NCBI RefSeq assembly: GCF_009811795.1
Contig: NZ_BLJE01000003.1
Location: 62,001 to 126,000 of the forward strand
Direction of reading: 5' to 3'
DNA: 64,000 nucleotides
DNA from: Litoreibacter roseus
GTDB lineage: Bacteria; Pseudomonadota; Alphaproteobacteria; Rhodobacterales; Rhodobacteraceae
In this document: positions 1 to 64,000 of the stretch, piece after piece
How the letters are laid out: every line of letters starts with the position of its first letter
Position numbering within the stretch: position 1 is the stretch's first letter
The notes under the pieces: generated by a model
Seen by the model: the letters and a program-made list of their open reading frames with translations, nothing else
The model's database searches: none
What the model was told of the DNA's origin: nothing
Position numbers and translations under genes: made by a program

Positions 1-967
1 CAGCTTCTGACCAGTCAGCTAGCGCTTCGGGCGCATCCAATGCGGCCTTCAGCTTTGTGGCCATTTGGTCGGGATCGCCCGGATACACCAGATCCCCGGT
101 TTCGCCCGCTTTGATCAGTTCTTCGAATGCGCCGACCCGCGTGGCAATGGCCGGGACACCGCATGACATTGCTTCCAGTGGCGTCAGCCCGAAGCCTTCC
201 CACCGTTGCGGTGCAACGTAGATGTCGAGCGCTTGATACCACTTGGCCATCTCCCAAACGGGGACTTCCGGCAGGAACAGTATGCGGTGTGATGCTCCGG
301 CCGCCGCGACCTTGGCTTTTTGCTCAGCCAGAAAATCCTGATCTTTCGGCAGGGCGCGGCCCATCACCAGTCCCGTCAGGTCTGGATGATCGGGCAGAAC
401 GCGCAGCAAGGCGTCGACGAACACATCCGTTCCCTTCTGGGCCCGTATGCGACCGTAGCAGCCAATCAGCGTTTCGGTCCTCGGCAGTCCGATAGAGTGT
501 CTTAGTGCGGCCTTGTGTTTCGGAGGGCAGAAGGCTTGCGTGTCGATTCCATGGTAGATGACGTCTGCATCCCGGTTCAGGTATCCGGCTGTTTTGTGAG
601 AGGTCGCGACCACCCTGTCCATCTGAGCGATCAGCCATTTTGTCAGGCCGGTGTGATGGCGTTGGGAGGCCGAGGTGAAGAGCAGTTTCAAATCTTTGCG
701 CAGGACGTGTTTGAGAAAGAGGCCGGCCAGCATCTCGACGTTGCGCCGTGCGTGCCAAACCCGCCTGCGACGTGACATCGTAAGCACCGCGCCCAAGGAA
801 ACCTGCGGGACACCGGTCAGAGGGACGGGGCAGGCAGCAGCTATGGCCACGTCCTTCGCCTGTAGCGGTACGAGTCTGACCACCGTCGCGGTTACGCCAG
901 ACAATCTGCGTTTGAAATTTGGGGCAATCACATCAACATCGTCGATGCGCACGGGTGTGTCAGCCAC
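1..967 (-). CDS. Glycosyltransferase family 4, 3' end cut by window edge
   Basis: I read this frame directly from the reverse strand. It starts at GTG 967-965 and is still open at position 1, so about 322 codons are visible. The N-terminal part contains [19 protein letters not shown], typical of this group. The GT-B C-terminal domain follows, with [16 protein letters not shown] and the donor-binding segment [19 protein letters not shown], whose E-x7-E-type region is characteristic of GT4 enzymes. It should transfer a sugar from a nucleotide-sugar donor to an envelope or capsule acceptor, but the substrate cannot be read. The GTG start lies inside the last codons of moaA (8-base overlap), which suggests translational coupling. 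GT4 membership is firm; acceptor and linkage are unknown. Confidence 0.85.
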
Positions 968-1958
968 CCGTATGGCTCATATGGCGCGACATCTGACCGC
1001 CAAGCTCTTGGCGAGAGTAATCAAAATCGTGTCCCTTGGGCTTCAGCCCGATCGCGGCGCGAATGGCATCTTCCAGGGGTGCGTCTGCCTCGGAGGCCCG
1101 CAATGGACCACGCAGATCCGATTTTCCCTCTTGGCCAAGGCAGGTGTAGATCTCGCCCGTGCATGTCACGCGGACCCGATTGCAGCTCTCGCAGAAGTTA
1201 TGGCTCAGCGGTGTGATAAAGCCGATCCTTTGCCCGGTTTCCCCGAGTTTGACATAGCGGGCCGGGCCGCCCGTCCTGTCGGGCAAATCAGTCAACGTAA
1301 AGCGCTCGGCCAGCGACCCACGAAGATCGTCGAGCGACCAGTATTGACCAAGTCGGTTCTCGTTTCCGATATCGCCCATGGGCATGACTTCGATAAAGGT
1401 CAAATCCATGCCCAGATCGGCGCACCATGCCGCGATATCAAACAACTCGACCTCGTTGAAATCCTTAAGCGCGACGACGTTGATCTTGACCTTCAAACCG
1501 GCCTTCAACGCAGCATCCACGCCGCGCAACACCTGTGCCAGGCGCCCCCACCGTGTGATCTCGGCGAATTTGGCCTCATCCAGCGTGTCGAGCGATACAT
1601 TCACCCGGCGCACTCCAGCGGCATAGAGGTCGGCGGCATATTTCTCGAGCTGGGAGCCATTGGTCGTCAGGGTCAATTCCTTCAGCGCACCGCTGTCCAG
1701 ATGCCGCGACATCCCGTCGAAGAACGTCATGATACCCCGGCGGACCAAAGGTTCCCCACCGGTAATCCGCAGCTTTTCCACGCCCAGACGAATAAAGCTT
1801 GAGCACAGCCGGTCAAGTTCTTCGAGCGTCAGAAGATCCTTCTTCGGCAGGAATGTCATATTCTCTGACATGCAATACACACACCGAAAATCGCAGCGGT
1901 CCGTGACGGAAAGGCGCAGATATGTGATCGCGCGCTGGAAGGGGTCAATTAGGGCCAT
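960..1958 (-). CDS. moaA: GTP 3',8-cyclase MoaA
   Basis: Radical SAM enzyme for the first step of molybdenum cofactor synthesis: GTP to 3',8-cyclo-7,8-dihydro-GTP. The SAM cluster motif C22-x3-C26-x2-C29 is near the N-terminus (CDFRCVYC). The C-terminal GTP-binding [4Fe-4S] cluster ligands appear as [18 protein letters not shown] (C-x2-C-x13-C pattern). The protein ends in Gly-Gly, the conserved MoaA tail. At 332 residues it is full length. No moaC or other moa gene is adjacent in the window. The downstream glycosyltransferase start overlaps its stop codon. No clear Shine-Dalgarno precedes the ATG; the upstream coding-strand bases are C-rich. Confidence 0.97.
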
Positions 1959-2053
1959 AGGGGGAGGTTAATGATGGCATACGCTCGCCGCAAGAGACAC
2001 ATGCCGGTTTTGTTTGCTTGATGGGCGTGGGTCGTCGACCTAGTGTCTCATCC

Positions 2054-2509
2054 ATGAAAAATATTGCGCTGATTTCTCTGATCGTTCTGCTGCCCGCCTG
2101 CGGCCAAATTCAATATGCTTTGGGCATCCCATCCGCGCCACCGCCGCCGCCGCCGGACAGGCCGGCATCTCAGTCTGCGGATGTCGCGGGCGTGGCGCCA
2201 GCGTCTCTGGACACCACAACGGCCGCTCAGCGCGCGCAGGCGACACAGCCCACATCTGGCGGGCAGGCCTTGGGGCAGACCGTCGCCTCCTTGGGCGATC
2301 CTACTGATGCGGGGCTGTGGCTCAGGACGCCTTTGGTGACCGCCGAAACGCCGGGCCGCGTTGAAACAGCCACCGGCAATTCGGTCCGCCTCACGTTGAT
2401 CCCGATTGAGGGCGAGGCCAGCGCGGGCAGCCGGATTTCGCTGTCTGCGATGCGCGCTTTAGGTCTCAATCTGACAGACCTGCCAACTTTAGCGGTCTAC
2501 AGTGGCTGA
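2054..2509 (+). CDS. Proline-rich outer-membrane-type lipoprotein, unknown function
   Basis: Predicted 151-residue lipoprotein. I chose the ATG at 2054 rather than an upstream ATG at 2018 because it starts directly with a lipoprotein signal: MKNIALISLIVLLPAC, with lipobox L13-P14-A15-C16. A low-complexity Pro/Ala/Ser/Thr/Gln-rich stretch follows (six consecutive prolines near residue 30). The C-terminal half is a compact domain containing VRLTLIPIEGEASAGSRISL. I do not recognise a functional family. It is transcribed divergently from moaA and convergently with glmS, and has no obvious operon partner. Confidence 0.8.
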   Translation: MKNIALISLIVLLPACGQIQYALGIPSAPPPPPPDRPASQSADVAGVAPASLDTTTAAQRAQATQPTSGGQALGQTVASLGDPTDAGLWLRTPLVTAETPGRVETATGNSVRLTLIPIEGEASAGSRISLSAMRALGLNLTDLPTLAVYSG

Positions 2510-2520
2510 TGCCTCTGACC

Positions 2521-4338
2521 CTATTCGACAGTGACTGACTTCGCGAGATTGCGGGGTTGGTCCACGTCGGTGCCCTTTGCAACGGCCGTGTGATAGCTCA
2601 GAAGTTGGGCGGGCAGGGCATAGAGGATCGGGGCCAAAAACGGATCCACAGTCGGCATGACAAGTGTTTCCCAGACGCCATCTGATGCCACTTTTGCACC
2701 AGCGCTGTCCGTGATCAGAACGACCTTGCCCTCGCGCGCCATGACTTCCTGCATGTTGGAGATGGTTTTTTCGAACAAGGCGTCGGCGGGGGCGAGGATG
2801 ACGACCGGTACATCCTTGTCGATCAGCGCAATCGGGCCGTGCTTTAACTCACCTGATGCATAACCTTCAGCGTGTATATAGCTGATTTCCTTGAGTTTCA
2901 GCGCGCCTTCCATGGCCATCGGAAACATGGAGCCGCGCCCGAGGAACAATACGTCCTGCGCGGTAGAAATTTTCTTGGCCACCTCTTCGATCCGGCCTTC
3001 CGTCGCCAAGGTTTGGTTGAGCAAGGCGGGCAGGTTCCGCAACGCTGCGATCCGTTCTGCCAAAGCATCGCTGTCCAGATGCCCCCGCTGCATCGCAGCC
3101 TTCAGGGCAAGGCTCGCCAAGACAACCAACTGGCCGGTGAATGCTTTGGTCGAGGCGACGCCGATTTCTGTCCCCACCAAAATCGGTAAGGCCATATCGC
3201 TTTCCCGCGCGATGGAGCTTTCGGGCACGTTCACAATAGACAGAATCTTGGCGGCCTTGCCTTGGCAGTAACGCAGCGCGGCCAGCGTATCGGCGGTTTC
3301 GCCCGACTGGGACACAAACAGCGCATAGGATTTATCGCTGACCGGGGGCGTGCGGTAGCGATACTCGGACGCGATATCCACCTCGACAGGAAGTCGTGCT
3401 TCTTGTTCGAACCAATACTTTGCGACCTGACAAGCATAGTAGGCGGTGCCGCACGCAATCAGTGTCAGCTTGTTGGTTTGACTGAAATCAATCTCACCCG
3501 TCGGCAGTCGGATTTCTGCTTCCTGCGTATAGGCAGAGATCGTGTCGGCCAGAACGGTAGGCTGTTCTGCGATTTCCTTCGCCATGAAATGCTTGTAGCC
3601 GCCCTTTTCGACCTTTGATGCGCTGACCGCGATTTGTTGCACCGCACGATTGGCGCGCCGGTTCTCGCTGTCAAAAATTTCCACGCCTTCGCGGGTCACG
3701 ACGGCCCGGTCGCCTTCTTCCAAGTAAGTGATGCGGTCCGTCATGGGGGACAGGGCGATGGCATCGGAGCCGACAAACATCTCGCCATCGCCATGACCTA
3801 TGGCCAGTGGGGAGCCCTTGCGTGCGGCGATCAGCAAATCTTCTTCGCCGTCAAAAAGAAAACAAAGGGCAAATGCACCTTCGAGTTGCGCAATCGTCTG
3901 TTCTGCCGCATCGCTTGGGGACAAACCCTGACTGATGTAGCGCTCGGCCAGAAGGGCCACCGTCTCGGTGTCCGTTTCGGTCTGGGGTACGATCCCATCC
4001 TTTGCAAGATCGGCGCGCAACTCTTTGAAATTCTCGATAATCCCGTTGTGGACCACAGCAACTCGACCGGCCTGATGGGGATGCGCATTCCCGACAGAAG
4101 GCGCCCCATGAGTGGCCCAGCGGGTGTGTCCTATGCCTGACTTGCCGGCAAGCGGGTCATGCACCAAAACGTCGCTGAGATTGATGAGCTTGCCCACTGC
4201 GCGACGGCGATCCAATACGCCTTTGTTGACCGTCGCGATGCCAGCGCTGTCGTAGCCCCGATATTCCAGCCGCTTGAGCGCTTCAAGAATGATCGGCGCG
4301 ACCTCGTGGTCGCCGAGAACTCCTACGATTCCACACAT
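2521..4338 (-). CDS. glmS: Glutamine--fructose-6-phosphate aminotransferase (isomerizing)
   Basis: Makes glucosamine-6-phosphate from fructose-6-phosphate and glutamine, the entry step to UDP-GlcNAc for peptidoglycan and lipopolysaccharide. The N-terminal class II glutaminase domain begins MCGIVGVLGDHE, with Cys2 as nucleophile. GHTRWATHG and HNGIIENF are the expected glutaminase motifs. Two SIS sugar-isomerase domains follow (LIACGTAYYAC; GRGSMFPMAMEGALKLKE). It ends in the conserved LAKSVTVE. At 605 residues it has normal length. Its ATG overlaps the glmU stop by one base (TAATG), so glmU-glmS is one coupled transcription unit. I saw no glmS ribozyme, and none is expected in this group. Confidence 0.98.
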   Translation of the reverse strand: MCGIVGVLGDHEVAPIILEALKRLEYRGYDSAGIATVNKGVLDRRRAVGKLINLSDVLVHDPLAGKSGIGHTRWATHGAPSVGNAHPHQAGRVAVVHNGIIENFKELRADLAKDGIVPQTETDTETVALLAERYISQGLSPSDAAEQTIAQLEGAFALCFLFDGEEDLLIAARKGSPLAIGHGDGEMFVGSDAIALSPMTDRITYLEEGDRAVVTREGVEIFDSENRRANRAVQQIAVSASKVEKGGYKHFMAKEIAEQPTVLADTISAYTQEAEIRLPTGEIDFSQTNKLTLIACGTAYYACQVAKYWFEQEARLPVEVDIASEYRYRTPPVSDKSYALFVSQSGETADTLAALRYCQGKAAKILSIVNVPESSIARESDMALPILVGTEIGVASTKAFTGQLVVLASLALKAAMQRGHLDSDALAERIAALRNLPALLNQTLATEGRIEEVAKKISTAQDVLFLGRGSMFPMAMEGALKLKEISYIHAEGYASGELKHGPIALIDKDVPVVILAPADALFEKTISNMQEVMAREGKVVLITDSAGAKVASDGVWETLVMPTVDPFLAPILYALPAQLLSYHTAVAKGTDVDQPRNLAKSVTVE

Positions 4339-5687
4339 TACTGCATCTTCCTCAGTTTCTTGGCCTTGAGCATCTGCATCAGTTTTCGTGCAAAGCCCGC
4401 CTTGTTCTCTTGCCGCGCCCGTCCGATTGCGAGCGCCCCATCCGGGATATCTTCGGTCACCACGGTACCGGACGCGGTCATCGCTTCGGCACCTACGTGA
4501 ACGGGCGCGACCAACAGGGTGTCGGAGCCGATGAACGCATTGGCCCCGATCTCGGTGCGGTGCTTCATAACGCCGTCATAATTACACGTGATCGTGCCAG
4601 CCCCGACATTTGCTGCTGCGCCGACATGGGCATCACCAATATAAGAGAGGTGATTGACCTTCGCGCCTTCGTCCAGCGTCGCGTTCTTGACCTCGACAAA
4701 GTTCCCGACGCGGGCGCTCTCGCCAATTTCCGCGCCCGGTCTCAGGCGGGCGAAGGGACCAACTATCGCACCCTGCGCGACATGACAGCCTTCGAGATGG
4801 CTAAAGGCACGAATCTCCGCACCACTTTCAACGGTAACGTCCAAGCCAAAAACGACGTTCGGGCCGATTATCGCATCCCGCCCGATCACGGTGTCATATG
4901 CGAAATAGGTGCTTGCCGGATCAGACAGTGATACGCCGTCTTCAAGGGCGGCTGTCCGCGCTTGGGTTTGGTAGAGCGTCTCGGCCTGTGCCAATTCCTG
5001 ACGGGTGTTAATCCCCAGTGTCTCCGCTTCCGGACAAGTCACGACTTCACATTGCAAACCATCCTGACGCGCAAGACCGACGATATCCGTCAGGTAGTAT
5101 TCCCCACTCGCATTGTTGTTGTTCACCCGTGCAATCAAATCGAAAAGCGTCGCGCGGTTTGCCGCGATAACGCCTGAATTACAAAGTGTTATGGAGAGTT
5201 CTTCAGGTGATGAATCTTTCGCTTCGACGATGCGGTCCAGCCCGTCCGCGCCGGTCACAAGTCTGCCGTAGCGACCGGGGTCTTGCGCCTCGAACCCCAG
5301 AACCACAACGGATGCGCCAGTGCTGCGGGCCGCGATCATGCGTTCCAATGTATCGCCGGTGATGAAAGGCGTATCACCATAGAGGATGATGACGTCCCCA
5401 TCAAACCCGTCCAGCACGGCGCGGGCTTGATCAACGGCGTGCGCGGTGCCGTTTTGTTCGGTCTGGCGCACGCAGATGGCATCGGGCGCAAAAGTCTCGA
5501 CTTCGCGCTCCACCGCGGCAGCACCATGGCCGGTCACAACAACCACCTTTTCCGGATCAAGGAACTGTCCCGCCCGCACCGCATGCGCCAGCAAGGGGGC
5601 CCCAGCAAGCTTGTGCAAAACCTTGGGGAGGTCGGAATTCATCCTGCTTCCTTGCCCTGCCGCAAGGATCACAAGCGCCGTATTCAT
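4338..5687 (-). CDS. glmU: Bifunctional UDP-GlcNAc pyrophosphorylase / GlcN-1-P acetyltransferase
   Basis: Catalyses the last two steps to UDP-GlcNAc: acetylation of glucosamine-1-phosphate, then uridylyl transfer. The N-terminal nucleotidyltransferase signature LAAGQGSRMNSDLPKVLHKL is present, with YGDTPF further on. The C-terminal left-handed beta-helix shows hexapeptide repeats and the acetyltransferase segments FVEVKNATL and TITCNYDGVMKH. It has 449 residues, normal for alphaproteobacterial GlmU. It is the first gene of the glmU-glmS pair. The 127-base gap upstream, shared with a divergent phosphatase gene, should hold the promoter, but I could not fix one. Confidence 0.97.
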   Translation of the reverse strand: MNTALVILAAGQGSRMNSDLPKVLHKLAGAPLLAHAVRAGQFLDPEKVVVVTGHGAAAVEREVETFAPDAICVRQTEQNGTAHAVDQARAVLDGFDGDVIILYGDTPFITGDTLERMIAARSTGASVVVLGFEAQDPGRYGRLVTGADGLDRIVEAKDSSPEELSITLCNSGVIAANRATLFDLIARVNNNNASGEYYLTDIVGLARQDGLQCEVVTCPEAETLGINTRQELAQAETLYQTQARTAALEDGVSLSDPASTYFAYDTVIGRDAIIGPNVVFGLDVTVESGAEIRAFSHLEGCHVAQGAIVGPFARLRPGAEIGESARVGNFVEVKNATLDEGAKVNHLSYIGDAHVGAAANVGAGTITCNYDGVMKHRTEIGANAFIGSDTLLVAPVHVGAEAMTASGTVVTEDIPDGALAIGRARQENKAGFARKLMQMLKAKKLRKMQ

Positions 5688-5814
5688 GTGCTGCCCACTT
5701 TCTTTTGGTTGCCCGCCGTTCTATCCGTATCCGAACCGCGTGCAAGCTGCTCGCGCCTCAAAACACATTACGGCGCGTTACAGGTGCCTTTTTTGTAAAG
5801 AAAGGAAGACCGTC

Positions 5815-6477
5815 ATGCGCTGCGTGGTTTTTGATCTGGATGGAACCTTGGCCGACACCAGCGGTGATCTTATCGCTGCCGCGAATTTCTGTTTCCGCGA
5901 TCTGGGCCATGGTGACCTGCTTGATCCCACGCTTGATGCTGCGACGGCCTTGAGAGGCGCGCGGGCCATGTTGAGGCTAGGGTTTGAAAGGCTTGGTCTG
6001 GATGACGCCGAGGAGCAGATCGATGCCCAGTATCCCACCCTGATAGATGCATATGGTGACAACATAGATACTCACACTGTCCTCTATCCCGGTGTTCGGG
6101 AGGCCGTGGATCGGTTGAAAGCATTGGACATGAAAGTTGCCATCTGCACCAATAAGCCCGAGGGGTTGGCAGAGACTTTGATGGCGCGGCTTGAGTTTCG
6201 GGATGTGTTCGATGCGCTGATCGGGGCGGACACGCTGCCGGTGCGCAAGCCGGACCCGGCGCCGCTGTTCGAGGCCATCGACAGGTCGGGGGGTGCCCGC
6301 ACCAGCGCAGTCCTGATCGGGGACACTGCCACAGACCGAAACACCGCCCGCGCAGCAGGCATCCCGTCTGTGCTGGTGACATTCGGGCCCGGCGAAGAAG
6401 ACGTCAGCGACTTGGAGCCCGAGGCGCTTTTGCATCACTACGACGAGCTGGACAGCGTGATCGAGGCGGTCATCTAA
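5815..6477 (+). CDS. HAD-superfamily hydrolase, phosphoglycolate phosphatase-like
   Basis: A 220-residue HAD phosphatase. The start at 5815 is supported by an AAAGGAAG ribosome-binding site just upstream and by the protein beginning MRCVVFDLDGTLADT. Motif I is D7-x-D9, motif II is the threonine of ICTNKPEG, the lysine motif is PVRKPDP, and motif III is LIGDTATDRNTARAAG. The helical cap between motifs I and II fits the Gph/CbbZ subgroup, which dephosphorylates 2-phosphoglycolate. Other small phosphosugars are possible. It is divergent from glmU and followed by a DegT-type aminotransferase 128 bases downstream. Confidence 0.9.
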   Translation: MRCVVFDLDGTLADTSGDLIAAANFCFRDLGHGDLLDPTLDAATALRGARAMLRLGFERLGLDDAEEQIDAQYPTLIDAYGDNIDTHTVLYPGVREAVDRLKALDMKVAICTNKPEGLAETLMARLEFRDVFDALIGADTLPVRKPDPAPLFEAIDRSGGARTSAVLIGDTATDRNTARAAGIPSVLVTFGPGEEDVSDLEPEALLHHYDELDSVIEAVI

Positions 6478-6605
6478 GCGGCAGCTTCGTAAATTCCCAA
6501 TCCTTACTCCGTGAATTGAGAACGTGGGGCAGGGCGTGGCCGTCATTGGTTGACCTGTTCATCCACCCTGCGCAGAATCATGCGAACCCAAGGATAAGGT
6601 GCACC

Positions 6606-7823
6606 ATGACCGAAGTATTCGAAGGCAGCTTCACGCAACAAGAACCGATCCCCGAGGCCGGTATTGAGGCCGCGATAGGACTCATGCGCCACGGTCGCCT
6701 GCACCGCTACAATGTTGCAGAAGGGGAGCTGGGGGAGACCGCGCTGCTGGAACAGGATTTTGCGGCATATACCGGTGCGAGCTATGCGCTTGCGGTTGCA
6801 TCCGGGGGGTACGCGATGGGATGTGCCATGCGCGCCATTGGTGTGAAGGCGGGGGACCGGGTGCTGTCCAACGGGTTTACTCTAGCGCCCGTACCCGGCG
6901 CGATTGCCAGCTTGGGGGCCGTCCCGGTCTTCGTTGAGGTCACTGACAATCTGACGATCGACCTGCACGATCTTGCCACCAGAATTGAGACTTCCGGCGC
7001 AAAGATTCTGCTGCTCAGCCACATGCGCGGCCATTTGTGCGACATGGACGCGCTGATGGATTTGTGCAGCCGGGCTGGGGTCCAGGTCATCGAGGATTGC
7101 GCCCATACAATGGGGGCGAGATGGCGCGATACAGCTTCCGGGCGGCACGGGGTTTTTGGGTGCTATTCCTGCCAGACCTACAAACATATCAACTCGGGCG
7201 AGGGTGGGTTGCTTGTCAGTGACGATGACACCGCCATGGCGCGGGCGATCATGTTGTCCGGGTCCTACATGCTCTATGAACGACACGCCGCTGCACCGTC
7301 GCCCGATGTGTTTGAGCAGGTGAAATGGGACACACCCAATATATCTGGCCGCATGGACAACCTGCGCGCCGCAATTCTCAGACCGCAACTGGCCAATCTG
7401 GATGCTCAGGTCGAGGCGTGGAACGCCAGATACGAGGTAATGGAGCGCGGCTTACAGGACGTTCCCGGGCTCCGCCTTATCCAGCGGAACCCGAACGGTC
7501 GGTTCGTCGGCTCATCCTTCCAGTTCTTGCTGCCGAACGCGGGCGCGGCAGAAATCGAGCACTTTGCCGCCCGCTGCGCGGATCGGGGTGTCGAATTGAA
7601 ATGGTTTGGTGCCGAAACCCCGCGCGCGTTCACGTCGCGCTACGACAGCTGGCGGTACGCGGGGACGCAGCGGCTTGCGCAGACGGACCGGGTTCTGGCG
7701 GGGCTGCTCGATATGCGGCTGCCGCTGACCTTCAGCCTCGACGACTGCGCGTTGATTGCCCGCATCATTCGCGACGAGGCGGGACAGATCACCAACCCGC
7801 AACCCGTAGCCAAACTGGGGTAG
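6606..7823 (+). CDS. DegT/DnrJ/EryC1/StrS-family PLP aminotransferase
   Basis: 405-residue sugar- or cyclitol-type aminotransferase of the DegT family. The start at 6606 gives MTEVFEGSFTQQEPIPEAG. The cofactor is expected on Lys193 in QTYKHINSGEGG, the family's lysine motif, with VIEDCAHTMGA upstream supplying the PLP-contacting Asp and GSYMLYERH downstream. These enzymes aminate keto-sugars for surface polysaccharides or antibiotics; the substrate cannot be read here. Its last 312 bases lie opposite the 3' part of the amidase-like gene on the other strand, an unusually long tail-to-tail overlap. Confidence 0.9.
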   Translation: MTEVFEGSFTQQEPIPEAGIEAAIGLMRHGRLHRYNVAEGELGETALLEQDFAAYTGASYALAVASGGYAMGCAMRAIGVKAGDRVLSNGFTLAPVPGAIASLGAVPVFVEVTDNLTIDLHDLATRIETSGAKILLLSHMRGHLCDMDALMDLCSRAGVQVIEDCAHTMGARWRDTASGRHGVFGCYSCQTYKHINSGEGGLLVSDDDTAMARAIMLSGSYMLYERHAAAPSPDVFEQVKWDTPNISGRMDNLRAAILRPQLANLDAQVEAWNARYEVMERGLQDVPGLRLIQRNPNGRFVGSSFQFLLPNAGAAEIEHFAARCADRGVELKWFGAETPRAFTSRYDSWRYAGTQRLAQTDRVLAGLLDMRLPLTFSLDDCALIARIIRDEAGQITNPQPVAKLG

Positions 7824-8348
7824 ACCCGCGGCTGGTTTCGGGGACGGGCTGCCAGCGGCAACGGCCTTCGCAAGGCCCGTCCGCCCGGACATATGTGCCA
7901 GCGCGTAGACGCGGTTGTGTTCTTCCAGCACCCGCTTCAGATCGCCGGGCGAATAGGTGTGCCCCTCGCTCAGGCCAAGCGCCTTCGCGCAAAGCTTTGA
8001 GCAAAACCAACGCTCGGCCTTGTGGCGGCGCAGGTTGAAGAACTGCGACATCAAGAGCCCCCAGTAGTCATAGCCCATGCCCATGTGGTGCGCGGCCCTG
8101 GCCAGCGTATCGACAGGTGCCCATGGCACCGGCACAAATTCCCATTTTCCGGGCGTAAACGTGATGTCTTTAACGCGAACACCGCCATCTTTTCCGACGG
8201 CGGTGATGCATTCGTGTGTTTCCCCAGGCAGAGGCGGTTGTTCAGTTTCAAAAAGCTCGCAGTGTGAAAACTCCGACCGCGTGATGAACTGAACCAGCGT
8301 ATCGCTGAACAACCGACCCTCGCCCCGATAGAAGGCAAGATAGATCAT
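7512..8348 (-). CDS. Papain-like amidase (NlpC/P60-like, YiiX type) with antisense C-terminal extension
   Basis: The ATG at 8348 gives MIYLAFYRGEGRLFSD; a TTG three codons earlier is possible but less likely. The first ~175 residues look like a permuted NlpC/P60 or YiiX-type cysteine amidase. They have an early His in SEFSHCELF, a GYDYWGLL segment, and the candidate nucleophile Cys in ERWFCSKLCAKAL. Such enzymes hydrolyse amide or ester bonds in peptidoglycan or lipids. From about residue 176 the frame runs opposite the aminotransferase gene until the TAA/TAG-free stretch ends at 7512. That 100-residue tail is Arg/Pro/Ala-rich and probably not a domain. Real product may be about 180 residues if a stop was lost or misread. 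Confidence 0.68.
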   Translation of the reverse strand: MIYLAFYRGEGRLFSDTLVQFITRSEFSHCELFETEQPPLPGETHECITAVGKDGGVRVKDITFTPGKWEFVPVPWAPVDTLARAAHHMGMGYDYWGLLMSQFFNLRRHKAERWFCSKLCAKALGLSEGHTYSPGDLKRVLEEHNRVYALAHMSGRTGLAKAVAAGSPSPKPAAGLPQFGYGLRVGDLSRLVANDAGNQRAVVEAEGQRQPHIEQPRQNPVRLRKPLRPRVPPAVVARRERARGFGTKPFQFDTPIRAAGGKVLDFCRARVRQQELEG

Positions 8349-8452
8349 GGCTCGCAACTTAATCCCCAGTGTTATCGTGGTAAAAATGTGGCAAAGACAG
8401 TATTAAGGGTTTGTTAAATTTTGTGGACAGTAAGGTTTTTGCGCCCTATTTC

Positions 8453-8466
8453 TGAACGACCGTTCA
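8453..8466. promoter_or_regulatory. Palindromic operator-like site upstream of the leucine-degradation operon
   Basis: TGAACGACCGTTCA has perfect 6-base inverted arms (TGAACG/CGTTCA) around a 2-base centre, and lies 37 bases before the ivd ATG. The form resembles binding sites of TetR-family repressors. That the site controls the liu-type operon is inference: regulators of branched-chain acyl-CoA catabolism in proteobacteria include TetR and MerR proteins, and no regulator gene is adjacent. Confidence 0.5.
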
Positions 8467-8502
8467 ATTAAGATGGTCGCGAAAAATCAAAAGGAATCAG
8501 AC

Positions 8503-9663
8503 ATGTTCGCAGCTTCCATGCAGTTCGATCTGGGCGAAGACGTCACCGCACTCCAAGATATGGTGCACAGATGGGCGCAGGACAGGGTCAAACCCTTGGC
8601 TGCAGAGATAGACCAGACGAATGCCTTCCCGTCGGAACTCTGGACCGAGATGGGTGAACTGGGACTCTTGGGCATAACAGTAGATGAGAGCTACGGCGGC
8701 GCGGGCATGTCCTACCTTGCCCACGTGATCGCGGTTGAAGAGATCGCGCGTGCGTCAGCCTCGGTGTCGTTGAGTTACGGGGCGCATTCCAATCTGTGCG
8801 TCAACCAGATTAAGCTGAACGGGACCGAAGAGCAGAAACAGAAATACTTGCCGAAGCTTTTGTCCGGCGAACATGTGGGTGCCCTTGCGATGTCCGAAGC
8901 GGGGGCGGGCTCGGACGTCGTTTCGATGAAGCTGCGGGCGGAAAAGCGCAATGATCACTTTCGCCTCAATGGTACAAAGTATTGGATCACGAACGGGCCG
9001 GATGCTTCGACCCTCGTCGTCTACGCCAAGACCGATCCCGAAGCCGGATCAAAGGGCATCACGGCCTTTCTGATCGAAAAAGAGATGACCGGATTTTCCA
9101 CCAGTCCTCATTTCGACAAGTTGGGTATGCGCGGATCAAATACCGCAGAACTGGTGTTTGAGGACGTAGAAGTGCCGTTCGAGAATATTCTCGGAGAAGA
9201 GGGCCGCGGCGTTCAGGTTCTGATGTCCGGCCTTGACTACGAACGTGTGGTGCTGGCTGGCATCGGCACGGGGATAATGGCTGCCTGCCTTGATGCGATC
9301 ATGCCGTATCTCAAAGAGCGTAAGCAATTTGGTAAGCCCATTGGGGACTTCCAACTGATGCAAGGCAAAATCGCCGATATGTATACAGCTATGAACTCCG
9401 CCCGCGCCTACGTCTATGAAGTCGCCAAGGCGTGTGATCGCGGCGAGGTGACGCGCCAGGATGCGGCCGCCTGCGTGCTGTATTCCTCTGAGGAAGCGAT
9501 GAAGCAGGCGCACCAGGCCGTACAGGCGATGGGCGGCGCGGGGTTCATGAATGACAGCCCGGTGTCCCGGCTGTTCCGCGATGCCAAGCTGATGGAGATC
9601 GGCGCCGGCACATCCGAGATCCGGCGCATGCTTGTTGGCCGTGAGTTGATGGGGGTCGCATGA
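8503..9663 (+). CDS. ivd: Isovaleryl-CoA dehydrogenase
   Basis: FAD-dependent acyl-CoA dehydrogenase oxidising isovaleryl-CoA to 3-methylcrotonyl-CoA in leucine breakdown. The 8503 start is preferred over an upstream ATG at 8473 because AAAAGGAA sits 8-10 bases before it; the product is then 386 residues. Family motifs include [25 protein letters not shown] and [13 protein letters not shown]. The catalytic base appears as Glu247 in [10 protein letters not shown], the position used by isovaleryl-CoA dehydrogenases, while the usual C-terminal glutamate is replaced ([11 protein letters not shown]). This distinguishes it from short-chain family members. It is the first gene of the leucine operon. 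Confidence 0.95.
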
Positions 9664-9693
9664 ACCCGGTCTGCAAGTCAGCGGCCGCCTGAG

Positions 9694-10044
9694 ATGCTCA
9701 GGGTAAGCCGACCTCAAATCGTCGTTCTGGTTTTGGCCGCTCTGATTGCGGCTGCCCTTGGCGCTGTGTTTCGCAAGATGCAGCTTGCGATCACCGAGAC
9801 GCAAATCATCGATAAATATGCGGCAAGCTATCTGGCGACCAATCCGAAAGGGGATCTGACTCAGTGCAGCGCTGTTCCCGGGCGCGCCTATGGTGTGCGT
9901 CTGGTTGTGATTTGCGGTCCGGGTGGCTTCGATCCCAGCCAACATTACGAATACCATGTCGGCGCGCTCGGCGGTCTTGTGCGTCGCCTTGGTCCCGCCG
10001 ATTGGCCGACCGAAACACCCTTGCTCGGGGCAGATGGCACATGA
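9694..10044 (+). CDS. Small membrane-anchored protein, unknown function
   Basis: A 116-residue protein starting MLRVSRPQIVVLVLAALIAAALGAVF, i.e. one N-terminal membrane span (about residues 8-25) with the rest predicted periplasmic. It contains two cysteines (TQCSAVP and VICGPGG) and a C-terminal segment HYEYHVGALGGLVRRLG. I do not recognise the family. It lies between ivd and the next exported protein and overlaps that gene by four bases (ATGA), so it is in the operon. The ribosome-binding site is weak. Confidence 0.7.
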   Translation: MLRVSRPQIVVLVLAALIAAALGAVFRKMQLAITETQIIDKYAASYLATNPKGDLTQCSAVPGRAYGVRLVVICGPGGFDPSQHYEYHVGALGGLVRRLGPADWPTETPLLGADGT

Positions 10045-10517
10045 GATGGATCATCGCTCTTTTCATGATTGGCGTGAGTCCAGCCAACGCCGAGTCCATC
10101 GACGACCTGAATGTCGCTGAGCAAGATGTGCGCGCGTGTTTTGGCGATGCATCAGTTGGCGAGACAGCGCCGGAGTGCCTCGGGTCCGCTTCCGGCATCT
10201 GTCAAAGCCATCCACAAGGTCAAACGACGCTCGGCATCACGGCATGTATCTCTGCGGAGACCGCTGTGTGGGATGCCATTCTGAACGAGCAGTATGGCAT
10301 AGCCCAGCAGGTATTCGAGGCCCGTGACCCCGAAATATCAGAAGCGCTTTTGAAGGCGCAGCGTGCCTGGATCACCTATCGGGACGCAGAGTGCGGACTC
10401 TCCTACACACGTTGGGCGGGCGGCACCATCAGATCTATCGTGCATGCCAACTGCATGATGGTTTTCACGGCAGAACGTGCGATTGAATTGCGCGACATGC
10501 GAAGGAACGACCGTTGA
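10041..10517 (+). CDS. LprI/DUF1311-like secreted protein
   Basis: 158 residues with a signal peptide [17 protein letters not shown], so periplasmic. The region [16 protein letters not shown], followed by [19 protein letters not shown] and [12 protein letters not shown], matches the DUF1311 / lysozyme-inhibitor LprI-like pattern (L-N-x-x-Y, then Q-x-x-W-x-x-Y-R-D-x-x-C). It holds several cysteines (ACFGD, ECLGS, ICQSH, ACISA, ECGLS, ANCMM) likely to form disulfides. Overlaps at both ends (ATGA with the gene before, TTGA with mccB) place it firmly in the leucine operon. Its role there is unclear; lysozyme inhibition is only a family-level suggestion. Confidence 0.82.
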
Positions 10518-12118
10518 AACTGACATCACTGATCTCACCGACATCGCCCGACTTTGCACAAAACGAGGCCGCAAACCTCAAGGCCCTCGATATCTGTGCC
10601 GCGGCGGCGGCTCAGGCTGCATTTGGCGGTGGCGAGGCGTCGCGCGCGCGTCACACCTCTCGCGGAAAAATGCTGCCGCGTGACCGTGTGGCAGGCCTTC
10701 TTGATCCCGGCGCTCCGTTTCTTGAGGTCGGTGCGACAGCTGCGCATGGTCTCTACGACGGCGCGGCCCCGGCCGCCGGGGTGATCGCAGGCGTCGGTCA
10801 AGTGCATGGCCAGGACGTCATGGTTATCTGCAACGATGCAACCGTAAAGGGTGGCACCTACTTTCCGATGACCGTTAAAAAACATCTGCGCGCTCAAGAA
10901 ATCGCGGCAGAAAATAATTTGCCGTGCGTTTACCTCGTGGACAGCGGGGGGGCGAACCTGCCCAATCAGGACGAGGTATTCCCGGATCGCGATCATTTCG
11001 GTCGTATTTTCTACAATCAGGCCCGGATGAGCGCGGCAGGCGTCCCGCAGATTGCCGTCGTCATGGGCTCCTGCACTGCCGGGGGCGCGTACGTTCCCGC
11101 GATGTCGGATGTTACTATTATCGTAAAGGAACAGGGCACGATCTTTCTCGCAGGCCCCCCCTTAGTCAAAGCCGCTACGGGTGAGGTCGTCACCGCAGAA
11201 GAGCTTGGTGGCGGCGATGTCCACACCCGGCTGTCCGGTGTCGCGGATTATCTCGCCGAAGACGATGCGCACGCTCTTGCGTTGGCACGGCGTGCTGTGG
11301 CGGGGCTGAACCGGGCAAAACCCGGCACCGTCCAATGGCAGTCGCCGGAAGACCCGGCCTATGATCCGGCAGAGTTGTTGGGCGTCGTTCCCGCTGACCT
11401 GAAAACCCCCTACGATATCCGGGAGGTTATTGCCCGGCTTGTCGATGGTTCCCGTTTTGATGAATTCAAGCCGAGGTTCGGCGAAACGCTTGTAACGGGG
11501 TTTGCGCATATCCGCGGCTGCCCGGTCGGCATCATCGCCAACAACGGTGTACTGTTTTCTGAGTCCGCGCAGAAGGGCGCACATTTCGTAGAGCTTTGCT
11601 CGCAGCGCCATATCCCATTGGTGTTTCTGCAAAACATCACAGGGTTTATGGTCGGCAAACAATACGAAAACGAAGGCATTGCACGGCACGGCGCCAAGAT
11701 GGTGACCGCCGTCGCAACGACCTCCGTCCCGAAAGTCACGATGGTCGTGGGTGGCTCCTTTGGTGCAGGAAACTACGGCATGTCCGGCCGCGCCTATCAG
11801 CCCCGCTTTATGTGGTCTTGGCCGAACTCCCGCATCTCCGTGATGGGTGGCGAGCAGGCCGCAGGTGTTTTGGCCACCGTCCGGCGGGACGGGATCGAAC
11901 GTAAGGGCGGCACGTGGTCCGCCGAAGACGAGGCCGCTTTCAAAAAGCCCACAATCGAGATGTTCGAGGAACAGTCGCATCCGCTCTACGCGTCAGCACG
12001 GCTTTGGGATGACGGGATCATCGATCCACGCAAAGCCCGAGACGTTCTGTTTCTGTCTTTGACCGCTGCGCTCAACGCCCCCATTCAAGACACACGCTTC
12101 GGCGTGTTCCGGATGTAG
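10514..12118 (+). CDS. mccB: 3-Methylcrotonyl-CoA carboxylase, carboxyltransferase (beta) subunit
   Basis: 534-residue carboxyltransferase subunit that, with the biotin subunit encoded downstream, converts 3-methylcrotonyl-CoA to 3-methylglutaconyl-CoA. It probably starts with TTG at 10514, overlapping the preceding stop and preceded by AAGGAACG; the N-terminus [14 protein letters not shown] fits the family. Crotonase-like halves contain [35 protein letters not shown] and, in the C-half, [12 protein letters not shown] and [18 protein letters not shown]. Length is normal for MccB. It is separated from mccA by the ASCH gene and a 116-base gap holding two inverted repeats. Confidence 0.95.
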
Positions 12119-12130
12119 ATCAATGATCTA
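12116..12130 (+). other. Inverted repeat with T-run at the end of mccB
   Basis: TAGATCA-A-TGATCTA is a perfect 7-base inverted repeat that includes the mccB stop codon and is followed by TAGGCTTTTTCTTTC. This could be a weak intrinsic terminator or processing hairpin giving partial read-through into the downstream half of the operon. The stem is AT-rich and its loop would be small, so activity is doubtful. Confidence 0.35.
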
Positions 12131-12172
12131 TAGGCTTTTTCTTTCTGGCAAAATTACTCTCGCCGAAGGCAT

Positions 12173-12193
12173 GACAGCCCCGCAGGGGATGTC
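12173..12193 (+). other. GC-rich hairpin between mccB and the ASCH gene
   Basis: GACA-G-CCCC-GCA-GGGG-A-TGTC folds as two 4-base stems separated by a single G/A mismatch, with a 3-base loop. No T-run follows, so it is not a standard terminator. It may be an mRNA-stability element in the only sizeable gap within the leucine operon. Confidence 0.4.
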
Positions 12194-12234
12194 CCCAAAA
12201 GACGTGGCGCAGCCACAATTTCGGAGGGTTACCG

Positions 12235-12645
12235 ATGATCCCGCATAGTCTCCGCCAAAAGTATCCGCACGCCGAAACCTTCACATTCGGCGATAGCAAG
12301 GCGCTATGCGACCAACTTCTGGCCCTCGTGCGGTTGGGGAAGAAAACGGCGACTTGCGGAGCGCTGCGCGATTTCAGTGAGGATGGCGAGGCTCTGCCTG
12401 CCGTCGGGCGGCAAGACATCTCTCTGAATTGGGACGGCACCCCAGCGTTGGTGATTGAAACGACCGAGGTCAAAGTGCGTCGCTTTTGCGACGTGGACGC
12501 GGAGTTCGCGCTCGCAGAGGGGGAAAACGAGACCCTTGAAGGCTGGCAGGCCGGACACCGCGCTTTCTTCGAGCGAAACAGCGGATTTGACCGTGAAATG
12601 GAACTGGTCTGCGAGCGGTTCAAACTAGTTGAGGATCTGGCCTGA
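12235..12645 (+). CDS. ASCH-domain protein
   Basis: 136-residue ASCH-superfamily protein. Supporting segments are LVRLGKKTATCGAL (the basic G-x-K-T-x-T groove motif), TPALVIETTEVKVRRFCDV, and AEGENETLEGWQAGHRAFF. The fold is related to RNA-binding PUA domains, and some members have been reported to act as amidohydrolases on modified nucleosides; the role here is unknown. GGAGGG eight bases before the ATG is a strong ribosome-binding site. Its TGA shares a base with the mccA ATG (TGATG), so it is translated in step with mccA. Its place in a leucine-degradation operon is unexplained. Confidence 0.88.
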   Translation: MIPHSLRQKYPHAETFTFGDSKALCDQLLALVRLGKKTATCGALRDFSEDGEALPAVGRQDISLNWDGTPALVIETTEVKVRRFCDVDAEFALAEGENETLEGWQAGHRAFFERNSGFDREMELVCERFKLVEDLA

Positions 12646-14576
12646 TGTTTACGAAAATCCTCATTGCCAACCGCAGTGAAATCGCCTGCCGGATCATCCA
12701 AACCTGCGCGCGCTTGGGCGTAAGAACGGTCGCTGTGCACTCAGATGTGGACGCAGGTGCGCGCCATGTCTCCTTGGCGGACGAGGCAATTTCACTGGGG
12801 GGGCAGACCCCGGCGGAAAGCTATCTCAAAGGCGATGCGATTATCGCCGCGGCGACGGCGACTGGCGCTCAAGCGATCCATCCGGGCTACGGGTTTTTAT
12901 CCGAGAACCCTGACTTCGTTGACGCGGTCGAAGCGTCAGATCTAACCTTTATCGGCCCGTCGGCCAAGGCCATCCGCGCCATGGGCCTCAAGGATGCCGC
13001 CAAGAAATTAATGGAAGAGGCCGGCGTTCCGGTTGTTCCGGGCTATCATGGCGAAGCTCAGGACAATTTGGCCGCCGAGGCCGAAAAGATAGGCTACCCC
13101 GTGCTCATTAAGGCCGTCGCGGGCGGCGGGGGCAAGGGCATGCGGATTGTAGCTGGGCCTGAGATGTTCGAAGAAGCGCTCGACTCTGCCCGGTCCGAGG
13201 CACTGAAAGCCTTCGGAAATGACCGCGTTCTGATCGAGAAATACGTGGAAAAGCCGCGCCACATCGAGGTTCAGGTTTTTGGTGACGGCAAGACTGCCGT
13301 CCATTTGTTCGAGCGGGACTGTTCTTTGCAGCGGCGCCACCAGAAGGTTATTGAGGAAGCCCCCGCGCCCGGAATGACGCCCGAGATGCGCGATGCCATG
13401 GGGCAGGCGGCCGTCCGTGCCGCCGAGGCCGTGGGATATGCCGGGGCCGGAACGGTCGAGTTCATCGTGGACGCCTCCGACGGGCTGCGAACGGACCGCT
13501 TTTACTTCATGGAGATGAACACACGTCTTCAGGTAGAACACCCCGTCACAGAAGAAATTACGGGCGTTGATCTGGTCGAATGGCAGCTCCAGGTAGCGAG
13601 CGGCCAGCCCTTGCCTGTGGCGCAGGATGAACTGACGATCACCGGTCACGCTTTCGAGGCCCGTCTCTATGCCGAGGACGTGCCCGCAGGCTTCTTGCCG
13701 GCCACTGGAACCTTGGCGCATCTGGCGTTCAGCGAGCGCGCAAGGATCGACACGGGCGTCAGACCTGGGGACGAGATCAGCCCGTTTTACGATCCAATGA
13801 TTGCCAAGCTGACGGTCCATGCCGGAACCCGTGCCGACGCGCTTAGCAAATTGGAACGCGCTCTGTCACAGACCCAGATTGCAGGCACTGTGACCAACAT
13901 CGCCTTTCTCACCGCGCTGACCCGGCACGAGGGTTTTGCCGCAGGGGATGTGGATACTGGTTTGATCGAGCGCGATATCGAAACCCTTTCGGCGCAGCCT
14001 GTCCCCTGCACACGGACGCAGGCCTTGGCTGCCGTGGCATCTTTGACAGCGTATGACGGCGCACTTTCGGGTTTCACGCTGTGGGCGCCGTTGCGCCATG
14101 AGGTGGTGTTGCATCAGCCCGATGCGCCAAGCACGGCTTATGTTTCGCCCGAAGGCCAGGGCGTTTTCACGGTCGAACTCGAAAGCGTCACGCATCAAAT
14201 CGCGCAAACAGCAGAAGGCTGGCGCGTCGACGGCGCGAAGGTCTCAGCCGACGTCATTCAAACACCCACCGGTGTCAGCGTTTTCTGGGGGAACGCCTAT
14301 CACTTCGATGTGCCGGATCCTCTGGCCCGTGGGGCCGATGCCGGCGGGGGCAGCGACATGACGCTGGCACCGATGCCCGGTCTGGTTAAAACCGTCTCGG
14401 TCAAACCGGGCGATACCGTCGCTGAAGGGGACCGGCTTGCCGTGCTCGAAGCAATGAAGATGGAACACACCCTGCGCGCCGCCCGCGACGGTGTCATTGC
14501 GGAGGTCACCACGCAGGCCGGGGCACAGGTTAAGGCGGGCGATCTCTTGGTCCGCTTGCGCGGAGAGGACGAATGA
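12645..14576 (+). CDS. mccA: 3-Methylcrotonyl-CoA carboxylase, biotin-containing (alpha) subunit
   Basis: 643-residue biotin carboxylase plus biotin carrier subunit. N-terminal ILIANRSEIACRII and HPGYGFLSENPDF begin the biotin carboxylase domain. The ATP-grasp loop GGGGKGMRIV and the active-site regions HIEVQVFGD and MEMNTRLQVEHPVTE follow. The C-terminal carrier domain has EAMKMEH, with Lys605 the predicted biotinylation site, presumably modified by the BirA encoded at 44231. It partners MccB. The start overlaps the ASCH stop by one base and the end overlaps the GST gene by four bases. Confidence 0.96.
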   Translation: MFTKILIANRSEIACRIIQTCARLGVRTVAVHSDVDAGARHVSLADEAISLGGQTPAESYLKGDAIIAAATATGAQAIHPGYGFLSENPDFVDAVEASDLTFIGPSAKAIRAMGLKDAAKKLMEEAGVPVVPGYHGEAQDNLAAEAEKIGYPVLIKAVAGGGGKGMRIVAGPEMFEEALDSARSEALKAFGNDRVLIEKYVEKPRHIEVQVFGDGKTAVHLFERDCSLQRRHQKVIEEAPAPGMTPEMRDAMGQAAVRAAEAVGYAGAGTVEFIVDASDGLRTDRFYFMEMNTRLQVEHPVTEEITGVDLVEWQLQVASGQPLPVAQDELTITGHAFEARLYAEDVPAGFLPATGTLAHLAFSERARIDTGVRPGDEISPFYDPMIAKLTVHAGTRADALSKLERALSQTQIAGTVTNIAFLTALTRHEGFAAGDVDTGLIERDIETLSAQPVPCTRTQALAAVASLTAYDGALSGFTLWAPLRHEVVLHQPDAPSTAYVSPEGQGVFTVELESVTHQIAQTAEGWRVDGAKVSADVIQTPTGVSVFWGNAYHFDVPDPLARGADAGGGSDMTLAPMPGLVKTVSVKPGDTVAEGDRLAVLEAMKMEHTLRAARDGVIAEVTTQAGAQVKAGDLLVRLRGEDE

Positions 14577-15235
14577 TCCGGCTGCACCACGCCCATCAGA
14601 CACGGTCCATGCGGACGCTCTGGCTGTTGGAGGAATTGGGCGTCGAGTATGAGCTTGTTGTCCATCCGTTCGGAAAAAATCTTCGCAGCTCGGACTATCT
14701 CCGACTGAACCCGTCTGGGCGCGTACCCGCGCTTGAAATCGACGAGGGGTGTATGTTCGAGACTGCGGCGATCACAGGTTACCTCTGTGAGCTTTTCCCT
14801 GACACCGCCCTTGGTCGTGCGCCCGGTGATCCGGAGCGGCGCGACTGGCTGGTCTGGGTCAGTTTCGCCGAGACTATCAGTCAGCACACGGCCGCGCTGA
14901 CCCAGCAGCATATCGCGCTCTATGAAGACGAGATGCGCTCGCCCATCGTCATGAAGCTTGAGGCGGCGCGGCTCGGCAAATGCTACGCCGCGCTCGAAGG
15001 GCGTTTGCAAGGCAGGGAATATCTGCTGGATGGCGGATTTTCGGCGGCTGACATTTCCTGCGGTCAGGCAGTTTACATGTCCCGGCATTTCGCGCGAACT
15101 GACCCTTTTCCAGCCGTCGAGGCGTGGTACGGGCGTATCACCGACAGGCCGGCCTTCAAGGCGTCCTTGCCGCCAAGAAATGAACGGCTCTATCCGCGTG
15201 AGTTTTACCCTGTTCCCGAGATGCAGAATGGCTGA
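14573..15235 (+). CDS. Glutathione S-transferase family protein
   Basis: 220 residues in the soluble GST fold. The N-terminal thioredoxin-like domain begins MIRLHHAHQTRSMRTLWLLEE. It contains the cis-proline region NPSGRVPALEI and the glutathione-contacting FETAAITGYLCE (E-[ST] motif, here ETAA). The helical C-terminal domain contains YLLDGGFSAADISCGQAVY, with the usual N-capping Asp of the GST fold. It may conjugate or isomerise a reactive intermediate. Tight overlaps on both sides (ATGA at mccA, 8 bases with HMG-CoA lyase) show it is a true operon member. Substrate unknown. Confidence 0.9.
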   Translation: MIRLHHAHQTRSMRTLWLLEELGVEYELVVHPFGKNLRSSDYLRLNPSGRVPALEIDEGCMFETAAITGYLCELFPDTALGRAPGDPERRDWLVWVSFAETISQHTAALTQQHIALYEDEMRSPIVMKLEAARLGKCYAALEGRLQGREYLLDGGFSAADISCGQAVYMSRHFARTDPFPAVEAWYGRITDRPAFKASLPPRNERLYPREFYPVPEMQNG

Positions 15236-16082
15236 ACGGGTGGAGATATTTGAAGTCGGTCCCCGCGACGGCCTGCAAAACGAGGCGCGGATCATTCCGA
15301 CGTCGGAAAAAATCGCGCTTGTTGACCTTCTGTCAGAGGCCGGGTTTCGCCGGATCGAAGTGGCCAGTTTTGTTTCACCGAAATGGGTTCCGCAGATGGC
15401 CAGCAGCGGTGAAGTCCTCGCCGGGATTAGACGCCGCCCAGGAATTTCCTACGCGGGGCTCGTCCCGAATATGAAGGGCTACGAGGCCGCCCGCGCGGCG
15501 GGGGTCGATGAGATCGCGGTATTCGCGTCCGCCTCCGAAGGGTTTTCGAAAGCCAATCTGAATGCGACCATCGCCGAAAGCCTCTCGCGGTTCGCGCCTG
15601 TGCTGGCGGCGGCCGAAGCGGATGCCATCCCCGTTCGCGGCTACGTGTCCTGCGTGGTCGAATGTCCCTTTGACGGGGCTGTCGATCCTGCGGATACGAC
15701 TCGTGTGGCCAAAGCGTTGCGGGATGCGGGGTGCTACGAGATTTCCTTGGGCGACACCGTGGGGCGCGGAACGCCTGAGGCCGTCGATGCGATGCTGCAC
15801 GCAGTGATAAAAGCTGTTCCCGCCGATATGCTCGCCGGACATTTCCACGATACCAGCGGGCGGGCGCTGGAAAATATCGACGTCGCCCTGACCCACGGAC
15901 TTCGGGTGTTTGACGCGGCCGTTGGTGGTCTTGGGGGATGCCCCTACGCACCCGATGCTGCGGGCAATGTCGCGACAGAGGCGGTTCTGGAGCATCTCAA
16001 AAGTGCGGGCTACGAGACTGGGCTTGATGCGGATGTGATCTCTCAGGCCGCTGTGATGGCACAGGAGATGAGACATGTATGA
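15228..16082 (+). CDS. Hydroxymethylglutaryl-CoA lyase
   Basis: 284-residue TIM-barrel lyase cleaving 3-hydroxy-3-methylglutaryl-CoA to acetoacetate and acetyl-CoA, the last step of leucine degradation. The start at 15228 overlaps the GST stop and gives MAERVEIFEVGPRDGLQNE, the conserved substrate/metal motif. Further support: VSPKWVPQMA, SLGDTVGRGTP, the metal-binding HFHDTSGRAL, and the catalytic-cysteine loop GGLGGCPYAPDAAGN. Length is normal for bacterial MvaB/LiuE-type enzymes. The gene overlaps the downstream hydratase by eight bases. Confidence 0.95.
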   Translation: MAERVEIFEVGPRDGLQNEARIIPTSEKIALVDLLSEAGFRRIEVASFVSPKWVPQMASSGEVLAGIRRRPGISYAGLVPNMKGYEAARAAGVDEIAVFASASEGFSKANLNATIAESLSRFAPVLAAAEADAIPVRGYVSCVVECPFDGAVDPADTTRVAKALRDAGCYEISLGDTVGRGTPEAVDAMLHAVIKAVPADMLAGHFHDTSGRALENIDVALTHGLRVFDAAVGGLGGCPYAPDAAGNVATEAVLEHLKSAGYETGLDADVISQAAVMAQEMRHV

Positions 16083-16848
16083 GACGCTTTTGCTTGAAAC
16101 GGACCCGCGCGGCGTCGCGACGCTGACCTTGAATCGCCCGGACAAGCGCAACGCGATGTCGGGCCAGATGATTCAAGAACTGACCCACGCTGCTAGCAGT
16201 TTGAGCGATGACGCCTCCGTTCGGCTTGTGGTTCTGACCGGGGCGGACAGGCATTTTTGCGCTGGCGGTGATCTGAACTGGATGAAAGCGCAGATTTCTG
16301 CGGATAGTAAATCCCGCGCGCGGGAAGCCGGGAAGCTGGCGGGTATGCTTGGTGCTTTGAACCGACTGCCCAAACCGCTTGTCGGGCGGATCGAAGGCTC
16401 GGCCTTCGGGGGCGGGGTCGGGCTGGCGTCCATCTGCGACGTGGCACTTGCGGATCCCGGCGCGAAATTTGGTCTGACGGAAACCAAGCTGGGCCTGATC
16501 CCTGCCACCATTGGTCCCTACGTGCTGGCGCGGATGGGGGAAGGGCGTGCGCGGCGGGTTTTCATGAACTCCCGCGTGTTTGACGCGGCGGAGGCGGAAG
16601 CGCTTGGTCTTGTTCAGGTCGCAGGCGATCTGGATGCGGCAGTTGAGGCTGAGATCGCACCTTATATGAATTGTGCACCGGGTGCGGTTGCCGAGGCCAA
16701 GGCGCTGGCCTTGAAGCTGGGCGGCGCACCGGGAAAGGCCGAGGTGGACGCGTCCATCAATGCGCTCGTTACACGCTGGGAAAGCAGCGAGAGCGCGGAG
16801 GGCATCGACGCGTTTTTCGGCAAGCGGAAGGCTGCGTGGGTCCGCTAG
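16075..16848 (+). CDS. Methylglutaconyl-CoA hydratase (enoyl-CoA hydratase family)
   Basis: 257-residue crotonase-family enzyme. Oxyanion-hole motifs are HFCAGGDLNWM and GSAFGGGVGLAS; FGLTETKLGLIPATIGPYVLARM carries the usual active-site glutamate region. Operon context (ivd, mccA/B, HMG-CoA lyase) makes hydration of 3-methylglutaconyl-CoA to HMG-CoA the most likely reaction, completing the pathway; sequence alone would support only enoyl-CoA hydratase. It is the last gene of the operon, ending three bases from the convergent 1093-residue gene. Confidence 0.9.
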   Translation: MYETLLLETDPRGVATLTLNRPDKRNAMSGQMIQELTHAASSLSDDASVRLVVLTGADRHFCAGGDLNWMKAQISADSKSRAREAGKLAGMLGALNRLPKPLVGRIEGSAFGGGVGLASICDVALADPGAKFGLTETKLGLIPATIGPYVLARMGEGRARRVFMNSRVFDAAEAEALGLVQVAGDLDAAVEAEIAPYMNCAPGAVAEAKALALKLGGAPGKAEVDASINALVTRWESSESAEGIDAFFGKRKAAWVR

Positions 16849-16851
16849 GGG

Positions 16852-19800
16852 CTACTTGTTCTGGGCGACCATCTGCTCCAATTCATCTTCGGTAAGCTTC
16901 GCCCAGCACGGCATCTCTGCCTGCCCATTGCGTACGAAACTGGGCCGAAAGGCCTCCACCGTGATCTCAAGAGGGCTGGTCACGCCCTCGCTCGTCCAAA
17001 CCTCGGTCCGGCGGCTTTCTTCGTAAACATCATCAAGCGGCCGATTTCCGTTCGGCTCCGCCTCGGTTGTGCGCAGCGCTTTTCCGCCCGGTTGATCGGT
17101 GTCGAAAACGAGTAGCCGTTCCCGCGTAATCCGATAGAGCGCGCGCTCCGCCGTGCTGGTGGGCGCGACGCACTCAAAGGTTGCGATGATGCCCTGCATG
17201 TCAGGAAGAACTTCAATCCGGTCGTGCCATTGATTGCCGATCCGCACGCGCGGGTTCTTCCACAGGCGCTTGCCGGTCAGCCGGACACTCGCAGATCGCC
17301 CGGATTGAATAACCGTCATATCCCGCTCGCTGACATCGAGATACGGCGCGCGAATGATGAAGAAACCCAGCTTCTGCAGGACGTCCTGACCATCGCCGGG
17401 CAGGGGGATCGGGAAACGGTGCAATGACCTGTCGGCGCGGGACCGTGCCCTCTGTCTGTCGATCAGCTCCAGCCCTGTGCGCGTTTGACGATCAACAACG
17501 GTGTTTTCGCAGAAGTCGGCGGTTCGAGTATTTTCACGGAGCGCCGCTGGCCTCAGCCAGCAGGTTTTGATCGTGGCCTCTGCGGTTGGCCACCAACTGG
17601 GCAGAGAAACGATAGCCGACAGCGGAACACTCATAGAGATATGCCGCTTGGGTTCTCTGCGGCTCGGCTGGCGCGGCACGACGATCCAGGAGATATTCGT
17701 CGCGATGTGTCGCTGTTTCGCGCCCACCCGGGCTATGTCATCCAGCGACAGGCTCGCCAGATTTTGCCCGATCCATGGCACAGGCTCGACACTCGCCAAA
17801 CCGTTTGAAACCGCAGGATCAAGGCAGCTTTCATCTGATACCTCCTTGGCGAGGGGTGAGGTCATCATGACACCGCAGAAGATGTTGCGGCGCCACGCGG
17901 CCATGCCAGCCGGTGCGCCGTCCCAAAACTCGGATGTTTCATCGAAGAAATCCGCAGCAAACCCATTTTCGCTTTCAAGCGGCTGAAACTGTTCGAGGAT
18001 CCAGAAGAACGCGCTGCCGCATTCCTCAATGTCTTCCTCGCCTTCTGTCTCGCCCCAATCTCCGATGCCGAAGACATGGTCGCTGTGTTCGCGGGTTGCG
18101 GCAAAATTCTCTGTCCGCATGCGACCCGCGATGCCCGGAACAAGATCGGCAAGCATCGTCCAGCCATCGCGATCAGAGCGGAAGCTGCGGGCCCGTTCTC
18201 CGGTGCGTGGCCAGACCGTGTAGCTGCGTGCTGTCGAAAAGCAGGACAGTTCCAGAAACAGGCGCAGGGCCTCTTCCCGACCGATCTCGCGAATTCGGTC
18301 AAGATTGTAAGCGTCGCCCGTCTTCGGGTGCTCTCTGGTTTCGGCATATTCCATCAATGTATAGACACTGACCTGACAACTGCTGATCTCGCAGCTTTCA
18401 ATCTCGAACTTGAAATAGTGAGACAGAGGTCGTGTGCGCACGACGCTGTCAACGCGCGTATCCTCCAACTCTGCCTTCACCAGATAGGACACACCTACAT
18501 TGCCGATCTCGACGGTCGAGCCAGGGCGCATTAGCCGTTCGAACCGTTCGGTATCCTTCAAAGCGGAAACGGCCATGCGGGTCTGTGCGCAAAACGGGCT
18601 GGTAATATCGGGCACGTTCGGATCGCGTAGAGCAATCAAGCTCGATACCAGCTGACGAGCATCCCCGGCGTTCATTCTCGCGCACAGGATAAATCCCGGA
18701 TCGCGCGCTTTGAGAAGCTCAATTGCCCCAAGGATGCGAAGTTTCGCGCGCGGCAGGCTAAGTTGCAAATCTGTCGGGCAGGGGTAGACAATGTTTCGCC
18801 TGTGCAAAACCTCGAGCAAGCGTGCTTCCAATAGCGTTTCTAGTTGATCACTAGGGGGTTTCGAACCTTTCACCCAAGTCGCATTTACCGTGTTGTTCGT
18901 GCCGGGCGGCGTGTCCGGACCATCTGCGTCGATCTCCTGCGGGATGGGCAATGGCTCGCCTTGCCTCGTTATCTGCCCCGGGCCGTACTTGTTGTAGCCA
19001 GCAAGGACGCTTGCGTAGGTTGAACTTGATTGGTTGAAAACACTCGGTGCGAGGTCGAAAAGGCTATGAGGTTGACCACACTGTGAAAGCAATTTTTGTG
19101 CTGCAATACGTCCGAATGTCGATGGATTGGACTGACCTGCAGGGAAAAGTTTTTCGCCCATTCCGCTCCAGGGGGCTGTACCAGTGACAAGAGCTTCTGC
19201 GAAATCATAGGCTTCACGTTCCACACGTACGCTGTCCTGTTGTAACGCCGCTGCCAGTAAGTCTGACTGCTGTTGGGATGGAAATACCATAAGCGCTTTG
19301 TCCAAAGCGCTGTCCAGAATGTATGCGGGTCTTTCCTGAAACGCGTATCGCCCATCGTTCAAAAAGACGGAGCTACGGTCGGACTGAAGCGTTTCGACCG
19401 TACGTTCGAGTTCCTTGCGAACCTCGACCAACAGGCTGCCATAGTACTGAAAAATCTTCTCAGGATCGCTGGGCTGTTCAATCGTGATCGTCGCCGCGGC
19501 GATCGCATCGCTCATGTTACGAGCAGGACTTACAGTCATGCGAAAATTCAGCCTCTGCAGCGTGTTGGAGCCGATGTCATGGGCATCGTCCAGAATGGCC
19601 TCATAACGGCTCTGGGTCAGCATCTCGCGGTAGTATTGCGCCGCTTGAAAAACCGCGAGGGGCTGCGGTTCGACCAGGCCCTGCAGTTCGGTGATATCCA
19701 CGGTTGGAAGCGTGTCGGAGGCATCTGCCTTTTCCGCACCTTCCTGAACCAGTTCCAGAAACTTCTGGCTGAGTTGCAGGGCATCGGCCTGCGCGAACTT

Positions 19801-20133
19801 CTTGTCTTCCAGCAGCTTGTCGACCTGTTCGAGCTGCTTCTCGATCCACGCGCTGTCCTTCAGGCGCTGGTTCACCAATCGTTCCCGCGTAAACACCTGC
19901 GGGGAATCGACCATGATCATCCCTTCGCTTTCGGTGCTGTACCAGATCCCAGCATCGCGCCTGACGCTGTCTAGAGTTTGCAGTGTACGTGCCGGAGGAA
20001 AGGCCCAGACGGCCAGCCCCAATGCCACAAGAAGACCAGCGCCCGTTCCGGTCGCCGTCGCCACGCTGCCAACTGACTTCTTGACCATAGTGCCCGACGC
20101 GCTGCGCAACCATCTGAAAAAACCTTTGAACAT
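16852..20133 (-). CDS. Very large membrane-anchored protein of unknown function, partner of the radical SAM peptide system
   Basis: A single uninterrupted 1093-codon frame. A basic cytoplasmic N-tail (MFKGFFRWLRSASGTMVKKS) is followed by one membrane span (about residues 30-47, GAGLLVALGLAVWAF), so most of the protein should be periplasmic. Residues ~95-140 look helical and charged (EKQLEQVDKLLEDKKFAQAD). About fifteen cysteines are scattered through it (for example ESCEISSCQVS), consistent with disulfides. I recognise no enzymatic motif or named domain. The gene starts four bases after the radical SAM stop, with TAGGAGAG as ribosome-binding site, so it is almost certainly co-expressed with precursor and maturase. 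Export, processing, assembly or immunity are all possible roles; none is shown. Confidence 0.85.
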   Translation of the reverse strand: MFKGFFRWLRSASGTMVKKSVGSVATATGTGAGLLVALGLAVWAFPPARTLQTLDSVRRDAGIWYSTESEGMIMVDSPQVFTRERLVNQRLKDSAWIEKQLEQVDKLLEDKKFAQADALQLSQKFLELVQEGAEKADASDTLPTVDITELQGLVEPQPLAVFQAAQYYREMLTQSRYEAILDDAHDIGSNTLQRLNFRMTVSPARNMSDAIAAATITIEQPSDPEKIFQYYGSLLVEVRKELERTVETLQSDRSSVFLNDGRYAFQERPAYILDSALDKALMVFPSQQQSDLLAAALQQDSVRVEREAYDFAEALVTGTAPWSGMGEKLFPAGQSNPSTFGRIAAQKLLSQCGQPHSLFDLAPSVFNQSSSTYASVLAGYNKYGPGQITRQGEPLPIPQEIDADGPDTPPGTNNTVNATWVKGSKPPSDQLETLLEARLLEVLHRRNIVYPCPTDLQLSLPRAKLRILGAIELLKARDPGFILCARMNAGDARQLVSSLIALRDPNVPDITSPFCAQTRMAVSALKDTERFERLMRPGSTVEIGNVGVSYLVKAELEDTRVDSVVRTRPLSHYFKFEIESCEISSCQVSVYTLMEYAETREHPKTGDAYNLDRIREIGREEALRLFLELSCFSTARSYTVWPRTGERARSFRSDRDGWTMLADLVPGIAGRMRTENFAATREHSDHVFGIGDWGETEGEEDIEECGSAFFWILEQFQPLESENGFAADFFDETSEFWDGAPAGMAAWRRNIFCGVMMTSPLAKEVSDESCLDPAVSNGLASVEPVPWIGQNLASLSLDDIARVGAKQRHIATNISWIVVPRQPSRREPKRHISMSVPLSAIVSLPSWWPTAEATIKTCWLRPAALRENTRTADFCENTVVDRQTRTGLELIDRQRARSRADRSLHRFPIPLPGDGQDVLQKLGFFIIRAPYLDVSERDMTVIQSGRSASVRLTGKRLWKNPRVRIGNQWHDRIEVLPDMQGIIATFECVAPTSTAERALYRITRERLLVFDTDQPGGKALRTTEAEPNGNRPLDDVYEESRRTEVWTSEGVTSPLEITVEAFRPSFVRNGQAEMPCWAKLTEDELEQMVAQNK

Positions 20134-20137
20134 GCAC

Positions 20138-21274
20138 TCACTCTCCTACCGGCGCGGTTGCTTCAATCCGGGACAACAGCGCGTCAAAACTCGTCTTGAT
20201 ACTCAGGCGGCAATGGGCGGTTTCGGCGACATCGAACCGTCCGTGCTCACCCAATTTGTTGGCGGGTGCCCCACCGCCGCATAGATCAAAATGGGCGCAA
20301 CTCTTTTGACAGGCCGTGATGCCTGCAGAAATCTGGCGCAGCGTTCTCAGAAACTGACTATCGAAATAGATTTGCCCCAGATCGCGAAGGCCATGGACGT
20401 TACCAAAACTGAACCCACCGTGGTCGGGGGCAGGCGTGCCCAAAAGCTCGGGCGAGAATGTCGATATCTCACCTCCAACCACGACCGAGATAATTGCGCC
20501 CGCAGTGTTTTCCTGATTGCGACGAGGCGTCCGGTCGGGGCGTGTTTTCAAAACCTGCATCAACTGATCTAGTTCGCGCAGACGCGGGGGATTTTGGTGC
20601 GTTTCAACTCGATCCACAAACCGGATCAGGAAATCGCTGTATTGGCTTACTGTAATCTTCCCAAGAAGGCTGGAACTTGTGTTGATGCCTTCGATCTCTT
20701 CAACATTCAGGCCGATCGAGTAAGCCCCTGTGGCGACAAGAGCATCCGCAATTTCCTCAGGGTGGGCGAGCGAGGCCGCACTGACAACGGCGATGATATG
20801 AAACGGGATGTTTTCGAACCTCAGCCGCGCGATGCCGTCCATCGCTTTGTCGTAGGTGCCCTGTCCGCCACGTCCGACACGCCATTGGTCATTGAGAAAG
20901 GCGGGCCCATCAAGACTGACACCCACGGAAACGCCCGGCTTGCGGAAATAGGTGATCCAATTGTTGTCGATCAGGGTTGCATTGGTCTGAAAGGACTGGC
21001 GCTTGATCTTGCGGCCAGATGCGGCCTCCAGTTGCGCGATGGCGTCAGCGTACCAGTCCGGGGGCAACACCAAAGGTTCCCCCGCGTGCCAGACGACGGT
21101 GCTGTCCTCGCGAAAGAAGGGGCTGGCCACGATGCTGCGACCCACCGCAGTCAGCGTCTCGGGTGTCATCTGCGCCTTCAGGGACCGGTCCGGCAGATAG
21201 CAGTATGTGCAATTGAGGTTGCAGAAAGGGGTGGGCTGAAGAACAAGAAGTTGGATGTCGGCCAGACCGGGCAT
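20138..21274 (-). CDS. Radical SAM/SPASM peptide maturase (GrrM-like, probable cyclophane-forming)
   Basis: 378 residues from the ATG at 21274. A GTG at 21346 would add 24 residues, but these are encoded out of frame inside the precursor's repeats and look spurious. The radical SAM cluster motif is C18-x3-C22-x2-C25 (CNLNCTYC), with AGEP (WHAGEPL) downstream. The C-terminal SPASM-type region has C322, C326, C332 and C355 within ACQKSCAHFDLCGGGAPANK and ETAHC; the CGGG-P-NK-E-G-ET-C pattern resembles GrrM-type maturases from memory. Such enzymes crosslink an aromatic residue to the beta-carbon of a residue two positions later. It starts 11 bases after the Trp-rich precursor's stop, making that peptide its probable substrate. 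Confidence 0.9.
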   Translation of the reverse strand: MPGLADIQLLVLQPTPFCNLNCTYCYLPDRSLKAQMTPETLTAVGRSIVASPFFREDSTVVWHAGEPLVLPPDWYADAIAQLEAASGRKIKRQSFQTNATLIDNNWITYFRKPGVSVGVSLDGPAFLNDQWRVGRGGQGTYDKAMDGIARLRFENIPFHIIAVVSAASLAHPEEIADALVATGAYSIGLNVEEIEGINTSSSLLGKITVSQYSDFLIRFVDRVETHQNPPRLRELDQLMQVLKTRPDRTPRRNQENTAGAIISVVVGGEISTFSPELLGTPAPDHGGFSFGNVHGLRDLGQIYFDSQFLRTLRQISAGITACQKSCAHFDLCGGGAPANKLGEHGRFDVAETAHCRLSIKTSFDALLSRIEATAPVGE

Positions 21275-21285
21275 CGGTCTGCGAC

Positions 21286-21540
21286 CTACCAGTTTGGCCA
21301 GTTTCGCCAATTCGACCAGTTGTTCCAATTGCTCCAGTTTCGCCACTGCGCCAACGGTCCCGGTACTTCTTTTGGGGTCACACCAGTCGCCGATCGAGCG
21401 GCGTCAAGCCTTTCGGTCAAGGACGCCTTTTCCGTGCGAAGAGTGTCGGAGTTGGGGGTGGACGCTTGAGTAGACCCGCCGAGGACGACGGTCACGCTGG
21501 TCAGGGCAAAAGCCGCGATACGAATACCAAACCGGTACAT
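21286..21540 (-). CDS. Trp-rich RiPP precursor peptide with signal sequence and six W-X-N triplets
   Basis: 84 residues from the ATG at 21540, supported by GAGG seven bases upstream. An in-frame ATG further upstream would place 13 residues before the signal and lacks a good ribosome site. Residues 1-27 (MYRFGIRIAAFALTSVTVVL then GGSTQAS) form a Sec-type signal peptide. Residues 28-64 are a polar leader containing SLTERLDAAR, similar to the L-x-x-R-L element I recall from GrrA-type leaders. The C-terminus, residues 66-84, is WRNWSNWNNWSNWRNWPNW: seven Trp at exact three-residue spacing, each of the first six followed two residues later by Asn. That is the W-X-N pattern of triceptide cyclophane substrates. 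The maturase gene follows immediately. Confidence 0.88.
   Translation of the reverse strand: MYRFGIRIAAFALTSVTVVLGGSTQASTPNSDTLRTEKASLTERLDAARSATGVTPKEVPGPLAQWRNWSNWNNWSNWRNWPNW
21289..21345 (-). repeat. 9-base tandem repeat encoding the W-X-N core
   Basis: Six 9-base units of the form TGG-NNN-AA(C/T) plus a final TGG encode W66 to W84; the variable codons give Arg, Ser, Asn, Ser, Arg, Pro. The unit length and reading phase are strictly kept, while the third bases of Asn and the middle codon vary, showing selection on the protein rather than recent slippage. In the +1-shifted frame the same bases read as a Leu-rich repeat, joined in frame to the maturase gene. Confidence 0.9.
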
Positions 21541-21637
21541 AATGAACCTCAAAAAACACAAAGAAACAGTAGGCAACAATATGCCACCGTTAGCACAAAA
21601 TTAGGAACAATGCAATTTTTTGCCGACCGCATGTGGA

Positions 21638-23041
21638 TCACATGATCAGTTGGTTATCCTCTTCCTCCTCCCGCGTTTCGTCATGCGCGGCCAGCGCTAT
21701 GCCAAAGGTCAGAATACCGACGCGGCCGGCGGTCATTAAAGCGATCACGACCAGTTTGCCCAGATCGCTCAGATCGCCGGTGATCCCCATGCTCAGACCG
21801 ACCGTGCCCATGGCCGAGATTGCCTCGAACATGATAACCTCGAAGGCCGCGCCGGGTTCGGTCAGCAAGAGACAGAACATCGCGACCATCAGGAGACCGC
21901 AGTAGTAGGTCAGCAAGGCAGTCGCGGTCTGAAGTTTGTCGAGCGGCACCTGACGTTTGAAAAATCGCACCCGCTCGCGTCCCTTCAAGGTCGAGCGCAC
22001 CAACCCGATCAGGGCGGCGAAGGACGTCGTCTTGATGCCACCGCCCGTTCCGGCAGGGGACGCACCGATGACCATGAGAAAGAAGATCACCATCAGCACC
22101 GCCGGAATGACCTCACCAATCGGGTAGGTGTTGAACCCCACCGTGGTCGTCGCGGTCATCGTTTGGAAGAAAGCCACCATCAACCGCTCACTGTTTGGCA
22201 GCGCAGCGATACCCGGTTCGGCGATGAACATCACCAATGTGCCAAACAAAAGGAACAGCGCCGTGATGCGAAAGATCACCTTGCTTGTGAAGCCCAGATG
22301 CCGCGAACGGCCCAGCATCGTGCGCCACGTGTCAACGATGATCAGGAAACCCATGGCACCCAGCAGGGATAAGGCCGAGATCACGATATTCACGCCAAAA
22401 TTGCCGGAGAAGCTCTCGAATGAATTGCTGTTGAGGCTAAAGCCTGCCGTACAAAAGGCTGAAATTGAATGGAAAATCGCGCTCCACATCGCGTTGTCTA
22501 CGCCGGCCTCGACGAACATCGGGTAGAGCGCAGCGGCGCCGACGATCTCACACCCGAAAGTGAAAACGATCACGGAGCGCAGGAACATCGCAGGTGAGAT
22601 ATCGTTCGGCAGGTTGAACGCGGCCTTGACCGTTTTTTCCCGCATCCGGCCCAATTTTTGCTGCAGCGCCAGTACCGCGAAAGAGCCGATCGTCATGTAC
22701 CCCAGACCGCCGATCTGGATCAGGATGATGATGACCAGTTCGCCGAAAAAGGTGAAGGATGTCCCCGGATCGACCGACACGAGTCCGGTGGTCGACACGG
22801 CGGAGGTCGAAATGAACAGGCTGTCTAGTGCGGCCACCGGCACCTCCTGCGCCCATGGGAGCGCCAGAAAGAACCAGCCAATCAACATGTAAGACAAGTA
22901 CCCAAACAACAGGAGTCTCGCCGGATGAACCCGGATCAGCGAAGCGCGGCAGGAGGCGAGAAACCGGATGGCGCTGGAATACTTGTGATCTGGTGGTGGA
23001 CCCTCGTCGGGATCCTCTGGCGTCTGGGTGGTATCAGTCAC
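21638..23041 (-). CDS. KtrB/TrkH-type potassium transport subunit
   Basis: Multi-span K+ channel-like subunit of about 467 residues. GTG 23041 is preferred over GTG 23053 because GAGG lies six bases before it. After a hydrophilic N-tail, four pore repeats carry selectivity-filter glycines: STTGLVSVD, CTAGFSLNS, TTVGFNTYP and MGTVGLSMG. ASPAGTGGGIKTTSF is another family hallmark. The C-terminus is very acidic (DETREEEEDNQLIM). It mediates K+ uptake with a cytoplasmic regulatory RCK/TrkA-like partner that is not encoded nearby. The precursor gene begins 97 bases downstream on the same strand; read-through cannot be excluded. Confidence 0.92.
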   Translation of the reverse strand: MTDTTQTPEDPDEGPPPDHKYSSAIRFLASCRASLIRVHPARLLLFGYLSYMLIGWFFLALPWAQEVPVAALDSLFISTSAVSTTGLVSVDPGTSFTFFGELVIIILIQIGGLGYMTIGSFAVLALQQKLGRMREKTVKAAFNLPNDISPAMFLRSVIVFTFGCEIVGAAALYPMFVEAGVDNAMWSAIFHSISAFCTAGFSLNSNSFESFSGNFGVNIVISALSLLGAMGFLIIVDTWRTMLGRSRHLGFTSKVIFRITALFLLFGTLVMFIAEPGIAALPNSERLMVAFFQTMTATTTVGFNTYPIGEVIPAVLMVIFFLMVIGASPAGTGGGIKTTSFAALIGLVRSTLKGRERVRFFKRQVPLDKLQTATALLTYYCGLLMVAMFCLLLTEPGAAFEVIMFEAISAMGTVGLSMGITGDLSDLGKLVVIALMTAGRVGILTFGIALAAHDETREEEEDNQLIM

Positions 23042-23264
23042 ACATGACCTCACATAGTGTGGACCCCCGAATACATCCGGGACGGCCTAAACACGGAAGA
23101 ACACAAAAACTAGATCGTTTGTTCCGCGCGCACAGTGTCTCATTTTTCCTGTGACCCGGATGCCGACCGGGCAAACGCCTGCGACAGATCGCCTGATCCC
23201 TGATACAAAGGGCAGTTATCCCGAAAATCCCCCTAAATAAGATGCATGTGGTCGTTGCCGTTGG

Positions 23265-23293
23265 TTGACCGTATCAGAGGGCAGGCGTAAACA
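23265..23293 (+). promoter_or_regulatory. Candidate sigma-70-type promoter of the nuo operon
   Basis: TTGACC (23265-23270), 17 bases of spacer, then TAAACA (23288-23293), located 54 bases before the nuoA start in the 305-base divergent gap between the K+ transporter and nuoA. The -35 matches consensus in five of six bases, while the -10 matches in only three, so the assignment is tentative. The rest of the gap shows no further gene. Confidence 0.4.
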
Positions 23294-23346
23294 TCGCGCA
23301 ACCTGATGCCGCAAACCGGGAGGCGGCCCGAACGAAGGAGACGGAC

Positions 23347-23712
23347 GTGGAAGATCTTCTGCGCGACTACCTGCCCATTTTGATATTTCTGGGCTTGGCC
23401 ATAGGGCTAGGGCTGGTTCTGATTTTAGCGGCCGCTGTGGTTGCCGTGCAGAACCCCGATCCGGAGAAAGTGTCGGCCTATGAGTGCGGCTTCAACGCAT
23501 TTGACGACGCCCGGATGAAGTTCGACGTGCGGTTCTATCTTGTCTCGATCCTGTTCATCATTTTTGACCTTGAGGTCGCGTTTCTCTTCCCGTGGGCCGT
23601 GGCATTCAAGGACGTGGGCATGTTGGGCTTCTGGTCGATGATGGTGTTCCTCGCCGTCCTGACCATCGGCTTCGCCTACGAATGGAAAAAAGGAGCGCTC
23701 GAATGGGAGTGA
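23347..23712 (+). CDS. nuoA: NADH-quinone oxidoreductase subunit A
   Basis: 121-residue membrane subunit of complex I with three hydrophobic spans. [20 protein letters not shown] is the conserved loop containing the cysteine near the quinone channel, and [17 protein letters not shown] forms the second span with its conserved acidic pair. It starts with GTG at 23347, preceded by AAGGAG. First gene of the operon; its end overlaps the nuoB ATG. Confidence 0.97.
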
Positions 23713-24236
23713 TGGCAGGCGCCAACACCGCCAGTGTCGACAAAGAAGTTGCCACGCAGGCCCTGAACAAGGAATTGCAGGACAAGGGTTTTCTTGTCAC
23801 CTCAACCGAAGACATCATCAATTGGGCGCGCACCGGATCGCTGCACTGGATGACATTCGGCTTGGCCTGTTGCGCGGTGGAGATGATGCACACCTCCATG
23901 CCGCGCTATGATCTGGAACGGTTTGGAACGGCACCGCGGGCCTCTCCTCGCCAATCCGACCTGATGATCGTGGCTGGCACACTGACCAACAAGATGGCAC
24001 CCGCCTTGCGCAAGGTCTATGATCAGATGCCAGAGCCGCGCTATGTGATCTCGATGGGGTCCTGCGCCAACGGGGGCGGATATTACCACTACAGCTATTC
24101 GGTGGTGCGAGGCTGCGACCGGATCGTGCCGGTTGACCTCTACGTGCCGGGCTGTCCGCCGACGGCAGAGGCGTTGTTGTATGGCATCCTGCAGCTTCAA
24201 CGCAAAATCCGCCGCACGGGAACCATCGTCAGATGA
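23703..24236 (+). CDS. nuoB: NADH-quinone oxidoreductase subunit B
   Basis: 177-residue subunit carrying cluster N2, the last Fe-S cluster before quinone. Cysteine ligands are visible in [12 protein letters not shown] (tandem Cys), [16 protein letters not shown] and [13 protein letters not shown]. The ATG at 23703 overlaps the nuoA end by ten bases; an ATG at 23712 (TGATG) is an alternative that would remove three residues. Confidence 0.97.
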
Positions 24237-24261
24237 GCCGTGCGTGTGAAGGAGGTCTGAT

Positions 24262-24879
24262 ATGACCGAAGCCCTCGAAGAACTGGCTGCCCATATCGAA
24301 GTGAAGCGACCCGATTGCGTGCTGTCGACTGAGATCCTCCACGAGGAACTTACTGTCAACATTGCGCCCGCCTCGCTTCTAGCATTCACCGAATTTCTCA
24401 AGACAGACCGGAACTGCCGGTTTTCCACGCTGATCGACATCACAGCCGTTGACAATCCAACCCGCGACAAACGGTTCGACGTGGTTTACCACTACTTGTC
24501 GATGTATCAGAACCATCGGATCCGCGTGAAGCTGGCCATCCGGGAAGAGGACACTGTGCCCTCCATTACCGAGGTTTATCCGGCAGCCAACTGGTTCGAG
24601 CGTGAGATTTTCGATATGTTCGGCATTCTCTTTTCTGGTCATCCGGATCTGCGCCGCATCCTCACCGACTACGGCTTTCGCGGCTATCCACTGCGCAAGG
24701 ACTTTCCCACCACCGGCTACGTCGAGGTGCGCTACGATGAAGAGCAAAAGCGCGTGGTTTATGAGCCGGTAAAACTGGTTCAGGAATATCGTCAGTTCGA
24801 TTTCATGAGCCCTTGGGAGGGCGCGAACTACATTCTGCCAGGCGATGAAAAAGGTGAAGAGAAGGACGCGGCGAAATGA
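24262..24879 (+). CDS. nuoC: NADH-quinone oxidoreductase subunit C
   Basis: 205-residue 30-kDa peripheral-arm subunit. The signature [23 protein letters not shown] is split across the central region and followed by [25 protein letters not shown] before the ATG is an excellent ribosome-binding site. NuoC is separate from NuoD here, unlike the fused NuoCD of enterobacteria. Its stop overlaps the sulfotransferase start (ATGA). Confidence 0.97.
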
Positions 24880-25856
24880 TCGCAGCGCCCCCGGAAAATT
24901 CTGCCCCGCGCACAGGCGTCCCGCTTGTACCGGGCAGCAGGTATCCGGGGCTTCGGAAGTTTTTCATCTGTATTGGCGCCCAGAAGGCGGGGACAACCTG
25001 GCTGCATGAAATGCTCAGCCGTCATCCGGACTGTCATCTGCCGCCCGTCAAGGAAGTACGGTTCTGGGACGCGCGGATTGATCGCGATGACCGCTTTGCA
25101 TTCAAAGTCGCTGATCGGCTGCAGGATGCGGCGCGCGGACGCCTTTACCGGGCCGTGACGCGTCACCCTCGTGATCTTCCGGCAGCTGTCAGGCGGTTTC
25201 GCCATGTCAGGGCGTTTGACCGGATGCTCAAGTCAGCTGGTACCCCGTCTGGTCCAGCGACCTATGGTGATTTCGTGATGATGGGATATCGTGGACAGCC
25301 TGTGGCAGGGGAACTGACCCCGAACTACTCGCTTCTCGACACCGAGGATTTCCGTCAGATGGCCGAGGTTCATCACGGGAATTGTTTCCTGTTTATCATG
25401 CGGGACCCGGTCGCCCGGCTTTGGTCCGGTGTTCTCCACAAATTCCGGAAAAGACTGAAGGCTGGCACGGTGTCCGATGCAGAGGTCTTTGACCGCCTTG
25501 AGTTTGAGATCGCCGATCCTCAAGCCGTTAACGCGATGCGGTCCCGCTACGACAGGACGATTGGCGCGTTGGAGGCCGCAGTGCCGCAACAGCGGATCCT
25601 CTACCTGTTCTATGAGACACTCTTTTCCGATCAGGCCCTTCGCAAAATCACCGACTTTCTTGGAATTGAGACTGTTTCGGCTGATCCGGCGTACCACGTG
25701 AATGTCAGCCGCAGGCCGGGGCTCAAACCTTCCGCAGATCAGGCGAGGCGGGCAAAAGCCGCGCTCGCGCCGGTCTATGAATTTGTGCACCAAAGGTTCG
25801 GGGCCGATGTGCCACCGACTTGGGGACACGCCTTTACACACGGAGAACGCGCATGA
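24876..25856 (+). CDS. Sulfotransferase inserted in the nuo operon
   Basis: 326-residue PAPS-dependent sulfotransferase-like protein. The 5'-phosphosulfate loop is [19 protein letters not shown], and the 3'-phosphate-binding element is [28 protein letters not shown] and the C-terminal [10 protein letters not shown] are usual in the family that sulfates carbohydrates or small molecules. It lies exactly between nuoC and nuoD with four-base overlaps at both ends (ATGA, ATGA), so it is translated as part of the complex I message. Nothing in complex I biology needs sulfation, so this looks like an acquired passenger or a lineage-specific function. Confidence 0.88.
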
Positions 25857-27067
25857 TGGACGGCTCCAAATTCGACGATGCCCTGACGGGCGAGCAGAAG
25901 ATCCGCAACTTCAACATCAACTTCGGGCCCCAGCACCCGGCGGCCCACGGGGTCTTGCGGTTGGTGTTGGAGCTGGATGGCGAGATTGTGGAACGTTGTG
26001 ACCCACATATCGGGCTTTTGCACCGCGGCACCGAAAAGCTCATGGAAAGCCGGACATATCTGCAGAACCTGCCGTACTTTGACCGGCTCGATTACGTGAG
26101 CCCGATGAACCAGGAACACGCCTGGTGTTTGGCCATTGAAAAGCTGACCAAGACCGAGGTGCCGCGCCGGGCTTCCCTGATCCGGGTGCTCTATTCCGAG
26201 ATCGGGCGCGTTCTGAACCACCTTTTGAACGTCACCACGCAGGCGATGGACGTAGGTGCGTTGACGCCGCCGCTTTGGGGCTTCGAAGAACGCGAAAAGT
26301 TGATGGTGTTCTACGAACGCGCCTGTGGTGCACGGCTCCACGCGGCCTATTTCCGGCCCGGTGGTGTCCATCAGGATCTGCCCGATGATTTGCTGAACGA
26401 CATCGAAGCATGGTGTGAGACTTTCCCGAACGTCATGGACGATATTGATGGGCTGTTGAGCGACAATCGCATCTTCAAACAGCGCAACGCCGATATCGGT
26501 ATCATCACCGAGGACGAGGCACTGGAATGGGGCTTTTCTGGTGTTATGGTGCGCGGGTCTGGCATGGCGTGGGATCTGCGTCGCTCGCAGCCGTATGAAT
26601 GCTACGACGAGTTCGATTTCCAAATCCCCGTCGGCAAAAACGGCGACTGTTTCGACCGTTATCTTGTGCGTATGGAAGAGATGCGCCAATCCGTGTCCAT
26701 CATCAAACAGGCAATCGCAAAGCTGCGCGAGTGTCCCGGCGATATCATGGCGCGCGGCAAGATGACCCCACCCACACGCGGCGAGATGAAGACCTCGATG
26801 GAGGCATTAATCCACCACTTCAAGCTTTACACTGAAGGCTTCCACGTGCCCGCGGGCGAGGTCTACGCGGCGGTCGAAGCGCCTAAGGGCGAATTCGGTG
26901 TGTACCTTGTGGCGGATGGCACCAATAAACCTTACCGCGCCAAGCTGCGTGCGCCCGGGTTCCTGCACCTGCAAGCCATGGACTATATGTGCAAAGGCCA
27001 CCAACTGGCGGACGTCAGCGCAATCATCGGCACGATGGACGTCGTGTTCGGGGAGATTGACAGGTGA
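25853..27067 (+). CDS. nuoD: NADH-quinone oxidoreductase subunit D
   Basis: 404-residue 49-kDa subunit that forms the quinone pocket with NuoB. The start [16 protein letters not shown] at 25853 overlaps the sulfotransferase stop; an upstream in-frame ATG lies inside that gene. Family motifs: [36 protein letters not shown], and the C-terminal DVVFGEIDR. His and Tyr near the quinone head (GPQHPAAHG) are kept. It is followed by a four-base overlap with an 87-codon frame. Confidence 0.97.
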
Positions 27068-27327
27068 GCAGCTTCGGATCTTTGGAGTGTGTCAGTCAGG
27101 GGCGGGTTTCGGCAGCCGCTGTGGTTCAGCTCCGAAAAGTAACATTCGCGGATCGCAAACGGCCCGATACGAATTGCCTGTTTGACGACGATGACCGCGA
27201 GATATGCTTGGTCAACGCTTGTTACAGGGGGACTGATCTTACTGAAGATCATGCGCAAATCCGTTTGATTTGCAAAACCTCTTTCGATCAATTGGAAACC
27301 TTCAATCAGATGAAGGATGTAAATTAA
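27064..27327 (+). CDS. Small hypothetical protein between nuoD and nuoE
   Basis: Possible 87-residue protein from GTG 27064, which overlaps the nuoD stop (GTGA) and has GGGGAG eight bases upstream. It contains five cysteines ([25 protein letters not shown]) and an acidic run DDDDRE, with no membrane span or known domain. Rhodobacter nuo operons are known to carry unidentified reading frames at several junctions. The position and ribosome site favour reality, but the composition gives no confirmation. Confidence 0.5.
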
Positions 27328-27329
27328 GA

Positions 27330-28583
27330 ATGCTTCGCCGTCTCCACGCTGAACAGCCCGAAACCTTTGCCTTCACCCCTGACAACCAAAAATGGGCCGA
27401 AGCGCAGATCAAGAAGTATCCCGAGGGGCGTCAGGCCTCTGCGATCATTCCGCTTTTGTGGCGCGCTCAGGAGCAGGAGGGATGGCTTTCCCGTCCGGCA
27501 ATTGAGGCCGTGGCTGCGATGCTCGACCTTGCCTATATCCGCGCGCTGGAAGTGGCGACATTCTATTTCATGTTCCAACTGCAGCCTGTGGGTAGTGTGG
27601 CCCATATTCAGGTGTGTGGCACGACATCTTGCATGATCTGCGGCGCAGAAGATCTGGTCGCTGTCTGCAAGGAAAAAATCGCAGCGAACCCCCATCAGAT
27701 TTCGGACGATGGCAAGTTCAGCTGGGAAGAGGTTGAGTGTCTGGGGGCTTGCGCAAACGCACCGATGGCCCAGATCGGCAAGGATTATTACGAAGACCTG
27801 ACCGCCGACAGCATGGGCGATCTGATCGACCGCATGGCGAAGGGTGAGGTTCCAACACCGGGATCGCAAACCGGTCGTTATGCGGCTGAACCCGCAAGTG
27901 GGCTGACGTCGCTCAAGGATCACGAAGCGAACAAGATGGCGGCCAATGCCTCTGTCGCGTTGGCCACCGAAATTGGTGACACGATCAAGCGTATCGACGG
28001 CACCGAAGTACCGCTTGTCGCACCTTGGATCCGGCCGGACGGCACCGTTTCGAAGAAAAAAGAAACGAAAGCGAAGGCCGAGGCACGGGCCGTTCCCCTC
28101 TCCGAAGATGAGGTTAAGGATAAGCAGGCCGCGCGGCCAACTGATGCAGACGCGGGCAACGGAACGGGACGGCGTGCGCAGAATCAGGCCGTGACGTCAA
28201 ATTCGGACGCGACCAATAAGGGCGTTCCGGATGAGGTCATCGAAGCGCCGGATCCCGCACGCGCAAAGACCAAGGCTCCGGCGGTCGAAGGACCGGGTGA
28301 AAAGCCCGAATTGCTGAGCGCGGCCCGCGATGGTGGTCCCGATGATCTTAAGCAAGTAAAGGGCGTCGGACCCAAGCTGGAAACGCTGTTGCATGAGCTG
28401 GGCGTTTACCACTTTGACCAGATTGCAAGCTGGTCCGATCAGGAGGTTGCGTGGGTCGATCAGAACCTCGAAGGCTTCAAAGGGCGCGTCTCGCGCGATG
28501 AATGGGTGAAACAGGCGAAAATCCTTGCTAAGGGTGGGACTACGGAATTTTCAAGCCGCGTCGAAAAAGGCGGTGTCTACTAG
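27330..28583 (+). CDS. nuoE: NADH-quinone oxidoreductase subunit E with C-terminal HhH extension
   Basis: 417 residues from the ATG at 27330 (an in-frame upstream ATG is inside the previous frame). The first ~200 residues are the 24-kDa thioredoxin-like subunit carrying [2Fe-2S] cluster N1a, with ligands in [11 protein letters not shown] (C-x4-C) and [10 protein letters not shown] (C-x3-C). A long Ala/Lys/Pro-rich linker (about residues 220-330) follows. The tail domain contains [17 protein letters not shown], a helix-hairpin-helix motif, then [18 protein letters not shown]. The standard NuoE is about 165-240 residues, so the tail nearly doubles it. The next gene carries a near copy of the same tail. 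Confidence 0.95.
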
Positions 28584-28611
28584 GACCACATAGAAATAGG
28601 GGGACTTATCC

Positions 28612-29550
28612 ATGAACCAGAACTCCGGAGGATTGACCTGCGTTATCGGTTGTTGGCTGATTGCTGCACTTGGGGGTGCGCTCGTCGCAGCGTTGTTGAT
28701 GGTTTTGGCCGGTTTCAGCTTTGTTGCCGCAGTGGCGTTGGGCGGCATGGCCTTCGTGATCGCCGGATTGTTCCTGAGTATCGTGTTCTGCAAGGGCCTT
28801 CCCGGGCCAAACCAAGTTGAGGTCACGTCGCCCGTTGAAGACGCGACGCGGACCAGCCCAAAGCCGGTGCCAGCAGGGGCAGGGGAAAAAGGCGTTGTGT
28901 CATCCGCTGAGTTAGCCCTTGGGACATCAAGCGTACCTGCGGCAGATGTTCCAAAAGCCGATCCCCCGAAGGCGGACCCGCCGAAAGCGGATCCTGCGCC
29001 TGAGCCTGTCGAAAAGCCCGCTCCGGCAGCTGCGAAGAACGGTGCCGACGCGCGGGTGGCCGCGGCGCCCGCGTCAAGCGACATCAAGCCATCGGCGAAG
29101 CTCGCCGGTGAAGAGGAATTGGCCGAGCGCAAGGGCGAATGGAAATACGAAGGCGAGGCAGTATCAGCTAAGGCAAAAGCTCCGGCCAAGGCCAAGCCTG
29201 CAGCCGAGAAAAAGTCCGCCCCCAAGAAAGCGCCCGAAGCGGACAGCGCGGATGTCGGGACCAAACCGGAACTTCTGAGCGCACCGCGAGATGGCGGCGC
29301 CGACGATCTCAAGCAGATCAAGGGTGTCGGTCCGCAGCTGGAAACCATGCTGAACGATATGGGCATCTACCACTTCGATCAGGTGGGTAGTTGGTCTCAG
29401 GACGAAGCCGACTGGGTCGATGCAAACATGCCAAAGTTCAAAGGTCGCGTGGCCCGCGACAATTGGGTAGACCAGGCGCAAAAACTGGCGGCCGGTGAAG
29501 AAACAGAGTTTTCGAAGAAGGTTAAGAAAGGCGGTGTCTACGACGCGTAG
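28612..29550 (+). CDS. Membrane-anchored HhH-domain protein, paralogue of the NuoE tail
   Basis: 312 residues: a short N-tail, two hydrophobic segments (about residues 10-34 and 40-63), a long Ala/Pro/Lys-rich linker with three PKADP units, and a C-terminal domain. That domain, with DDLKQIKGVGPQLETML and QVGSWSQDEADWVDANM, closely matches the end of NuoE, including the closing KKGGVY. The HhH motif is usually a nucleic-acid or protein docking element; here a role in anchoring or assembling complex I is a reasonable guess. It lies 28 bases after nuoE. Confidence 0.85.
   Translation: MNQNSGGLTCVIGCWLIAALGGALVAALLMVLAGFSFVAAVALGGMAFVIAGLFLSIVFCKGLPGPNQVEVTSPVEDATRTSPKPVPAGAGEKGVVSSAELALGTSSVPAADVPKADPPKADPPKADPAPEPVEKPAPAAAKNGADARVAAAPASSDIKPSAKLAGEEELAERKGEWKYEGEAVSAKAKAPAKAKPAAEKKSAPKKAPEADSADVGTKPELLSAPRDGGADDLKQIKGVGPQLETMLNDMGIYHFDQVGSWSQDEADWVDANMPKFKGRVARDNWVDQAQKLAAGEETEFSKKVKKGGVYDA
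28951..28995 (+). repeat. Three 15-base units encoding PKADP
   Basis: Codons for Pro-Lys-Ala-Asp-Pro are repeated three times in tandem with synonymous differences, inside the linker of the HhH protein. The synonymous drift suggests an old expansion kept as a flexible spacer. Confidence 0.75.
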
Positions 29551-29568
29551 GCATGGGTAAGCATCCCT

Positions 29569-29787
29569 ATGGCATCAGATAAAGAGGATCAGCAGGCACG
29601 GGCCGGACGTCGTGTCGCGTTGTTTCTGGCCGGTGTGGGTGTTTTCTGGATCATAGCGATCTGGGCCGGAGAAGCACTGAACCTGTCGCACCGGATGCGG
29701 GCGCTTTTTGACCTTTTCGCTCTGGCCGGATTTGGCTGGGGCCTATGGATGGTATTTGATCTCTGGCGCAATCGTCAGGGCCAATGA
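29569..29787 (+). CDS. DUF5337-like small membrane protein
   Basis: 72 residues with two predicted membrane spans (VALFLAGVGVFWIIAIWAG and MRALFDLFALAGFGWGLWMV) and a charged N-tail (MASDKEDQQARAGRR). It resembles the DUF5337 family that I recall from rhodobacterial nuo clusters. It lies 18 bases after the HhH gene and 12 before nuoF. A role as an accessory or assembly subunit of complex I is inferred from position only. Confidence 0.75.
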   Translation: MASDKEDQQARAGRRVALFLAGVGVFWIIAIWAGEALNLSHRMRALFDLFALAGFGWGLWMVFDLWRNRQGQ

Positions 29788-29799
29788 GGAACGCAGAAG

Positions 29800-31086
29800 A
29801 TGCTCGCTGATAAGGACCGGATTTTCACGAATCTGTATGGAATGCACGACCGCTCGCTGAAGGGGGCGAAGGCGCGGGGCCACTGGGACGGCACCGCTGA
29901 CCTGATCAAGCGGGGCCGTGACCAAATCGTTGAGGAAATGAAAGCCTCCGGCCTGCGCGGCCGCGGCGGGGCAGGGTTCCCGACGGGTTTGAAATGGTCT
30001 TTCATGCCAAAAGAGAGTGACGGGCGTCCGTCCTATCTGGTGGTGAATGCCGACGAGTCCGAGCCTGGCACCTGCAAAGACCGGGAGATCATGTGCCATG
30101 ATCCCCACACGCTGATCGAGGGTTGCCTGATCGCCTCCTTCGCGATGAACGCAAACGCGTGCTATATCTACATCCGCGGTGAGTATATTCGCGAGAAAGA
30201 GGTGCTGCAAAACGCCATCGACGAATGCTACGAGGATGGTCTTCTGGGTCCGAATGCCGCAAAGTCTGGCTGGGATTTCGACCTCTATCTTGTTCATGGC
30301 GCGGGCGCTTATATCTGCGGCGAGGAAACCGCTCTTCTGGAAAGCCTGGAAGGCAAGAAGGGCATGCCCCGCATGAAGCCACCGTTTCCGGCGGGCGCAG
30401 GTCTTTACGGATGCCCGACGACGGTGAACAACGTTGAGTCCATCGCGGTCGTGCCGACGATCTTGCGGCGCGGGGGGGACTGGTTCTCGTCCTTCGGTCG
30501 GCCGAACAATGCGGGCACCAAGCTGTTTGCGATCTCGGGTCATGTGAACAACCCGTGCGTCGTAGAAGAAGCAATGAGCATCAGCTTTGAAGAATTGATC
30601 GACAAGCATTGTGGCGGCATCCGCGGCGGGTGGGATAATCTGAAAGCGGTGATCCCCGGCGGATCCTCCGTTCCGTGTTTGCCCGGAAAGATCATGAAGG
30701 AAGACGCGATCATGGATTTCGACTGGCTGCGCGAGCAGCGGTCGGGCCTCGGCACAGCGGCGGTGATCGTCATGGACCAGTCCACGGACATCATCAAAGC
30801 GATCTGGCGTCTTTCGAAATTCTACAAGCACGAAAGCTGTGGCCAGTGCACGCCATGCCGGGAAGGCACGGGCTGGATGATGCGCGTTATGGACCGGTTG
30901 GTGAAAGGCGAGGCAGATCCTGCCGAAATCGACATGCTTCTGGATGTGACAAAGCAGGTTGAGGGTCACACTATTTGCGCGCTTGGCGACGCTGCGGCAT
31001 GGCCGATCCAAGGCCTGATCCGACATTTCCGCGACGAGATCGAAGACAGGATCAAACACAAACGCATGCCGGTGGCTGCAGAATGA
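29800..31086 (+). CDS. nuoF: NADH-quinone oxidoreductase subunit F
   Basis: 428-residue 51-kDa subunit, the entry point for electrons: binds NADH, FMN and [4Fe-4S] cluster N3. [16 protein letters not shown] is the glycine-rich nucleotide/FMN motif, and [16 protein letters not shown] is also characteristic. Cluster ligands are in [13 protein letters not shown] (C-x2-C-x2-C) plus the distal Cys in [10 protein letters not shown]. The ATG is 13 bases after the previous stop with a modest GAGGAA site. It overlaps the EF-hand gene by four bases. Confidence 0.98.
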
Positions 31087-31568
31087 GCGTGCGTCTGATA
31101 ACAACCGTCCTCACGCTGATCCTACCCGCCTCGGGTGCTGTCGCGCAGATGGAAACCCACAGCGCAGGCCGCGCCTTAGCAGAGCAGTTCGCCAGCGGTA
31201 TTGATGTGAACTCGGACGGCACCATCACGTTCGAGGAATTGAATAATGCGACGGATGAAGCCTTTGCATCAGTAGACACTGACGGTGACGGATCCGCGAC
31301 CTTCGCGGAGATGCGGGATTGGAAGTACGGCTTCGGGGAATTGGCAACTTTCCAAGGCCGGGATGCCCGCTTCACGACCTCCATTGCCATCGTGTTCGAC
31401 ATATTTGACCGGGACAATGACGGCCTTGTGACGCTTGAGGAACATCAAACCGGGATCGTCAACTCATCTCAATATGCCGACACGGACGAGGACGGTGTGT
31501 TGACCTTCGAAGAGTATTACGAAGGCTTCATTTATAACATCGCGATGCGCAACGTTTTTGTGGAGTAA
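31083..31568 (+). CDS. Exported EF-hand calcium-binding protein
   Basis: 161 residues: a signal peptide ([21 protein letters not shown]) then four canonical EF-hand loops: [36 protein letters not shown] and [12 protein letters not shown], each with Asp at 1 and 5 and Glu at 12. All four keep the Gly at position 6, so Ca2+ binding is likely. It is probably periplasmic. The start overlaps the nuoF stop (ATGA), which ties it to the nuo message, but its connection with complex I is unknown. Confidence 0.88.
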
Positions 31569-31595
31569 CAGCGCCGCAGCCTGACTTGGCAGCCT

Positions 31596-31615
31596 AGGTG
31601 TTTCATGAAATACCT
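31596..31615. other. 20-base imperfect palindrome between nuoF block and lipoprotein gene
   Basis: AGGTGTTTCATGAAATACCT has 10-base arms with one mismatch. It lies 20 bases before the lipoprotein ATG at 31636 in a 67-base gap. As DNA it could be an operator for an internal promoter; as RNA a hairpin. No known factor matched. Confidence 0.4.
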
Positions 31616-31635
31616 GCAGGCGGAATTGCGGTCTC

Positions 31636-31986
31636 ATGGGGTATGTCGTGCGGGTTTTTCTGATTTTATGCCTGGTTTTCTCGGTGGCCTCCTGTGGGCT
31701 TTTCAACCGCAACCCGGGGCGCAATGCCGAAACCGAAAATATCATTCCTTTCCGGGCCAAATTGTCGACGGGGCAGGATGATCGTGAGTTTTTCGTAAAC
31801 GTCCAGAATGAGGGCGAGGGTGTGGATGCCGTTCGCGAAAGTGTTCGCTTCGAGGCCACGAAGTATTGCCTGTTTGCCTACGGTGCGTCCGATGCGGACT
31901 GGCAGATTGATCCTGCGACAAACGACTGGGCGTTCACGCAGGAAAGCCGGGGGCTTACCTTCCGCGGGCGGTGTACGGCGCGGTAA
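31636..31986 (+). CDS. Small lipoprotein inside the nuo operon
   Basis: 116 residues beginning MGYVVRVFLILCLVFSVASC, a lipoprotein signal with lipobox V17-A18-S19-C20. The mature part includes RNAETENIIPFRAKLSTGQD, then a likely compact beta domain ending GLTFRGRCTAR. Three further cysteines are absent except near YCLFAYG and the C-terminal GRC, which could pair. I do not recognise the family. No clear ribosome-binding site. It follows the palindrome above. Confidence 0.75.
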   Translation: MGYVVRVFLILCLVFSVASCGLFNRNPGRNAETENIIPFRAKLSTGQDDREFFVNVQNEGEGVDAVRESVRFEATKYCLFAYGASDADWQIDPATNDWAFTQESRGLTFRGRCTAR

Positions 31987-32088
31987 AAAACCGGCCAAAA
32001 CCTATGCGATGGGGTGAAAATCATGCCCATCCACCCTAGTTTATCTTCTGATATTGAATAACACGGCATGCGTTCGGAAAGTGGGGGC

Positions 32089-32493
32089 ATGAAACTCTTT
32101 GCAATGATTCTGGCGGCCGCACTGGTCGCCTCCACGGCAAGTGCAGACGCCCGCACGCGGCTGCAGGATGACGCCACCATCGACAACGGTTTGAAGATCG
32201 TTGCCATCGGCAAGATGCTGACTGACAAATGCAGCGCGATTGAGCCGCGCCGGATCAAGGCATTCGGGTTTGCATTGTCCTTGCAGCAGCGGGCCAAGGG
32301 ACTGGGCTATTCGGACGCAGAGATAGATGCCTATCTCGACAACGATACCGAGAAAAAGCGCATCAAATCAGCGGCGCGCGCCTATCTGAGAGCGCGTGGC
32401 GCGGATTTTAAGAAGCCCGAGACCTTCTGTGCTGTTGGCAAGGCTGAAATCTCGAACGAAACTAAGGTGGGTCAGTATTTGAGAGCGGATTGA
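32089..32493 (+). CDS. DUF5333-like exported protein
   Basis: 134 residues. The ATG at 32089 starts directly with a signal peptide, MKLFAMILAAALVASTASA; an upstream ATG at 32068 would add seven residues. The mature part is helical and polar, with two cysteines (DKCSAIEPRR and ETFCAVGK). It resembles the DUF5333 family seen in rhodobacterial nuo regions (family assignment from memory). The function is unknown. The next gene starts one base after its stop. Confidence 0.78.
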   Translation: MKLFAMILAAALVASTASADARTRLQDDATIDNGLKIVAIGKMLTDKCSAIEPRRIKAFGFALSLQQRAKGLGYSDAEIDAYLDNDTEKKRIKSAARAYLRARGADFKKPETFCAVGKAEISNETKVGQYLRAD

Positions 32494-32494
32494 T

Positions 32495-32800
32495 ATGGCG
32501 AAGATCAAGGACACCCGGGACACGCTTGAAGTGGTGCGCGCGGTCATCGCAAATGCCCGGTTTGAAGACGTGAACATGTCGAACACAGCGTTTCATGATG
32601 TAAACCTGTCCTCCGGCAATGTTACTGCCAGCAATATGTCGAACCTCCATATCGAAGATGTAAATCTGTCAAATACCAGGCTGCGCAACGTCAATATGGC
32701 TGGGGTTTCCATCGACGACGCCAATCTTGCTGGAATGACAATCAACGGTGTGAAGGTCACTGACCTGCTGGAGGCCTACGAGGCGTCGAAAGCGACCTAA
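32495..32800 (+). CDS. Pentapeptide-repeat protein
   Basis: 101 residues, most of which form five-residue repeats of A/N-hydrophobic-x-x-x type: ARFEDVNMSN, TAFHDVNLSS, LHIEDVNLSN, TRLRNVNMAG and VSIDDANLAG. These should fold as a short right-handed quadrilateral beta-helix. Some pentapeptide-repeat proteins mimic DNA and protect gyrase, but nothing here points to that. No signal peptide, so probably cytoplasmic. It sits 106 bases upstream of nuoG. Confidence 0.88.
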   Translation: MAKIKDTRDTLEVVRAVIANARFEDVNMSNTAFHDVNLSSGNVTASNMSNLHIEDVNLSNTRLRNVNMAGVSIDDANLAGMTINGVKVTDLLEAYEASKAT

Positions 32801-32906
32801 GGGCACCTGAAAGCCGGACTTTTTGCCGCTTTTTGCGCAATTGGGTTTTGGCCCCGCGCAACTTGATGTAGCACATCCCCAACGCGTTGCGGATGTGGAG
32901 ATTCAA

Positions 32907-34922
32907 ATGGCTGACCTGCGCAAAATCGTCATCGACGACACGGAAATCGAAGTCGATCCGCGCCTGACATTGATTCAGGCGTGTGAGGAAGCTGGCATCG
33001 AAATCCCGCGGTTTTGCTACCATGAACGCCTGACGATTGCTGGTAACTGTCGCATGTGTCTGGTCGAGGTCGTGGGCGGCCCGCCCAAACCAGCCGCCTC
33101 CTGTGCGATGCAGGTCAAGGATTTGCGCCCCGGTCCCGAGGGCCAGCCGCCGGTGATTAAGACGAACTCTCCTATGGTCAAGAAAGCCCGTGAAGGGGTG
33201 ATGGAATTCCTGCTGATCAACCATCCGCTGGATTGCCCGATTTGCGACCAAGGCGGTGAATGCGATCTGCAGGATCAGGCGATGGCCTATGGCGTTGATT
33301 TTTCGCGCTATCGCGAACCCAAACGCGCCGTGACCGATCTGGATTTGGGTCCACTCGTCGAAACCCACATGACGCGCTGTATTTCCTGCACTCGTTGTGT
33401 GCGCTTCACGACCGAGGTCGCGGGCATCACACAGATGGGGCAGACCGGCCGCGGCGAAGATGCCGAGATTACCACCTATCTGGGCCAAACTCTGGGTTCT
33501 AACCTGCAAGGCAATATTATCGATCTTTGTCCTGTGGGTGCACTGGTCTCAAAACCCTATGCCTTCACGGCCCGGCCATGGGAGTTGACCAAGACCGAAA
33601 GCATCGATGTGATGGACGCGCTCGGCTCTAATATTCGGGTAGATACCAAAGGTCGCGAAGTGATGCGGTTCCTGCCGCGTAACCATGACGGCGTGAACGA
33701 GGAATGGATTTCCGATAAGACCCGGTTTGTCTGGGACGGCCTGCGCCGCCAGCGGCTGGACACGCCCTACATTCGTGAAAACGGCAAATTGCGCAAAGCC
33801 GGTTGGGACGAGGCCTTGAAAGCAACTGCTGCCGCGATGAAAGGTAAGAAACTTGCCGGTCTTGTGGGCGATCTGGCGTCAGCTGAGGCGGCGTTTGCGC
33901 TGAAGCAGCTGATCGAAGGACAGGGCGGTGGCGTGGAGTGTCGAACCGATGGCGCGAAGTTGCCTGCGGACAACCGTTCCGCATACGTCGGAAATGCCAC
34001 CATCGAGGAAATCGATGATGCCGAGATGATCCTGTTGATCGGTACCAACCCCCGCGTCGAGGCTCCAGTTCTGAACGCCCGTATTCGCAAGGCATGGCTA
34101 AAGGGCGCAAAAGTGGCCCTGATCGGTGAGCCGCAGGATTTAAGCTACGATTACATCCATCTTGGCACGGATCGGGCTGCGCTGGCAAAGTTGGCCGAGG
34201 CCGATCACAGCGACAAACACGGCACCCCCGGTGTCATGATCGTGGGTCAAGGTGCGCTGACCGAGGCTGACGGCGCCGCCGTTCTGGGCACCGCGAGGGC
34301 CGCGGCCGCGGCCGCGCAGTCAAAATTCATGGTGCTTCACACCGCCGCAGGACGCGTTGGCGCGCTGGACGCCGGGTGTACGACCGAGCACGGAATGGAC
34401 GCCGTCGCCGAGGCCGAGGTGATTTACAATCTGGGTGCGGACGAGATCGACATCGCCGAGGGGCCCTTCGTGATTTATCAAGGCTCCCATGGGGACCGAG
34501 GCGCGCACCGCGCCGACATCATCCTGCCGGGCGCCGCCTATACCGAGGAGCAGGGTCTCTTCGTGAACACCGAAGGCCGCCCTCAGCTCGCCTTGCGCGC
34601 CAGTTTCCCGCCGGGTGAGGCCAAGGAAAACTGGGCGATCCTGCGGGCGCTGTCATCTGAAATGGACGCTACGCTGCCTTTCGACAGCATGGCAGAACTG
34701 CGCAACGCGCTCATCGCACAAGCCCCTCATCTCGCGCAGATCGACGAGGTCGTGGACAACGAATGGACGCCAGTGCCAGCGGGCAAACTGGGCAATGCAG
34801 ATTTCCGCAACGCGATCACCGATTTCTACCTGACCAATCCGATTGCAAGGGCGTGTCCGTTGATGGGTGAGTTGAGCGCCAACGCGAAAGTGCGTCAGGC
34901 CGAACCGATCGCGGCGGAGTAA
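32907..34922 (+). CDS. nuoG: NADH-quinone oxidoreductase subunit G
   Basis: 671-residue 75-kDa subunit carrying several Fe-S clusters. The start at 32907 ([20 protein letters not shown]) has GGAG upstream; an in-frame ATG 28 codons earlier is not favoured. The N-terminal [2Fe-2S] domain has [16 protein letters not shown]-x3-C-x2-C-x5-C appears in [19 protein letters not shown], and a further [4Fe-4S] set in [10 protein letters not shown] and LCPVGAL. The C-terminal molybdopterin-oxidoreductase-like domain has lost its cofactor, as usual. An Ala run near residue 470 is coded by a GC-rich GCGGCC repeat. Confidence 0.98.
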
Positions 34923-34929
34923 CCACCCC

Positions 34930-35436
34930 ATGCGCGGGTGGGTTTTGTCATGCACGGCGGCGATGGTGTGTGCCTGCACCTCGCCTGCCGAGGTCTGCGT
35001 AAAGGACTGCGATCTCATCCCCCCGCCAGAACCGGCGCAATACAGCTTCCTTGGAGCATCGCAGATCGCCGCTGATCTTGTTGAGATCAGGATCGCCGTG
35101 GCACCCCCGGTGACCCGCGAATACATCAATGACTACAGCAGTTGCGTGGCTGCGGACTACGCCCTTGATTTAGGTGGGGGATATGCGCGTCATGTCCGCA
35201 CAAACCTGCTAAAAGAGGGTGGTGTTTGGCGCGCAGATGCGATTTACACCATCTCGGTAGAACTGCCGCCGGGATTGAAGACGATAGTCGCCGAAGATCG
35301 TGTAAAAGAGTGCCGGGATCAGGCGATCCCGTTGCCTTCCGACACCGATGATACCGTTGTCCCGGTGCGGTCTTCCGCAGACGAAAGCCAGTTCGCAGGC
35401 GCGATACAAGCAGGTCAAGAGGTGACTGATGGGTGA
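34930..35436 (+). CDS. Hypothetical exported protein between nuoG and nuoH
   Basis: 168 residues starting [21 protein letters not shown], a short hydrophobic leader with a possible lipobox cysteine. The mature part has [20 protein letters not shown] and a beta-rich domain with [19 protein letters not shown]. Several early cysteines (SC, VC, AC, VC, DC) are notable. I do not recognise the family. It lies 7 bases after nuoG and overlaps nuoH by 8 bases, so it is an operon member. Confidence 0.72.
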
Positions 35437-36466
35437 ATTTCTGACAACGGGACCGGGGATCGCGTTGATCATTGTCGCGCAATGTCTGGCCGTGATCGCC
35501 TTTGTGATGATCAGCCTGCTGTTTCTGGTCTATGGCGACCGCAAGATCTGGGCCGCCGTGCAGATGCGTCGCGGCCCGAACGTGGTCGGTGTCTTTGGGC
35601 TGCTGCAGACCGTCGCGGACGCACTGAAATACGTTGTCAAAGAGATCGTGATTCCCGCTGGGGCCGACAAGACGGTGTTTATGCTGGCGCCGCTGGTGGC
35701 GTTCGTGCTGGCGATGATTTCCTGGGCTGTGATCCCCTTTTCCGACACATGGGTTCTAGCGGATATCAACGTGGCAATTCTCTATATCTTCGCCATTGGC
35801 TCGCTTGAGGTTTACGGCGTGATCATGGGGGGCTGGGCCTCGAATTCGAAGTACCCGTTTTTGGGGTCGCTCCGCTCCGCCGCGCAGATGATCTCTTACG
35901 AGGTCTCCATCGGCTTGATCATCATTGGGGTCGTCTTATCCACAGGGTCGCTGAATTTTGGCGACATCGTGCGGGCGCAGGACGGCGATCTGGGGCTCTT
36001 TAACTGGTATTGGTTGCCCCACCTTCCGATGGTGTTCCTCTTCTTTATAAGCGCGTTGGCCGAAACCAACCGCCCTCCTTTTGATTTGCCGGAGGCGGAG
36101 TCGGAACTGGTCGCTGGCTATCAGGTGGAATACTCTTCCACTCCGTTCCTGCTCTTCATGGCAGGTGAGTACATCGCAATCTTCCTGATGTGCGCACTGA
36201 TCACATTGCTGTTCTTTGGCGGTTGGCTGTCGCCGTTCCCGTTCCTGCCGGACGGACCGCTCTGGATGGTTGGTAAGATGGCAGTGTTCTTCTTCCTCTT
36301 TGCGATGGTGAAAGCCATCGTGCCGCGCTACCGCTACGACCAATTGATGCGTCTGGGCTGGAAAGTGTTCCTGCCGTTTTCGCTGGCATGGGTCGTGATC
36401 GTGGCTTTTCTCGCAAAATTCGAAGTGTTTGGGGGCTTCTGGGCCCGTTGGGCTGTAGGGGTGTGA
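35429..36466 (+). CDS. nuoH: NADH-quinone oxidoreductase subunit H
   Basis: 345-residue membrane subunit with about eight spans, linking the quinone pocket to the proton-pumping arm. Characteristic segments: [42 protein letters not shown], and [21 protein letters not shown] with its conserved acidic loop. The C-half contains [18 protein letters not shown]. It overlaps the preceding small gene by eight bases and is followed by the methyltransferase-like gene after four bases. Confidence 0.98.
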
Positions 36467-36470
36467 GCGC

Positions 36471-37238
36471 ATGGGGGTGGACTGCACACTCTTCCAACAG
36501 CTCGTGGAGCTTTCCACCCGGTTCCAGCCGGAGGGCAGGTCCCTCATGCTAGGTCGTCAGAGTTTTCGGATTGAGCGTCAGTTTGCGCGTCGCTACGACG
36601 CGGCTTTGCGCCGAGCGGGACTTGAAAAACGACGGTTTGGCCTTGTCCAGGATGATGGGTTCTCGGAAAAGCTTTTCGCAGAACTTGGTTTGGGTGAAAT
36701 CGAGACGATGGACTATGCGAGCTTCGAAGGTCCGTCGATCGAACAAGATTTGAACCAGCCAGTGCCAGAGAGCCTGTACAATCAGTTTGGTTTCATTTTC
36801 GACGGCGGAACGATCGAACATGTCTTCAACGTTCCGCAGGCGTTAGAAAACGTATTTCATATGCTCAAACCCGGCGGAAGGTTCGTGTCCGCCAACGGAA
36901 TGAACGGATGGGTTGGCCACGGGATGTACCAATTCTCGCCTGAGCTTGTCTGGACATTCTGGAAGAGGAAATGCCACGCCAACGTCCACATGTGCGCGGG
37001 GATCCACAAAATTCCGGGTCGCGCAGATCCGTTGAATTTTCCGGATGCCGCAGAAACCGGGCGCAGGCTGAAGTTGAAGGGTAAGATACCAACAGGCCGC
37101 ATGTACCTGTACTACGAAGTCGAAAAAACTGACGAAACACTTTCGAGTGGTTCTGTTCTTCAAAGCGATTACGAACGCTTTTGGGACACAGCCGCGCAAG
37201 ACACTCCCAAGGCTGAAGGCAAAGGGGTAAGCATATGA
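36471..37238 (+). CDS. Methyltransferase-like protein inserted between nuoH and nuoI
   Basis: 255 residues. The middle resembles the C-terminal half of a class I SAM methyltransferase core: [20 protein letters not shown], then [20 protein letters not shown]. The usual glycine-rich SAM motif near the N-terminus is not evident ([10 protein letters not shown] stands in that position), so activity is uncertain. It ends with an ATGA overlap with nuoI and begins 4 bases after nuoH. Like the sulfotransferase, it has no obvious link with complex I and resembles proteins of surface or small-molecule modification pathways. Confidence 0.75.
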
Positions 37239-37726
37239 CCGTATCAATTGGACGTCGCGCGAAATATTTTCTGCTCTTGGATATCTTCAAGGGCTTCCAA
37301 TTGGGGTTCAAATACTTCTTTGCCCCGAAGGCGACGGTAAACTACCCGCATGAAAAGGGACCACTCAGCCCGCGGTTTCGGGGCGAGCATGCCTTGCGCC
37401 GCTATCCCAACGGGGAAGAGCGTTGCATCGCTTGCAAACTGTGCGAGGCCATTTGCCCGGCGCAGGCCATCACGATTGACGCAGAACCGCGTGCAGACGG
37501 CTCCCGCCGAACAACGCGCTACGATATCGACATGACCAAATGCATCTATTGCGGTTTCTGTCAGGAGGCCTGTCCCGTAGACGCCATCGTCGAAGGTCCG
37601 AACTTCGAATTCGCGACTGAAACCCGCGAAGAGCTTTACTATGACAAGGAAAAGCTGCTGGAAAACGGCGAGCGTTGGGAAGCCGAGATTGCCCGCAACC
37701 TCGAATTGGATGCACCCTACAGATGA
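37235..37726 (+). CDS. nuoI: NADH-quinone oxidoreductase subunit I
   Basis: 163-residue ferredoxin-like subunit with two [4Fe-4S] clusters (N6a and N6b). Both ligand sets are present: [16 protein letters not shown] and [16 protein letters not shown], each C-x2-C-x2-C-x3-C-P. The amphipathic N-terminus with [17 protein letters not shown] is typical. It overlaps the preceding methyltransferase-like gene and the following CMD gene by four bases each. Confidence 0.98.
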
Positions 37727-38130
37727 GCGATCCAGCCAACCCGTTCGACGCCATGATGCGCATGGGGCAGGACATGGCGAAGGCCATGAACCCTGCGCTA
37801 GAGGCGTTCACGCCCAAAGGCTTTGAGGCGATGGTGCCCACCATGCCCGCCGAGTTCATGGAGCAGTTTCTGGGAAAGACGTTCAATCCCGAGGGGCTGG
37901 ACGCCAAGACGCGCCTTCTGTTGACCCTAACTGGGTTGACCATCACTGGTGCTCAGGCTGAAGCACAGATCCGCATCACCGTGCGTCATCTGATAGAGGC
38001 CGGCGCGACGAAACAGGAAATTGCCGAGACCATCGCGCAGGCCGCGATGTTTGGTGGCGTGCCAGCCATGTCAAAGGCTATGGAGCTTGCGACCGAAGTG
38101 TTGGACGCGCCAAGTGAGGGGGACGACTGA
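37723..38130 (+). CDS. Carboxymuconolactone decarboxylase-family protein
   Basis: 135 residues from the ATG overlapping the nuoI stop. The CMD/AhpD-like helical core is visible in [18 protein letters not shown], then [33 protein letters not shown]. The C-x2-C-x3-H redox motif of AhpD is absent, so it is not a thiol peroxidase of that type. The Met-rich N-terminus ([12 protein letters not shown]) is unusual. The TGATG junction couples it to nuoJ. Function in this setting is unknown. Confidence 0.87.
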
Positions 38131-38744
38131 TGGGCTTTGCGGACTTCGCATTTTACATGTTTTCCACAGTGGTCGTGGTCTCTGGCCTTTTGGTGGTCGT
38201 TTCGAAAAATCCCGTGCATTCCGTGCTTTGGCTGATAGCGGCGTTTCTAAGTTCTGCCGGGCTGTTCGTTCTGCTTGGCGCCGAATTTGTCGCGATGCTG
38301 CTCATTATCGTCTACGTGGGCGCTGTGGCCGTCCTGTTCTTGTTCGTTGTTATGATGCTTGACGTTGATTTCGCCGAATTGCGCGGGGAATTGGCCAAGT
38401 TCGTGCCGCTCGCGGGCCTGATCGGTGTTGTTCTGCTTATGGAGCTGGCGCTCGTGTTCGGCGCGTGGCAATCCACGGAAAACGTGGCGGATCTACGCGA
38501 CGCAGTCACGCCGGCGCTGGAAGACACTCAGAACACCGCGGCTCTGGGACAGCTGATTTACACCAAATATATCTATCTCTTTCAGGCCTCGGGCCTGATC
38601 CTGCTGGTCGCCATGATCGGCGCCATCGTTCTGACCCTGCGCCACCGCGAGGACATCAAACGTCAGGACATCCTCAGCCAGATTTATCGCGACCCGGCCG
38701 AGCAGATGGAGTTGAAAGACGTGAAACCGGGGCAGGGGCTGTGA
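38130..38744 (+). CDS. nuoJ: NADH-quinone oxidoreductase subunit J
   Basis: 204-residue membrane subunit with five hydrophobic segments. [20 protein letters not shown] and [20 protein letters not shown] are the conserved first three spans, the latter including the pi-bulge helix region and an acidic residue. The C-tail [17 protein letters not shown] is hydrophilic. It overlaps CMD by one base and the next micro-ORF by four. Confidence 0.97.
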
Positions 38745-38830
38745 CGGATGGAGACTTCATCGCAATCATGGTGGCGATTGCCATCTCGGTGCTTGCAGCC
38801 TTTGGCTTTTTCACGCGCAAGAAGAAGTAG
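38741..38830 (+). CDS. 29-residue single-span membrane microprotein
   Basis: GTG at 38741 overlaps the nuoJ stop (GTGA) and opens a 29-codon frame ending at TAG 38830. The product [20 protein letters not shown] continues FGFFTRKKK. It has an acidic N-end, one clean hydrophobic span (about residues 6-23) and a triple-lysine end, exactly the form of a small membrane subunit with N-out/C-in topology. Its size hides it from ordinary gene callers. Position between nuoJ and nuoK suggests an accessory complex I microprotein. Confidence 0.65.
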
Positions 38831-39154
<324 letters not shown>

Positions 39155-39160
39155 GTCACA

Positions 39161-41257
39161 ATGGAAAGCATTATCCTCTTTGCCCCGCTCATTGGCGCGC
39201 TCATCTGCGGATTTGGGTGGAAACTGATTGGCGAACAGGCCGCCTGCGTCATCGCAACCTCCGGTTTGTTCCTGTCGGCCATTCTCAGCTGGATCGTGTT
39301 CCTGACGTTTGACGGTGCCACTGAACAGATCGAGATCATGCGCTGGATTCAATCGGGCACGCTCGACACAAGCTGGGCCATCCGCATGGATCGTCTGACC
39401 GCGATTATGCTGATCGTCATCACCACAGTCTCCAGCCTCGTGCATCTCTACAGCTTCGGCTACATGGCCCATGACGAGAACTTCCGCGAAGGGGAGGTCT
39501 ATAAGCCCCGTTTCTTTGCGTATCTCAGCTTCTTCACCTTCACGATGTTGATGCTGGTAACAGCGGACAACCTTGTTCAGATGTTCTTCGGGTGGGAAGG
39601 GGTTGGTGTCGCATCCTACCTTCTGATCGGTTTTTACTACCGAAAACCATCGGCGAACGCTGCAGCCATCAAGGCTTTCGTGGTCAACCGTGTCGGGGAT
39701 TTCGGCTTCCTTCTGGGCATCTTCGCGCTGTTCTTCCTCGTAGACTCGATCAACCTGTCCGACATATTTGCAGCCGCACCAGAGATTGCCGAGACGCAAA
39801 TGACGTTTCTGTGGCGCGAGTGGAACGCGGCGGAGGTTGTGGCCTTCCTGCTCTTCATCGGGGCAATGGGGAAATCGGCTCAGTTGATCCTACACACATG
39901 GCTGCCCGACGCGATGGAAGGTCCGACGCCTGTATCCGCGCTGATCCACGCGGCGACCATGGTGACGGCGGGCGTCTTCCTTGTCTGCCGCATGTCCCCG
40001 ATCATGGAATTTGCACCCTACGCGACGGGGTTCATCGTATTCCTAGGCGCTGCGACCGCCTTTTTCGCGGCCACCGTCGGGCTGGTCCAGAACGACATCA
40101 AACGCGTGATCGCCTATTCGACCTGCTCCCAACTGGGATATATGTTCGTAGCGGCGGGTGTGGGCGTCTATTCGGTGGCCATGTTCCACCTGCTGACCCA
40201 CGCATTCTTCAAGGCGATGCTCTTTCTTGGCGCGGGCTCGGTCATTCACGCGATGCATCACGAGCAGGATATGCGCAATTATGGCGGTCTGCGCAAAAAG
40301 ATCCCCTACACCTTCTGGGCCATGATGATCGGCACGCTGGCCATCACAGGCGTCGGCATCCCGCTTCTTTACCTTGGGTTCCCGGTCGGCTTCGCGGGCT
40401 TTGTGTCCAAAGATGCGATTATCGAAAGCGCGTATGCTGCGACGCCGATGGGCTTTGCGTTTTGGGCGCTGGTGATCTCGGCGCTGTTCACCAGCTTTTA
40501 TTCCTGGCGACTGATGTTCCTGACGTTCTACGGCACCCCACGGGGCGACAAGCACACGCATGAGCATGCTCATGAAAGCCCCAGGACGATGCTGGCGCCG
40601 CTGGCTGTGCTTGCCGTGGGTGCGGTATTCTCGGGGATGGTATTCTACAAGCCGTTCTTCGGATCCTTCGAGAGCGTGGAGAAATTCTTTGGCATCTCGG
40701 GCGAGAATTACGCCCTGATGGAACCACTTGGTGCAGCCTACGCTGCCGGGGCCGCCGAGGGCGAAGGTGGCGACGATCACGGCAGTCGCGTCATCGGGGC
40801 GCCCGGTGATGGCGCGATCTTCATGGCCGAAAGCAACACGGTGCTCGATGATGCCCACCACGTTCCGACGTGGGTAAAGCTGTCGCCATTCATTGCGATG
40901 GTGATCGGGTTTGCCACCGCGTGGCTGTTCTACATCCGCAATCCATCCCTGCCGGGTAAACTGGCCGAGAACCAAAGGCCGCTCTACCAGTTCCTGCTGA
41001 ACAAATGGTATTTTGATGAGCTTTACGACGCAGTTTTCGTGCGTCCCGCCCGCTGGCTTGGCAGCTTCCTGTGGAAACGCGGTGATGGCAACGTAATTGA
41101 CGGCGGTATCAATGGATTGGCCATGGGGATCATTCCGTTCTTCACCCGTCTGGCCGGTCGGGCGCAATCGGGCTTCATGTTCCACTATGCCTTTGCGATG
41201 GTTCTGGGGATTGTCTTGTTGATCACATGGTTCGCGATTGGCGGAGGTGCTGAATAA
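39161..41257 (+). CDS. nuoL: NADH-quinone oxidoreductase subunit L
   Basis: 698-residue antiporter-like distal proton-pumping subunit. The core has [19 protein letters not shown] (key glutamate), [16 protein letters not shown], then [20 protein letters not shown] and [20 protein letters not shown] (key lysine). The long C-terminal segment carrying the lateral helix follows, including a His/Gly-rich linker with [12 protein letters not shown] and [10 protein letters not shown]. Its TAA overlaps the nuoM ATG by one base (TAATG). Confidence 0.98.
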
Positions 41258-42798
41258 TGGAAAGCCTTCTGTCCATCATCACCTTCATGCCGTTGGTTGC
41301 GGCGCTCATTCTGGCGCTGTTTCTGCGGGGCGATGATGAAGCTGCACAGCGCAATGCCAAATGGCTGGCGCTTATTGCGACCTCGGCCACGTTCCTTGTG
41401 TCGATCTTCCTTTACACCGGCTTCGATCCGGCCAACACCGGCTTCCAGTTCGTGGAAGAGCGGGACTGGCTTCTGGGTCTGAAATACAAGATGGGCGTTG
41501 ACGGAATAAGTGTCCTGTTTGTGCTTCTGACAACGTTCCTGATGCCGCTTGTGATTGCGTCCTGCTGGGACGTCACCCACCGCGTCAAAGATTACATGAT
41601 CGCGTTTCTGGTGCTTGAGACGTTGATGATTGGGGTGTTTTGCGCCCTCGATATGGTCCTGTTCTACCTGTTCTTCGAGGCTGGTCTGATCCCGATGTTC
41701 CTGATCATCGGCATCTGGGGCGGGAAGGAGCGGATCTACGCCAGCTTCAAGTTTTTCCTCTATACGCTGCTGGGGTCCGTCCTGATGCTGGTCGCCATGC
41801 TTGCGATGTATATCGACGCGGGCACTACCGATATCCCAACGCTTCTGGATCATAACTTCGGGTCCGAAACGATGAGCGTGCTGGGCTTCCAAGTGATCGG
41901 CGGGATGCAAACGCTTATGTGGCTTGCTTTCTTTGCGAGCTTCGCCGTGAAGATGCCGATGTGGCCCGTCCACACATGGCTGCCCGATGCGCACGTTCAG
42001 GCGCCCACGGGGGGCTCTGTCGTGCTGGCGGCGATCCTGTTGAAAATGGGCGGCTACGGCTTCCTGCGGTTCAGCTTGCCCATGTTCCCGGTTGCTTCCG
42101 ACCTTCTGGGGCCGTTCATCCTGTGGCTGAGCGTGATCGCCATCGTCTACACCTCGCTGGTGGCTCTGGCGCAGCAGGACATGAAGAAGCTGATCGCGTA
42201 CTCCTCCGTTGCGCATATGGGGTACGTGACGATGGGGATCTTCACGGTGAACCAGCAGGGCATCGATGGGGCGATTTTCCAGATGATCAGTCATGGTTTC
42301 ATCTCGGGAGCACTCTTCCTGTGTGTTGGCGTGATCTATGACCGAATGCACACACGCGACATCGATGCTTATGGCGGCCTCGTGAACCGGATGCCGGCAT
42401 ACGCGCTGATTTTCATGCTGTTTACTATGGCCAATGTAGGACTTCCGGGGACCTCCGGGTTTGTCGGGGAATTTCTGACGCTCATGGGCGTGTTTCAAGT
42501 CAACACTTGGGTGGCGCTGGTTGCGACAAGCGGTGTGATCCTGTCTGCCGCCTATGCGCTTTGGCTCTACCGCCGTGTGGTTTTGGGCGACCTGATCAAA
42601 GAAAGCCTGAAGTCGATTACCGACATGAGCCGCCGGGAGCGGGCGATTTTCGCACCGCTGGTGGTCATGACCCTGCTTCTGGGCGTGTATCCCTCGCTGA
42701 TCACCGACATGATCGGACCCAGCGTGGGCGCACTGATTGCAAATTACGACACCGCGCTGCTGGACAGTGGCGCTGCGACGGCTGTGGCCGGGAACTGA
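41257..42798 (+). CDS. nuoM: NADH-quinone oxidoreductase subunit M
   Basis: 513-residue antiporter-like subunit. Typical segments: [21 protein letters not shown] with the pumping glutamate, [40 protein letters not shown] and [19 protein letters not shown]. Normal length, about fourteen spans. It follows nuoL with one-base overlap and precedes nuoN by nine bases. Confidence 0.98.
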
Positions 42799-42807
42799 GG
42801 GCGACCT

Positions 42808-44247
42808 ATGATACAGGCTGATCTTTCCATCGTCTTGCCCGAGGTGATCCTCGCAGTCTTCGCTATGGCGGCCCTGATGGGGGCGGTTTACACCGGCAAG
42901 GACAAAACTGCGCCAATCGTTCTTTGGGCGACCTCGGTCGTGTTCGTCCTTTTGGCCGCATGGATCGGCCTGACGGGCGAAGGGATCAACACGGCCTTTG
43001 GCGGTGCATTTATTGACGACGCGTTCTCACGGTTTGCGAAGGTGACGATCCTTCTGTCGGCCGCCGCGATCCTGATCCTCAGTCAGGACTTCATGACGCG
43101 GCATGATCTCTTCCGGTTCGAGTACCCGATCCTTGTGGCGCTTGCGGTCGTTGGCATGATGATGATGGTCAGCGCTGGCGATCTGATGGCGCTTTACATG
43201 GGGTTGGAGCTTCAGTCTCTGTCCCTTTATGTCGTGGCCTCTCTGCGGCGCGACAGTGTCCGGTCCACAGAGGCTGGCCTGAAATACTTCGTTCTAGGGG
43301 CGCTCTCCTCCGGTATGCTGCTTTACGGGGCCTCGTTGGTCTACGGCTATGCGGGGACAACGCTGTTTTCGGGCATCGTCACCACGGCGACCGAGGGCGA
43401 TGTCTCGCTTGGCTTGCTCTTCGGTCTGGTCTTCGTGATCGCAGGTCTCGCCTTTAAAGTGTCCGCCGCCCCGTTCCACATGTGGACACCAGATGTTTAC
43501 GAGGGCTCACCCACGCCGATCACCGCGTTCTTTGCGACCGCGCCCAAGGTCGCTGCCATGGCCCTTTTTGCGCGGGTAGCTCACGATGCGTTCGGCGGGG
43601 CCGTTTCCGATTGGAGCCAGATCGTAGCCTTCCTGTCTGTCGCCTCCATGTTTCTGGGTGCGGTTGCGGCCATCGGACAACGCGACATCAAACGGCTGAT
43701 GGCCTACTCATCCATTGCGCATATGGGCTTTGCCCTGATGGGGCTCGCGGCAGGTACCGCGGAAGGCGTGCAGGCGATGCTGATCTACATGGCCATCTAC
43801 GTGGTCATGAACATTGGAACCTTTGCTTTCATCCTGTCGATGGAGCGGGACGGCGAGCCGGTGACCGATATCGACAGCCTACAGAATTATTCCAAATACC
43901 AGCCGGGCCGGGCGCTTGCGATGTTGGTTCTGATGTTCAGCCTTGCGGGCATTCCGCCGCTGGTTGGATTTTTCGGTAAGTTCTACGTGCTCAAGGCCGC
44001 AGTCGACGCGAATATGGTCTGGCTCGCCGTTGCCGGTGTAATCGCCAGCGTGATAGGTGCGTTCTACTATTTGCGGATCATCTACTTCATGTATTTCGGC
44101 GAAGACCGGGATGCGTTGGACAGTTCCATGCCGTTGGCCGGGTGGGCGATGCTGATGGGATCGGCGACCGTAATGGTCGTAGGCGTGATCAACCTCTTCG
44201 GGATCGAAGGTCTTGCGCTTGTTGCGGCGGGTGCCCTTGTCAACTAA
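42808..44247 (+). CDS. nuoN: NADH-quinone oxidoreductase subunit N
   Basis: 479-residue antiporter-like subunit next to NuoM/K in the membrane arm. Motifs: [20 protein letters not shown] with the pumping glutamate, [40 protein letters not shown] and [20 protein letters not shown]. Last complex I gene; its 3' end overlaps the probable birA start. Confidence 0.98.
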
Positions 44248-44989
44248 GGGCGATCTTTGGCCCGAGGGGTATGACTGCATCATTCTCGATAGTGTGGACA
44301 GCACAAATGCGGAGGCCGCTCGGATCGCGGGCGACCTGAAACGTCCCACCTGGATCTTGGCCAAAACCCAGACCGCCGCCCGCGGACGTCAGGGGCGGCA
44401 CTGGGAAAACCCGGTCGGCAATCTGGCGGCGACTTTGGTTATGCGGCCGGGCGGGCAGGCGCAGGAAGCCGCGCTTAGGTCCTTCTTTGCCTCCAATGCT
44501 TTGTTCGAAACGCTTGCTCTCTATGTGGACCGGACCCGATTAGGATTAAAATGGCCCAATGATGTCTTACTGAATGGCGGAAAAGTCGCGGGCATTCTTC
44601 TGGAAAGCATGGGAACGGCGCAGGGGCTGGACTGGTTGGCGGTGGGCATCGGGGTGAATCTGCTGCACAAACCCGACGGCGTGCGCGATGCCGCGTTTCC
44701 GCCGGTTGCGCTGTTTGATGAAGGTGGCGCTGCGGTGGAACCCGATATCTTCCTCAACGCATTGGCGGCAAACTTCGCCACGGAAGAGGCCATATACGCC
44801 GAAATGGGCTTCGATATGATCCGGGATAACTGGTTGAAGCGCGCTGCCCGGCTGGGCGAGGTGATCACTGCCCGCACATCGCGCGATGAGATCACGGGCG
44901 TGTTCGAAACTGTTGATGCATATGGCAACCTGATCTTGCGTACCAAGGACGGCATGGTTCCCGTTCCGGCAGCGGACATTTATTTCTAA
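44231..44989 (+). CDS. birA: Biotin--[acetyl-CoA-carboxylase] ligase
   Basis: About 252 residues from GTG 44231; TTG at 44237 is an alternative, and both overlap the nuoN end. The catalytic domain contains [14 protein letters not shown], the biotinoyl-AMP loop [18 protein letters not shown] (family GRGRxGRxW), [20 protein letters not shown] and VGIGVNL. There is no N-terminal helix-turn-helix, so it is a ligase without repressor function. It would biotinylate carrier proteins such as MccA of this window and acetyl-CoA carboxylase. Its attachment to the end of nuo recurs in Rhodobacterales, as far as I recall. Confidence 0.93.
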
Positions 44990-45374
44990 CATCCCATGCA
45001 AGATGATCCGGCCGTTTGTTTCCGAGCGCCGGGTTTCATCTGGTCTCTGGCTTTTGGAAAAGGCGGCACCGCCCATGTTCAGTGTCAGCGGTTGCAGCGC
45101 AGATCTGTCTAACCTGCCCCATCCTTATTCACCGGTGCGTGTTGGATGTCTGTGCGTTGGCCGGGGTGCCAGACCCGCCCTCTCGGACGGCAACCGCATC
45201 TCATTGCCTTGGTATACCGGGGGCGAGTTCTACGGCCCACAGGTTGAAGGTCCGTTACCCGGGCATGCGGTGCCTCGTCCGCCAAAACACGCTGAATTTT
45301 CCAGTGTTCAGAAGGCTTTGACGGCATGAACGCTGCGGTATAGAGACGAGGCTCAGGGACAAGATGGGGCGCCC
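44990..45374 (+). other. 385-base gap between birA and coaX, no convincing gene
   Basis: Several short frames up to 108 codons cross this stretch on both strands (for example 45003-45329), but none shows a signal peptide, membrane span, domain or good ribosome site, and their Ser/Pro/Arg-rich composition is like random GC-rich sequence. The right end holds a promoter-like pair before coaX. No tRNA or known RNA fold was seen. It could be a decayed gene; some relatives, as I recall, have a small membrane protein near this position. Confidence 0.4.
45318..45344 (+). promoter_or_regulatory. Candidate promoter of coaX-rnj
   Basis: TTGACG (45318-45323) and TATAGA (45339-45344) are good -35 and -10 matches but separated by only 15 bases, shorter than ideal. 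The -10 ends 30 bases before the coaX ATG. Confidence 0.35.
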
Positions 45375-46148
45375 ATGCTGCTTGCGATCGATTGCGGAAA
45401 CACCAACACGGTCTTTTCCATCTGGGACGGAACCCGGTTTCTGGCGACGTGGCGCACTTCGACAGAGCACCAACGGACGGCGGATCAATACTATGTCTGG
45501 CTGTCTAGCCTGATGAAATTTCAGAAGATGGAGGTCGAGATCACGGAAGTGATCGTGTCCTCCACCGTGCCGCGCGTGGTTTTCAACCTGCGCGTTTTTG
45601 CGGATCGCTATTTCAATACCCGGCCCATCGTGGTGGGCAAGGAAGGCTGCATCCTGCCCGTGGACGTACGCGTCGACACTGGCACTCAAGTGGGGCCGGA
45701 TCGTCTGGTGAACACGGTCGCTGGGTTCGATCTCTATGGTGGCGACCTGATCATCGTGGATTTTGGGACGGCGACGACCTTTGACGTGGTCGACACGGAT
45801 GGGGCCTATATCGGCGGAGTGATTGCGCCCGGCGTGAACCTCAGCCTTGAGGCGTTGCACCAGGCTGCGGCGGCGCTGCCCCACGTGGACATCACCAAGC
45901 CGCAAGCTGTGATCGGCACCAATACGGTGGCCTGCATGCAGTCGGGTGTCTTCTGGGGTTATATCGGCCTGATCAAAGAGGTCTGCGCCCGCATTCAGGG
46001 CGAACATGGGCGACCGATGAAGGTCATTTCGACCGGGGGGCTTGCCCCGTTGTTTCAGCAGGCCGAGGCGCTATTTGATGAATTCAACGATGATCTGACC
46101 ATGCATGGGCTGGTTGTCATTAACAAATACAACAGAGAAAGAAACTGA
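45375..46148 (+). CDS. coaX: Type III pantothenate kinase
   Basis: 257-residue CoaX-type kinase catalysing the first step of coenzyme A synthesis. The N-terminal ASKHA phosphate motif is MLLAIDCGNTNTVFSIWDG. Later motifs are GPDRLVNTVAGFDLYGG (pantothenate site), IVDFGTATTFDVVD, and IGGVIAPGVNLSLEAL. Length is normal. The stop codon shares a base with the RNase J start (TGATG). Confidence 0.96.
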   Translation: MLLAIDCGNTNTVFSIWDGTRFLATWRTSTEHQRTADQYYVWLSSLMKFQKMEVEITEVIVSSTVPRVVFNLRVFADRYFNTRPIVVGKEGCILPVDVRVDTGTQVGPDRLVNTVAGFDLYGGDLIIVDFGTATTFDVVDTDGAYIGGVIAPGVNLSLEALHQAAAALPHVDITKPQAVIGTNTVACMQSGVFWGYIGLIKEVCARIQGEHGRPMKVISTGGLAPLFQQAEALFDEFNDDLTMHGLVVINKYNRERN

Positions 46149-47812
46149 TGGCAGGCGAGCGATTGGTCTACCTGCCCCTTGGCGGGGCGGGCGAAGTTGG
46201 TATGAACATGTATCTCTATGGCTACGGCCGGAAGGGATCGGAGCGCTTTATTCTGGTCGATATGGGCGTGACGTTCCCCGATATGGACAGCACACCGGGG
46301 GTGGATTTGATCTTCCCCGATATCGAGTGGATCGCAGACCGGGCGGATCAGTTGGATGCCATCTTCATCACCCATGCGCATGAAGATCACGTGGGCGCGG
46401 TTGGTCATCTCTACGAACGGTTGAAAGCGCCGATCTACGCCCGGAAGTTCACGGCCCATATTGCCCGGCTGAAGATGGAGGAGCACGGCTACGACGGCTC
46501 CGAGATTGAGACCATCGGCGCTATGCCCGAGCAGGTCAAAGCGGGACCCTTCACCGTCGGATTTCAGCCCATCAGCCACTCCATCCCCGAAAGCAGCGCG
46601 CTGATCATCGACACGCCGGACGGCCGCGTGGTTCACACGGGCGACTTCAAGATCGACGAAACACCCATTCTGGGGGAGCCTTTCGATCGTCAGGCTTGGG
46701 GCGATCTTGGTCCCGTGAAAGCGCTGGTTTGCGACTCAACGAATGTCTTTTCCATGCATCCCGGCCGGTCCGAAGTGACCGTAGGACCGAATATCGAGAA
46801 AATCGTTGCCGAGGCCCAAGGCATGGTCGTGGCGACAACCTTCGCGTCCAACATCGCGCGGGTCAAAACACTGGCCGATGCCGGTATTGCCGCCGGGCGG
46901 TCTATCGTGCTGCTGGGCCGGGCCATGAAACGGATGATCGAAGCGGGTGTGGCCACAGGGGTCATCACCGAATTTCCCTCGACCGTTTCCCCGGAAGAGG
47001 CGCGCGACATTCCCCGTGCCAATTTGATGTTGCTGGCGACAGGCTCGCAAGGGGAGCGACGCGCGGCGTCAGCGCAGTTGTCCCGTGGCAAGTATCAAGG
47101 TCTGAGCCTGAAGGAAGGGGATTTGTTTCTCTTTTCATCAAAGACTATTCCCGGCAATGAAACGTCTGTCGGGCGGATTGTGAACGCGCTCAGTGAGATG
47201 GGTGTGGACGTGATCGACGACAAACTCGCCGACATCCATGTTTCGGGCCATGCGAACCGCCCCGATCTTCAAGAGATGCACGCGCTGGTGAAGCCACAAT
47301 TCCTGATCCCTATGCACGGGGAGCACCGGATGCTGCGTGAACACGCAAAATTGGGCGAGGCCGGTGGTATCGCGTCGGTCGTGGCCCCGAATGGTACGAT
47401 GGTGTCCCTGTCCGGCAATCGCCCGGAAGTTGTGGAGTTTGTGGACACGGGCCGCCTCTATCTTGACGGCTCGGTTCAAGTCGGCGCGCTGGACGGTGTT
47501 GTCCGCGACCGCATTCGCATGGCGCTCAACGGGTCTGTCGTCGTGGGTGTTCTGATTGACGAAGAAGATGAACCCCTGTCCGATGCGTGGGTCGAGTTGC
47601 GCGGGTTGCCCGAAACCGGACGATCAAAGGCACCGCTGGCCGACGTGCTGGAAGAAGAGGTCGGTCAATTCCTGGGCCGTGCAAACCGTAAGACGGTCAT
47701 GGATGACGCCAAACTGGAAGAGCAGATCTCCCGCATCGTGCGCCAGAGCAGCAATGACGAAATCGGCAAGAAGCCGGAGGTCACAGTGCTGATCAGCCGA
47801 CTGGCGGTCTGA
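46148..47812 (+). CDS. rnj: Ribonuclease J
   Basis: 554-residue metallo-beta-lactamase/beta-CASP ribonuclease with 5'-3' exo- and endonuclease activity, involved in mRNA decay and rRNA processing. The zinc motif is FITHAHEDHVGAVGH, with HTGDFKID and the beta-CASP region CDSTNVFSMHPGRSE following. HVSGHANRPDLQEM and PMHGEHRML are also characteristic. It starts in the last base of coaX. In alphaproteobacteria RNase J works alongside RNase E. Confidence 0.96.
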   Translation: MAGERLVYLPLGGAGEVGMNMYLYGYGRKGSERFILVDMGVTFPDMDSTPGVDLIFPDIEWIADRADQLDAIFITHAHEDHVGAVGHLYERLKAPIYARKFTAHIARLKMEEHGYDGSEIETIGAMPEQVKAGPFTVGFQPISHSIPESSALIIDTPDGRVVHTGDFKIDETPILGEPFDRQAWGDLGPVKALVCDSTNVFSMHPGRSEVTVGPNIEKIVAEAQGMVVATTFASNIARVKTLADAGIAAGRSIVLLGRAMKRMIEAGVATGVITEFPSTVSPEEARDIPRANLMLLATGSQGERRAASAQLSRGKYQGLSLKEGDLFLFSSKTIPGNETSVGRIVNALSEMGVDVIDDKLADIHVSGHANRPDLQEMHALVKPQFLIPMHGEHRMLREHAKLGEAGGIASVVAPNGTMVSLSGNRPEVVEFVDTGRLYLDGSVQVGALDGVVRDRIRMALNGSVVVGVLIDEEDEPLSDAWVELRGLPETGRSKAPLADVLEEEVGQFLGRANRKTVMDDAKLEEQISRIVRQSSNDEIGKKPEVTVLISRLAV

Positions 47813-47817
47813 CACGA

Positions 47818-48351
47818 ATGGCTGGGGTTACGATCCGCAATTCTGTGCGTGACGACGTCGTGGGCATTTTGCGGATCTACAGCCATGAAGTCCTCCACGG
47901 ACTTGCCACCTTTGAAGAAGTGCCGCCGGCAGAGGACGAGATGGCCGAGCGGCGTGCAAGTATTCTTGATCTGGGGCTTCCCTATTTAGTTGCAGAGCAG
48001 GGCGGGCATGTCGTCGGTTACGCTTACGCGGGCAGGTACCGCACGCGTCCGGCATACCGCTACTCCATTGAGAACTCTGTGTATATCGACCGAGATTTTC
48101 GGGGGCAGGGCCTCGGAAGATTACTGCTCTCTGAACTGATCGCGCAATCTGAACGTGGATCATGGCGGCAGATGGTTGCAGTGATCGGCGATAGCCAGAA
48201 TGTTGGATCTATCCGCCTGCACGAACAAATGGGATTTCGCCATATAGGGACTTTGGAAAAGGTCGGTTTCAAGCTCGGGCAATGGGTCGATACTGTGATC
48301 ATGCAAAAAGCGCTGTGCGCGGATCAGGCGGCTTCACCGGACGAGGGATAA
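47818..48351 (+). CDS. GNAT N-acetyltransferase, phosphinothricin/methionine-sulfoximine acetyltransferase type
   Basis: 177 residues. The acetyl-CoA binding loop is DFRGQGLGRLLLSELI (R-G-x-G-x-G/A). VTIRNSVRDDVVGILRIYSHEV and VVGYAYAGRYRTRPAYRYSIENSVYI are the hallmarks of the Pat/Bar-like subgroup, with GFKLGQWVDTVIMQK at the end. Members acetylate the amino group of phosphinothricin, methionine sulfoximine or related compounds; the true substrate here is unknown. It starts five bases after the RNase J stop. Confidence 0.9.
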   Translation: MAGVTIRNSVRDDVVGILRIYSHEVLHGLATFEEVPPAEDEMAERRASILDLGLPYLVAEQGGHVVGYAYAGRYRTRPAYRYSIENSVYIDRDFRGQGLGRLLLSELIAQSERGSWRQMVAVIGDSQNVGSIRLHEQMGFRHIGTLEKVGFKLGQWVDTVIMQKALCADQAASPDEG

Positions 48352-48456
48352 CGAAAGGTTACTCAACGGCTCTACCAAAGGTCTACGCTTTCAGGGCTTG
48401 AAGGGAGCCGTCCACCTAGTCTTTGCGCAGGCCGCCTCGATCTCCCTCTGTCCAAA

Positions 48457-48831
48457 TCACCTATCGGTAAAGAAGCGGGCGACGTCACCGCCTTGCGCGA
48501 TCGCCAGGTCTTTGGGCGATTGGCCAAGTTCAGATTTGAACATGCTGTCTGCCCCCGCGTCGATCAGAGCTTCAATAACGGACAGATTTTGTTTTTTCAC
48601 AGCGATATGCAGCGGTGTTTCTCCCATGTCGCCTGCAGCGTTCACGTCTGCGCCTGCCTTGATAAGCTCAAGCGCGGCGTATGCGTTCTCTTGCCATAGC
48701 ATCACATGAAGCGGCGTGTCGCCGTCCGGACGCCTGCTGTCTATCTTGACGGGGTGGGCTGGAAAAAAGCTATCCGCGCAGCTTGCAAGAATGTCCTCCA
48801 GAGTGGCACGGTTTTTGAGTTTTTTGGACAT
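48457..48831 (-). CDS. Ankyrin-repeat protein
   Basis: 124 residues with about two and a half ankyrin repeats: DGDTPLHVMLWQENAYAALELI, and GETPLHIAVKKQNLSVIEALI plus GADVNAAGD and a degenerate third unit (LGQSPKDLAIAQGG). No signal peptide or membrane span. It is probably a cytoplasmic protein-binding module; partners are unknown. It is convergent with the GNAT gene across a 105-base gap and lies 68 bases downstream of the helicase gene on the same strand. Confidence 0.9.
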   Translation of the reverse strand: MSKKLKNRATLEDILASCADSFFPAHPVKIDSRRPDGDTPLHVMLWQENAYAALELIKAGADVNAAGDMGETPLHIAVKKQNLSVIEALIDAGADSMFKSELGQSPKDLAIAQGGDVARFFTDR

Positions 48832-48899
48832 CTAACCGCCTTCAATACCGATGGAACTCGTGGCCGGAATACCATCCCAGCTGGCGTAAGCGCTAAGGT

Positions 48900-50336
48900 T
48901 CAGCTCGCCGCGCGACGTTCCTCAAAGCTTTGAGCGATGAATTGGGGCAGATGATCGCCAAGACCCACCACCTTTTCTCCGCCATCATCTGATTTACGGC
49001 CCCGACCACGTCCGCCGCGAGTCCGGCGCGGTTTGTCTTCACGCATTTGGCTGGGCTTTGGCACCGGCTTTGTGTCAGTGGGTTCTTCCGCGGCTTCGGC
49101 CTTATCCTCGTTCGCCTGCTCAACCACTTCTTCATTCGGAGCAGCTTTCCGGCGGCTGCGTTTCGGCTTCTCTTCGACCTTTTCGGGTTTTGGCATTTCA
49201 GTTTCCCCACGGGGAATGGCCTTCTCGATCAGCCCTTCGATCGCCGCCAGCAGCTTGTCATCCTTCGGCGTCGAGATCATCATTGCCTTGCCCGAGCGGC
49301 CCGCCCGGCCTGTCCGACCAATGCGGTGAACGTAGTCCTCGGAATGAGACGGAACGTCGAAGTTGAACACATGGCTCACGTTTGGAATGTCCAGACCGCG
49401 GGCTGCCACGTCAGATGCGACAAGGAAGCGAATGTCCCCGTCACGAAATCCGTCGAGTGTTTTTGTCCGATGGGACTGGTCCAGATCGCCGTGAATAGGC
49501 TCGGCATCGTGGCCATGGCGCTTGAGCGATTTTGCGACAATATCCACGTCGACTTTCCGGTTGCAGAAGATGATCCCGTTGGTGACGGCCTCGCCTTCTT
49601 TGTCGATCAGATAACGCAAGAAATCGCGTTTCTTTTTCGCTGTTTCCCGACCAGCGCCAGCGATTTCGAAAACCTCCTGGGCTATCGTCTCGGATGCGGT
49701 TGCCTGGCGCGCCACCTCGACCCGTTGGGGGTTTGACAAAAACGTATTGGTGATCCGCTCAATCTCGGGCGCCATGGTGGCCGAGAAAAACAGTGTTTGG
49801 CGGGTAAACGGCGTCAATTGGAAAATCCGCTCGATGTCGGGGATGAACCCCATATCCAGCATCCGGTCGGCTTCATCGACAACCATGATCTGCACACCGG
49901 TCAGCAACAGCTTGCCGCGTTCGAAATGGTCCAGAAGGCGGCCCGGCGTTGCAATCAGGACATCCACGCCACGGTCGATCAGGGCGTCTTGTTCCTTAAA
50001 GCTGACGCCGCCAATAAGCAGCGCCTTGGTCAGCTTGGTGTATTTGGCGTATGTATCGAAATTCTCCGCAACCTGCGCGGCCAGTTCCCGCGTCGGTGCC
50101 AGCACCAGCGACCTCGGCATCCGCGCGCGCGCGCGTCCGCGGTTCAGCAAGGTTATCATTGGTAACGTGAAGCTGGCTGTCTTGCCGGTGCCGGTCTGGG
50201 CAATCCCCAAAACGTCACGTCCTTCGCAGGCATGGGGGATGGCGCCCGCCTGGATCGGTGTCGGCTCGGTATATCCGGCCTCATCAATGGCTTTGAGAAC
50301 TTTAGTATGGAGTTTAAGGTCTGAAAATTTTGTCAT
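48900..50336 (-). CDS. DEAD-box RNA helicase (RhlE-like)
   Basis: 478 residues from the ATG at 50336 (MTKFSDLKLHTKVLKAIDEA); an in-frame start 22 codons earlier gives an atypical N-terminus. Q motif EPTPIQAGAIP, Walker A AQTGTGKTAS, TPGRLLDHF, DEADRMLDMGF, SAT in FFSATMAPEIERI, and the C-terminal HRIGRTGRAGRSG are all present. The basic tail (RTRGGRGRGRKSDDGGE) would bind RNA. It remodels RNA in ribosome assembly or decay; the exact target is unknown. It is divergent from osmC. Confidence 0.94.
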   Translation of the reverse strand: MTKFSDLKLHTKVLKAIDEAGYTEPTPIQAGAIPHACEGRDVLGIAQTGTGKTASFTLPMITLLNRGRARARMPRSLVLAPTRELAAQVAENFDTYAKYTKLTKALLIGGVSFKEQDALIDRGVDVLIATPGRLLDHFERGKLLLTGVQIMVVDEADRMLDMGFIPDIERIFQLTPFTRQTLFFSATMAPEIERITNTFLSNPQRVEVARQATASETIAQEVFEIAGAGRETAKKKRDFLRYLIDKEGEAVTNGIIFCNRKVDVDIVAKSLKRHGHDAEPIHGDLDQSHRTKTLDGFRDGDIRFLVASDVAARGLDIPNVSHVFNFDVPSHSEDYVHRIGRTGRAGRSGKAMMISTPKDDKLLAAIEGLIEKAIPRGETEMPKPEKVEEKPKRSRRKAAPNEEVVEQANEDKAEAAEEPTDTKPVPKPSQMREDKPRRTRGGRGRGRKSDDGGEKVVGLGDHLPQFIAQSFEERRAAS

Positions 50337-50419
50337 GCGTGTCCAAGATTGCGAACGGCCTGGCAGCGGCCTAATCCGAGTATATTGGGACGCAGATTCC
50401 AACGCGTCCCTGCGTCTGA

Positions 50420-50440
50420 CCTGAAACCGTTTGTTTCGGG
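50420..50440. other. Imperfect inverted repeat in the helicase/OsmC divergent gap
   Basis: CCTGAAAC-cgttt-GTTTCGGG: 8-base arms with one G-T/A mismatch position, in the 217-base intergenic region between the helicase (minus) and OsmC (plus) starts. It could be an operator or a 5'-leader hairpin. No matching regulator is known to me. Confidence 0.3.
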
Positions 50441-50553
50441 TGCTTTCACATAGACGACGGTAGCTGTGGCGTCAACAAAGCCTGCCAATCCGTCGCAGGG
50501 AACTCACCTCAGCTCTGCTGCGTTTTTCCACCAACCAAGGAGAGGAGATCGAA

Positions 50554-50979
50554 ATGACTGTAAACACAGGATCAGCGATTTGGCGCGGCGGGCTGAAGGA
50601 TGGCAAAGGCAACATCTCTGCAAAGAGCGGCGTACTGGAGAACGTGCCGTACGGGTTCGCGAAGCGGTTTGAGGGCGAGGCGGGTACAAACCCCGAAGAG
50701 CTGATCGGCGCGGCCCACGCGAGTTGTTTTTCCATGGCCCTGTCAATGGTGCTGGGCGAGCACAATCTGACAGCTGATGAGATCAAAACCAGCGCGGATG
50801 TCACACTGGAACAAGTTGATGGTGGGTTCGCGGTCACCAAATCTCACTTGACGGTCACCGCGCGAATCCCAGGCGCGTCCGAGGACGCATTCGCAGAGGC
50901 TGCCAAGACGGCCAAGGAAAACTGTCCGATCTCAAAACTGCTCAACGCGGACATTACGATGGATGCGTCGTTGGACTAG
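50554..50979 (+). CDS. OsmC-family peroxiredoxin
   Basis: 141-residue organic hydroperoxide reductase of the OsmC type. The peroxidatic cysteine is in AAHASCFSMALSMVL and the resolving cysteine in KENCPISKLL; SAIWRGGLKDGKG is the characteristic N-terminus. OsmC enzymes detoxify organic peroxides and are often induced by osmotic or oxidative stress. A strong AAGGAGAGGAG site precedes the ATG. It ends one base from the convergent TPR gene. Confidence 0.94.
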   Translation: MTVNTGSAIWRGGLKDGKGNISAKSGVLENVPYGFAKRFEGEAGTNPEELIGAAHASCFSMALSMVLGEHNLTADEIKTSADVTLEQVDGGFAVTKSHLTVTARIPGASEDAFAEAAKTAKENCPISKLLNADITMDASLD

Positions 50980-50980
50980 A

Positions 50981-52474
50981 TTATCCGCCCTGCTGCATGC
51001 GGGTGCGCGCGTCTTCTGCTTGAGATCCAGACAATCCTAAGGCCAACGATTTTTCGAGTAGATCGCGCCCTCTGCTGCTTTCACCGGCAGATATCAAGAT
51101 AACGCCGAGGCGGTATGCGGGCAGGGCCGCTTTTGGCGCTTTAGCATGGAGGCTCTCGTAAATGCTCTGGGCGGCTTCTATGTTGCCAGCGCGGTATTGA
51201 GCTAGCCCCAAAGTATCTTCTACCGCTTGGTGCGCGGCTTGAGGTGCAAGGTTCAGGGCAGACTGCGCGTAACGCACTGCTTCTTGGGGTTCATCGTCAG
51301 TGAGCAGATAGGCCAAATTGTTCAACGCGGTCCAATTCGTAGGATCTAGCGCTACCGCAGCACGGTAGTCGGTGATCGCTGCCTCCGAACCGCCTGCTTT
51401 CTCAAACACGATTCCGCGCCAAAGATGATCCGCTGCGTCCGGTTTTCCAGCCTCGACCAACCTGTTGGCGTATGTCAGGGCCTCATCCAAACTTTCCATA
51501 CGATAGTTTGCGAGGCTTGCGCCTTTCAGAAGCGCCTTGTTCTCGGGGTCATGTTCTAGTCCGGCTTCGTAGTGTCCGACTGCCTCGTCGTATCGCCCGA
51601 GCGCACCCATCAGGTTCCCGTATTCGAAAAAGACTGCCGCATTTTTCGGAAATGCGATGAGAGCACGTTGCAAGAGGTCCTCGGCTTCGGTCATCTCGCC
51701 ATCAGTCAGGTGAAAACGCGCACGCCGGACCAGTGCATCACTGCTTGTGCCGCGTGCGACAAGACGATCTAGAAGGGCGATGCCCGCCTCGCGGTTGCCG
51801 TTTGCGACTTCGCCGCGGGCCATCACTTCCAGAACTACGTCAGGAGCGTCCGGCGCATCGGCCCACGGGGTCATCAGCTCGAGTGCGCGATCTACGTTCT
51901 GGGTTTCAATATGCAACAAAGCGAGGTCGGGTTTAACGCCGAGATAGCGCTCTTGCGTTCCGGAAATACCGGTCTCGTAATGACGAATGGCGTCCTCTGT
52001 GCGTCCCTCTGACTCTGCAATTTTCCCCATATACTGATTTGCACGTCGATCTCTAGGGTCACGCAAAAGTGCGGCTTCAAAGTTGTCGCGTGCGGCCCCT
52101 GTTTGACCAAGGGCCCAATGGACAAGGCCGGCATTGGTAAAGACAGATGGGCTGGTCGGCTGAAGCCGCTTTGCAATATCGAAAGCGGCAAGACTTTCTT
52201 CGATTCGACCCAGCTTGCCGAGAGCGAGACCTTGTATTTCGTAGGCGGGCCCTGTTTTCATGCCGCCGGCAATCAGAGCATTGATTTTATCGAGCGCGAC
52301 TTCGGCACGGCCCTGACGTATGTCGTCCGTTATTCTCGAGAGTTCCGCAGTCCCAATTTGACCGGGTAAGCTAAGCTCGTTCTCCAGTTCAAATTCGCTC
52401 GTTGCCGCATTGATTGCTGATGCGGCCATCAAGCACGCCGCTATCGCGGCCGATTTGAACAAAAGGATCTGCAT
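50981..52474 (-). CDS. Secreted tetratricopeptide-repeat protein
   Basis: 497 residues with a signal peptide (MQILLFKSAAIAACLMAASA) and at least ten TPR-like units, for example VFTNAGLVHWALGQTGAARD, VFFEYGNLMGALGRYDEAVG and ALNNLAYLLTDDEPQEAVRY. A periplasmic or surface-associated scaffold is likely. It follows the VWA/VPLPA gene in the same direction, separated by a terminator, and might serve the same surface system. Confidence 0.88.
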   Translation of the reverse strand: MQILLFKSAAIAACLMAASAINAATSEFELENELSLPGQIGTAELSRITDDIRQGRAEVALDKINALIAGGMKTGPAYEIQGLALGKLGRIEESLAAFDIAKRLQPTSPSVFTNAGLVHWALGQTGAARDNFEAALLRDPRDRRANQYMGKIAESEGRTEDAIRHYETGISGTQERYLGVKPDLALLHIETQNVDRALELMTPWADAPDAPDVVLEVMARGEVANGNREAGIALLDRLVARGTSSDALVRRARFHLTDGEMTEAEDLLQRALIAFPKNAAVFFEYGNLMGALGRYDEAVGHYEAGLEHDPENKALLKGASLANYRMESLDEALTYANRLVEAGKPDAADHLWRGIVFEKAGGSEAAITDYRAAVALDPTNWTALNNLAYLLTDDEPQEAVRYAQSALNLAPQAAHQAVEDTLGLAQYRAGNIEAAQSIYESLHAKAPKAALPAYRLGVILISAGESSRGRDLLEKSLALGLSGSQAEDARTRMQQGG

Positions 52475-52547
52475 CTCCGGCTCCCGTGGTTCTGAAGTCT
52501 ACGATAATTTTAGGATGATAGTCTGTCTAATTAAAATGGCCTTAATG

Positions 52548-52576
52548 AAAAAGGGGTGACCGGAGCCACCCCTTTC
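52548..52576 (-). terminator. Intrinsic terminator after the VWA/VPLPA gene
   Basis: On the minus strand, AAAGGGGTG...CACCCCTTT forms a perfect 9-base stem with an 8-base loop, immediately followed by TT and then CATTAAGG. The GC-rich stem closing into a T-run fits Rho-independent termination of the gene ending at 52597. Confidence 0.75.
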
Positions 52577-52596
52577 CTGTGTTTCAGCAGCAAAGC

Positions 52597-53649
52597 TTAC
52601 TTCTTGCGACGGCTCATGAAGCCGCCGAATGCCAGCGCGCCAGCGAGAAGCGGCAGCGAGGCAGGCAGGGGCACAACCGGTGTGCCGCCTGTCACTGTGA
52701 TGCTGTCATCTTCGAATGCAACTGCGCCACCATCGATCAGCGCCGCGATTTGGAAGTCGCAGGTGCCTGGCGTTGCGCCTGTAAATGTTACGTCGAATGT
52801 GAAATCACGGGACGTTTCCCGATCGAAATCACCCGCGTAGCCTTCGCTGATATCCACATCGACACAGCTGCTGTCGCCCGACAACGCAAGGTCGACGGTG
52901 GAGTATGTGTCGAAGGTTGTATCGATCGCATCAATGATCGCGTCTGCAACGCCTGCGCCGGACGATGCTACATCAAATATCTCACCGCCGGTTGCGTCAG
53001 TGATACGTGTGGCTTGCCCTGTGGAGTCCAATCTGCTGGAGTCCACAGCGTGCACGATGATGTCTTCTGCGGCAAGCGCGGCAAGCGCACCGGCTTCCGT
53101 GTAAGTTGTGCCATCGAAGATCCGCGGATCGTGACCGGGAGCATCTCCGAACCACACAACGATGCGGGTGGAGTCATCACGCCAAGCGGTATCTTCCGCA
53201 GTCAGCGTCAACCCTCCCATATTGAATTCCGGTTCGTCGTTACCGCCGCTTGCAAACAGCGAGTTGATACCAGTTTGCACATCTGCCGTGTCATCGGTGA
53301 GATCTGCAGCGACCCTGTAGGTCGTGCTATCGAAGATGTCGCGATACTCAGCTACGCCAAACTGGACATCGCCAAAGCCTGACAACTCGCTCAGAATAGC
53401 GGATGCGTTTGTGCGCACACTACCAATGACACCGCCCATTGAGCCGGTCGTGTCGACAAGGAACATAACATCAAGACGCGCGCTGTCTGGGCGACCTGCG
53501 TCGATTGTCACGGTTTTCTCTATCGTAGTGCTTTCGCCAACTTCCAGCGTTGCGCTGAAGCTTTCTGGATCGATAGAGTCCGCGGATGCTGAGAAGGCCG
53601 AAGCCGCTACAACAGCAGACGCCAACGCCATGGAACGAATATTATACAT
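52597..53649 (-). CDS. von Willebrand factor A-domain protein with VPLPA-type sorting tail
   Basis: 350 residues from the ATG at 53649, which opens with a signal peptide (MYNIRSMALASAVVAASAFS). The VWA domain has a metal-ion-dependent adhesion site, MFLVDTTGSMGGVIG (D-x-T-x-S form), with later T and D in GLTLTAEDTAW and VVWFGDAPGHD. A beta-sandwich-like region follows. The C-terminus VVPLPASLPLLAGALAFGGF then MSRRKK is a VPLPA-CTERM signal: motif, hydrophobic span, basic end. Such tails are recognised by an exosortase-type machinery and lead to surface export. No exosortase gene is in the window. Confidence 0.9.
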   Translation of the reverse strand: MYNIRSMALASAVVAASAFSASADSIDPESFSATLEVGESTTIEKTVTIDAGRPDSARLDVMFLVDTTGSMGGVIGSVRTNASAILSELSGFGDVQFGVAEYRDIFDSTTYRVAADLTDDTADVQTGINSLFASGGNDEPEFNMGGLTLTAEDTAWRDDSTRIVVWFGDAPGHDPRIFDGTTYTEAGALAALAAEDIIVHAVDSSRLDSTGQATRITDATGGEIFDVASSGAGVADAIIDAIDTTFDTYSTVDLALSGDSSCVDVDISEGYAGDFDRETSRDFTFDVTFTGATPGTCDFQIAALIDGGAVAFEDDSITVTGGTPVVPLPASLPLLAGALAFGGFMSRRKK

Positions 53650-53854
53650 TTTACTCTCGCAAGTTGGGACTAACATAATGCTTAAGGCACCGTTAATTTT
53701 TGGCACTTTTCCGCCTAAAAGTAAACGCATTCGCCGTGAAAAGAACATAAAATACTTCTATATCTATGATTTAAATAGACTTTTTTGGTTCCATCAACAT
53801 TATGTGTTTTTCGTAAAGATCCGCCCGGAGCATCAGTTTGACACCCTGCTGAAC

Positions 53855-53877
53855 ACTGTTTTCAGCGCTGAAACAGT
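53855..53877. other. Inverted repeat in the 261-base AT-rich gap upstream of the VWA gene
   Basis: ACTGTTTTCAGC/GCTGAAACAGT pair over 11 bases with one bulged T. The rest of 53650-53910 is AT-rich and carries no credible gene. The element sits 33 bases past the stop of the gene at 53911 on the minus strand; no T-run follows in that direction, so it is either a Rho-assisted end, a processing hairpin, or an operator for the VWA promoter. Confidence 0.4.
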
Positions 53878-53910
53878 CTAAAGGTTAAAAAAAATGGCTT
53901 ACTATAGCCG

Positions 53911-54387
53911 TCAGTTGGCTTGTTCGGCTTGCGCCGCGATCAAACGTACAGTCTGAAATGTCTCTGGGTCTTCAACCAGATCCAATGTTCCAGCGACCGT
54001 GATCTCCGTGCCCGGTGCCATGTCCGGTAAGGGGGTTACGAGTTCGACTTCCAGGGTCGGACCGTAGCCGCCCGTGCCACAGAAAGGGCAATCCGCAGGG
54101 TCTTCCACCAGGAGGAATTGTGTGACGTAGGCTTGCGCTTGGACGGGCATATAATAGCCAGTGATCCGGAAATTTTCGGTCGACCGAAGCAACTCTTCGG
54201 GGAAGGTTTTCTCGGCGTGCCAGCTTGTAGGGGTTTCGACCTCTTTCACTTCAATCTGGCGCAACAGGTCCCACGCGGCCCATCCGGCCTCATCCGCCGT
54301 GGCAGACGCAGGCGAGACGGCGGCCGCAAGGCAAGCCGCAACCGCCGCCCGTTTCAATTGTCCGAACGCGTTAGCTGGTCGGATCAC
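53911..54387 (-). CDS. Exported protein of unknown function, coupled to prfC
   Basis: 158 residues from a GTG whose last two bases are in the prfC stop codon; AAGGAG in the prfC tail is eight bases upstream. The signal peptide ends near ACLAAAVSPASATA. The mature part has FRITGYYMPVQAQAYVTQFL, then a cysteine pair DCPFCGTGG and an OB-like strand region (TEITVAGTLDLVEDPE). The pattern of a YMPV strand and a later cysteine region recalls DUF3299-type periplasmic proteins, but I am not sure. Its translation likely depends on prfC. Confidence 0.72.
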   Translation of the reverse strand: MIRPANAFGQLKRAAVAACLAAAVSPASATADEAGWAAWDLLRQIEVKEVETPTSWHAEKTFPEELLRSTENFRITGYYMPVQAQAYVTQFLLVEDPADCPFCGTGGYGPTLEVELVTPLPDMAPGTEITVAGTLDLVEDPETFQTVRLIAAQAEQAN

Positions 54388-55991
54388 ACCATCATCTCCT
54401 TCGTGGAGGAGAGCGTGATGTCGGGATAGTCCCGCTCGACCCGGTCGATGTCCCATTGCAGGCGGGTCAGGTAAACAACGTCGCCGTCATTGTCGTGGCT
54501 TATATGCTGTTTGTTGGCGGCAACGAATGCATCGACGGCCTCCTTCGAGCCGGTCACCCAGCGGGCTGAAGTAAATTGCGACGCTTCGAAGCGCACCGGC
54601 AAGCCGTACTCCAACTCGATCCGGCTGGCGAGCACTTCGAACTGCAGCGCACCGACGACACCCACGATGAAGCCCGAGCCGAAGGCCGGTTTGAACACCT
54701 TGGCGGCACCTTCCTCGGCAAACTGCATCAGCGCCTTTTCCAAGTGCTTGGACTTCAGGGGGTCGCCCGCACGGCAGGTTTGCAAGAGTTCCGGCGCAAA
54801 ACTGGGGATTCCCGTTGCGCGCAGACCTTCGCCCTCGGTCAGAGTATCGCCGATCCGAAGCTGCCCGTGGTTGGGGATACCAATAATGTCACCGGCCCAC
54901 GCCTCTTCCGCAAGCTCCCGGTCACTGGCCAGAAACAGAACGGGGTTCGATATTGCCATCGGCTTCTTCGACCGGACATGCGTCAGTTTCATGCCGCGTT
55001 TGAAATGCCCCGAAGCCATGCGCACAAAAGCCACACGGTCCCGGTGTTTGGGATCCATGTTGGCCTGCACCTTGAATACGAAGCCCGCGACTTTCTTTTC
55101 GTCCGGCGCGATTTGGCGCGGCTCTGCGGGTTGAGGTTGGGGAACGGGGCCGTATTCGGCAATGCCCTGCATAAGCTCCTGTACCCCGAAGGAGTTGATG
55201 GCCGATCCAAACCAGATCGGTGTCAACGTCCCGTCCAAAAGGGCCTGATGGTCGAGCGGTGGCAAGAGCTCTTTCGCCATCTCGACCTCTTCGAGGAATT
55301 TGCTCAAGAGTTCTGCGGGCACGTGTTCGGCGAGTTTCGGATCATCTAGACCGTTGATCTGGATGCTTTCGGCGACCTTGTTTCGGTCTGCCCGGTCCAT
55401 CAGTTCAAGCCTGTCGCGCAAAAGATCGTAGCATCCAAGGAAGTCCCGCCCGACCCCGATGGGCCAAGAGGCCGGCGTAACGTCAATCGCGAGGTTTTCT
55501 TGAATTTCGTCAATGATCTCGAACGTATCGCGGCTTTCGCGGTCCATTTTGTTGCAAAAGGTCAAGATTGGAAGGTCACGCAAACGGCACACTTCGAAGA
55601 GTTTTTGGGTCTGGCTCTCCACCCCCTTGGCCCCGTCGATCACCATGACCGCCGCATCGACAGCGGTCAGGGTGCGGTAAGTGTCTTCCGAGAAATCAGA
55701 GTGGCCGGGTGTGTCGACGAGGTTGAACCGATACTTGCCGAAATCAAAGGACATGGCAGAGGCAGAGACCGAGATGCCGCGATCTTTCTCCATCTGCATG
55801 AAGTCCGATCGTGTGCGCCGCGCTTCCCCCTTCGCGCGCACCTGTCCTGCCATCTGGATTGCGCCGCCATAAAGAAGGAATTTCTCTGTGAGCGTCGTCT
55901 TGCCCGCATCGGGGTGCGAGATGATGGCAAAGGTCCGGCGCCGCGCGATCTCGGGCGGCAGCTCTGGCTGGTTGGAGGCACGGTCTAACAT
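54384..55991 (-). CDS. prfC: Peptide chain release factor 3
   Basis: 535-residue GTPase that recycles RF1/RF2 after termination. The start MLDRASNQPELPPEIARRRT at 55991 is chosen over a GTG/ATG 20 codons upstream. G1 is ISHPDAGKTTLTEK, switch regions MEKDRGISVSASAM, G3 VDTPGHSDF, G4 FCNKMDRE. The C-half has the EF-G-like domain with GVVGALQFEVLASRIELEYG. The stop overlaps the next gene's GTG. Confidence 0.96.
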   Translation of the reverse strand: MLDRASNQPELPPEIARRRTFAIISHPDAGKTTLTEKFLLYGGAIQMAGQVRAKGEARRTRSDFMQMEKDRGISVSASAMSFDFGKYRFNLVDTPGHSDFSEDTYRTLTAVDAAVMVIDGAKGVESQTQKLFEVCRLRDLPILTFCNKMDRESRDTFEIIDEIQENLAIDVTPASWPIGVGRDFLGCYDLLRDRLELMDRADRNKVAESIQINGLDDPKLAEHVPAELLSKFLEEVEMAKELLPPLDHQALLDGTLTPIWFGSAINSFGVQELMQGIAEYGPVPQPQPAEPRQIAPDEKKVAGFVFKVQANMDPKHRDRVAFVRMASGHFKRGMKLTHVRSKKPMAISNPVLFLASDRELAEEAWAGDIIGIPNHGQLRIGDTLTEGEGLRATGIPSFAPELLQTCRAGDPLKSKHLEKALMQFAEEGAAKVFKPAFGSGFIVGVVGALQFEVLASRIELEYGLPVRFEASQFTSARWVTGSKEAVDAFVAANKQHISHDNDGDVVYLTRLQWDIDRVERDYPDITLSSTKEMMV

Positions 55992-56096
55992 GGGACAGCA
56001 TATAGAGACGGCCGCAGGGAAGGGGAAGTGGGCCCGCGCGGCACCCGACATCTATTTCGCCGGACCCGGTCCATCCTGCTGCGCGACAGCAGGTGC

Positions 56097-56594
56097 TTAG
56101 CTGTATGCGCCCGCGGAATAGGTCAGCTCGTAGGAATGGCTGTAAAGCTCAAACACGATGCCGAACGGGTCCTCCACATAGACCATGCGATAGGGCTTTT
56201 CGTTGGGGTAGTAGTACCGCACGGGCATCCTTTGCTTTCCACCCGCAGCCACAATCTTTTCCAAGAGCCCTTCAAGGTCCGGGTCCTGAATGCAGAAATG
56301 AAACGTGCCGGTCTGGCGAAAATCCATGTTGTTTTCCGGCGTGTGATTGCCATCGAACTGAAACAGTTCGATCCCAATGCGATCTGCCGTGGCCAGATGC
56401 GCGATCCGCAGCTTCTTCCAGTTCGATCCGAACACGTCGGTGCACATTGTTCCGATATCGCTGCCGTCTTCGATCACATCGGTTGGCGGCATGATGACGT
56501 AGAAGCCCAACACATCGGCATAGAATTTCATGGCGGCGTCGACATCCGGCACGGACAGTCCGATATGAGAAAAGGTTCTGGGGTATTGGGACAT
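56097..56594 (-). CDS. Glyoxalase/VOC-superfamily protein
   Basis: 165 residues, two beta-alpha-beta-beta-beta modules. FSHIGLSVPDVDAAMKFYADVLGF is the N-terminal metal-ligand His region; HFCIQDPDLEGLLEKI and YVEDPFGIVFELYSHSYE give the later His and Glu. It could be a lactoylglutathione lyase-like, dioxygenase or isomerase; the substrate cannot be read. Upstream of the start there is a 212-base divergent gap. Confidence 0.85.
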   Translation of the reverse strand: MSQYPRTFSHIGLSVPDVDAAMKFYADVLGFYVIMPPTDVIEDGSDIGTMCTDVFGSNWKKLRIAHLATADRIGIELFQFDGNHTPENNMDFRQTGTFHFCIQDPDLEGLLEKIVAAGGKQRMPVRYYYPNEKPYRMVYVEDPFGIVFELYSHSYELTYSAGAYS

Positions 56595-56773
56595 CAGTGT
56601 TCCTGAACATGGATCCGGACAGCGCGGTCTTGCATGTCACGAACTGCGGCCCACGCGGCTTGGGTCAAGGTGTTTTGCGAAAATGCCCATGCAAATGCCG
56701 CGCTCCGAACCGGAGCCGCCTGAAAAGGGAAAGGCTGCTGTCTTGTTTCTGTTAACCGACTCGGGCAATGTGA

Positions 56774-56788
56774 GAACATTAAGAGAAC
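56774..56788 (+). promoter_or_regulatory. LexA-like box (GAAC-N7-GAAC)
   Basis: GAACATTAAGAGAAC is a direct repeat GAAC with exactly seven bases between, the form bound by LexA in Rhodobacter and other alphaproteobacteria (GTTC-N7-GTTC read on the other strand). It ends 18 bases before the SnoaL-like gene's ATG. About two matches in either orientation are expected by chance in 64 kb, so the site is suggestive rather than proven. Confidence 0.4.
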
Positions 56789-56806
56789 ATATGTGGGAGA
56801 ATGAAG

Positions 56807-57175
56807 ATGGGTTTGAATGAGATTGCCAAGGAACTGGTCGCCGGGTGTCGTGAAGGTCGTGAAACGGAAAACCTCGACAAGCTGTATGCGCCCGACATCG
56901 TGTCGGTCGAAGCGCAGGATATGGGCGACGGTCGCGAGGCCAAAGGTATCGAGGCCATCAAAGGTAAGCATGCATGGTGGGACAGCACGTTTGAGGTGAT
57001 TGACGCCAAGACGTCCGATCCGTTTCCCCATGGCGATGACAAGTTCGCCGTGATCTTCGAGGTGAAGGCGAAAAACAAAGAAAGCGGCGAAATCTCCGAT
57101 ATGAAGGAAATTGGTCTTTACCATGTGAACGGCGGCAAGATCGTCCGGGAAGAGTTCTTCTACGGCGCTGAGTGA
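56807..57175 (+). CDS. SnoaL/NTF2-like protein
   Basis: 122 residues. The ATG at 56807 is favoured over the one at 56801 because GGAGA lies six bases before it. IAKELVAGCREGRETENLDKL, then LYAPDIVSVEAQ and FEVKAKNKESGEISDMKE fit the NTF2/SnoaL cone-like fold used by ketosteroid isomerases, cyclases and many proteins of unknown role. It is preceded by a LexA-like site. Function unknown. Confidence 0.82.
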   Translation: MGLNEIAKELVAGCREGRETENLDKLYAPDIVSVEAQDMGDGREAKGIEAIKGKHAWWDSTFEVIDAKTSDPFPHGDDKFAVIFEVKAKNKESGEISDMKEIGLYHVNGGKIVREEFFYGAE

Positions 57176-57254
57176 CGCGTCAGATCGCTAATGCCTTTTC
57201 CCGCGCGGATGCCGATGCTACCTCCGGTCTTATCATAGTACCGGAGGACGCAGA

Positions 57255-58034
57255 ATGGATCTTGGAATAGCGGGAAAGACGGCACTGGTTGCGGCGTCCA
57301 GCAAAGGGTTGGGATTTGGCTGTGCCGAGGCTTTGGCAGCAGCGGGTGTCCATCTGGTGATGAACGCCCGGTCCGAGGGCCCCTTGCGCGATGCGGCGGC
57401 CCGGTTGCGGGACGCGCATGGCGTCGATGTAACAGAAGTTCCGGCCGACATTACCAGCGACGCTGGCCGAGCCGAGGTTTTGAGCGCCGCAGAGGATGCC
57501 GACATTCTGGTGACCAACGCAGGCGGTCCGCCCCCCGGCATGTGGCATGATTGGGAGCGTGAAGATTTCATCAAAGCGCTTGATGCAAACATGCTGACGC
57601 CCATCGAGCTGATGAAGGCGCTTTTGCCTAGTATGATGGACAAGGGGTGGGGGCGCGTGGTCAACATCACCTCCCAGTCCGTTAAAGCACCGATCGCCGT
57701 TCTGGGATTGTCAAATTCCGCGCGGGCCGGCTTGACCGGATACGTCGCTGGGACGGCCCGTCAGGTGGCCCCATCGGGTGTGACGATCAACAATCTATTG
57801 CCAGGCATCCATGCCACCGACCGCGCCATCGCTTTGGATTCTGGTGTGTCTGACAGTCAGGGTATCTCCATCGATGAGGCGAAGGCCCAGCGGGAGGCGA
57901 CAATTCCCGCACGGCGCTATGGGACAAAGGAAGAGTTTGGGGCGGCTTGCGCGTTTTTATGCTCGCAACACGCGGGATTTATCGTGGGCCAGAACATTCT
58001 TTTGGACGGGGGCGGCGTAAACGCGACGCTCTGA
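57255..58034 (+). CDS. Short-chain dehydrogenase/reductase with non-canonical catalytic site
   Basis: 259-residue Rossmann-fold SDR. The cofactor motif is AASSKGLGFG (T-G-x3-G-x-G variant), with ITNAGG-type VTNAGGPPPG downstream. The catalytic Ser is in ITSQSVKAP, but the expected Tyr-x3-Lys is replaced by SNSARAGLTGYV, as in a known SDR subgroup with Asn/Arg there. The C-terminal LLPGIHATDR and GQNILLDGGG match this subgroup. The substrate is probably a small ketone or 3-oxoacyl compound. GGAGGACG precedes the ATG. Confidence 0.9.
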   Translation: MDLGIAGKTALVAASSKGLGFGCAEALAAAGVHLVMNARSEGPLRDAAARLRDAHGVDVTEVPADITSDAGRAEVLSAAEDADILVTNAGGPPPGMWHDWEREDFIKALDANMLTPIELMKALLPSMMDKGWGRVVNITSQSVKAPIAVLGLSNSARAGLTGYVAGTARQVAPSGVTINNLLPGIHATDRAIALDSGVSDSQGISIDEAKAQREATIPARRYGTKEEFGAACAFLCSQHAGFIVGQNILLDGGGVNATL

Positions 58035-58098
58035 TCTGCGTCCTTATGTCAGCGCTGGCGAAAGAACCCGGACGTTCAACCAATCGGGACAAGCGGCG

Positions 58099-58683
58099 TC
58101 AGTTCTCTGACCGCCCGATGCGCTTGCTTAACCAACTACCCAAGTCGCTCGCGGACAGAATCTCTTTGGGGTGATCCATGTGAATGACCTTTAGAGGCAT
58201 GCTGTCATACTCCGCATCCTCCGGATCCTGCACGACCGTGGTGCCGCCCATGTCGTAGATCACCTGTGCCCCCCGGACGCCGTCGTTCATCGTGCCTGAC
58301 AATACAACGGCGATACCGTGTTTGCCGTGCTCTGCCGCCAGCGTCATGAATAAGGCATCGATTGAGGGCCTGAACCCAGAATCGCTCACCGCATCAGATA
58401 GGGTGAGGCGGCCTTCGCGGAAAAACGCGTGCTGACCGCCGGGGACCACGTAGATATGTCCGTTTCTCAGGCTGTCGCCATTCTGGATGCGCCTGACCGG
58501 CAGCGGGCTCTTTGTTTCCAGCACTTCTGCCAGTTTTGATTTTGGTCCGCTGTGAATGGCGATCACCACGGCGGCGTTCAGATCCTTCGGAAGATGCGCA
58601 ATGAGATCCTTGACCGCGGCAAGCCCGCCTGCTGACGCCCCGATTGCCACAACATAGCCGTCGGTCGGTTTTGTCTCCGACAT
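58099..58683 (-). CDS. Stand-alone CheB-type methylesterase domain
   Basis: 194 residues that are only the CheB catalytic domain. Catalytic Ser17 is in AIGASAGGLAAVKDL, His44 in VIAIHSGP, and the Asp in SGTMNDGVRG. There is no receiver domain. IYVVPGGQHAFFREGRLTL is also typical. CheB domains remove methyl groups from receptor glutamates, but without a receiver, CheR or a chemotaxis cluster nearby the target is unknown. It is divergent from the symporter gene. Confidence 0.92.
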   Translation of the reverse strand: MSETKPTDGYVVAIGASAGGLAAVKDLIAHLPKDLNAAVVIAIHSGPKSKLAEVLETKSPLPVRRIQNGDSLRNGHIYVVPGGQHAFFREGRLTLSDAVSDSGFRPSIDALFMTLAAEHGKHGIAVVLSGTMNDGVRGAQVIYDMGGTTVVQDPEDAEYDSMPLKVIHMDHPKEILSASDLGSWLSKRIGRSEN

Positions 58684-58852
58684 AAATGATCCAACTCCAA
58701 TAATTAAGCCACGCTAGATGGGGTCCCCCTGTACTGCAAGCACCGTCTCCCTACCGTCACAATTGCGTTTCAGGCGAAATGGCAGGTCGCGCTGCGCTTT
58801 TGGGTTTGCTAGCAGGAACGGAACAATCTCTCGCCCACGGACTTTTCCCCTC

Positions 58853-60220
58853 ATGCTCAGTACCACCATTGTCGGCCTCTTTGCCGCGTTCGTCATTGCT
58901 TCGTTTCTGGCAGCCCCGCGCCGGGCCACAGTGGAAGGGTTCTACTCAGGTCGCACAGACGGACGCGCGCCGGGCCTTTGGACGCTGGTCCTCAGCCAGG
59001 TGACCACTTGGATCTTTGCGCGGTCCCTCATGAATTCCGCGATCCTAGGCTACTATTATGGGATGCCCGGCACGCTGGCATATGCCGCCTACTACTTATC
59101 CTTTTTGACGGGCGGTTACATCGTGGGGCATCTCCGGCGAAGCGGTGCCGGGTCGGTGCAGGACTGGCTGGGTGTACGGTTCGGCAGCACGGGAAGGACC
59201 ACCTATAACGCGGTGATCGCCCTGCGTCTGCTGAGCGAAGTCTTTGCCAACCTGCTGGTGGTCGGCATGATTTTCTCAGCTGTCATGCCCGAGATTGAAA
59301 GCGCGGGGACCATTTCCATTGTGGCTGTCGCGGCGCTTGGGCTTTCCTACTCCGCATGGGGCGGTCTCTCGGCGGCTCTGCGCACCGACGTTGTTCAGAT
59401 GCTGGGCTTTCTCGGCATTTTCGGGTTCGCATTGGCGTTCCTGCTCCTCGATCCGAACTTCTCGATGGGCGCGGTTCTGACCGCCGAGGGCGTCAGCGGT
59501 ACGCGGCCCGGTTGGATCCTTCTGGCTGTGGCGCTGTTGCAGGCGTTTTCTTATCCCGCACACGATCCGGTCATGATGGACCGCGGCTTTCTAGCGGACC
59601 CCAAAACGACGCGGTCGTCATTCATTCATGCGTTCTGGCTGTCCACACTTTGCATCATCGGTTTTGGTCTGTTTGGCGTTCAGGCGGCGGTGCTGGACCG
59701 GGACGCCGATCTGCTGGTCGCATGGCGCGTGATGTTCCCCGATTGGGTTTTCGTCGCGCTCATGGTGTCCTTGTTGGTCTCGGCCCTATCTACCCTCGAC
59801 AGTGCGATGAGCTCTGCTGCACGCTTGTCGGTCGAGGAACTGCGCCTTGCACCGCGCAGCCTGAACGGCGGGCGCATTGCCATGGTCGTGTTCATGGTTC
59901 TGGGCGGGGCGCTCACCCTTTGGAACAACGCGACCCTGTTTGATGCCGTGGCCGTCAGTGGCACCGCGTCCATGTTCCTGACACCGGTGATGGTTGGCGT
60001 TTTCGTCTTCCGTTGGGATGTGCCGCTTTGGGCCTATCTGGTCAGCTTCGCGGCAGCCATCGTGGGTGCGGTTGTCTATTTCCTGCGGGCGTGGCCCACC
60101 TTGGCGCAGATTTTGCCGAGCGCACACAAGTATGAGCAGTTGCTTTGGATTTGCGTGCTGGTGCTGGTGATTGGCTTTGCCGCTGTCATCCTCGGGGCAA
60201 GGGTTGCCCGGAAGGGATGA
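58853..60220 (+). CDS. Sodium:solute symporter family (SSS) protein
   Basis: 455 residues from the ATG at 58853; an upstream ATG (58718) would add a hydrophilic N-tail not seen in this family. About twelve hydrophobic spans are visible. VLSQVTTWIFARSLMNSAIL is the region of the first Na+-binding helix, and SLLVSALSTLDSAMSSAARL in the ninth carries the second. Substrate not identifiable. A short hairpin overlaps its stop and an orphan ABC ATPase follows 62 bases later. Confidence 0.85.
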   Translation: MLSTTIVGLFAAFVIASFLAAPRRATVEGFYSGRTDGRAPGLWTLVLSQVTTWIFARSLMNSAILGYYYGMPGTLAYAAYYLSFLTGGYIVGHLRRSGAGSVQDWLGVRFGSTGRTTYNAVIALRLLSEVFANLLVVGMIFSAVMPEIESAGTISIVAVAALGLSYSAWGGLSAALRTDVVQMLGFLGIFGFALAFLLLDPNFSMGAVLTAEGVSGTRPGWILLAVALLQAFSYPAHDPVMMDRGFLADPKTTRSSFIHAFWLSTLCIIGFGLFGVQAAVLDRDADLLVAWRVMFPDWVFVALMVSLLVSALSTLDSAMSSAARLSVEELRLAPRSLNGGRIAMVVFMVLGGALTLWNNATLFDAVAVSGTASMFLTPVMVGVFVFRWDVPLWAYLVSFAAAIVGAVVYFLRAWPTLAQILPSAHKYEQLLWICVLVLVIGFAAVILGARVARKG

Positions 60221-60238
60221 GGCTGGTATCGCAGCCTC
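60219..60238 (+). other. Hairpin overlapping the SSS stop codon
   Basis: GAGGCTG-gtatcg-CAGCCTC: perfect 7-base stem and 6-base loop. No T-run follows, so intrinsic termination is uncertain; the ABC gene begins 44 bases further. Confidence 0.4.
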
Positions 60239-60281
60239 TGAGCTAATCTGATGGTTTTCATCGGATATACATGAGGCAGGC

Positions 60282-61352
60282 GTGTCCCCCAGACTTGATC
60301 TGAGAAACATCGTCAAACGTTTTGGCGCGTCGTCAGTTGTTGACGACATCTCGTTGACCGTAGCGGCAGGACAAATCACTTGTCTGCTTGGCCCATCGGG
60401 CTGCGGTAAGTCGACGACGTTGCGCATCGTGGCAGGGGTGGAGCGGCAGGACGCGGGCGAGATTTATCTCGACAATCGCTTGGTGTGCGGGCCGGGGACA
60501 CACGTGCCGCCGGAACAGCGCTCGATCGGGTTGATGTTTCAAGATTTCGCTTTGTTTCCGCACCTGACTGCCGCCCAGAACGTGGCCTTCGGGCTGACTG
60601 GGGCTAAGGCCGAAAATCGTGCACGGGCGCATGACCTTCTCGAACGCGTGGGGCTGTCGGCTTTTGCAGAGAAATACCCGCATGAGCTATCAGGGGGGGA
60701 GCAGCAGCGGGTGGCGCTGGTACGTGCGATCGCGCCGAAACCCAAAGTGATGCTTATGGATGAGCCATTCTCGGGGCTGGACAATCGCTTGCGCGATGGC
60801 ATTCGGGACGAGACGCTGAGTGTTCTGAAGGAAGAGGGCACTGCCGTTCTCCTTGTCACGCACGAGCCCGATGAGGCGATGCGCATGGCCGATGAAATTG
60901 CGCTGATGCGGGACGGAAAGATCGTCCAGCGGGGCAATCCCTACAACATCTATAACGCGCCCGTGGACAAAGCTGCGGCGGCGTTCTTCAGCGATATCAA
61001 CGTGATCCGAGGGCAGTCGAACGGCGCGCTGACCGACACGCCCTTCGGCCAGTTTTTGACGCCCGGGCATTCCGACGGCGCAACGGTGGAGATCGTTATC
61101 CGGCCCCAACACCTCAGAATTGATTTCGACCGCCAGGGACGGGGCCCCAATCCGACCCCCAGCGAAGGGGTTCCCGCCCGCGGTGTGGTGGAGCGCGCCC
61201 GTTTCATGGGGCGCGAAAGTCTGGTGGAGTTTCGGATGGATCAGGACGGATCCATTCTGACGGCGACTGTCCCGGCCGTGTTCCTGCCCAAGCCCGGTAC
61301 GGCCCTTTGGCTGACCATGCGGCGAGATCGGTGCCTTGTCTTTCCGGGCTAA
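60282..61352 (+). CDS. Orphan ABC transporter ATP-binding protein (FbpC/PotA-like)
   Basis: 356 residues. Walker A LLGPSGCGKSTTLRIVAG, Q-loop LMFQDFALFPHLTA, signature LSGGEQQRVALVRAI, Walker B VMLMDEPFSGLD, H-loop THEPDEAMRMAD. A C-terminal TOBE-type regulatory domain (about residues 240-356) suggests import of iron, spermidine or a similar solute. It starts with GTG. No permease or binding protein accompanies it, so it is an orphan subunit here. It ends with a 4-base tail-to-tail overlap with the P450 gene. Confidence 0.88.
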   Translation: MSPRLDLRNIVKRFGASSVVDDISLTVAAGQITCLLGPSGCGKSTTLRIVAGVERQDAGEIYLDNRLVCGPGTHVPPEQRSIGLMFQDFALFPHLTAAQNVAFGLTGAKAENRARAHDLLERVGLSAFAEKYPHELSGGEQQRVALVRAIAPKPKVMLMDEPFSGLDNRLRDGIRDETLSVLKEEGTAVLLVTHEPDEAMRMADEIALMRDGKIVQRGNPYNIYNAPVDKAAAAFFSDINVIRGQSNGALTDTPFGQFLTPGHSDGATVEIVIRPQHLRIDFDRQGRGPNPTPSEGVPARGVVERARFMGRESLVEFRMDQDGSILTATVPAVFLPKPGTALWLTMRRDRCLVFPG

Positions 61353-62512
61353 AGACTGACCCGCAGTTCCGACAATCCGTGGAAATGATAGTTCGGCGCG
61401 TAGCGCGGCGGCGCATCGAGACGTAAATTCGGACAGCGTTCGAACAAGGTGTTCAAGGCCAGTCCCAATTCCAGCCGGGCCAACGGGGCACCAACGCAAA
61501 AGTGGATGCCGCCCCCAAAGCTCGCATGGGTCGGTGACGCACGCCCCGGTCTGAACTCGGAGGGCGCTTCAAATGCTGACGGATCGTGGTTCGCGGAGGC
61601 AAGGATCAATCCGACCTGTTGGCCCTTCGCGAAGGAATGACCGAAGACGTCCACATCCTCGGAGGCGTAGCGCATGAACACGTGAAGCGGCGGATCAAGG
61701 CGCAGCACCTCCTCTGCAAAAGGGGCAGGATCCGCGCTTGGCCGGCACCCGGTCTCAAGGCAGTGCTTCACGCCGTTTCCGATGGAATGCACGGTGGCCT
61801 CATGTCCGGCGTTCAACAGCAGAATGCACGTCGATATCAATTCGGCCGTGCTTAAAGTCTCGCCATGTTCTTCAGCGCCAATGAGATGCGTGATCAGGTC
61901 GTCGGCGGGGATTTTGCGTCGGTGGTCGATGTAATCCGTCAGAAACGCCGCGAACTCCGTCGCTGCATCCGATGCGGCAACCTCGTCGGCATAGGTCCGG
62001 CGGGCCTGATACATCATGACCATCGCGTTGGACCAGTTCAGCAATTCGGATACGTGGATCTCCGGCACACCCAGAAGCCGGGCGATAGTAATTGCGGGGA
62101 TGGGCGTGGCGTAGGCGGTCAGCAAATCGAACGGATCGCGCGGAAACTGATCGATTAGATCGTGACACAAAGCCTGTATCTCGGGCTGCAGGCCGGCAAT
62201 GCGCCGAGACGTAAACGCGCGCAGGACGAGGCCCCGTAACCGCGTATGGCAGGGCGGATCCCGCTCCAGCATCGAGTGGGCCTCGATCTCGTAGAACGGC
62301 TGTGTATGGGGGGCGGGTGGCACTTCCATTGGGTTCTTCCGCCCAAACCGCCTGTCCCGAAGCAGGGACGACACGACCTTGTGGCTGTGGGCCATGGGCA
62401 TATCGTACTCATCCCAGAAGACCAGATCCCCCAAGCCGCGCAGTTCGTCGTAAAACGCGTAAGGGTTTTGAACAAATGCGTCTTCGGTTGGATCCTGCGC
62501 AACGGTTTTCAT
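61349..62512 (-). CDS. Cytochrome P450
   Basis: 387-residue soluble bacterial P450. The ATG at 62512 gives MKTVAQDPTEDAFVQNP; a 25-codon upstream extension is not typical. The heme ligand Cys339 is in FGGGIHFCVGAPLARLELG; the I-helix has ILLLNAGHEATVHSIGNG and the K-helix E-x-x-R is EEVLRLDPP. It lacks the usual acid-alcohol pair (A-G-H-E-A-T in place of AGxD/E-T is normal enough). Substrate and redox partner are unknown; no ferredoxin gene is beside it. Confidence 0.94.
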   Translation of the reverse strand: MKTVAQDPTEDAFVQNPYAFYDELRGLGDLVFWDEYDMPMAHSHKVVSSLLRDRRFGRKNPMEVPPAPHTQPFYEIEAHSMLERDPPCHTRLRGLVLRAFTSRRIAGLQPEIQALCHDLIDQFPRDPFDLLTAYATPIPAITIARLLGVPEIHVSELLNWSNAMVMMYQARRTYADEVAASDAATEFAAFLTDYIDHRRKIPADDLITHLIGAEEHGETLSTAELISTCILLLNAGHEATVHSIGNGVKHCLETGCRPSADPAPFAEEVLRLDPPLHVFMRYASEDVDVFGHSFAKGQQVGLILASANHDPSAFEAPSEFRPGRASPTHASFGGGIHFCVGAPLARLELGLALNTLFERCPNLRLDAPPRYAPNYHFHGLSELRVSL

Positions 62513-62532
62513 GTCACCCTGCCGCGGTTTTG

Positions 62533-63291
62533 TCAGGTCTGAATGCTGTTTTCCAAAGCGCTGATAATGGGTGAGAAATCGGCGCACGTCAGGGACGCCC
62601 CGCCCACAAGAGCGCCGTCCACGTTCGACACATCGAAGATCTCGGCGGCGTTGCTGCCTTTGACCGAGCCGCCATAGAGCAATCGGATCGATTTGCCGAC
62701 GCCGGACCCGTAGCGCTGTTCGAGGCGTGAACGGATATAGTCATGGACATCACCAATCTCGTCCAGTGTCGGGGTCTTGCCCGTGCCTATCGCCCAAACC
62801 GGCTCGTAGGCGATGACCGTATTTTCGCCCGTGATGACATCGGGCAAGGATGAGGCCAACTGACCGGCGATGATCTCCAGCGTGTTTGCCGCTTCGCGTT
62901 CTTCCAGCGTCTCGCCGATGCATACGATGACCTTCAGGCCTTGGGCGAGCGCGGCACGGGCCTGCGCACGGACGGTTTCATCGCTTTCTTCGTGATCGGT
63001 CCGCCGTTCGGAGTGACCAAGAATGACATGGGACGCGCCTGCGTCTTTCAGCATCGTCGCGGATATATCGCCCGTGTGCGCGCCGTTTTCGGCCACGTGG
63101 CAGGTTTGTCCTGCGACGGCTAGCGGGTGCGAGGCCGCTTGAACGACCATACCGCTGATCAGGGTCGCGGGTGGCGCGATGAGGATATCAACGGCCGGAT
63201 CGGGATGCGCTTCAATGATCTGATCAACTTGATCCAGATCGGCGGATGTCCCGTTCATTTTCCAGTTTCCGGCAGCAAGTTTACGGCGCAT
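62533..63291 (-). CDS. tpiA: Triosephosphate isomerase
   Basis: 252-residue TIM barrel interconverting dihydroxyacetone phosphate and glyceraldehyde-3-phosphate. Catalytic Lys in AAGNWKMNG, electrophile His in ILGHSERRTDHEE, catalytic Glu in AYEPVWAIGTGKTPT, and the C-terminal phosphate loop LLYGGSVKGSNA. Normal length. It lies 20 bases upstream of the P450 gene on the same strand. Confidence 0.98.
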   Translation of the reverse strand: MRRKLAAGNWKMNGTSADLDQVDQIIEAHPDPAVDILIAPPATLISGMVVQAASHPLAVAGQTCHVAENGAHTGDISATMLKDAGASHVILGHSERRTDHEESDETVRAQARAALAQGLKVIVCIGETLEEREAANTLEIIAGQLASSLPDVITGENTVIAYEPVWAIGTGKTPTLDEIGDVHDYIRSRLEQRYGSGVGKSIRLLYGGSVKGSNAAEIFDVSNVDGALVGGASLTCADFSPIISALENSIQT

Positions 63292-63300
63292 GCGGCTCTC

Positions 63301-63624
63301 CTAAAGGTGGTGGAGCACGCGACGTGCCAAATCGGTCGCCGCGCTATGGTCATCAAGATACTGATCCGGCACGGTCCAGTATGGCATCGATGTCTTTGTG
63401 CCGTTCTTGCGGGTATGGGTCCAGCGTATTCCGCCCTCGGCCTCCAATGTGTCGACCACATCACCCTTTGCTTTGACCAACAATTGCCCATCCGAGCGCA
63501 GAACAGCGAAGATGGTGCCATCCGAATAGAGACATAAACCGCCCATCATCTTTCGGGTGGTCACATTTGGAATGTCCGAGAAAAGTTCCAGCGCAAATTC
63601 TATGTCCGCTGGGGCGAGACTCAC
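63301..63624 (-). CDS. TfoX N-terminal-domain protein
   Basis: 107 residues that match the TfoX/Sxy N-terminal domain: TTRKMMGGLCLYSDGTIFAV, then LLVKAKGDVVD and SMPYWTVPDQYLDD. In gammaproteobacteria TfoX controls competence with CRP, but single-domain versions in alphaproteobacteria have unclear function. The start overlaps the A-type Fe-S carrier stop by four bases (ATGA), so the two are co-expressed. Confidence 0.9.
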   Translation of the reverse strand: MSLAPADIEFALELFSDIPNVTTRKMMGGLCLYSDGTIFAVLRSDGQLLVKAKGDVVDTLEAEGGIRWTHTRKNGTKTSMPYWTVPDQYLDDHSAATDLARRVLHHL

Positions 63625-63983
63625 TTTTCGAAAAGGCTTTCGTCGAACTTGATTGACTCGCCGCAGCCGCAGGCTTCTGACACGTTCGGATTGTTGAACT
63701 TGAAGCCTGATTCAAGCAACCCGGTTTCATAATCGATCTGCGTGCCAAAGAGGAACATCTGCGCCATCGGCGCAATCATCACACGGGCGGCGCCTTGCTC
63801 TACGACCTCATCATTGGGATCGACGGTGTCCACATATTCCATGGTGTATTCCATGCCCGCACAGCCGCCTTTCTTTACGCCGATGCGCAGCCCCTTGCGG
63901 CCGTCTTTTTCCATCAGCCGCGAGATCTGTGCCGCGGCCTTGTCGGTCATCGTGACAGCCTGTTTTCCCGGTATGGCGAACAT
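63621..63983 (-). CDS. A-type iron-sulfur cluster carrier (SufA/IscA/ErpA family)
   Basis: 120 residues. The family's three cysteines are in KKGGCAGMEYTMEY and EACGCGESIKFDES (C-x-C). FGTQIDYETGLLESGFKFNNPN is also a hallmark. It carries clusters from the Suf/Isc scaffold to apo-proteins; SufA is most likely from the N-terminus (MFAIPGKQAVTMTDKAAAQI). The rest of any suf operon would lie beyond the right edge. Confidence 0.93.
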   Translation of the reverse strand: MFAIPGKQAVTMTDKAAAQISRLMEKDGRKGLRIGVKKGGCAGMEYTMEYVDTVDPNDEVVEQGAARVMIAPMAQMFLFGTQIDYETGLLESGFKFNNPNVSEACGCGESIKFDESLFEK

Positions 63984-64000
63984 CGCGTCTGCCTTTCATT

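Follow-up and report, generated by a model that had tools for sequence, protein, structure and literature searches.

What does a cell do with a small peptide, seemingly destined for export, that carries a tryptophan at every third residue, when its gene sits beside those of a radical SAM enzyme and of a giant protein? The question is raised by a locus of Litoreibacter roseus, found in a stretch of 64,000 nucleotides that we call the window. The locus is a cassette of three minus-strand genes (all coordinates given here are for the minus strand) in the order precursor (GrrA-like, 84 aa, 21286..21540), maturase (378 aa, 20138..21274) and giant partner (1093 aa, 16852..20133), with gaps of 11 and 4 bases. 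An extended maturase start that would overlap the precursor was rejected because the sister loci L016, L017 and L051 have short gaps; in L015, L159, L160 and L161 the first possible maturase start overlaps the precursor, and the short-gap start is less certain there. We also rejected a foreign origin for the cassette from base composition, as its G+C resembles that of its flanks.

The precursor ends in QWRNWSNWNNWSNWRNWPNW, with seven Trp at every third residue. An Asn stands two positions after every Trp but the last, so the core (21289..21345) consists of six W-x-N units and one terminal Trp. By hydropathy score, as opposed to a trained signal-peptide predictor, residues 8-19 form a Sec-like hydrophobic segment, and together with A-x-A-like sites this suggests a signal segment of about residues 1-26 (21463..21540). 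Thus the preliminary description, which had reported the three adjoining genes with their spacings and an 84-residue peptide with a signal sequence and this tryptophan pattern, is borne out by the window sequence. Between signal and core, the precursor alignment identifies a conserved leader motif, ERLDAAR (21394..21414), in which an R followed by L, I, M or V is kept in 17/17 aligned precursors, with aromatic-x-Asn cores.

Could such a core be an accident of composition, or a DNA repeat? When its residues are reshuffled, six W-x-N units appear in 230 of 200,000 shuffles, and a DNA pattern for W-x-N-W-x-N-W-x-N-W has four overlapping matches in the window versus none in 100 dinucleotide shuffles. 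The codons are mixed (AGC and TCG for Ser, AAC and AAT for Asn), and in the sister loci the spacing of the core varies while the aromatic-x-Asn unit is retained; therefore, the core does not look like a product of recent DNA slippage. Across the nine cassettes that we describe below, counting the identical cores of L159 and L160 separately, 49 of the 56 Trp have Asn or Asp at +2 (the remaining 7 being C-terminal), versus a mean of 20 and a maximum of 33 with Asn or Asp at +2 in 20,000 trials with shuffled cores. The number of aromatic-x-Asn/Asp units goes from five to seven, and in seven of the nine the last residue is a free Trp.

The maturase has the radical SAM cluster motif C-x3-C-x2-C (FCNLNCTYCY, 21200..21223) and a SPASM-like Cys-rich end, CQKSCAHFDLCGGG...HC. 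Its whole-protein score against the GrrM/OscB model TIGR04261 is 351.6 bits, above the curated cut-off of 310, and the maturases of all eight sister loci exceed that cut-off as well. These results agree with the earlier calls of a radical SAM/SPASM enzyme and of a triceptide-type family. PMC11002830 describes OscB as joining C7 of Trp to C-beta of Asn or Asp at i,i+2. By analogy with this family chemistry, GrrM probably makes tandem W-x-N cyclophanes in the window precursor. The motif for an i to i+2 carbon-carbon cyclophane, the mark of a triceptide, is present, and the product is putative.

The partner is a different matter. It has no significant match in either Pfam or NCBIfam. When PDB sequences were searched by profile, no E-value fell below 0.15, whether the query was the whole partner, the N-terminal part or the C-terminal module. 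All 12 members of the partner family carry one hydrophobic segment close to the N-terminus; in the window partner, it is a single predicted transmembrane segment (Kyte-Doolittle, aa 24-45, 19999..20064) preceded by five K/R and zero D/E. The bulk of the protein is thus predicted to be periplasmic, anchored by one N-terminal helix. By simple count, the charge rule is unmet in L016 (9 K/R, 10 D/E), L159 (6, 9), L160 (2, 9) and L167 (2, 4). Downstream of the helix we find a family motif TRERLVN (aa 82-88, 19870..19890), an L-D-D-x-H-D stretch (D182, D183, H185, D186) invariant across the aligned members, a C-x4-C pair (aa 581-586, 18376..18393), and a conserved C-terminal module (about aa 940-1060, 16954..17316) that includes VWTSEG. 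Each of the nine cassette partners contains 12-18 Cys. The C-x4-C pair and a PSWW...C[WF] pattern, both picked post hoc from the alignment, occur in 9/9 cassette partners versus 0/3 short paralogs. An Ig/TIG-like fold for the C-terminal module is an unsupported idea. AlphaFold models failed, both for the whole partner with one relative (mean pLDDT 29.6) and for the C-terminal 171 aa alone (mean pLDDT 32.5).

We found nine full-length partners, and all nine occur with a GrrM maturase and an aromatic-x-Asn precursor (one with an intervening gene), two of these loci, the window and L051, not being independent of the W-x-N motif. With that same reservation, W-x-N precursors are conserved together with the maturase and the giant protein, a point that the preliminary description proposed to check. 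Conversely, the partner was not found in 12/12 other genomes or records with GrrM. In a family sample of 394 genomes, 6 have GrrM and all 4 with the partner are among them (hypergeometric 1.5e-8). This sample, like those for order and class, is a draw from a larger group, and absences of the partner in them are weaker than presences because no more than two first-look candidates were scored in each genome. The partner was not found in plasmids and viral contigs, and a search of genome contigs with a single partner protein, a method that detects close relatives only, returned nothing.

The cassettes span several genera and a second family (G830), and their outer neighbour genes, compared by eye, differ among genera. 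The distribution is patchy: partner and GrrM are both absent from the 4/4 congeners searched. The nine cassettes fall into two partner groups. The maturase and partner trees have two supported groups in common, with the same order inside one of them; inside the other the trees disagree, the partner tree pairing the window with L175 and the maturase tree pairing L015 with L175. The G830 partner, on long branches, is nearer to the short paralogs than are the other eight. GrrM is missing from three genomes in which a shorter paralog is the sole form of the partner, and the partner family therefore has a role of its own.

Do related maturases always come with such precursors? For close relatives of the window maturase, the earlier expectation that W-x-N precursors adjoin them stands, and for more distant GrrM enzymes it stands in part. 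An aromatic-x-Asn/Asp precursor is present in five of eight partner-less GrrM loci reached via the maturase (L168, L169, L170, L184, L185) and in partial form in a sixth (L148); we saw none in L147 or L186. Tandem W-x-N precursors also occur near GrrM in the absence of the giant protein, among the matches listed, in MAGs or genomes of Alphaproteobacteria, Bacteroidetes/Neptunitalea and Leptolyngbya. Eight loci (L051, L036, L039, L042, L052, L056, L082, L115) entered through the W-x-N pattern, among the matches listed, and do not test the motif because it is how they were found; no maturase was found in the 8 kb of L115.

We propose that the locus is a Grr/Osc-type triceptide cassette in which GrrM rings the Trp-Asn pairs, Sec exports the product, and the anchored partner captures it on the periplasmic side, a reading to which we give about an even chance. 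The R-L leader stretch would guide the maturase to the precursor. In the cytoplasm, GrrM would join every Trp that has an Asn at +2 to the C-beta of that Asn, for up to six tandem cyclophanes. The signal sequence would then direct Sec export, and signal peptidase would cut after about residue 26; what is left would be a flexible stretch followed by a stiff rod of rings ending in a free Trp. The partner, with its one N-terminal helix and its predicted periplasmic bulk, would sit anchored at the inner membrane, and it might recognise and hold the rod as a cognate receptor or scaffold. This last step is the least certain one, and the partner's role as binder of the ring peptide is a guess. A bolder version, which we put forward as a tentative idea more apt to fail than to hold, is that the rod is never released, and is a stiff structural or signalling ligand on its dedicated giant protein: a RiPP as a permanent machine part of the cell envelope.

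The strongest competitor, still unlikely, makes the ring peptide a diffusible antibiotic that targets the envelope, like darobactin and dynobactin, and the partner its immunity, delivery or processing protein. The maturase is distantly related to the maturases of both, the free terminal Trp fits, and so does the patchiness in congeners, which is expected of accessory antimicrobial loci. But we see no transporter or protease in common among the cassettes, only the Sec-like signal; the cores vary in their number of units; and the partner, large, conserved over its whole length and with paralogs in GrrM-free genomes, is unlike a small immunity protein. Less probable again is a partner that is an enzyme (protease, ligase or transferase) processing or attaching the cyclophane peptide instead of a binding scaffold. 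The invariant L-D-D-x-H-D could be catalytic or metal-binding, and the three-gene cassette has no other protease gene. However, the partner matches no enzyme family or PDB sequence in the searches above, and the short paralogs, whose genomes have no GrrM, also carry L-D-D-x-H-D; therefore, the stretch is not specific to the peptide. Those paralogs could favor an ordinary Grr/Osc triceptide with the large gene as a mere neighbour and no functional tie, which we find very improbable given nine of nine co-occurrences across genera and a second family despite differing outer genes, and no partner in the 12 other GrrM genomes or records. Equally improbable is a ringless, Trp-rich membrane-active peptide with a maturase that has a different substrate, as the Trp to Asn/Asp register, the one that OscB links, is kept in every core though the spacing varies.

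We know of no function for the Grr/Osc triceptides in their makers, and a dedicated, linked partner is therefore a direct handle on that function. The nine cassettes, with their different numbers of units and two partner groups, are a natural series, and the C-x4-C and PSWW features, which only the cassette partners have, suggest where on the partner the peptide may dock. Up to six back-to-back Trp-Asn cyclophanes, if true, would make an unusually stiff peptide.

How does this cassette compare with known systems? The preliminary description considered it a candidate for an undescribed system. For the maturase and precursor that does not hold: they are, by sequence, of a known kind, the Grr/Osc triceptides, because W-x-N precursors with a common leader motif adjoin other GrrM enzymes. 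The likeness extends to the hydrophobic N-terminus, R-L leader motif and aromatic-x-Asn core of the window precursor. That precursor resembles the GrrA/OscA1 family and we do not count it as a formal member: it has no match to TIGR04260 at E-values up to 10 (cut-off 31 bits), nor to any other precursor model. The kinship rests on the short leaders and on two sub-threshold matches (L167, 23.5 bits; L161, 15.0 bits) among five sister precursors scanned, a set without L016, L159 and L160, in which the other three gave no match. The second-best model for the maturase, AmcB (NF041718), scores 293.6 bits, far below its cut-off of 425, as are DynA of dynobactin (126.3 bits, cut-off 450) and DarE of darobactin (88.9 bits, cut-off 650); XyeB, FxsB and YhhB are related SPASM maturases of cross-linked peptides for which the window maturase is also far below the cut-offs. 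The cassettes differ from other Grr/Osc systems in their back-to-back W-x-N units with a terminal Trp in most cores, and in having the giant partner, whereas the GrrM of G126 comes with a substrate-binding-like protein, a kind of protein that goes by the name GrrP. For the partner the claim of novelty stands: it is the new element, a family of single-segment membrane proteins outside Pfam and NCBIfam.

The three-gene cassette lies on the minus strand at positions 21540-16852 and encodes an 84-residue precursor, a 378-residue radical SAM/SPASM maturase and a 1093-residue partner; the genes are adjacent, with 11 bases between precursor and maturase and 4 between maturase and partner, just as the preliminary description had them. 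It also asked whether a W-x-N-type precursor, such a maturase and a giant protein travel together, and in all nine full-length cases they do. Searches with the partner or the maturase led to seven of these nine; of the other two, the window was the starting point and Roseobacter sp. WL0113 (locus L051, extended as L175) was reached by a DNA pattern scan for the motif. A partner search of 394 family genomes, the window's included, gave six with a match: full length in the window's genome, G255, G215 and G188, and a shorter paralog only in G106 and G078. Partner profile searches matched eight of 390 order genomes, adding G521, G532 and G448 (full length) and G640 (short), and two of 385 class genomes, the window and G830, a cassette member from another family. 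In eight of the nine cases the partner adjoins an above-cut-off GrrM, itself preceded by an aromatic-x-Asn precursor; the ninth, G830, has the same three genes together, with an extra 251-residue gene between maturase and partner.

Aromatic-x-Asn precursors accompany both maturase and partner in every cassette; GrrM also occurs without the partner. The GrrM/OscB model TIGR04261 scores above cut-off in 6 of the 394 family genomes, the four with the partner plus G126 and G330, where GrrM has other neighbours (in G126 a substrate-binding-like protein), and in 5 of the 385 class genomes (window, G830, G922, G925, G999). A direct search of 14 genomes or records found the partner in G830 alone. Twelve of the negatives carry GrrM: G126, G330, G922, G925, G999, the genomes of loci L036, L039, L052, L042, L082 and L056 (for this last one, just a GrrM fragment at the edge of the locus), and a Phaeobacter plasmid; the thirteenth is the genome of L115, where a W-x-N precursor is all that is seen. 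In the DNA retrieved for 15 loci without the partner, L115 and two further plasmids (L185 and L186) among them, local profile searches likewise found none. The Phaeobacter plasmid (Phaeobacter piscinae, NZ_CP010716.1, typed as conjugative) has GrrM and a W-x-N precursor at L184:4627-6176, and G925 has an F-x-N core near GrrM, both with the giant partner absent. If genomes are taken as independent, the overlap of partner and GrrM (all 4 genomes with the partner are among the 6 with GrrM, out of 394) has a chance of 1.5e-8 in the family sample, and of 0.01 in the class sample without the window's own genome (1/1 among 4 of 384). The adjacency of the two genes is stronger evidence than these co-occurrence statistics.

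The maturase and partner trees agree in dividing the eight family members between one group of window, L175, L015 and L016 and another of L161, L017, L159 and L160; they differ in one detail, inside the first group. The eight group at 89/89 in the maturase tree, with G830 unresolved outside. In the partner tree a 100/100 branch sets the three short paralogs to one side; of the cassette members, G830 lies closest to them, a placement made unsure by long branches.

The core of the precursor, WRNWSNWNNWSNWRNWPNW, has a W-x-N pattern that lies outside chance. The DNA pattern has 4 overlapping matches in the window and none in 100 shuffles, and six W-x-N units were kept in 230 of 200,000 shuffles of the core's own residues. 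Across nine cores (two identical), 49 of 56 Trp carry Asn or Asp at position +2 and the other 7 are the last residue, while shuffled cores gave a mean of 20 such Trp and a maximum of 33 in 20,000 trials. Recent slippage is spoken against, because the same residues use different codons and spacing varies among relatives. Each core has five to seven aromatic-x-Asn/Asp units, and since some relatives replace W-x-N by F-x-N and vary the spacing, aromatic-x-Asn is the unit that is kept. An all-Phe counterpart, a tandem F-x-N core (QFPNFPNFNNFPNF...), is found in a GrrM-adjacent precursor at L170:4897-5181. Two MAGs titled Syntrophobacterales and Deltaproteobacteria (L029:140-2433 and L096:7207-7970) encode peptides of 64-69 residues with seven and nine terminal W-x-N units, no obvious signal sequence, and a small secreted-looking protein upstream; that of L029 adjoins a radical SAM enzyme far below the cut-off of each among the 25 best models shown. 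They are possibly a separate, unnamed W-x-N system.

Searches of Pfam, NCBIfam and PDB sequences gave no significant match for the partner. None of the open-access titles and abstracts searched concerns it or the cassette, although two key triceptide papers beyond that coverage might mention them. Each of 12 family members examined has one hydrophobic segment near the N-terminus. Because five basic and zero acidic residues precede it in the window, the bulk of the window partner is predicted to be periplasmic; unlike the window, L016, L159, L160 and L167 have more acidic than basic residues there. TRERLVN (with small changes) and LDD-x-HD stretches run through the whole family, and a C-x4-C pair with a PSWW...C[WF] stretch is present in 9/9 cassette partners and 0/3 short paralogs. 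These paralogs (L018:6357-8732, L019:5226-7442 and L162:6182-8626; 738-814 residues) belong to genomes with no GrrM above cut-off, and those of L018 and L019 have an upstream gene that looks HAD-like by eye. What these paralogs do may point to the basic function of the partner.

The precursor N-terminus is Sec-like in hydropathy, so the peptide would be exported by Sec and meet a partner sitting in the periplasm; we would guess that the partner binds the rod of the cyclophane peptide. On one rival reading the peptide would be a released antibiotic and the partner would confer immunity to it or deliver it; on another, the partner would be an enzyme that processes the peptide.

The cassette is accessory. 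Partner and GrrM are absent from all four congeners (G511, G519, G565, G171). Going by gene names read from the sequences by eye, the enoyl-CoA hydratase-nuoA interval holds one other gene in the first three; at that position the window has the cassette plus a TrkH-like gene, and in G171 the hydratase is elsewhere. The cassette's base composition is like that of its flanks, which fits gain and loss alike. Within the nuo operon, nuoC and nuoD are separated by a gene at 24876-25856 that looks sulfotransferase-like by eye; its counterpart at that position in G565 is 32% identical, and none was found there in G511 or G519.

The preliminary description spoke of a candidate undescribed triceptide-type system. 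The maturase is indeed triceptide-type, at 351.6 bits against the NCBIfam TIGR04261 cut-off of 310, but the maturase and precursor are of a kind already known, Grr/Osc. The expected ring chemistry is therefore a known one: according to the review PMC11002830, OscB joins Trp C7 to the C-beta of Asn or Asp, and Phe C4 to the C-beta of Asn, at i,i+2, and by analogy the window maturase would make tandem Trp-Asn cyclophanes. It is set apart from the AmcB, DynA, DarE, XyeB, YhhB and FxsB maturases by scores far below each of their cut-offs. The window precursor fails the formal GrrA/OscA1 model (cut-off 31 bits). Among five sister precursors scanned, L167 (23.5 bits) and L161 (15.0 bits) score below it and three have no match; among five partner-less precursors L169 reaches 55.2 bits and L056 20.5. 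Even so, these matches, the leader and the similar cores near partner-less GrrM place the precursor, like the maturase, in the Grr/Osc kind: a leader Arg followed by L/I/M/V is found in 17/17 aligned precursors, eight of them from partner-less loci.
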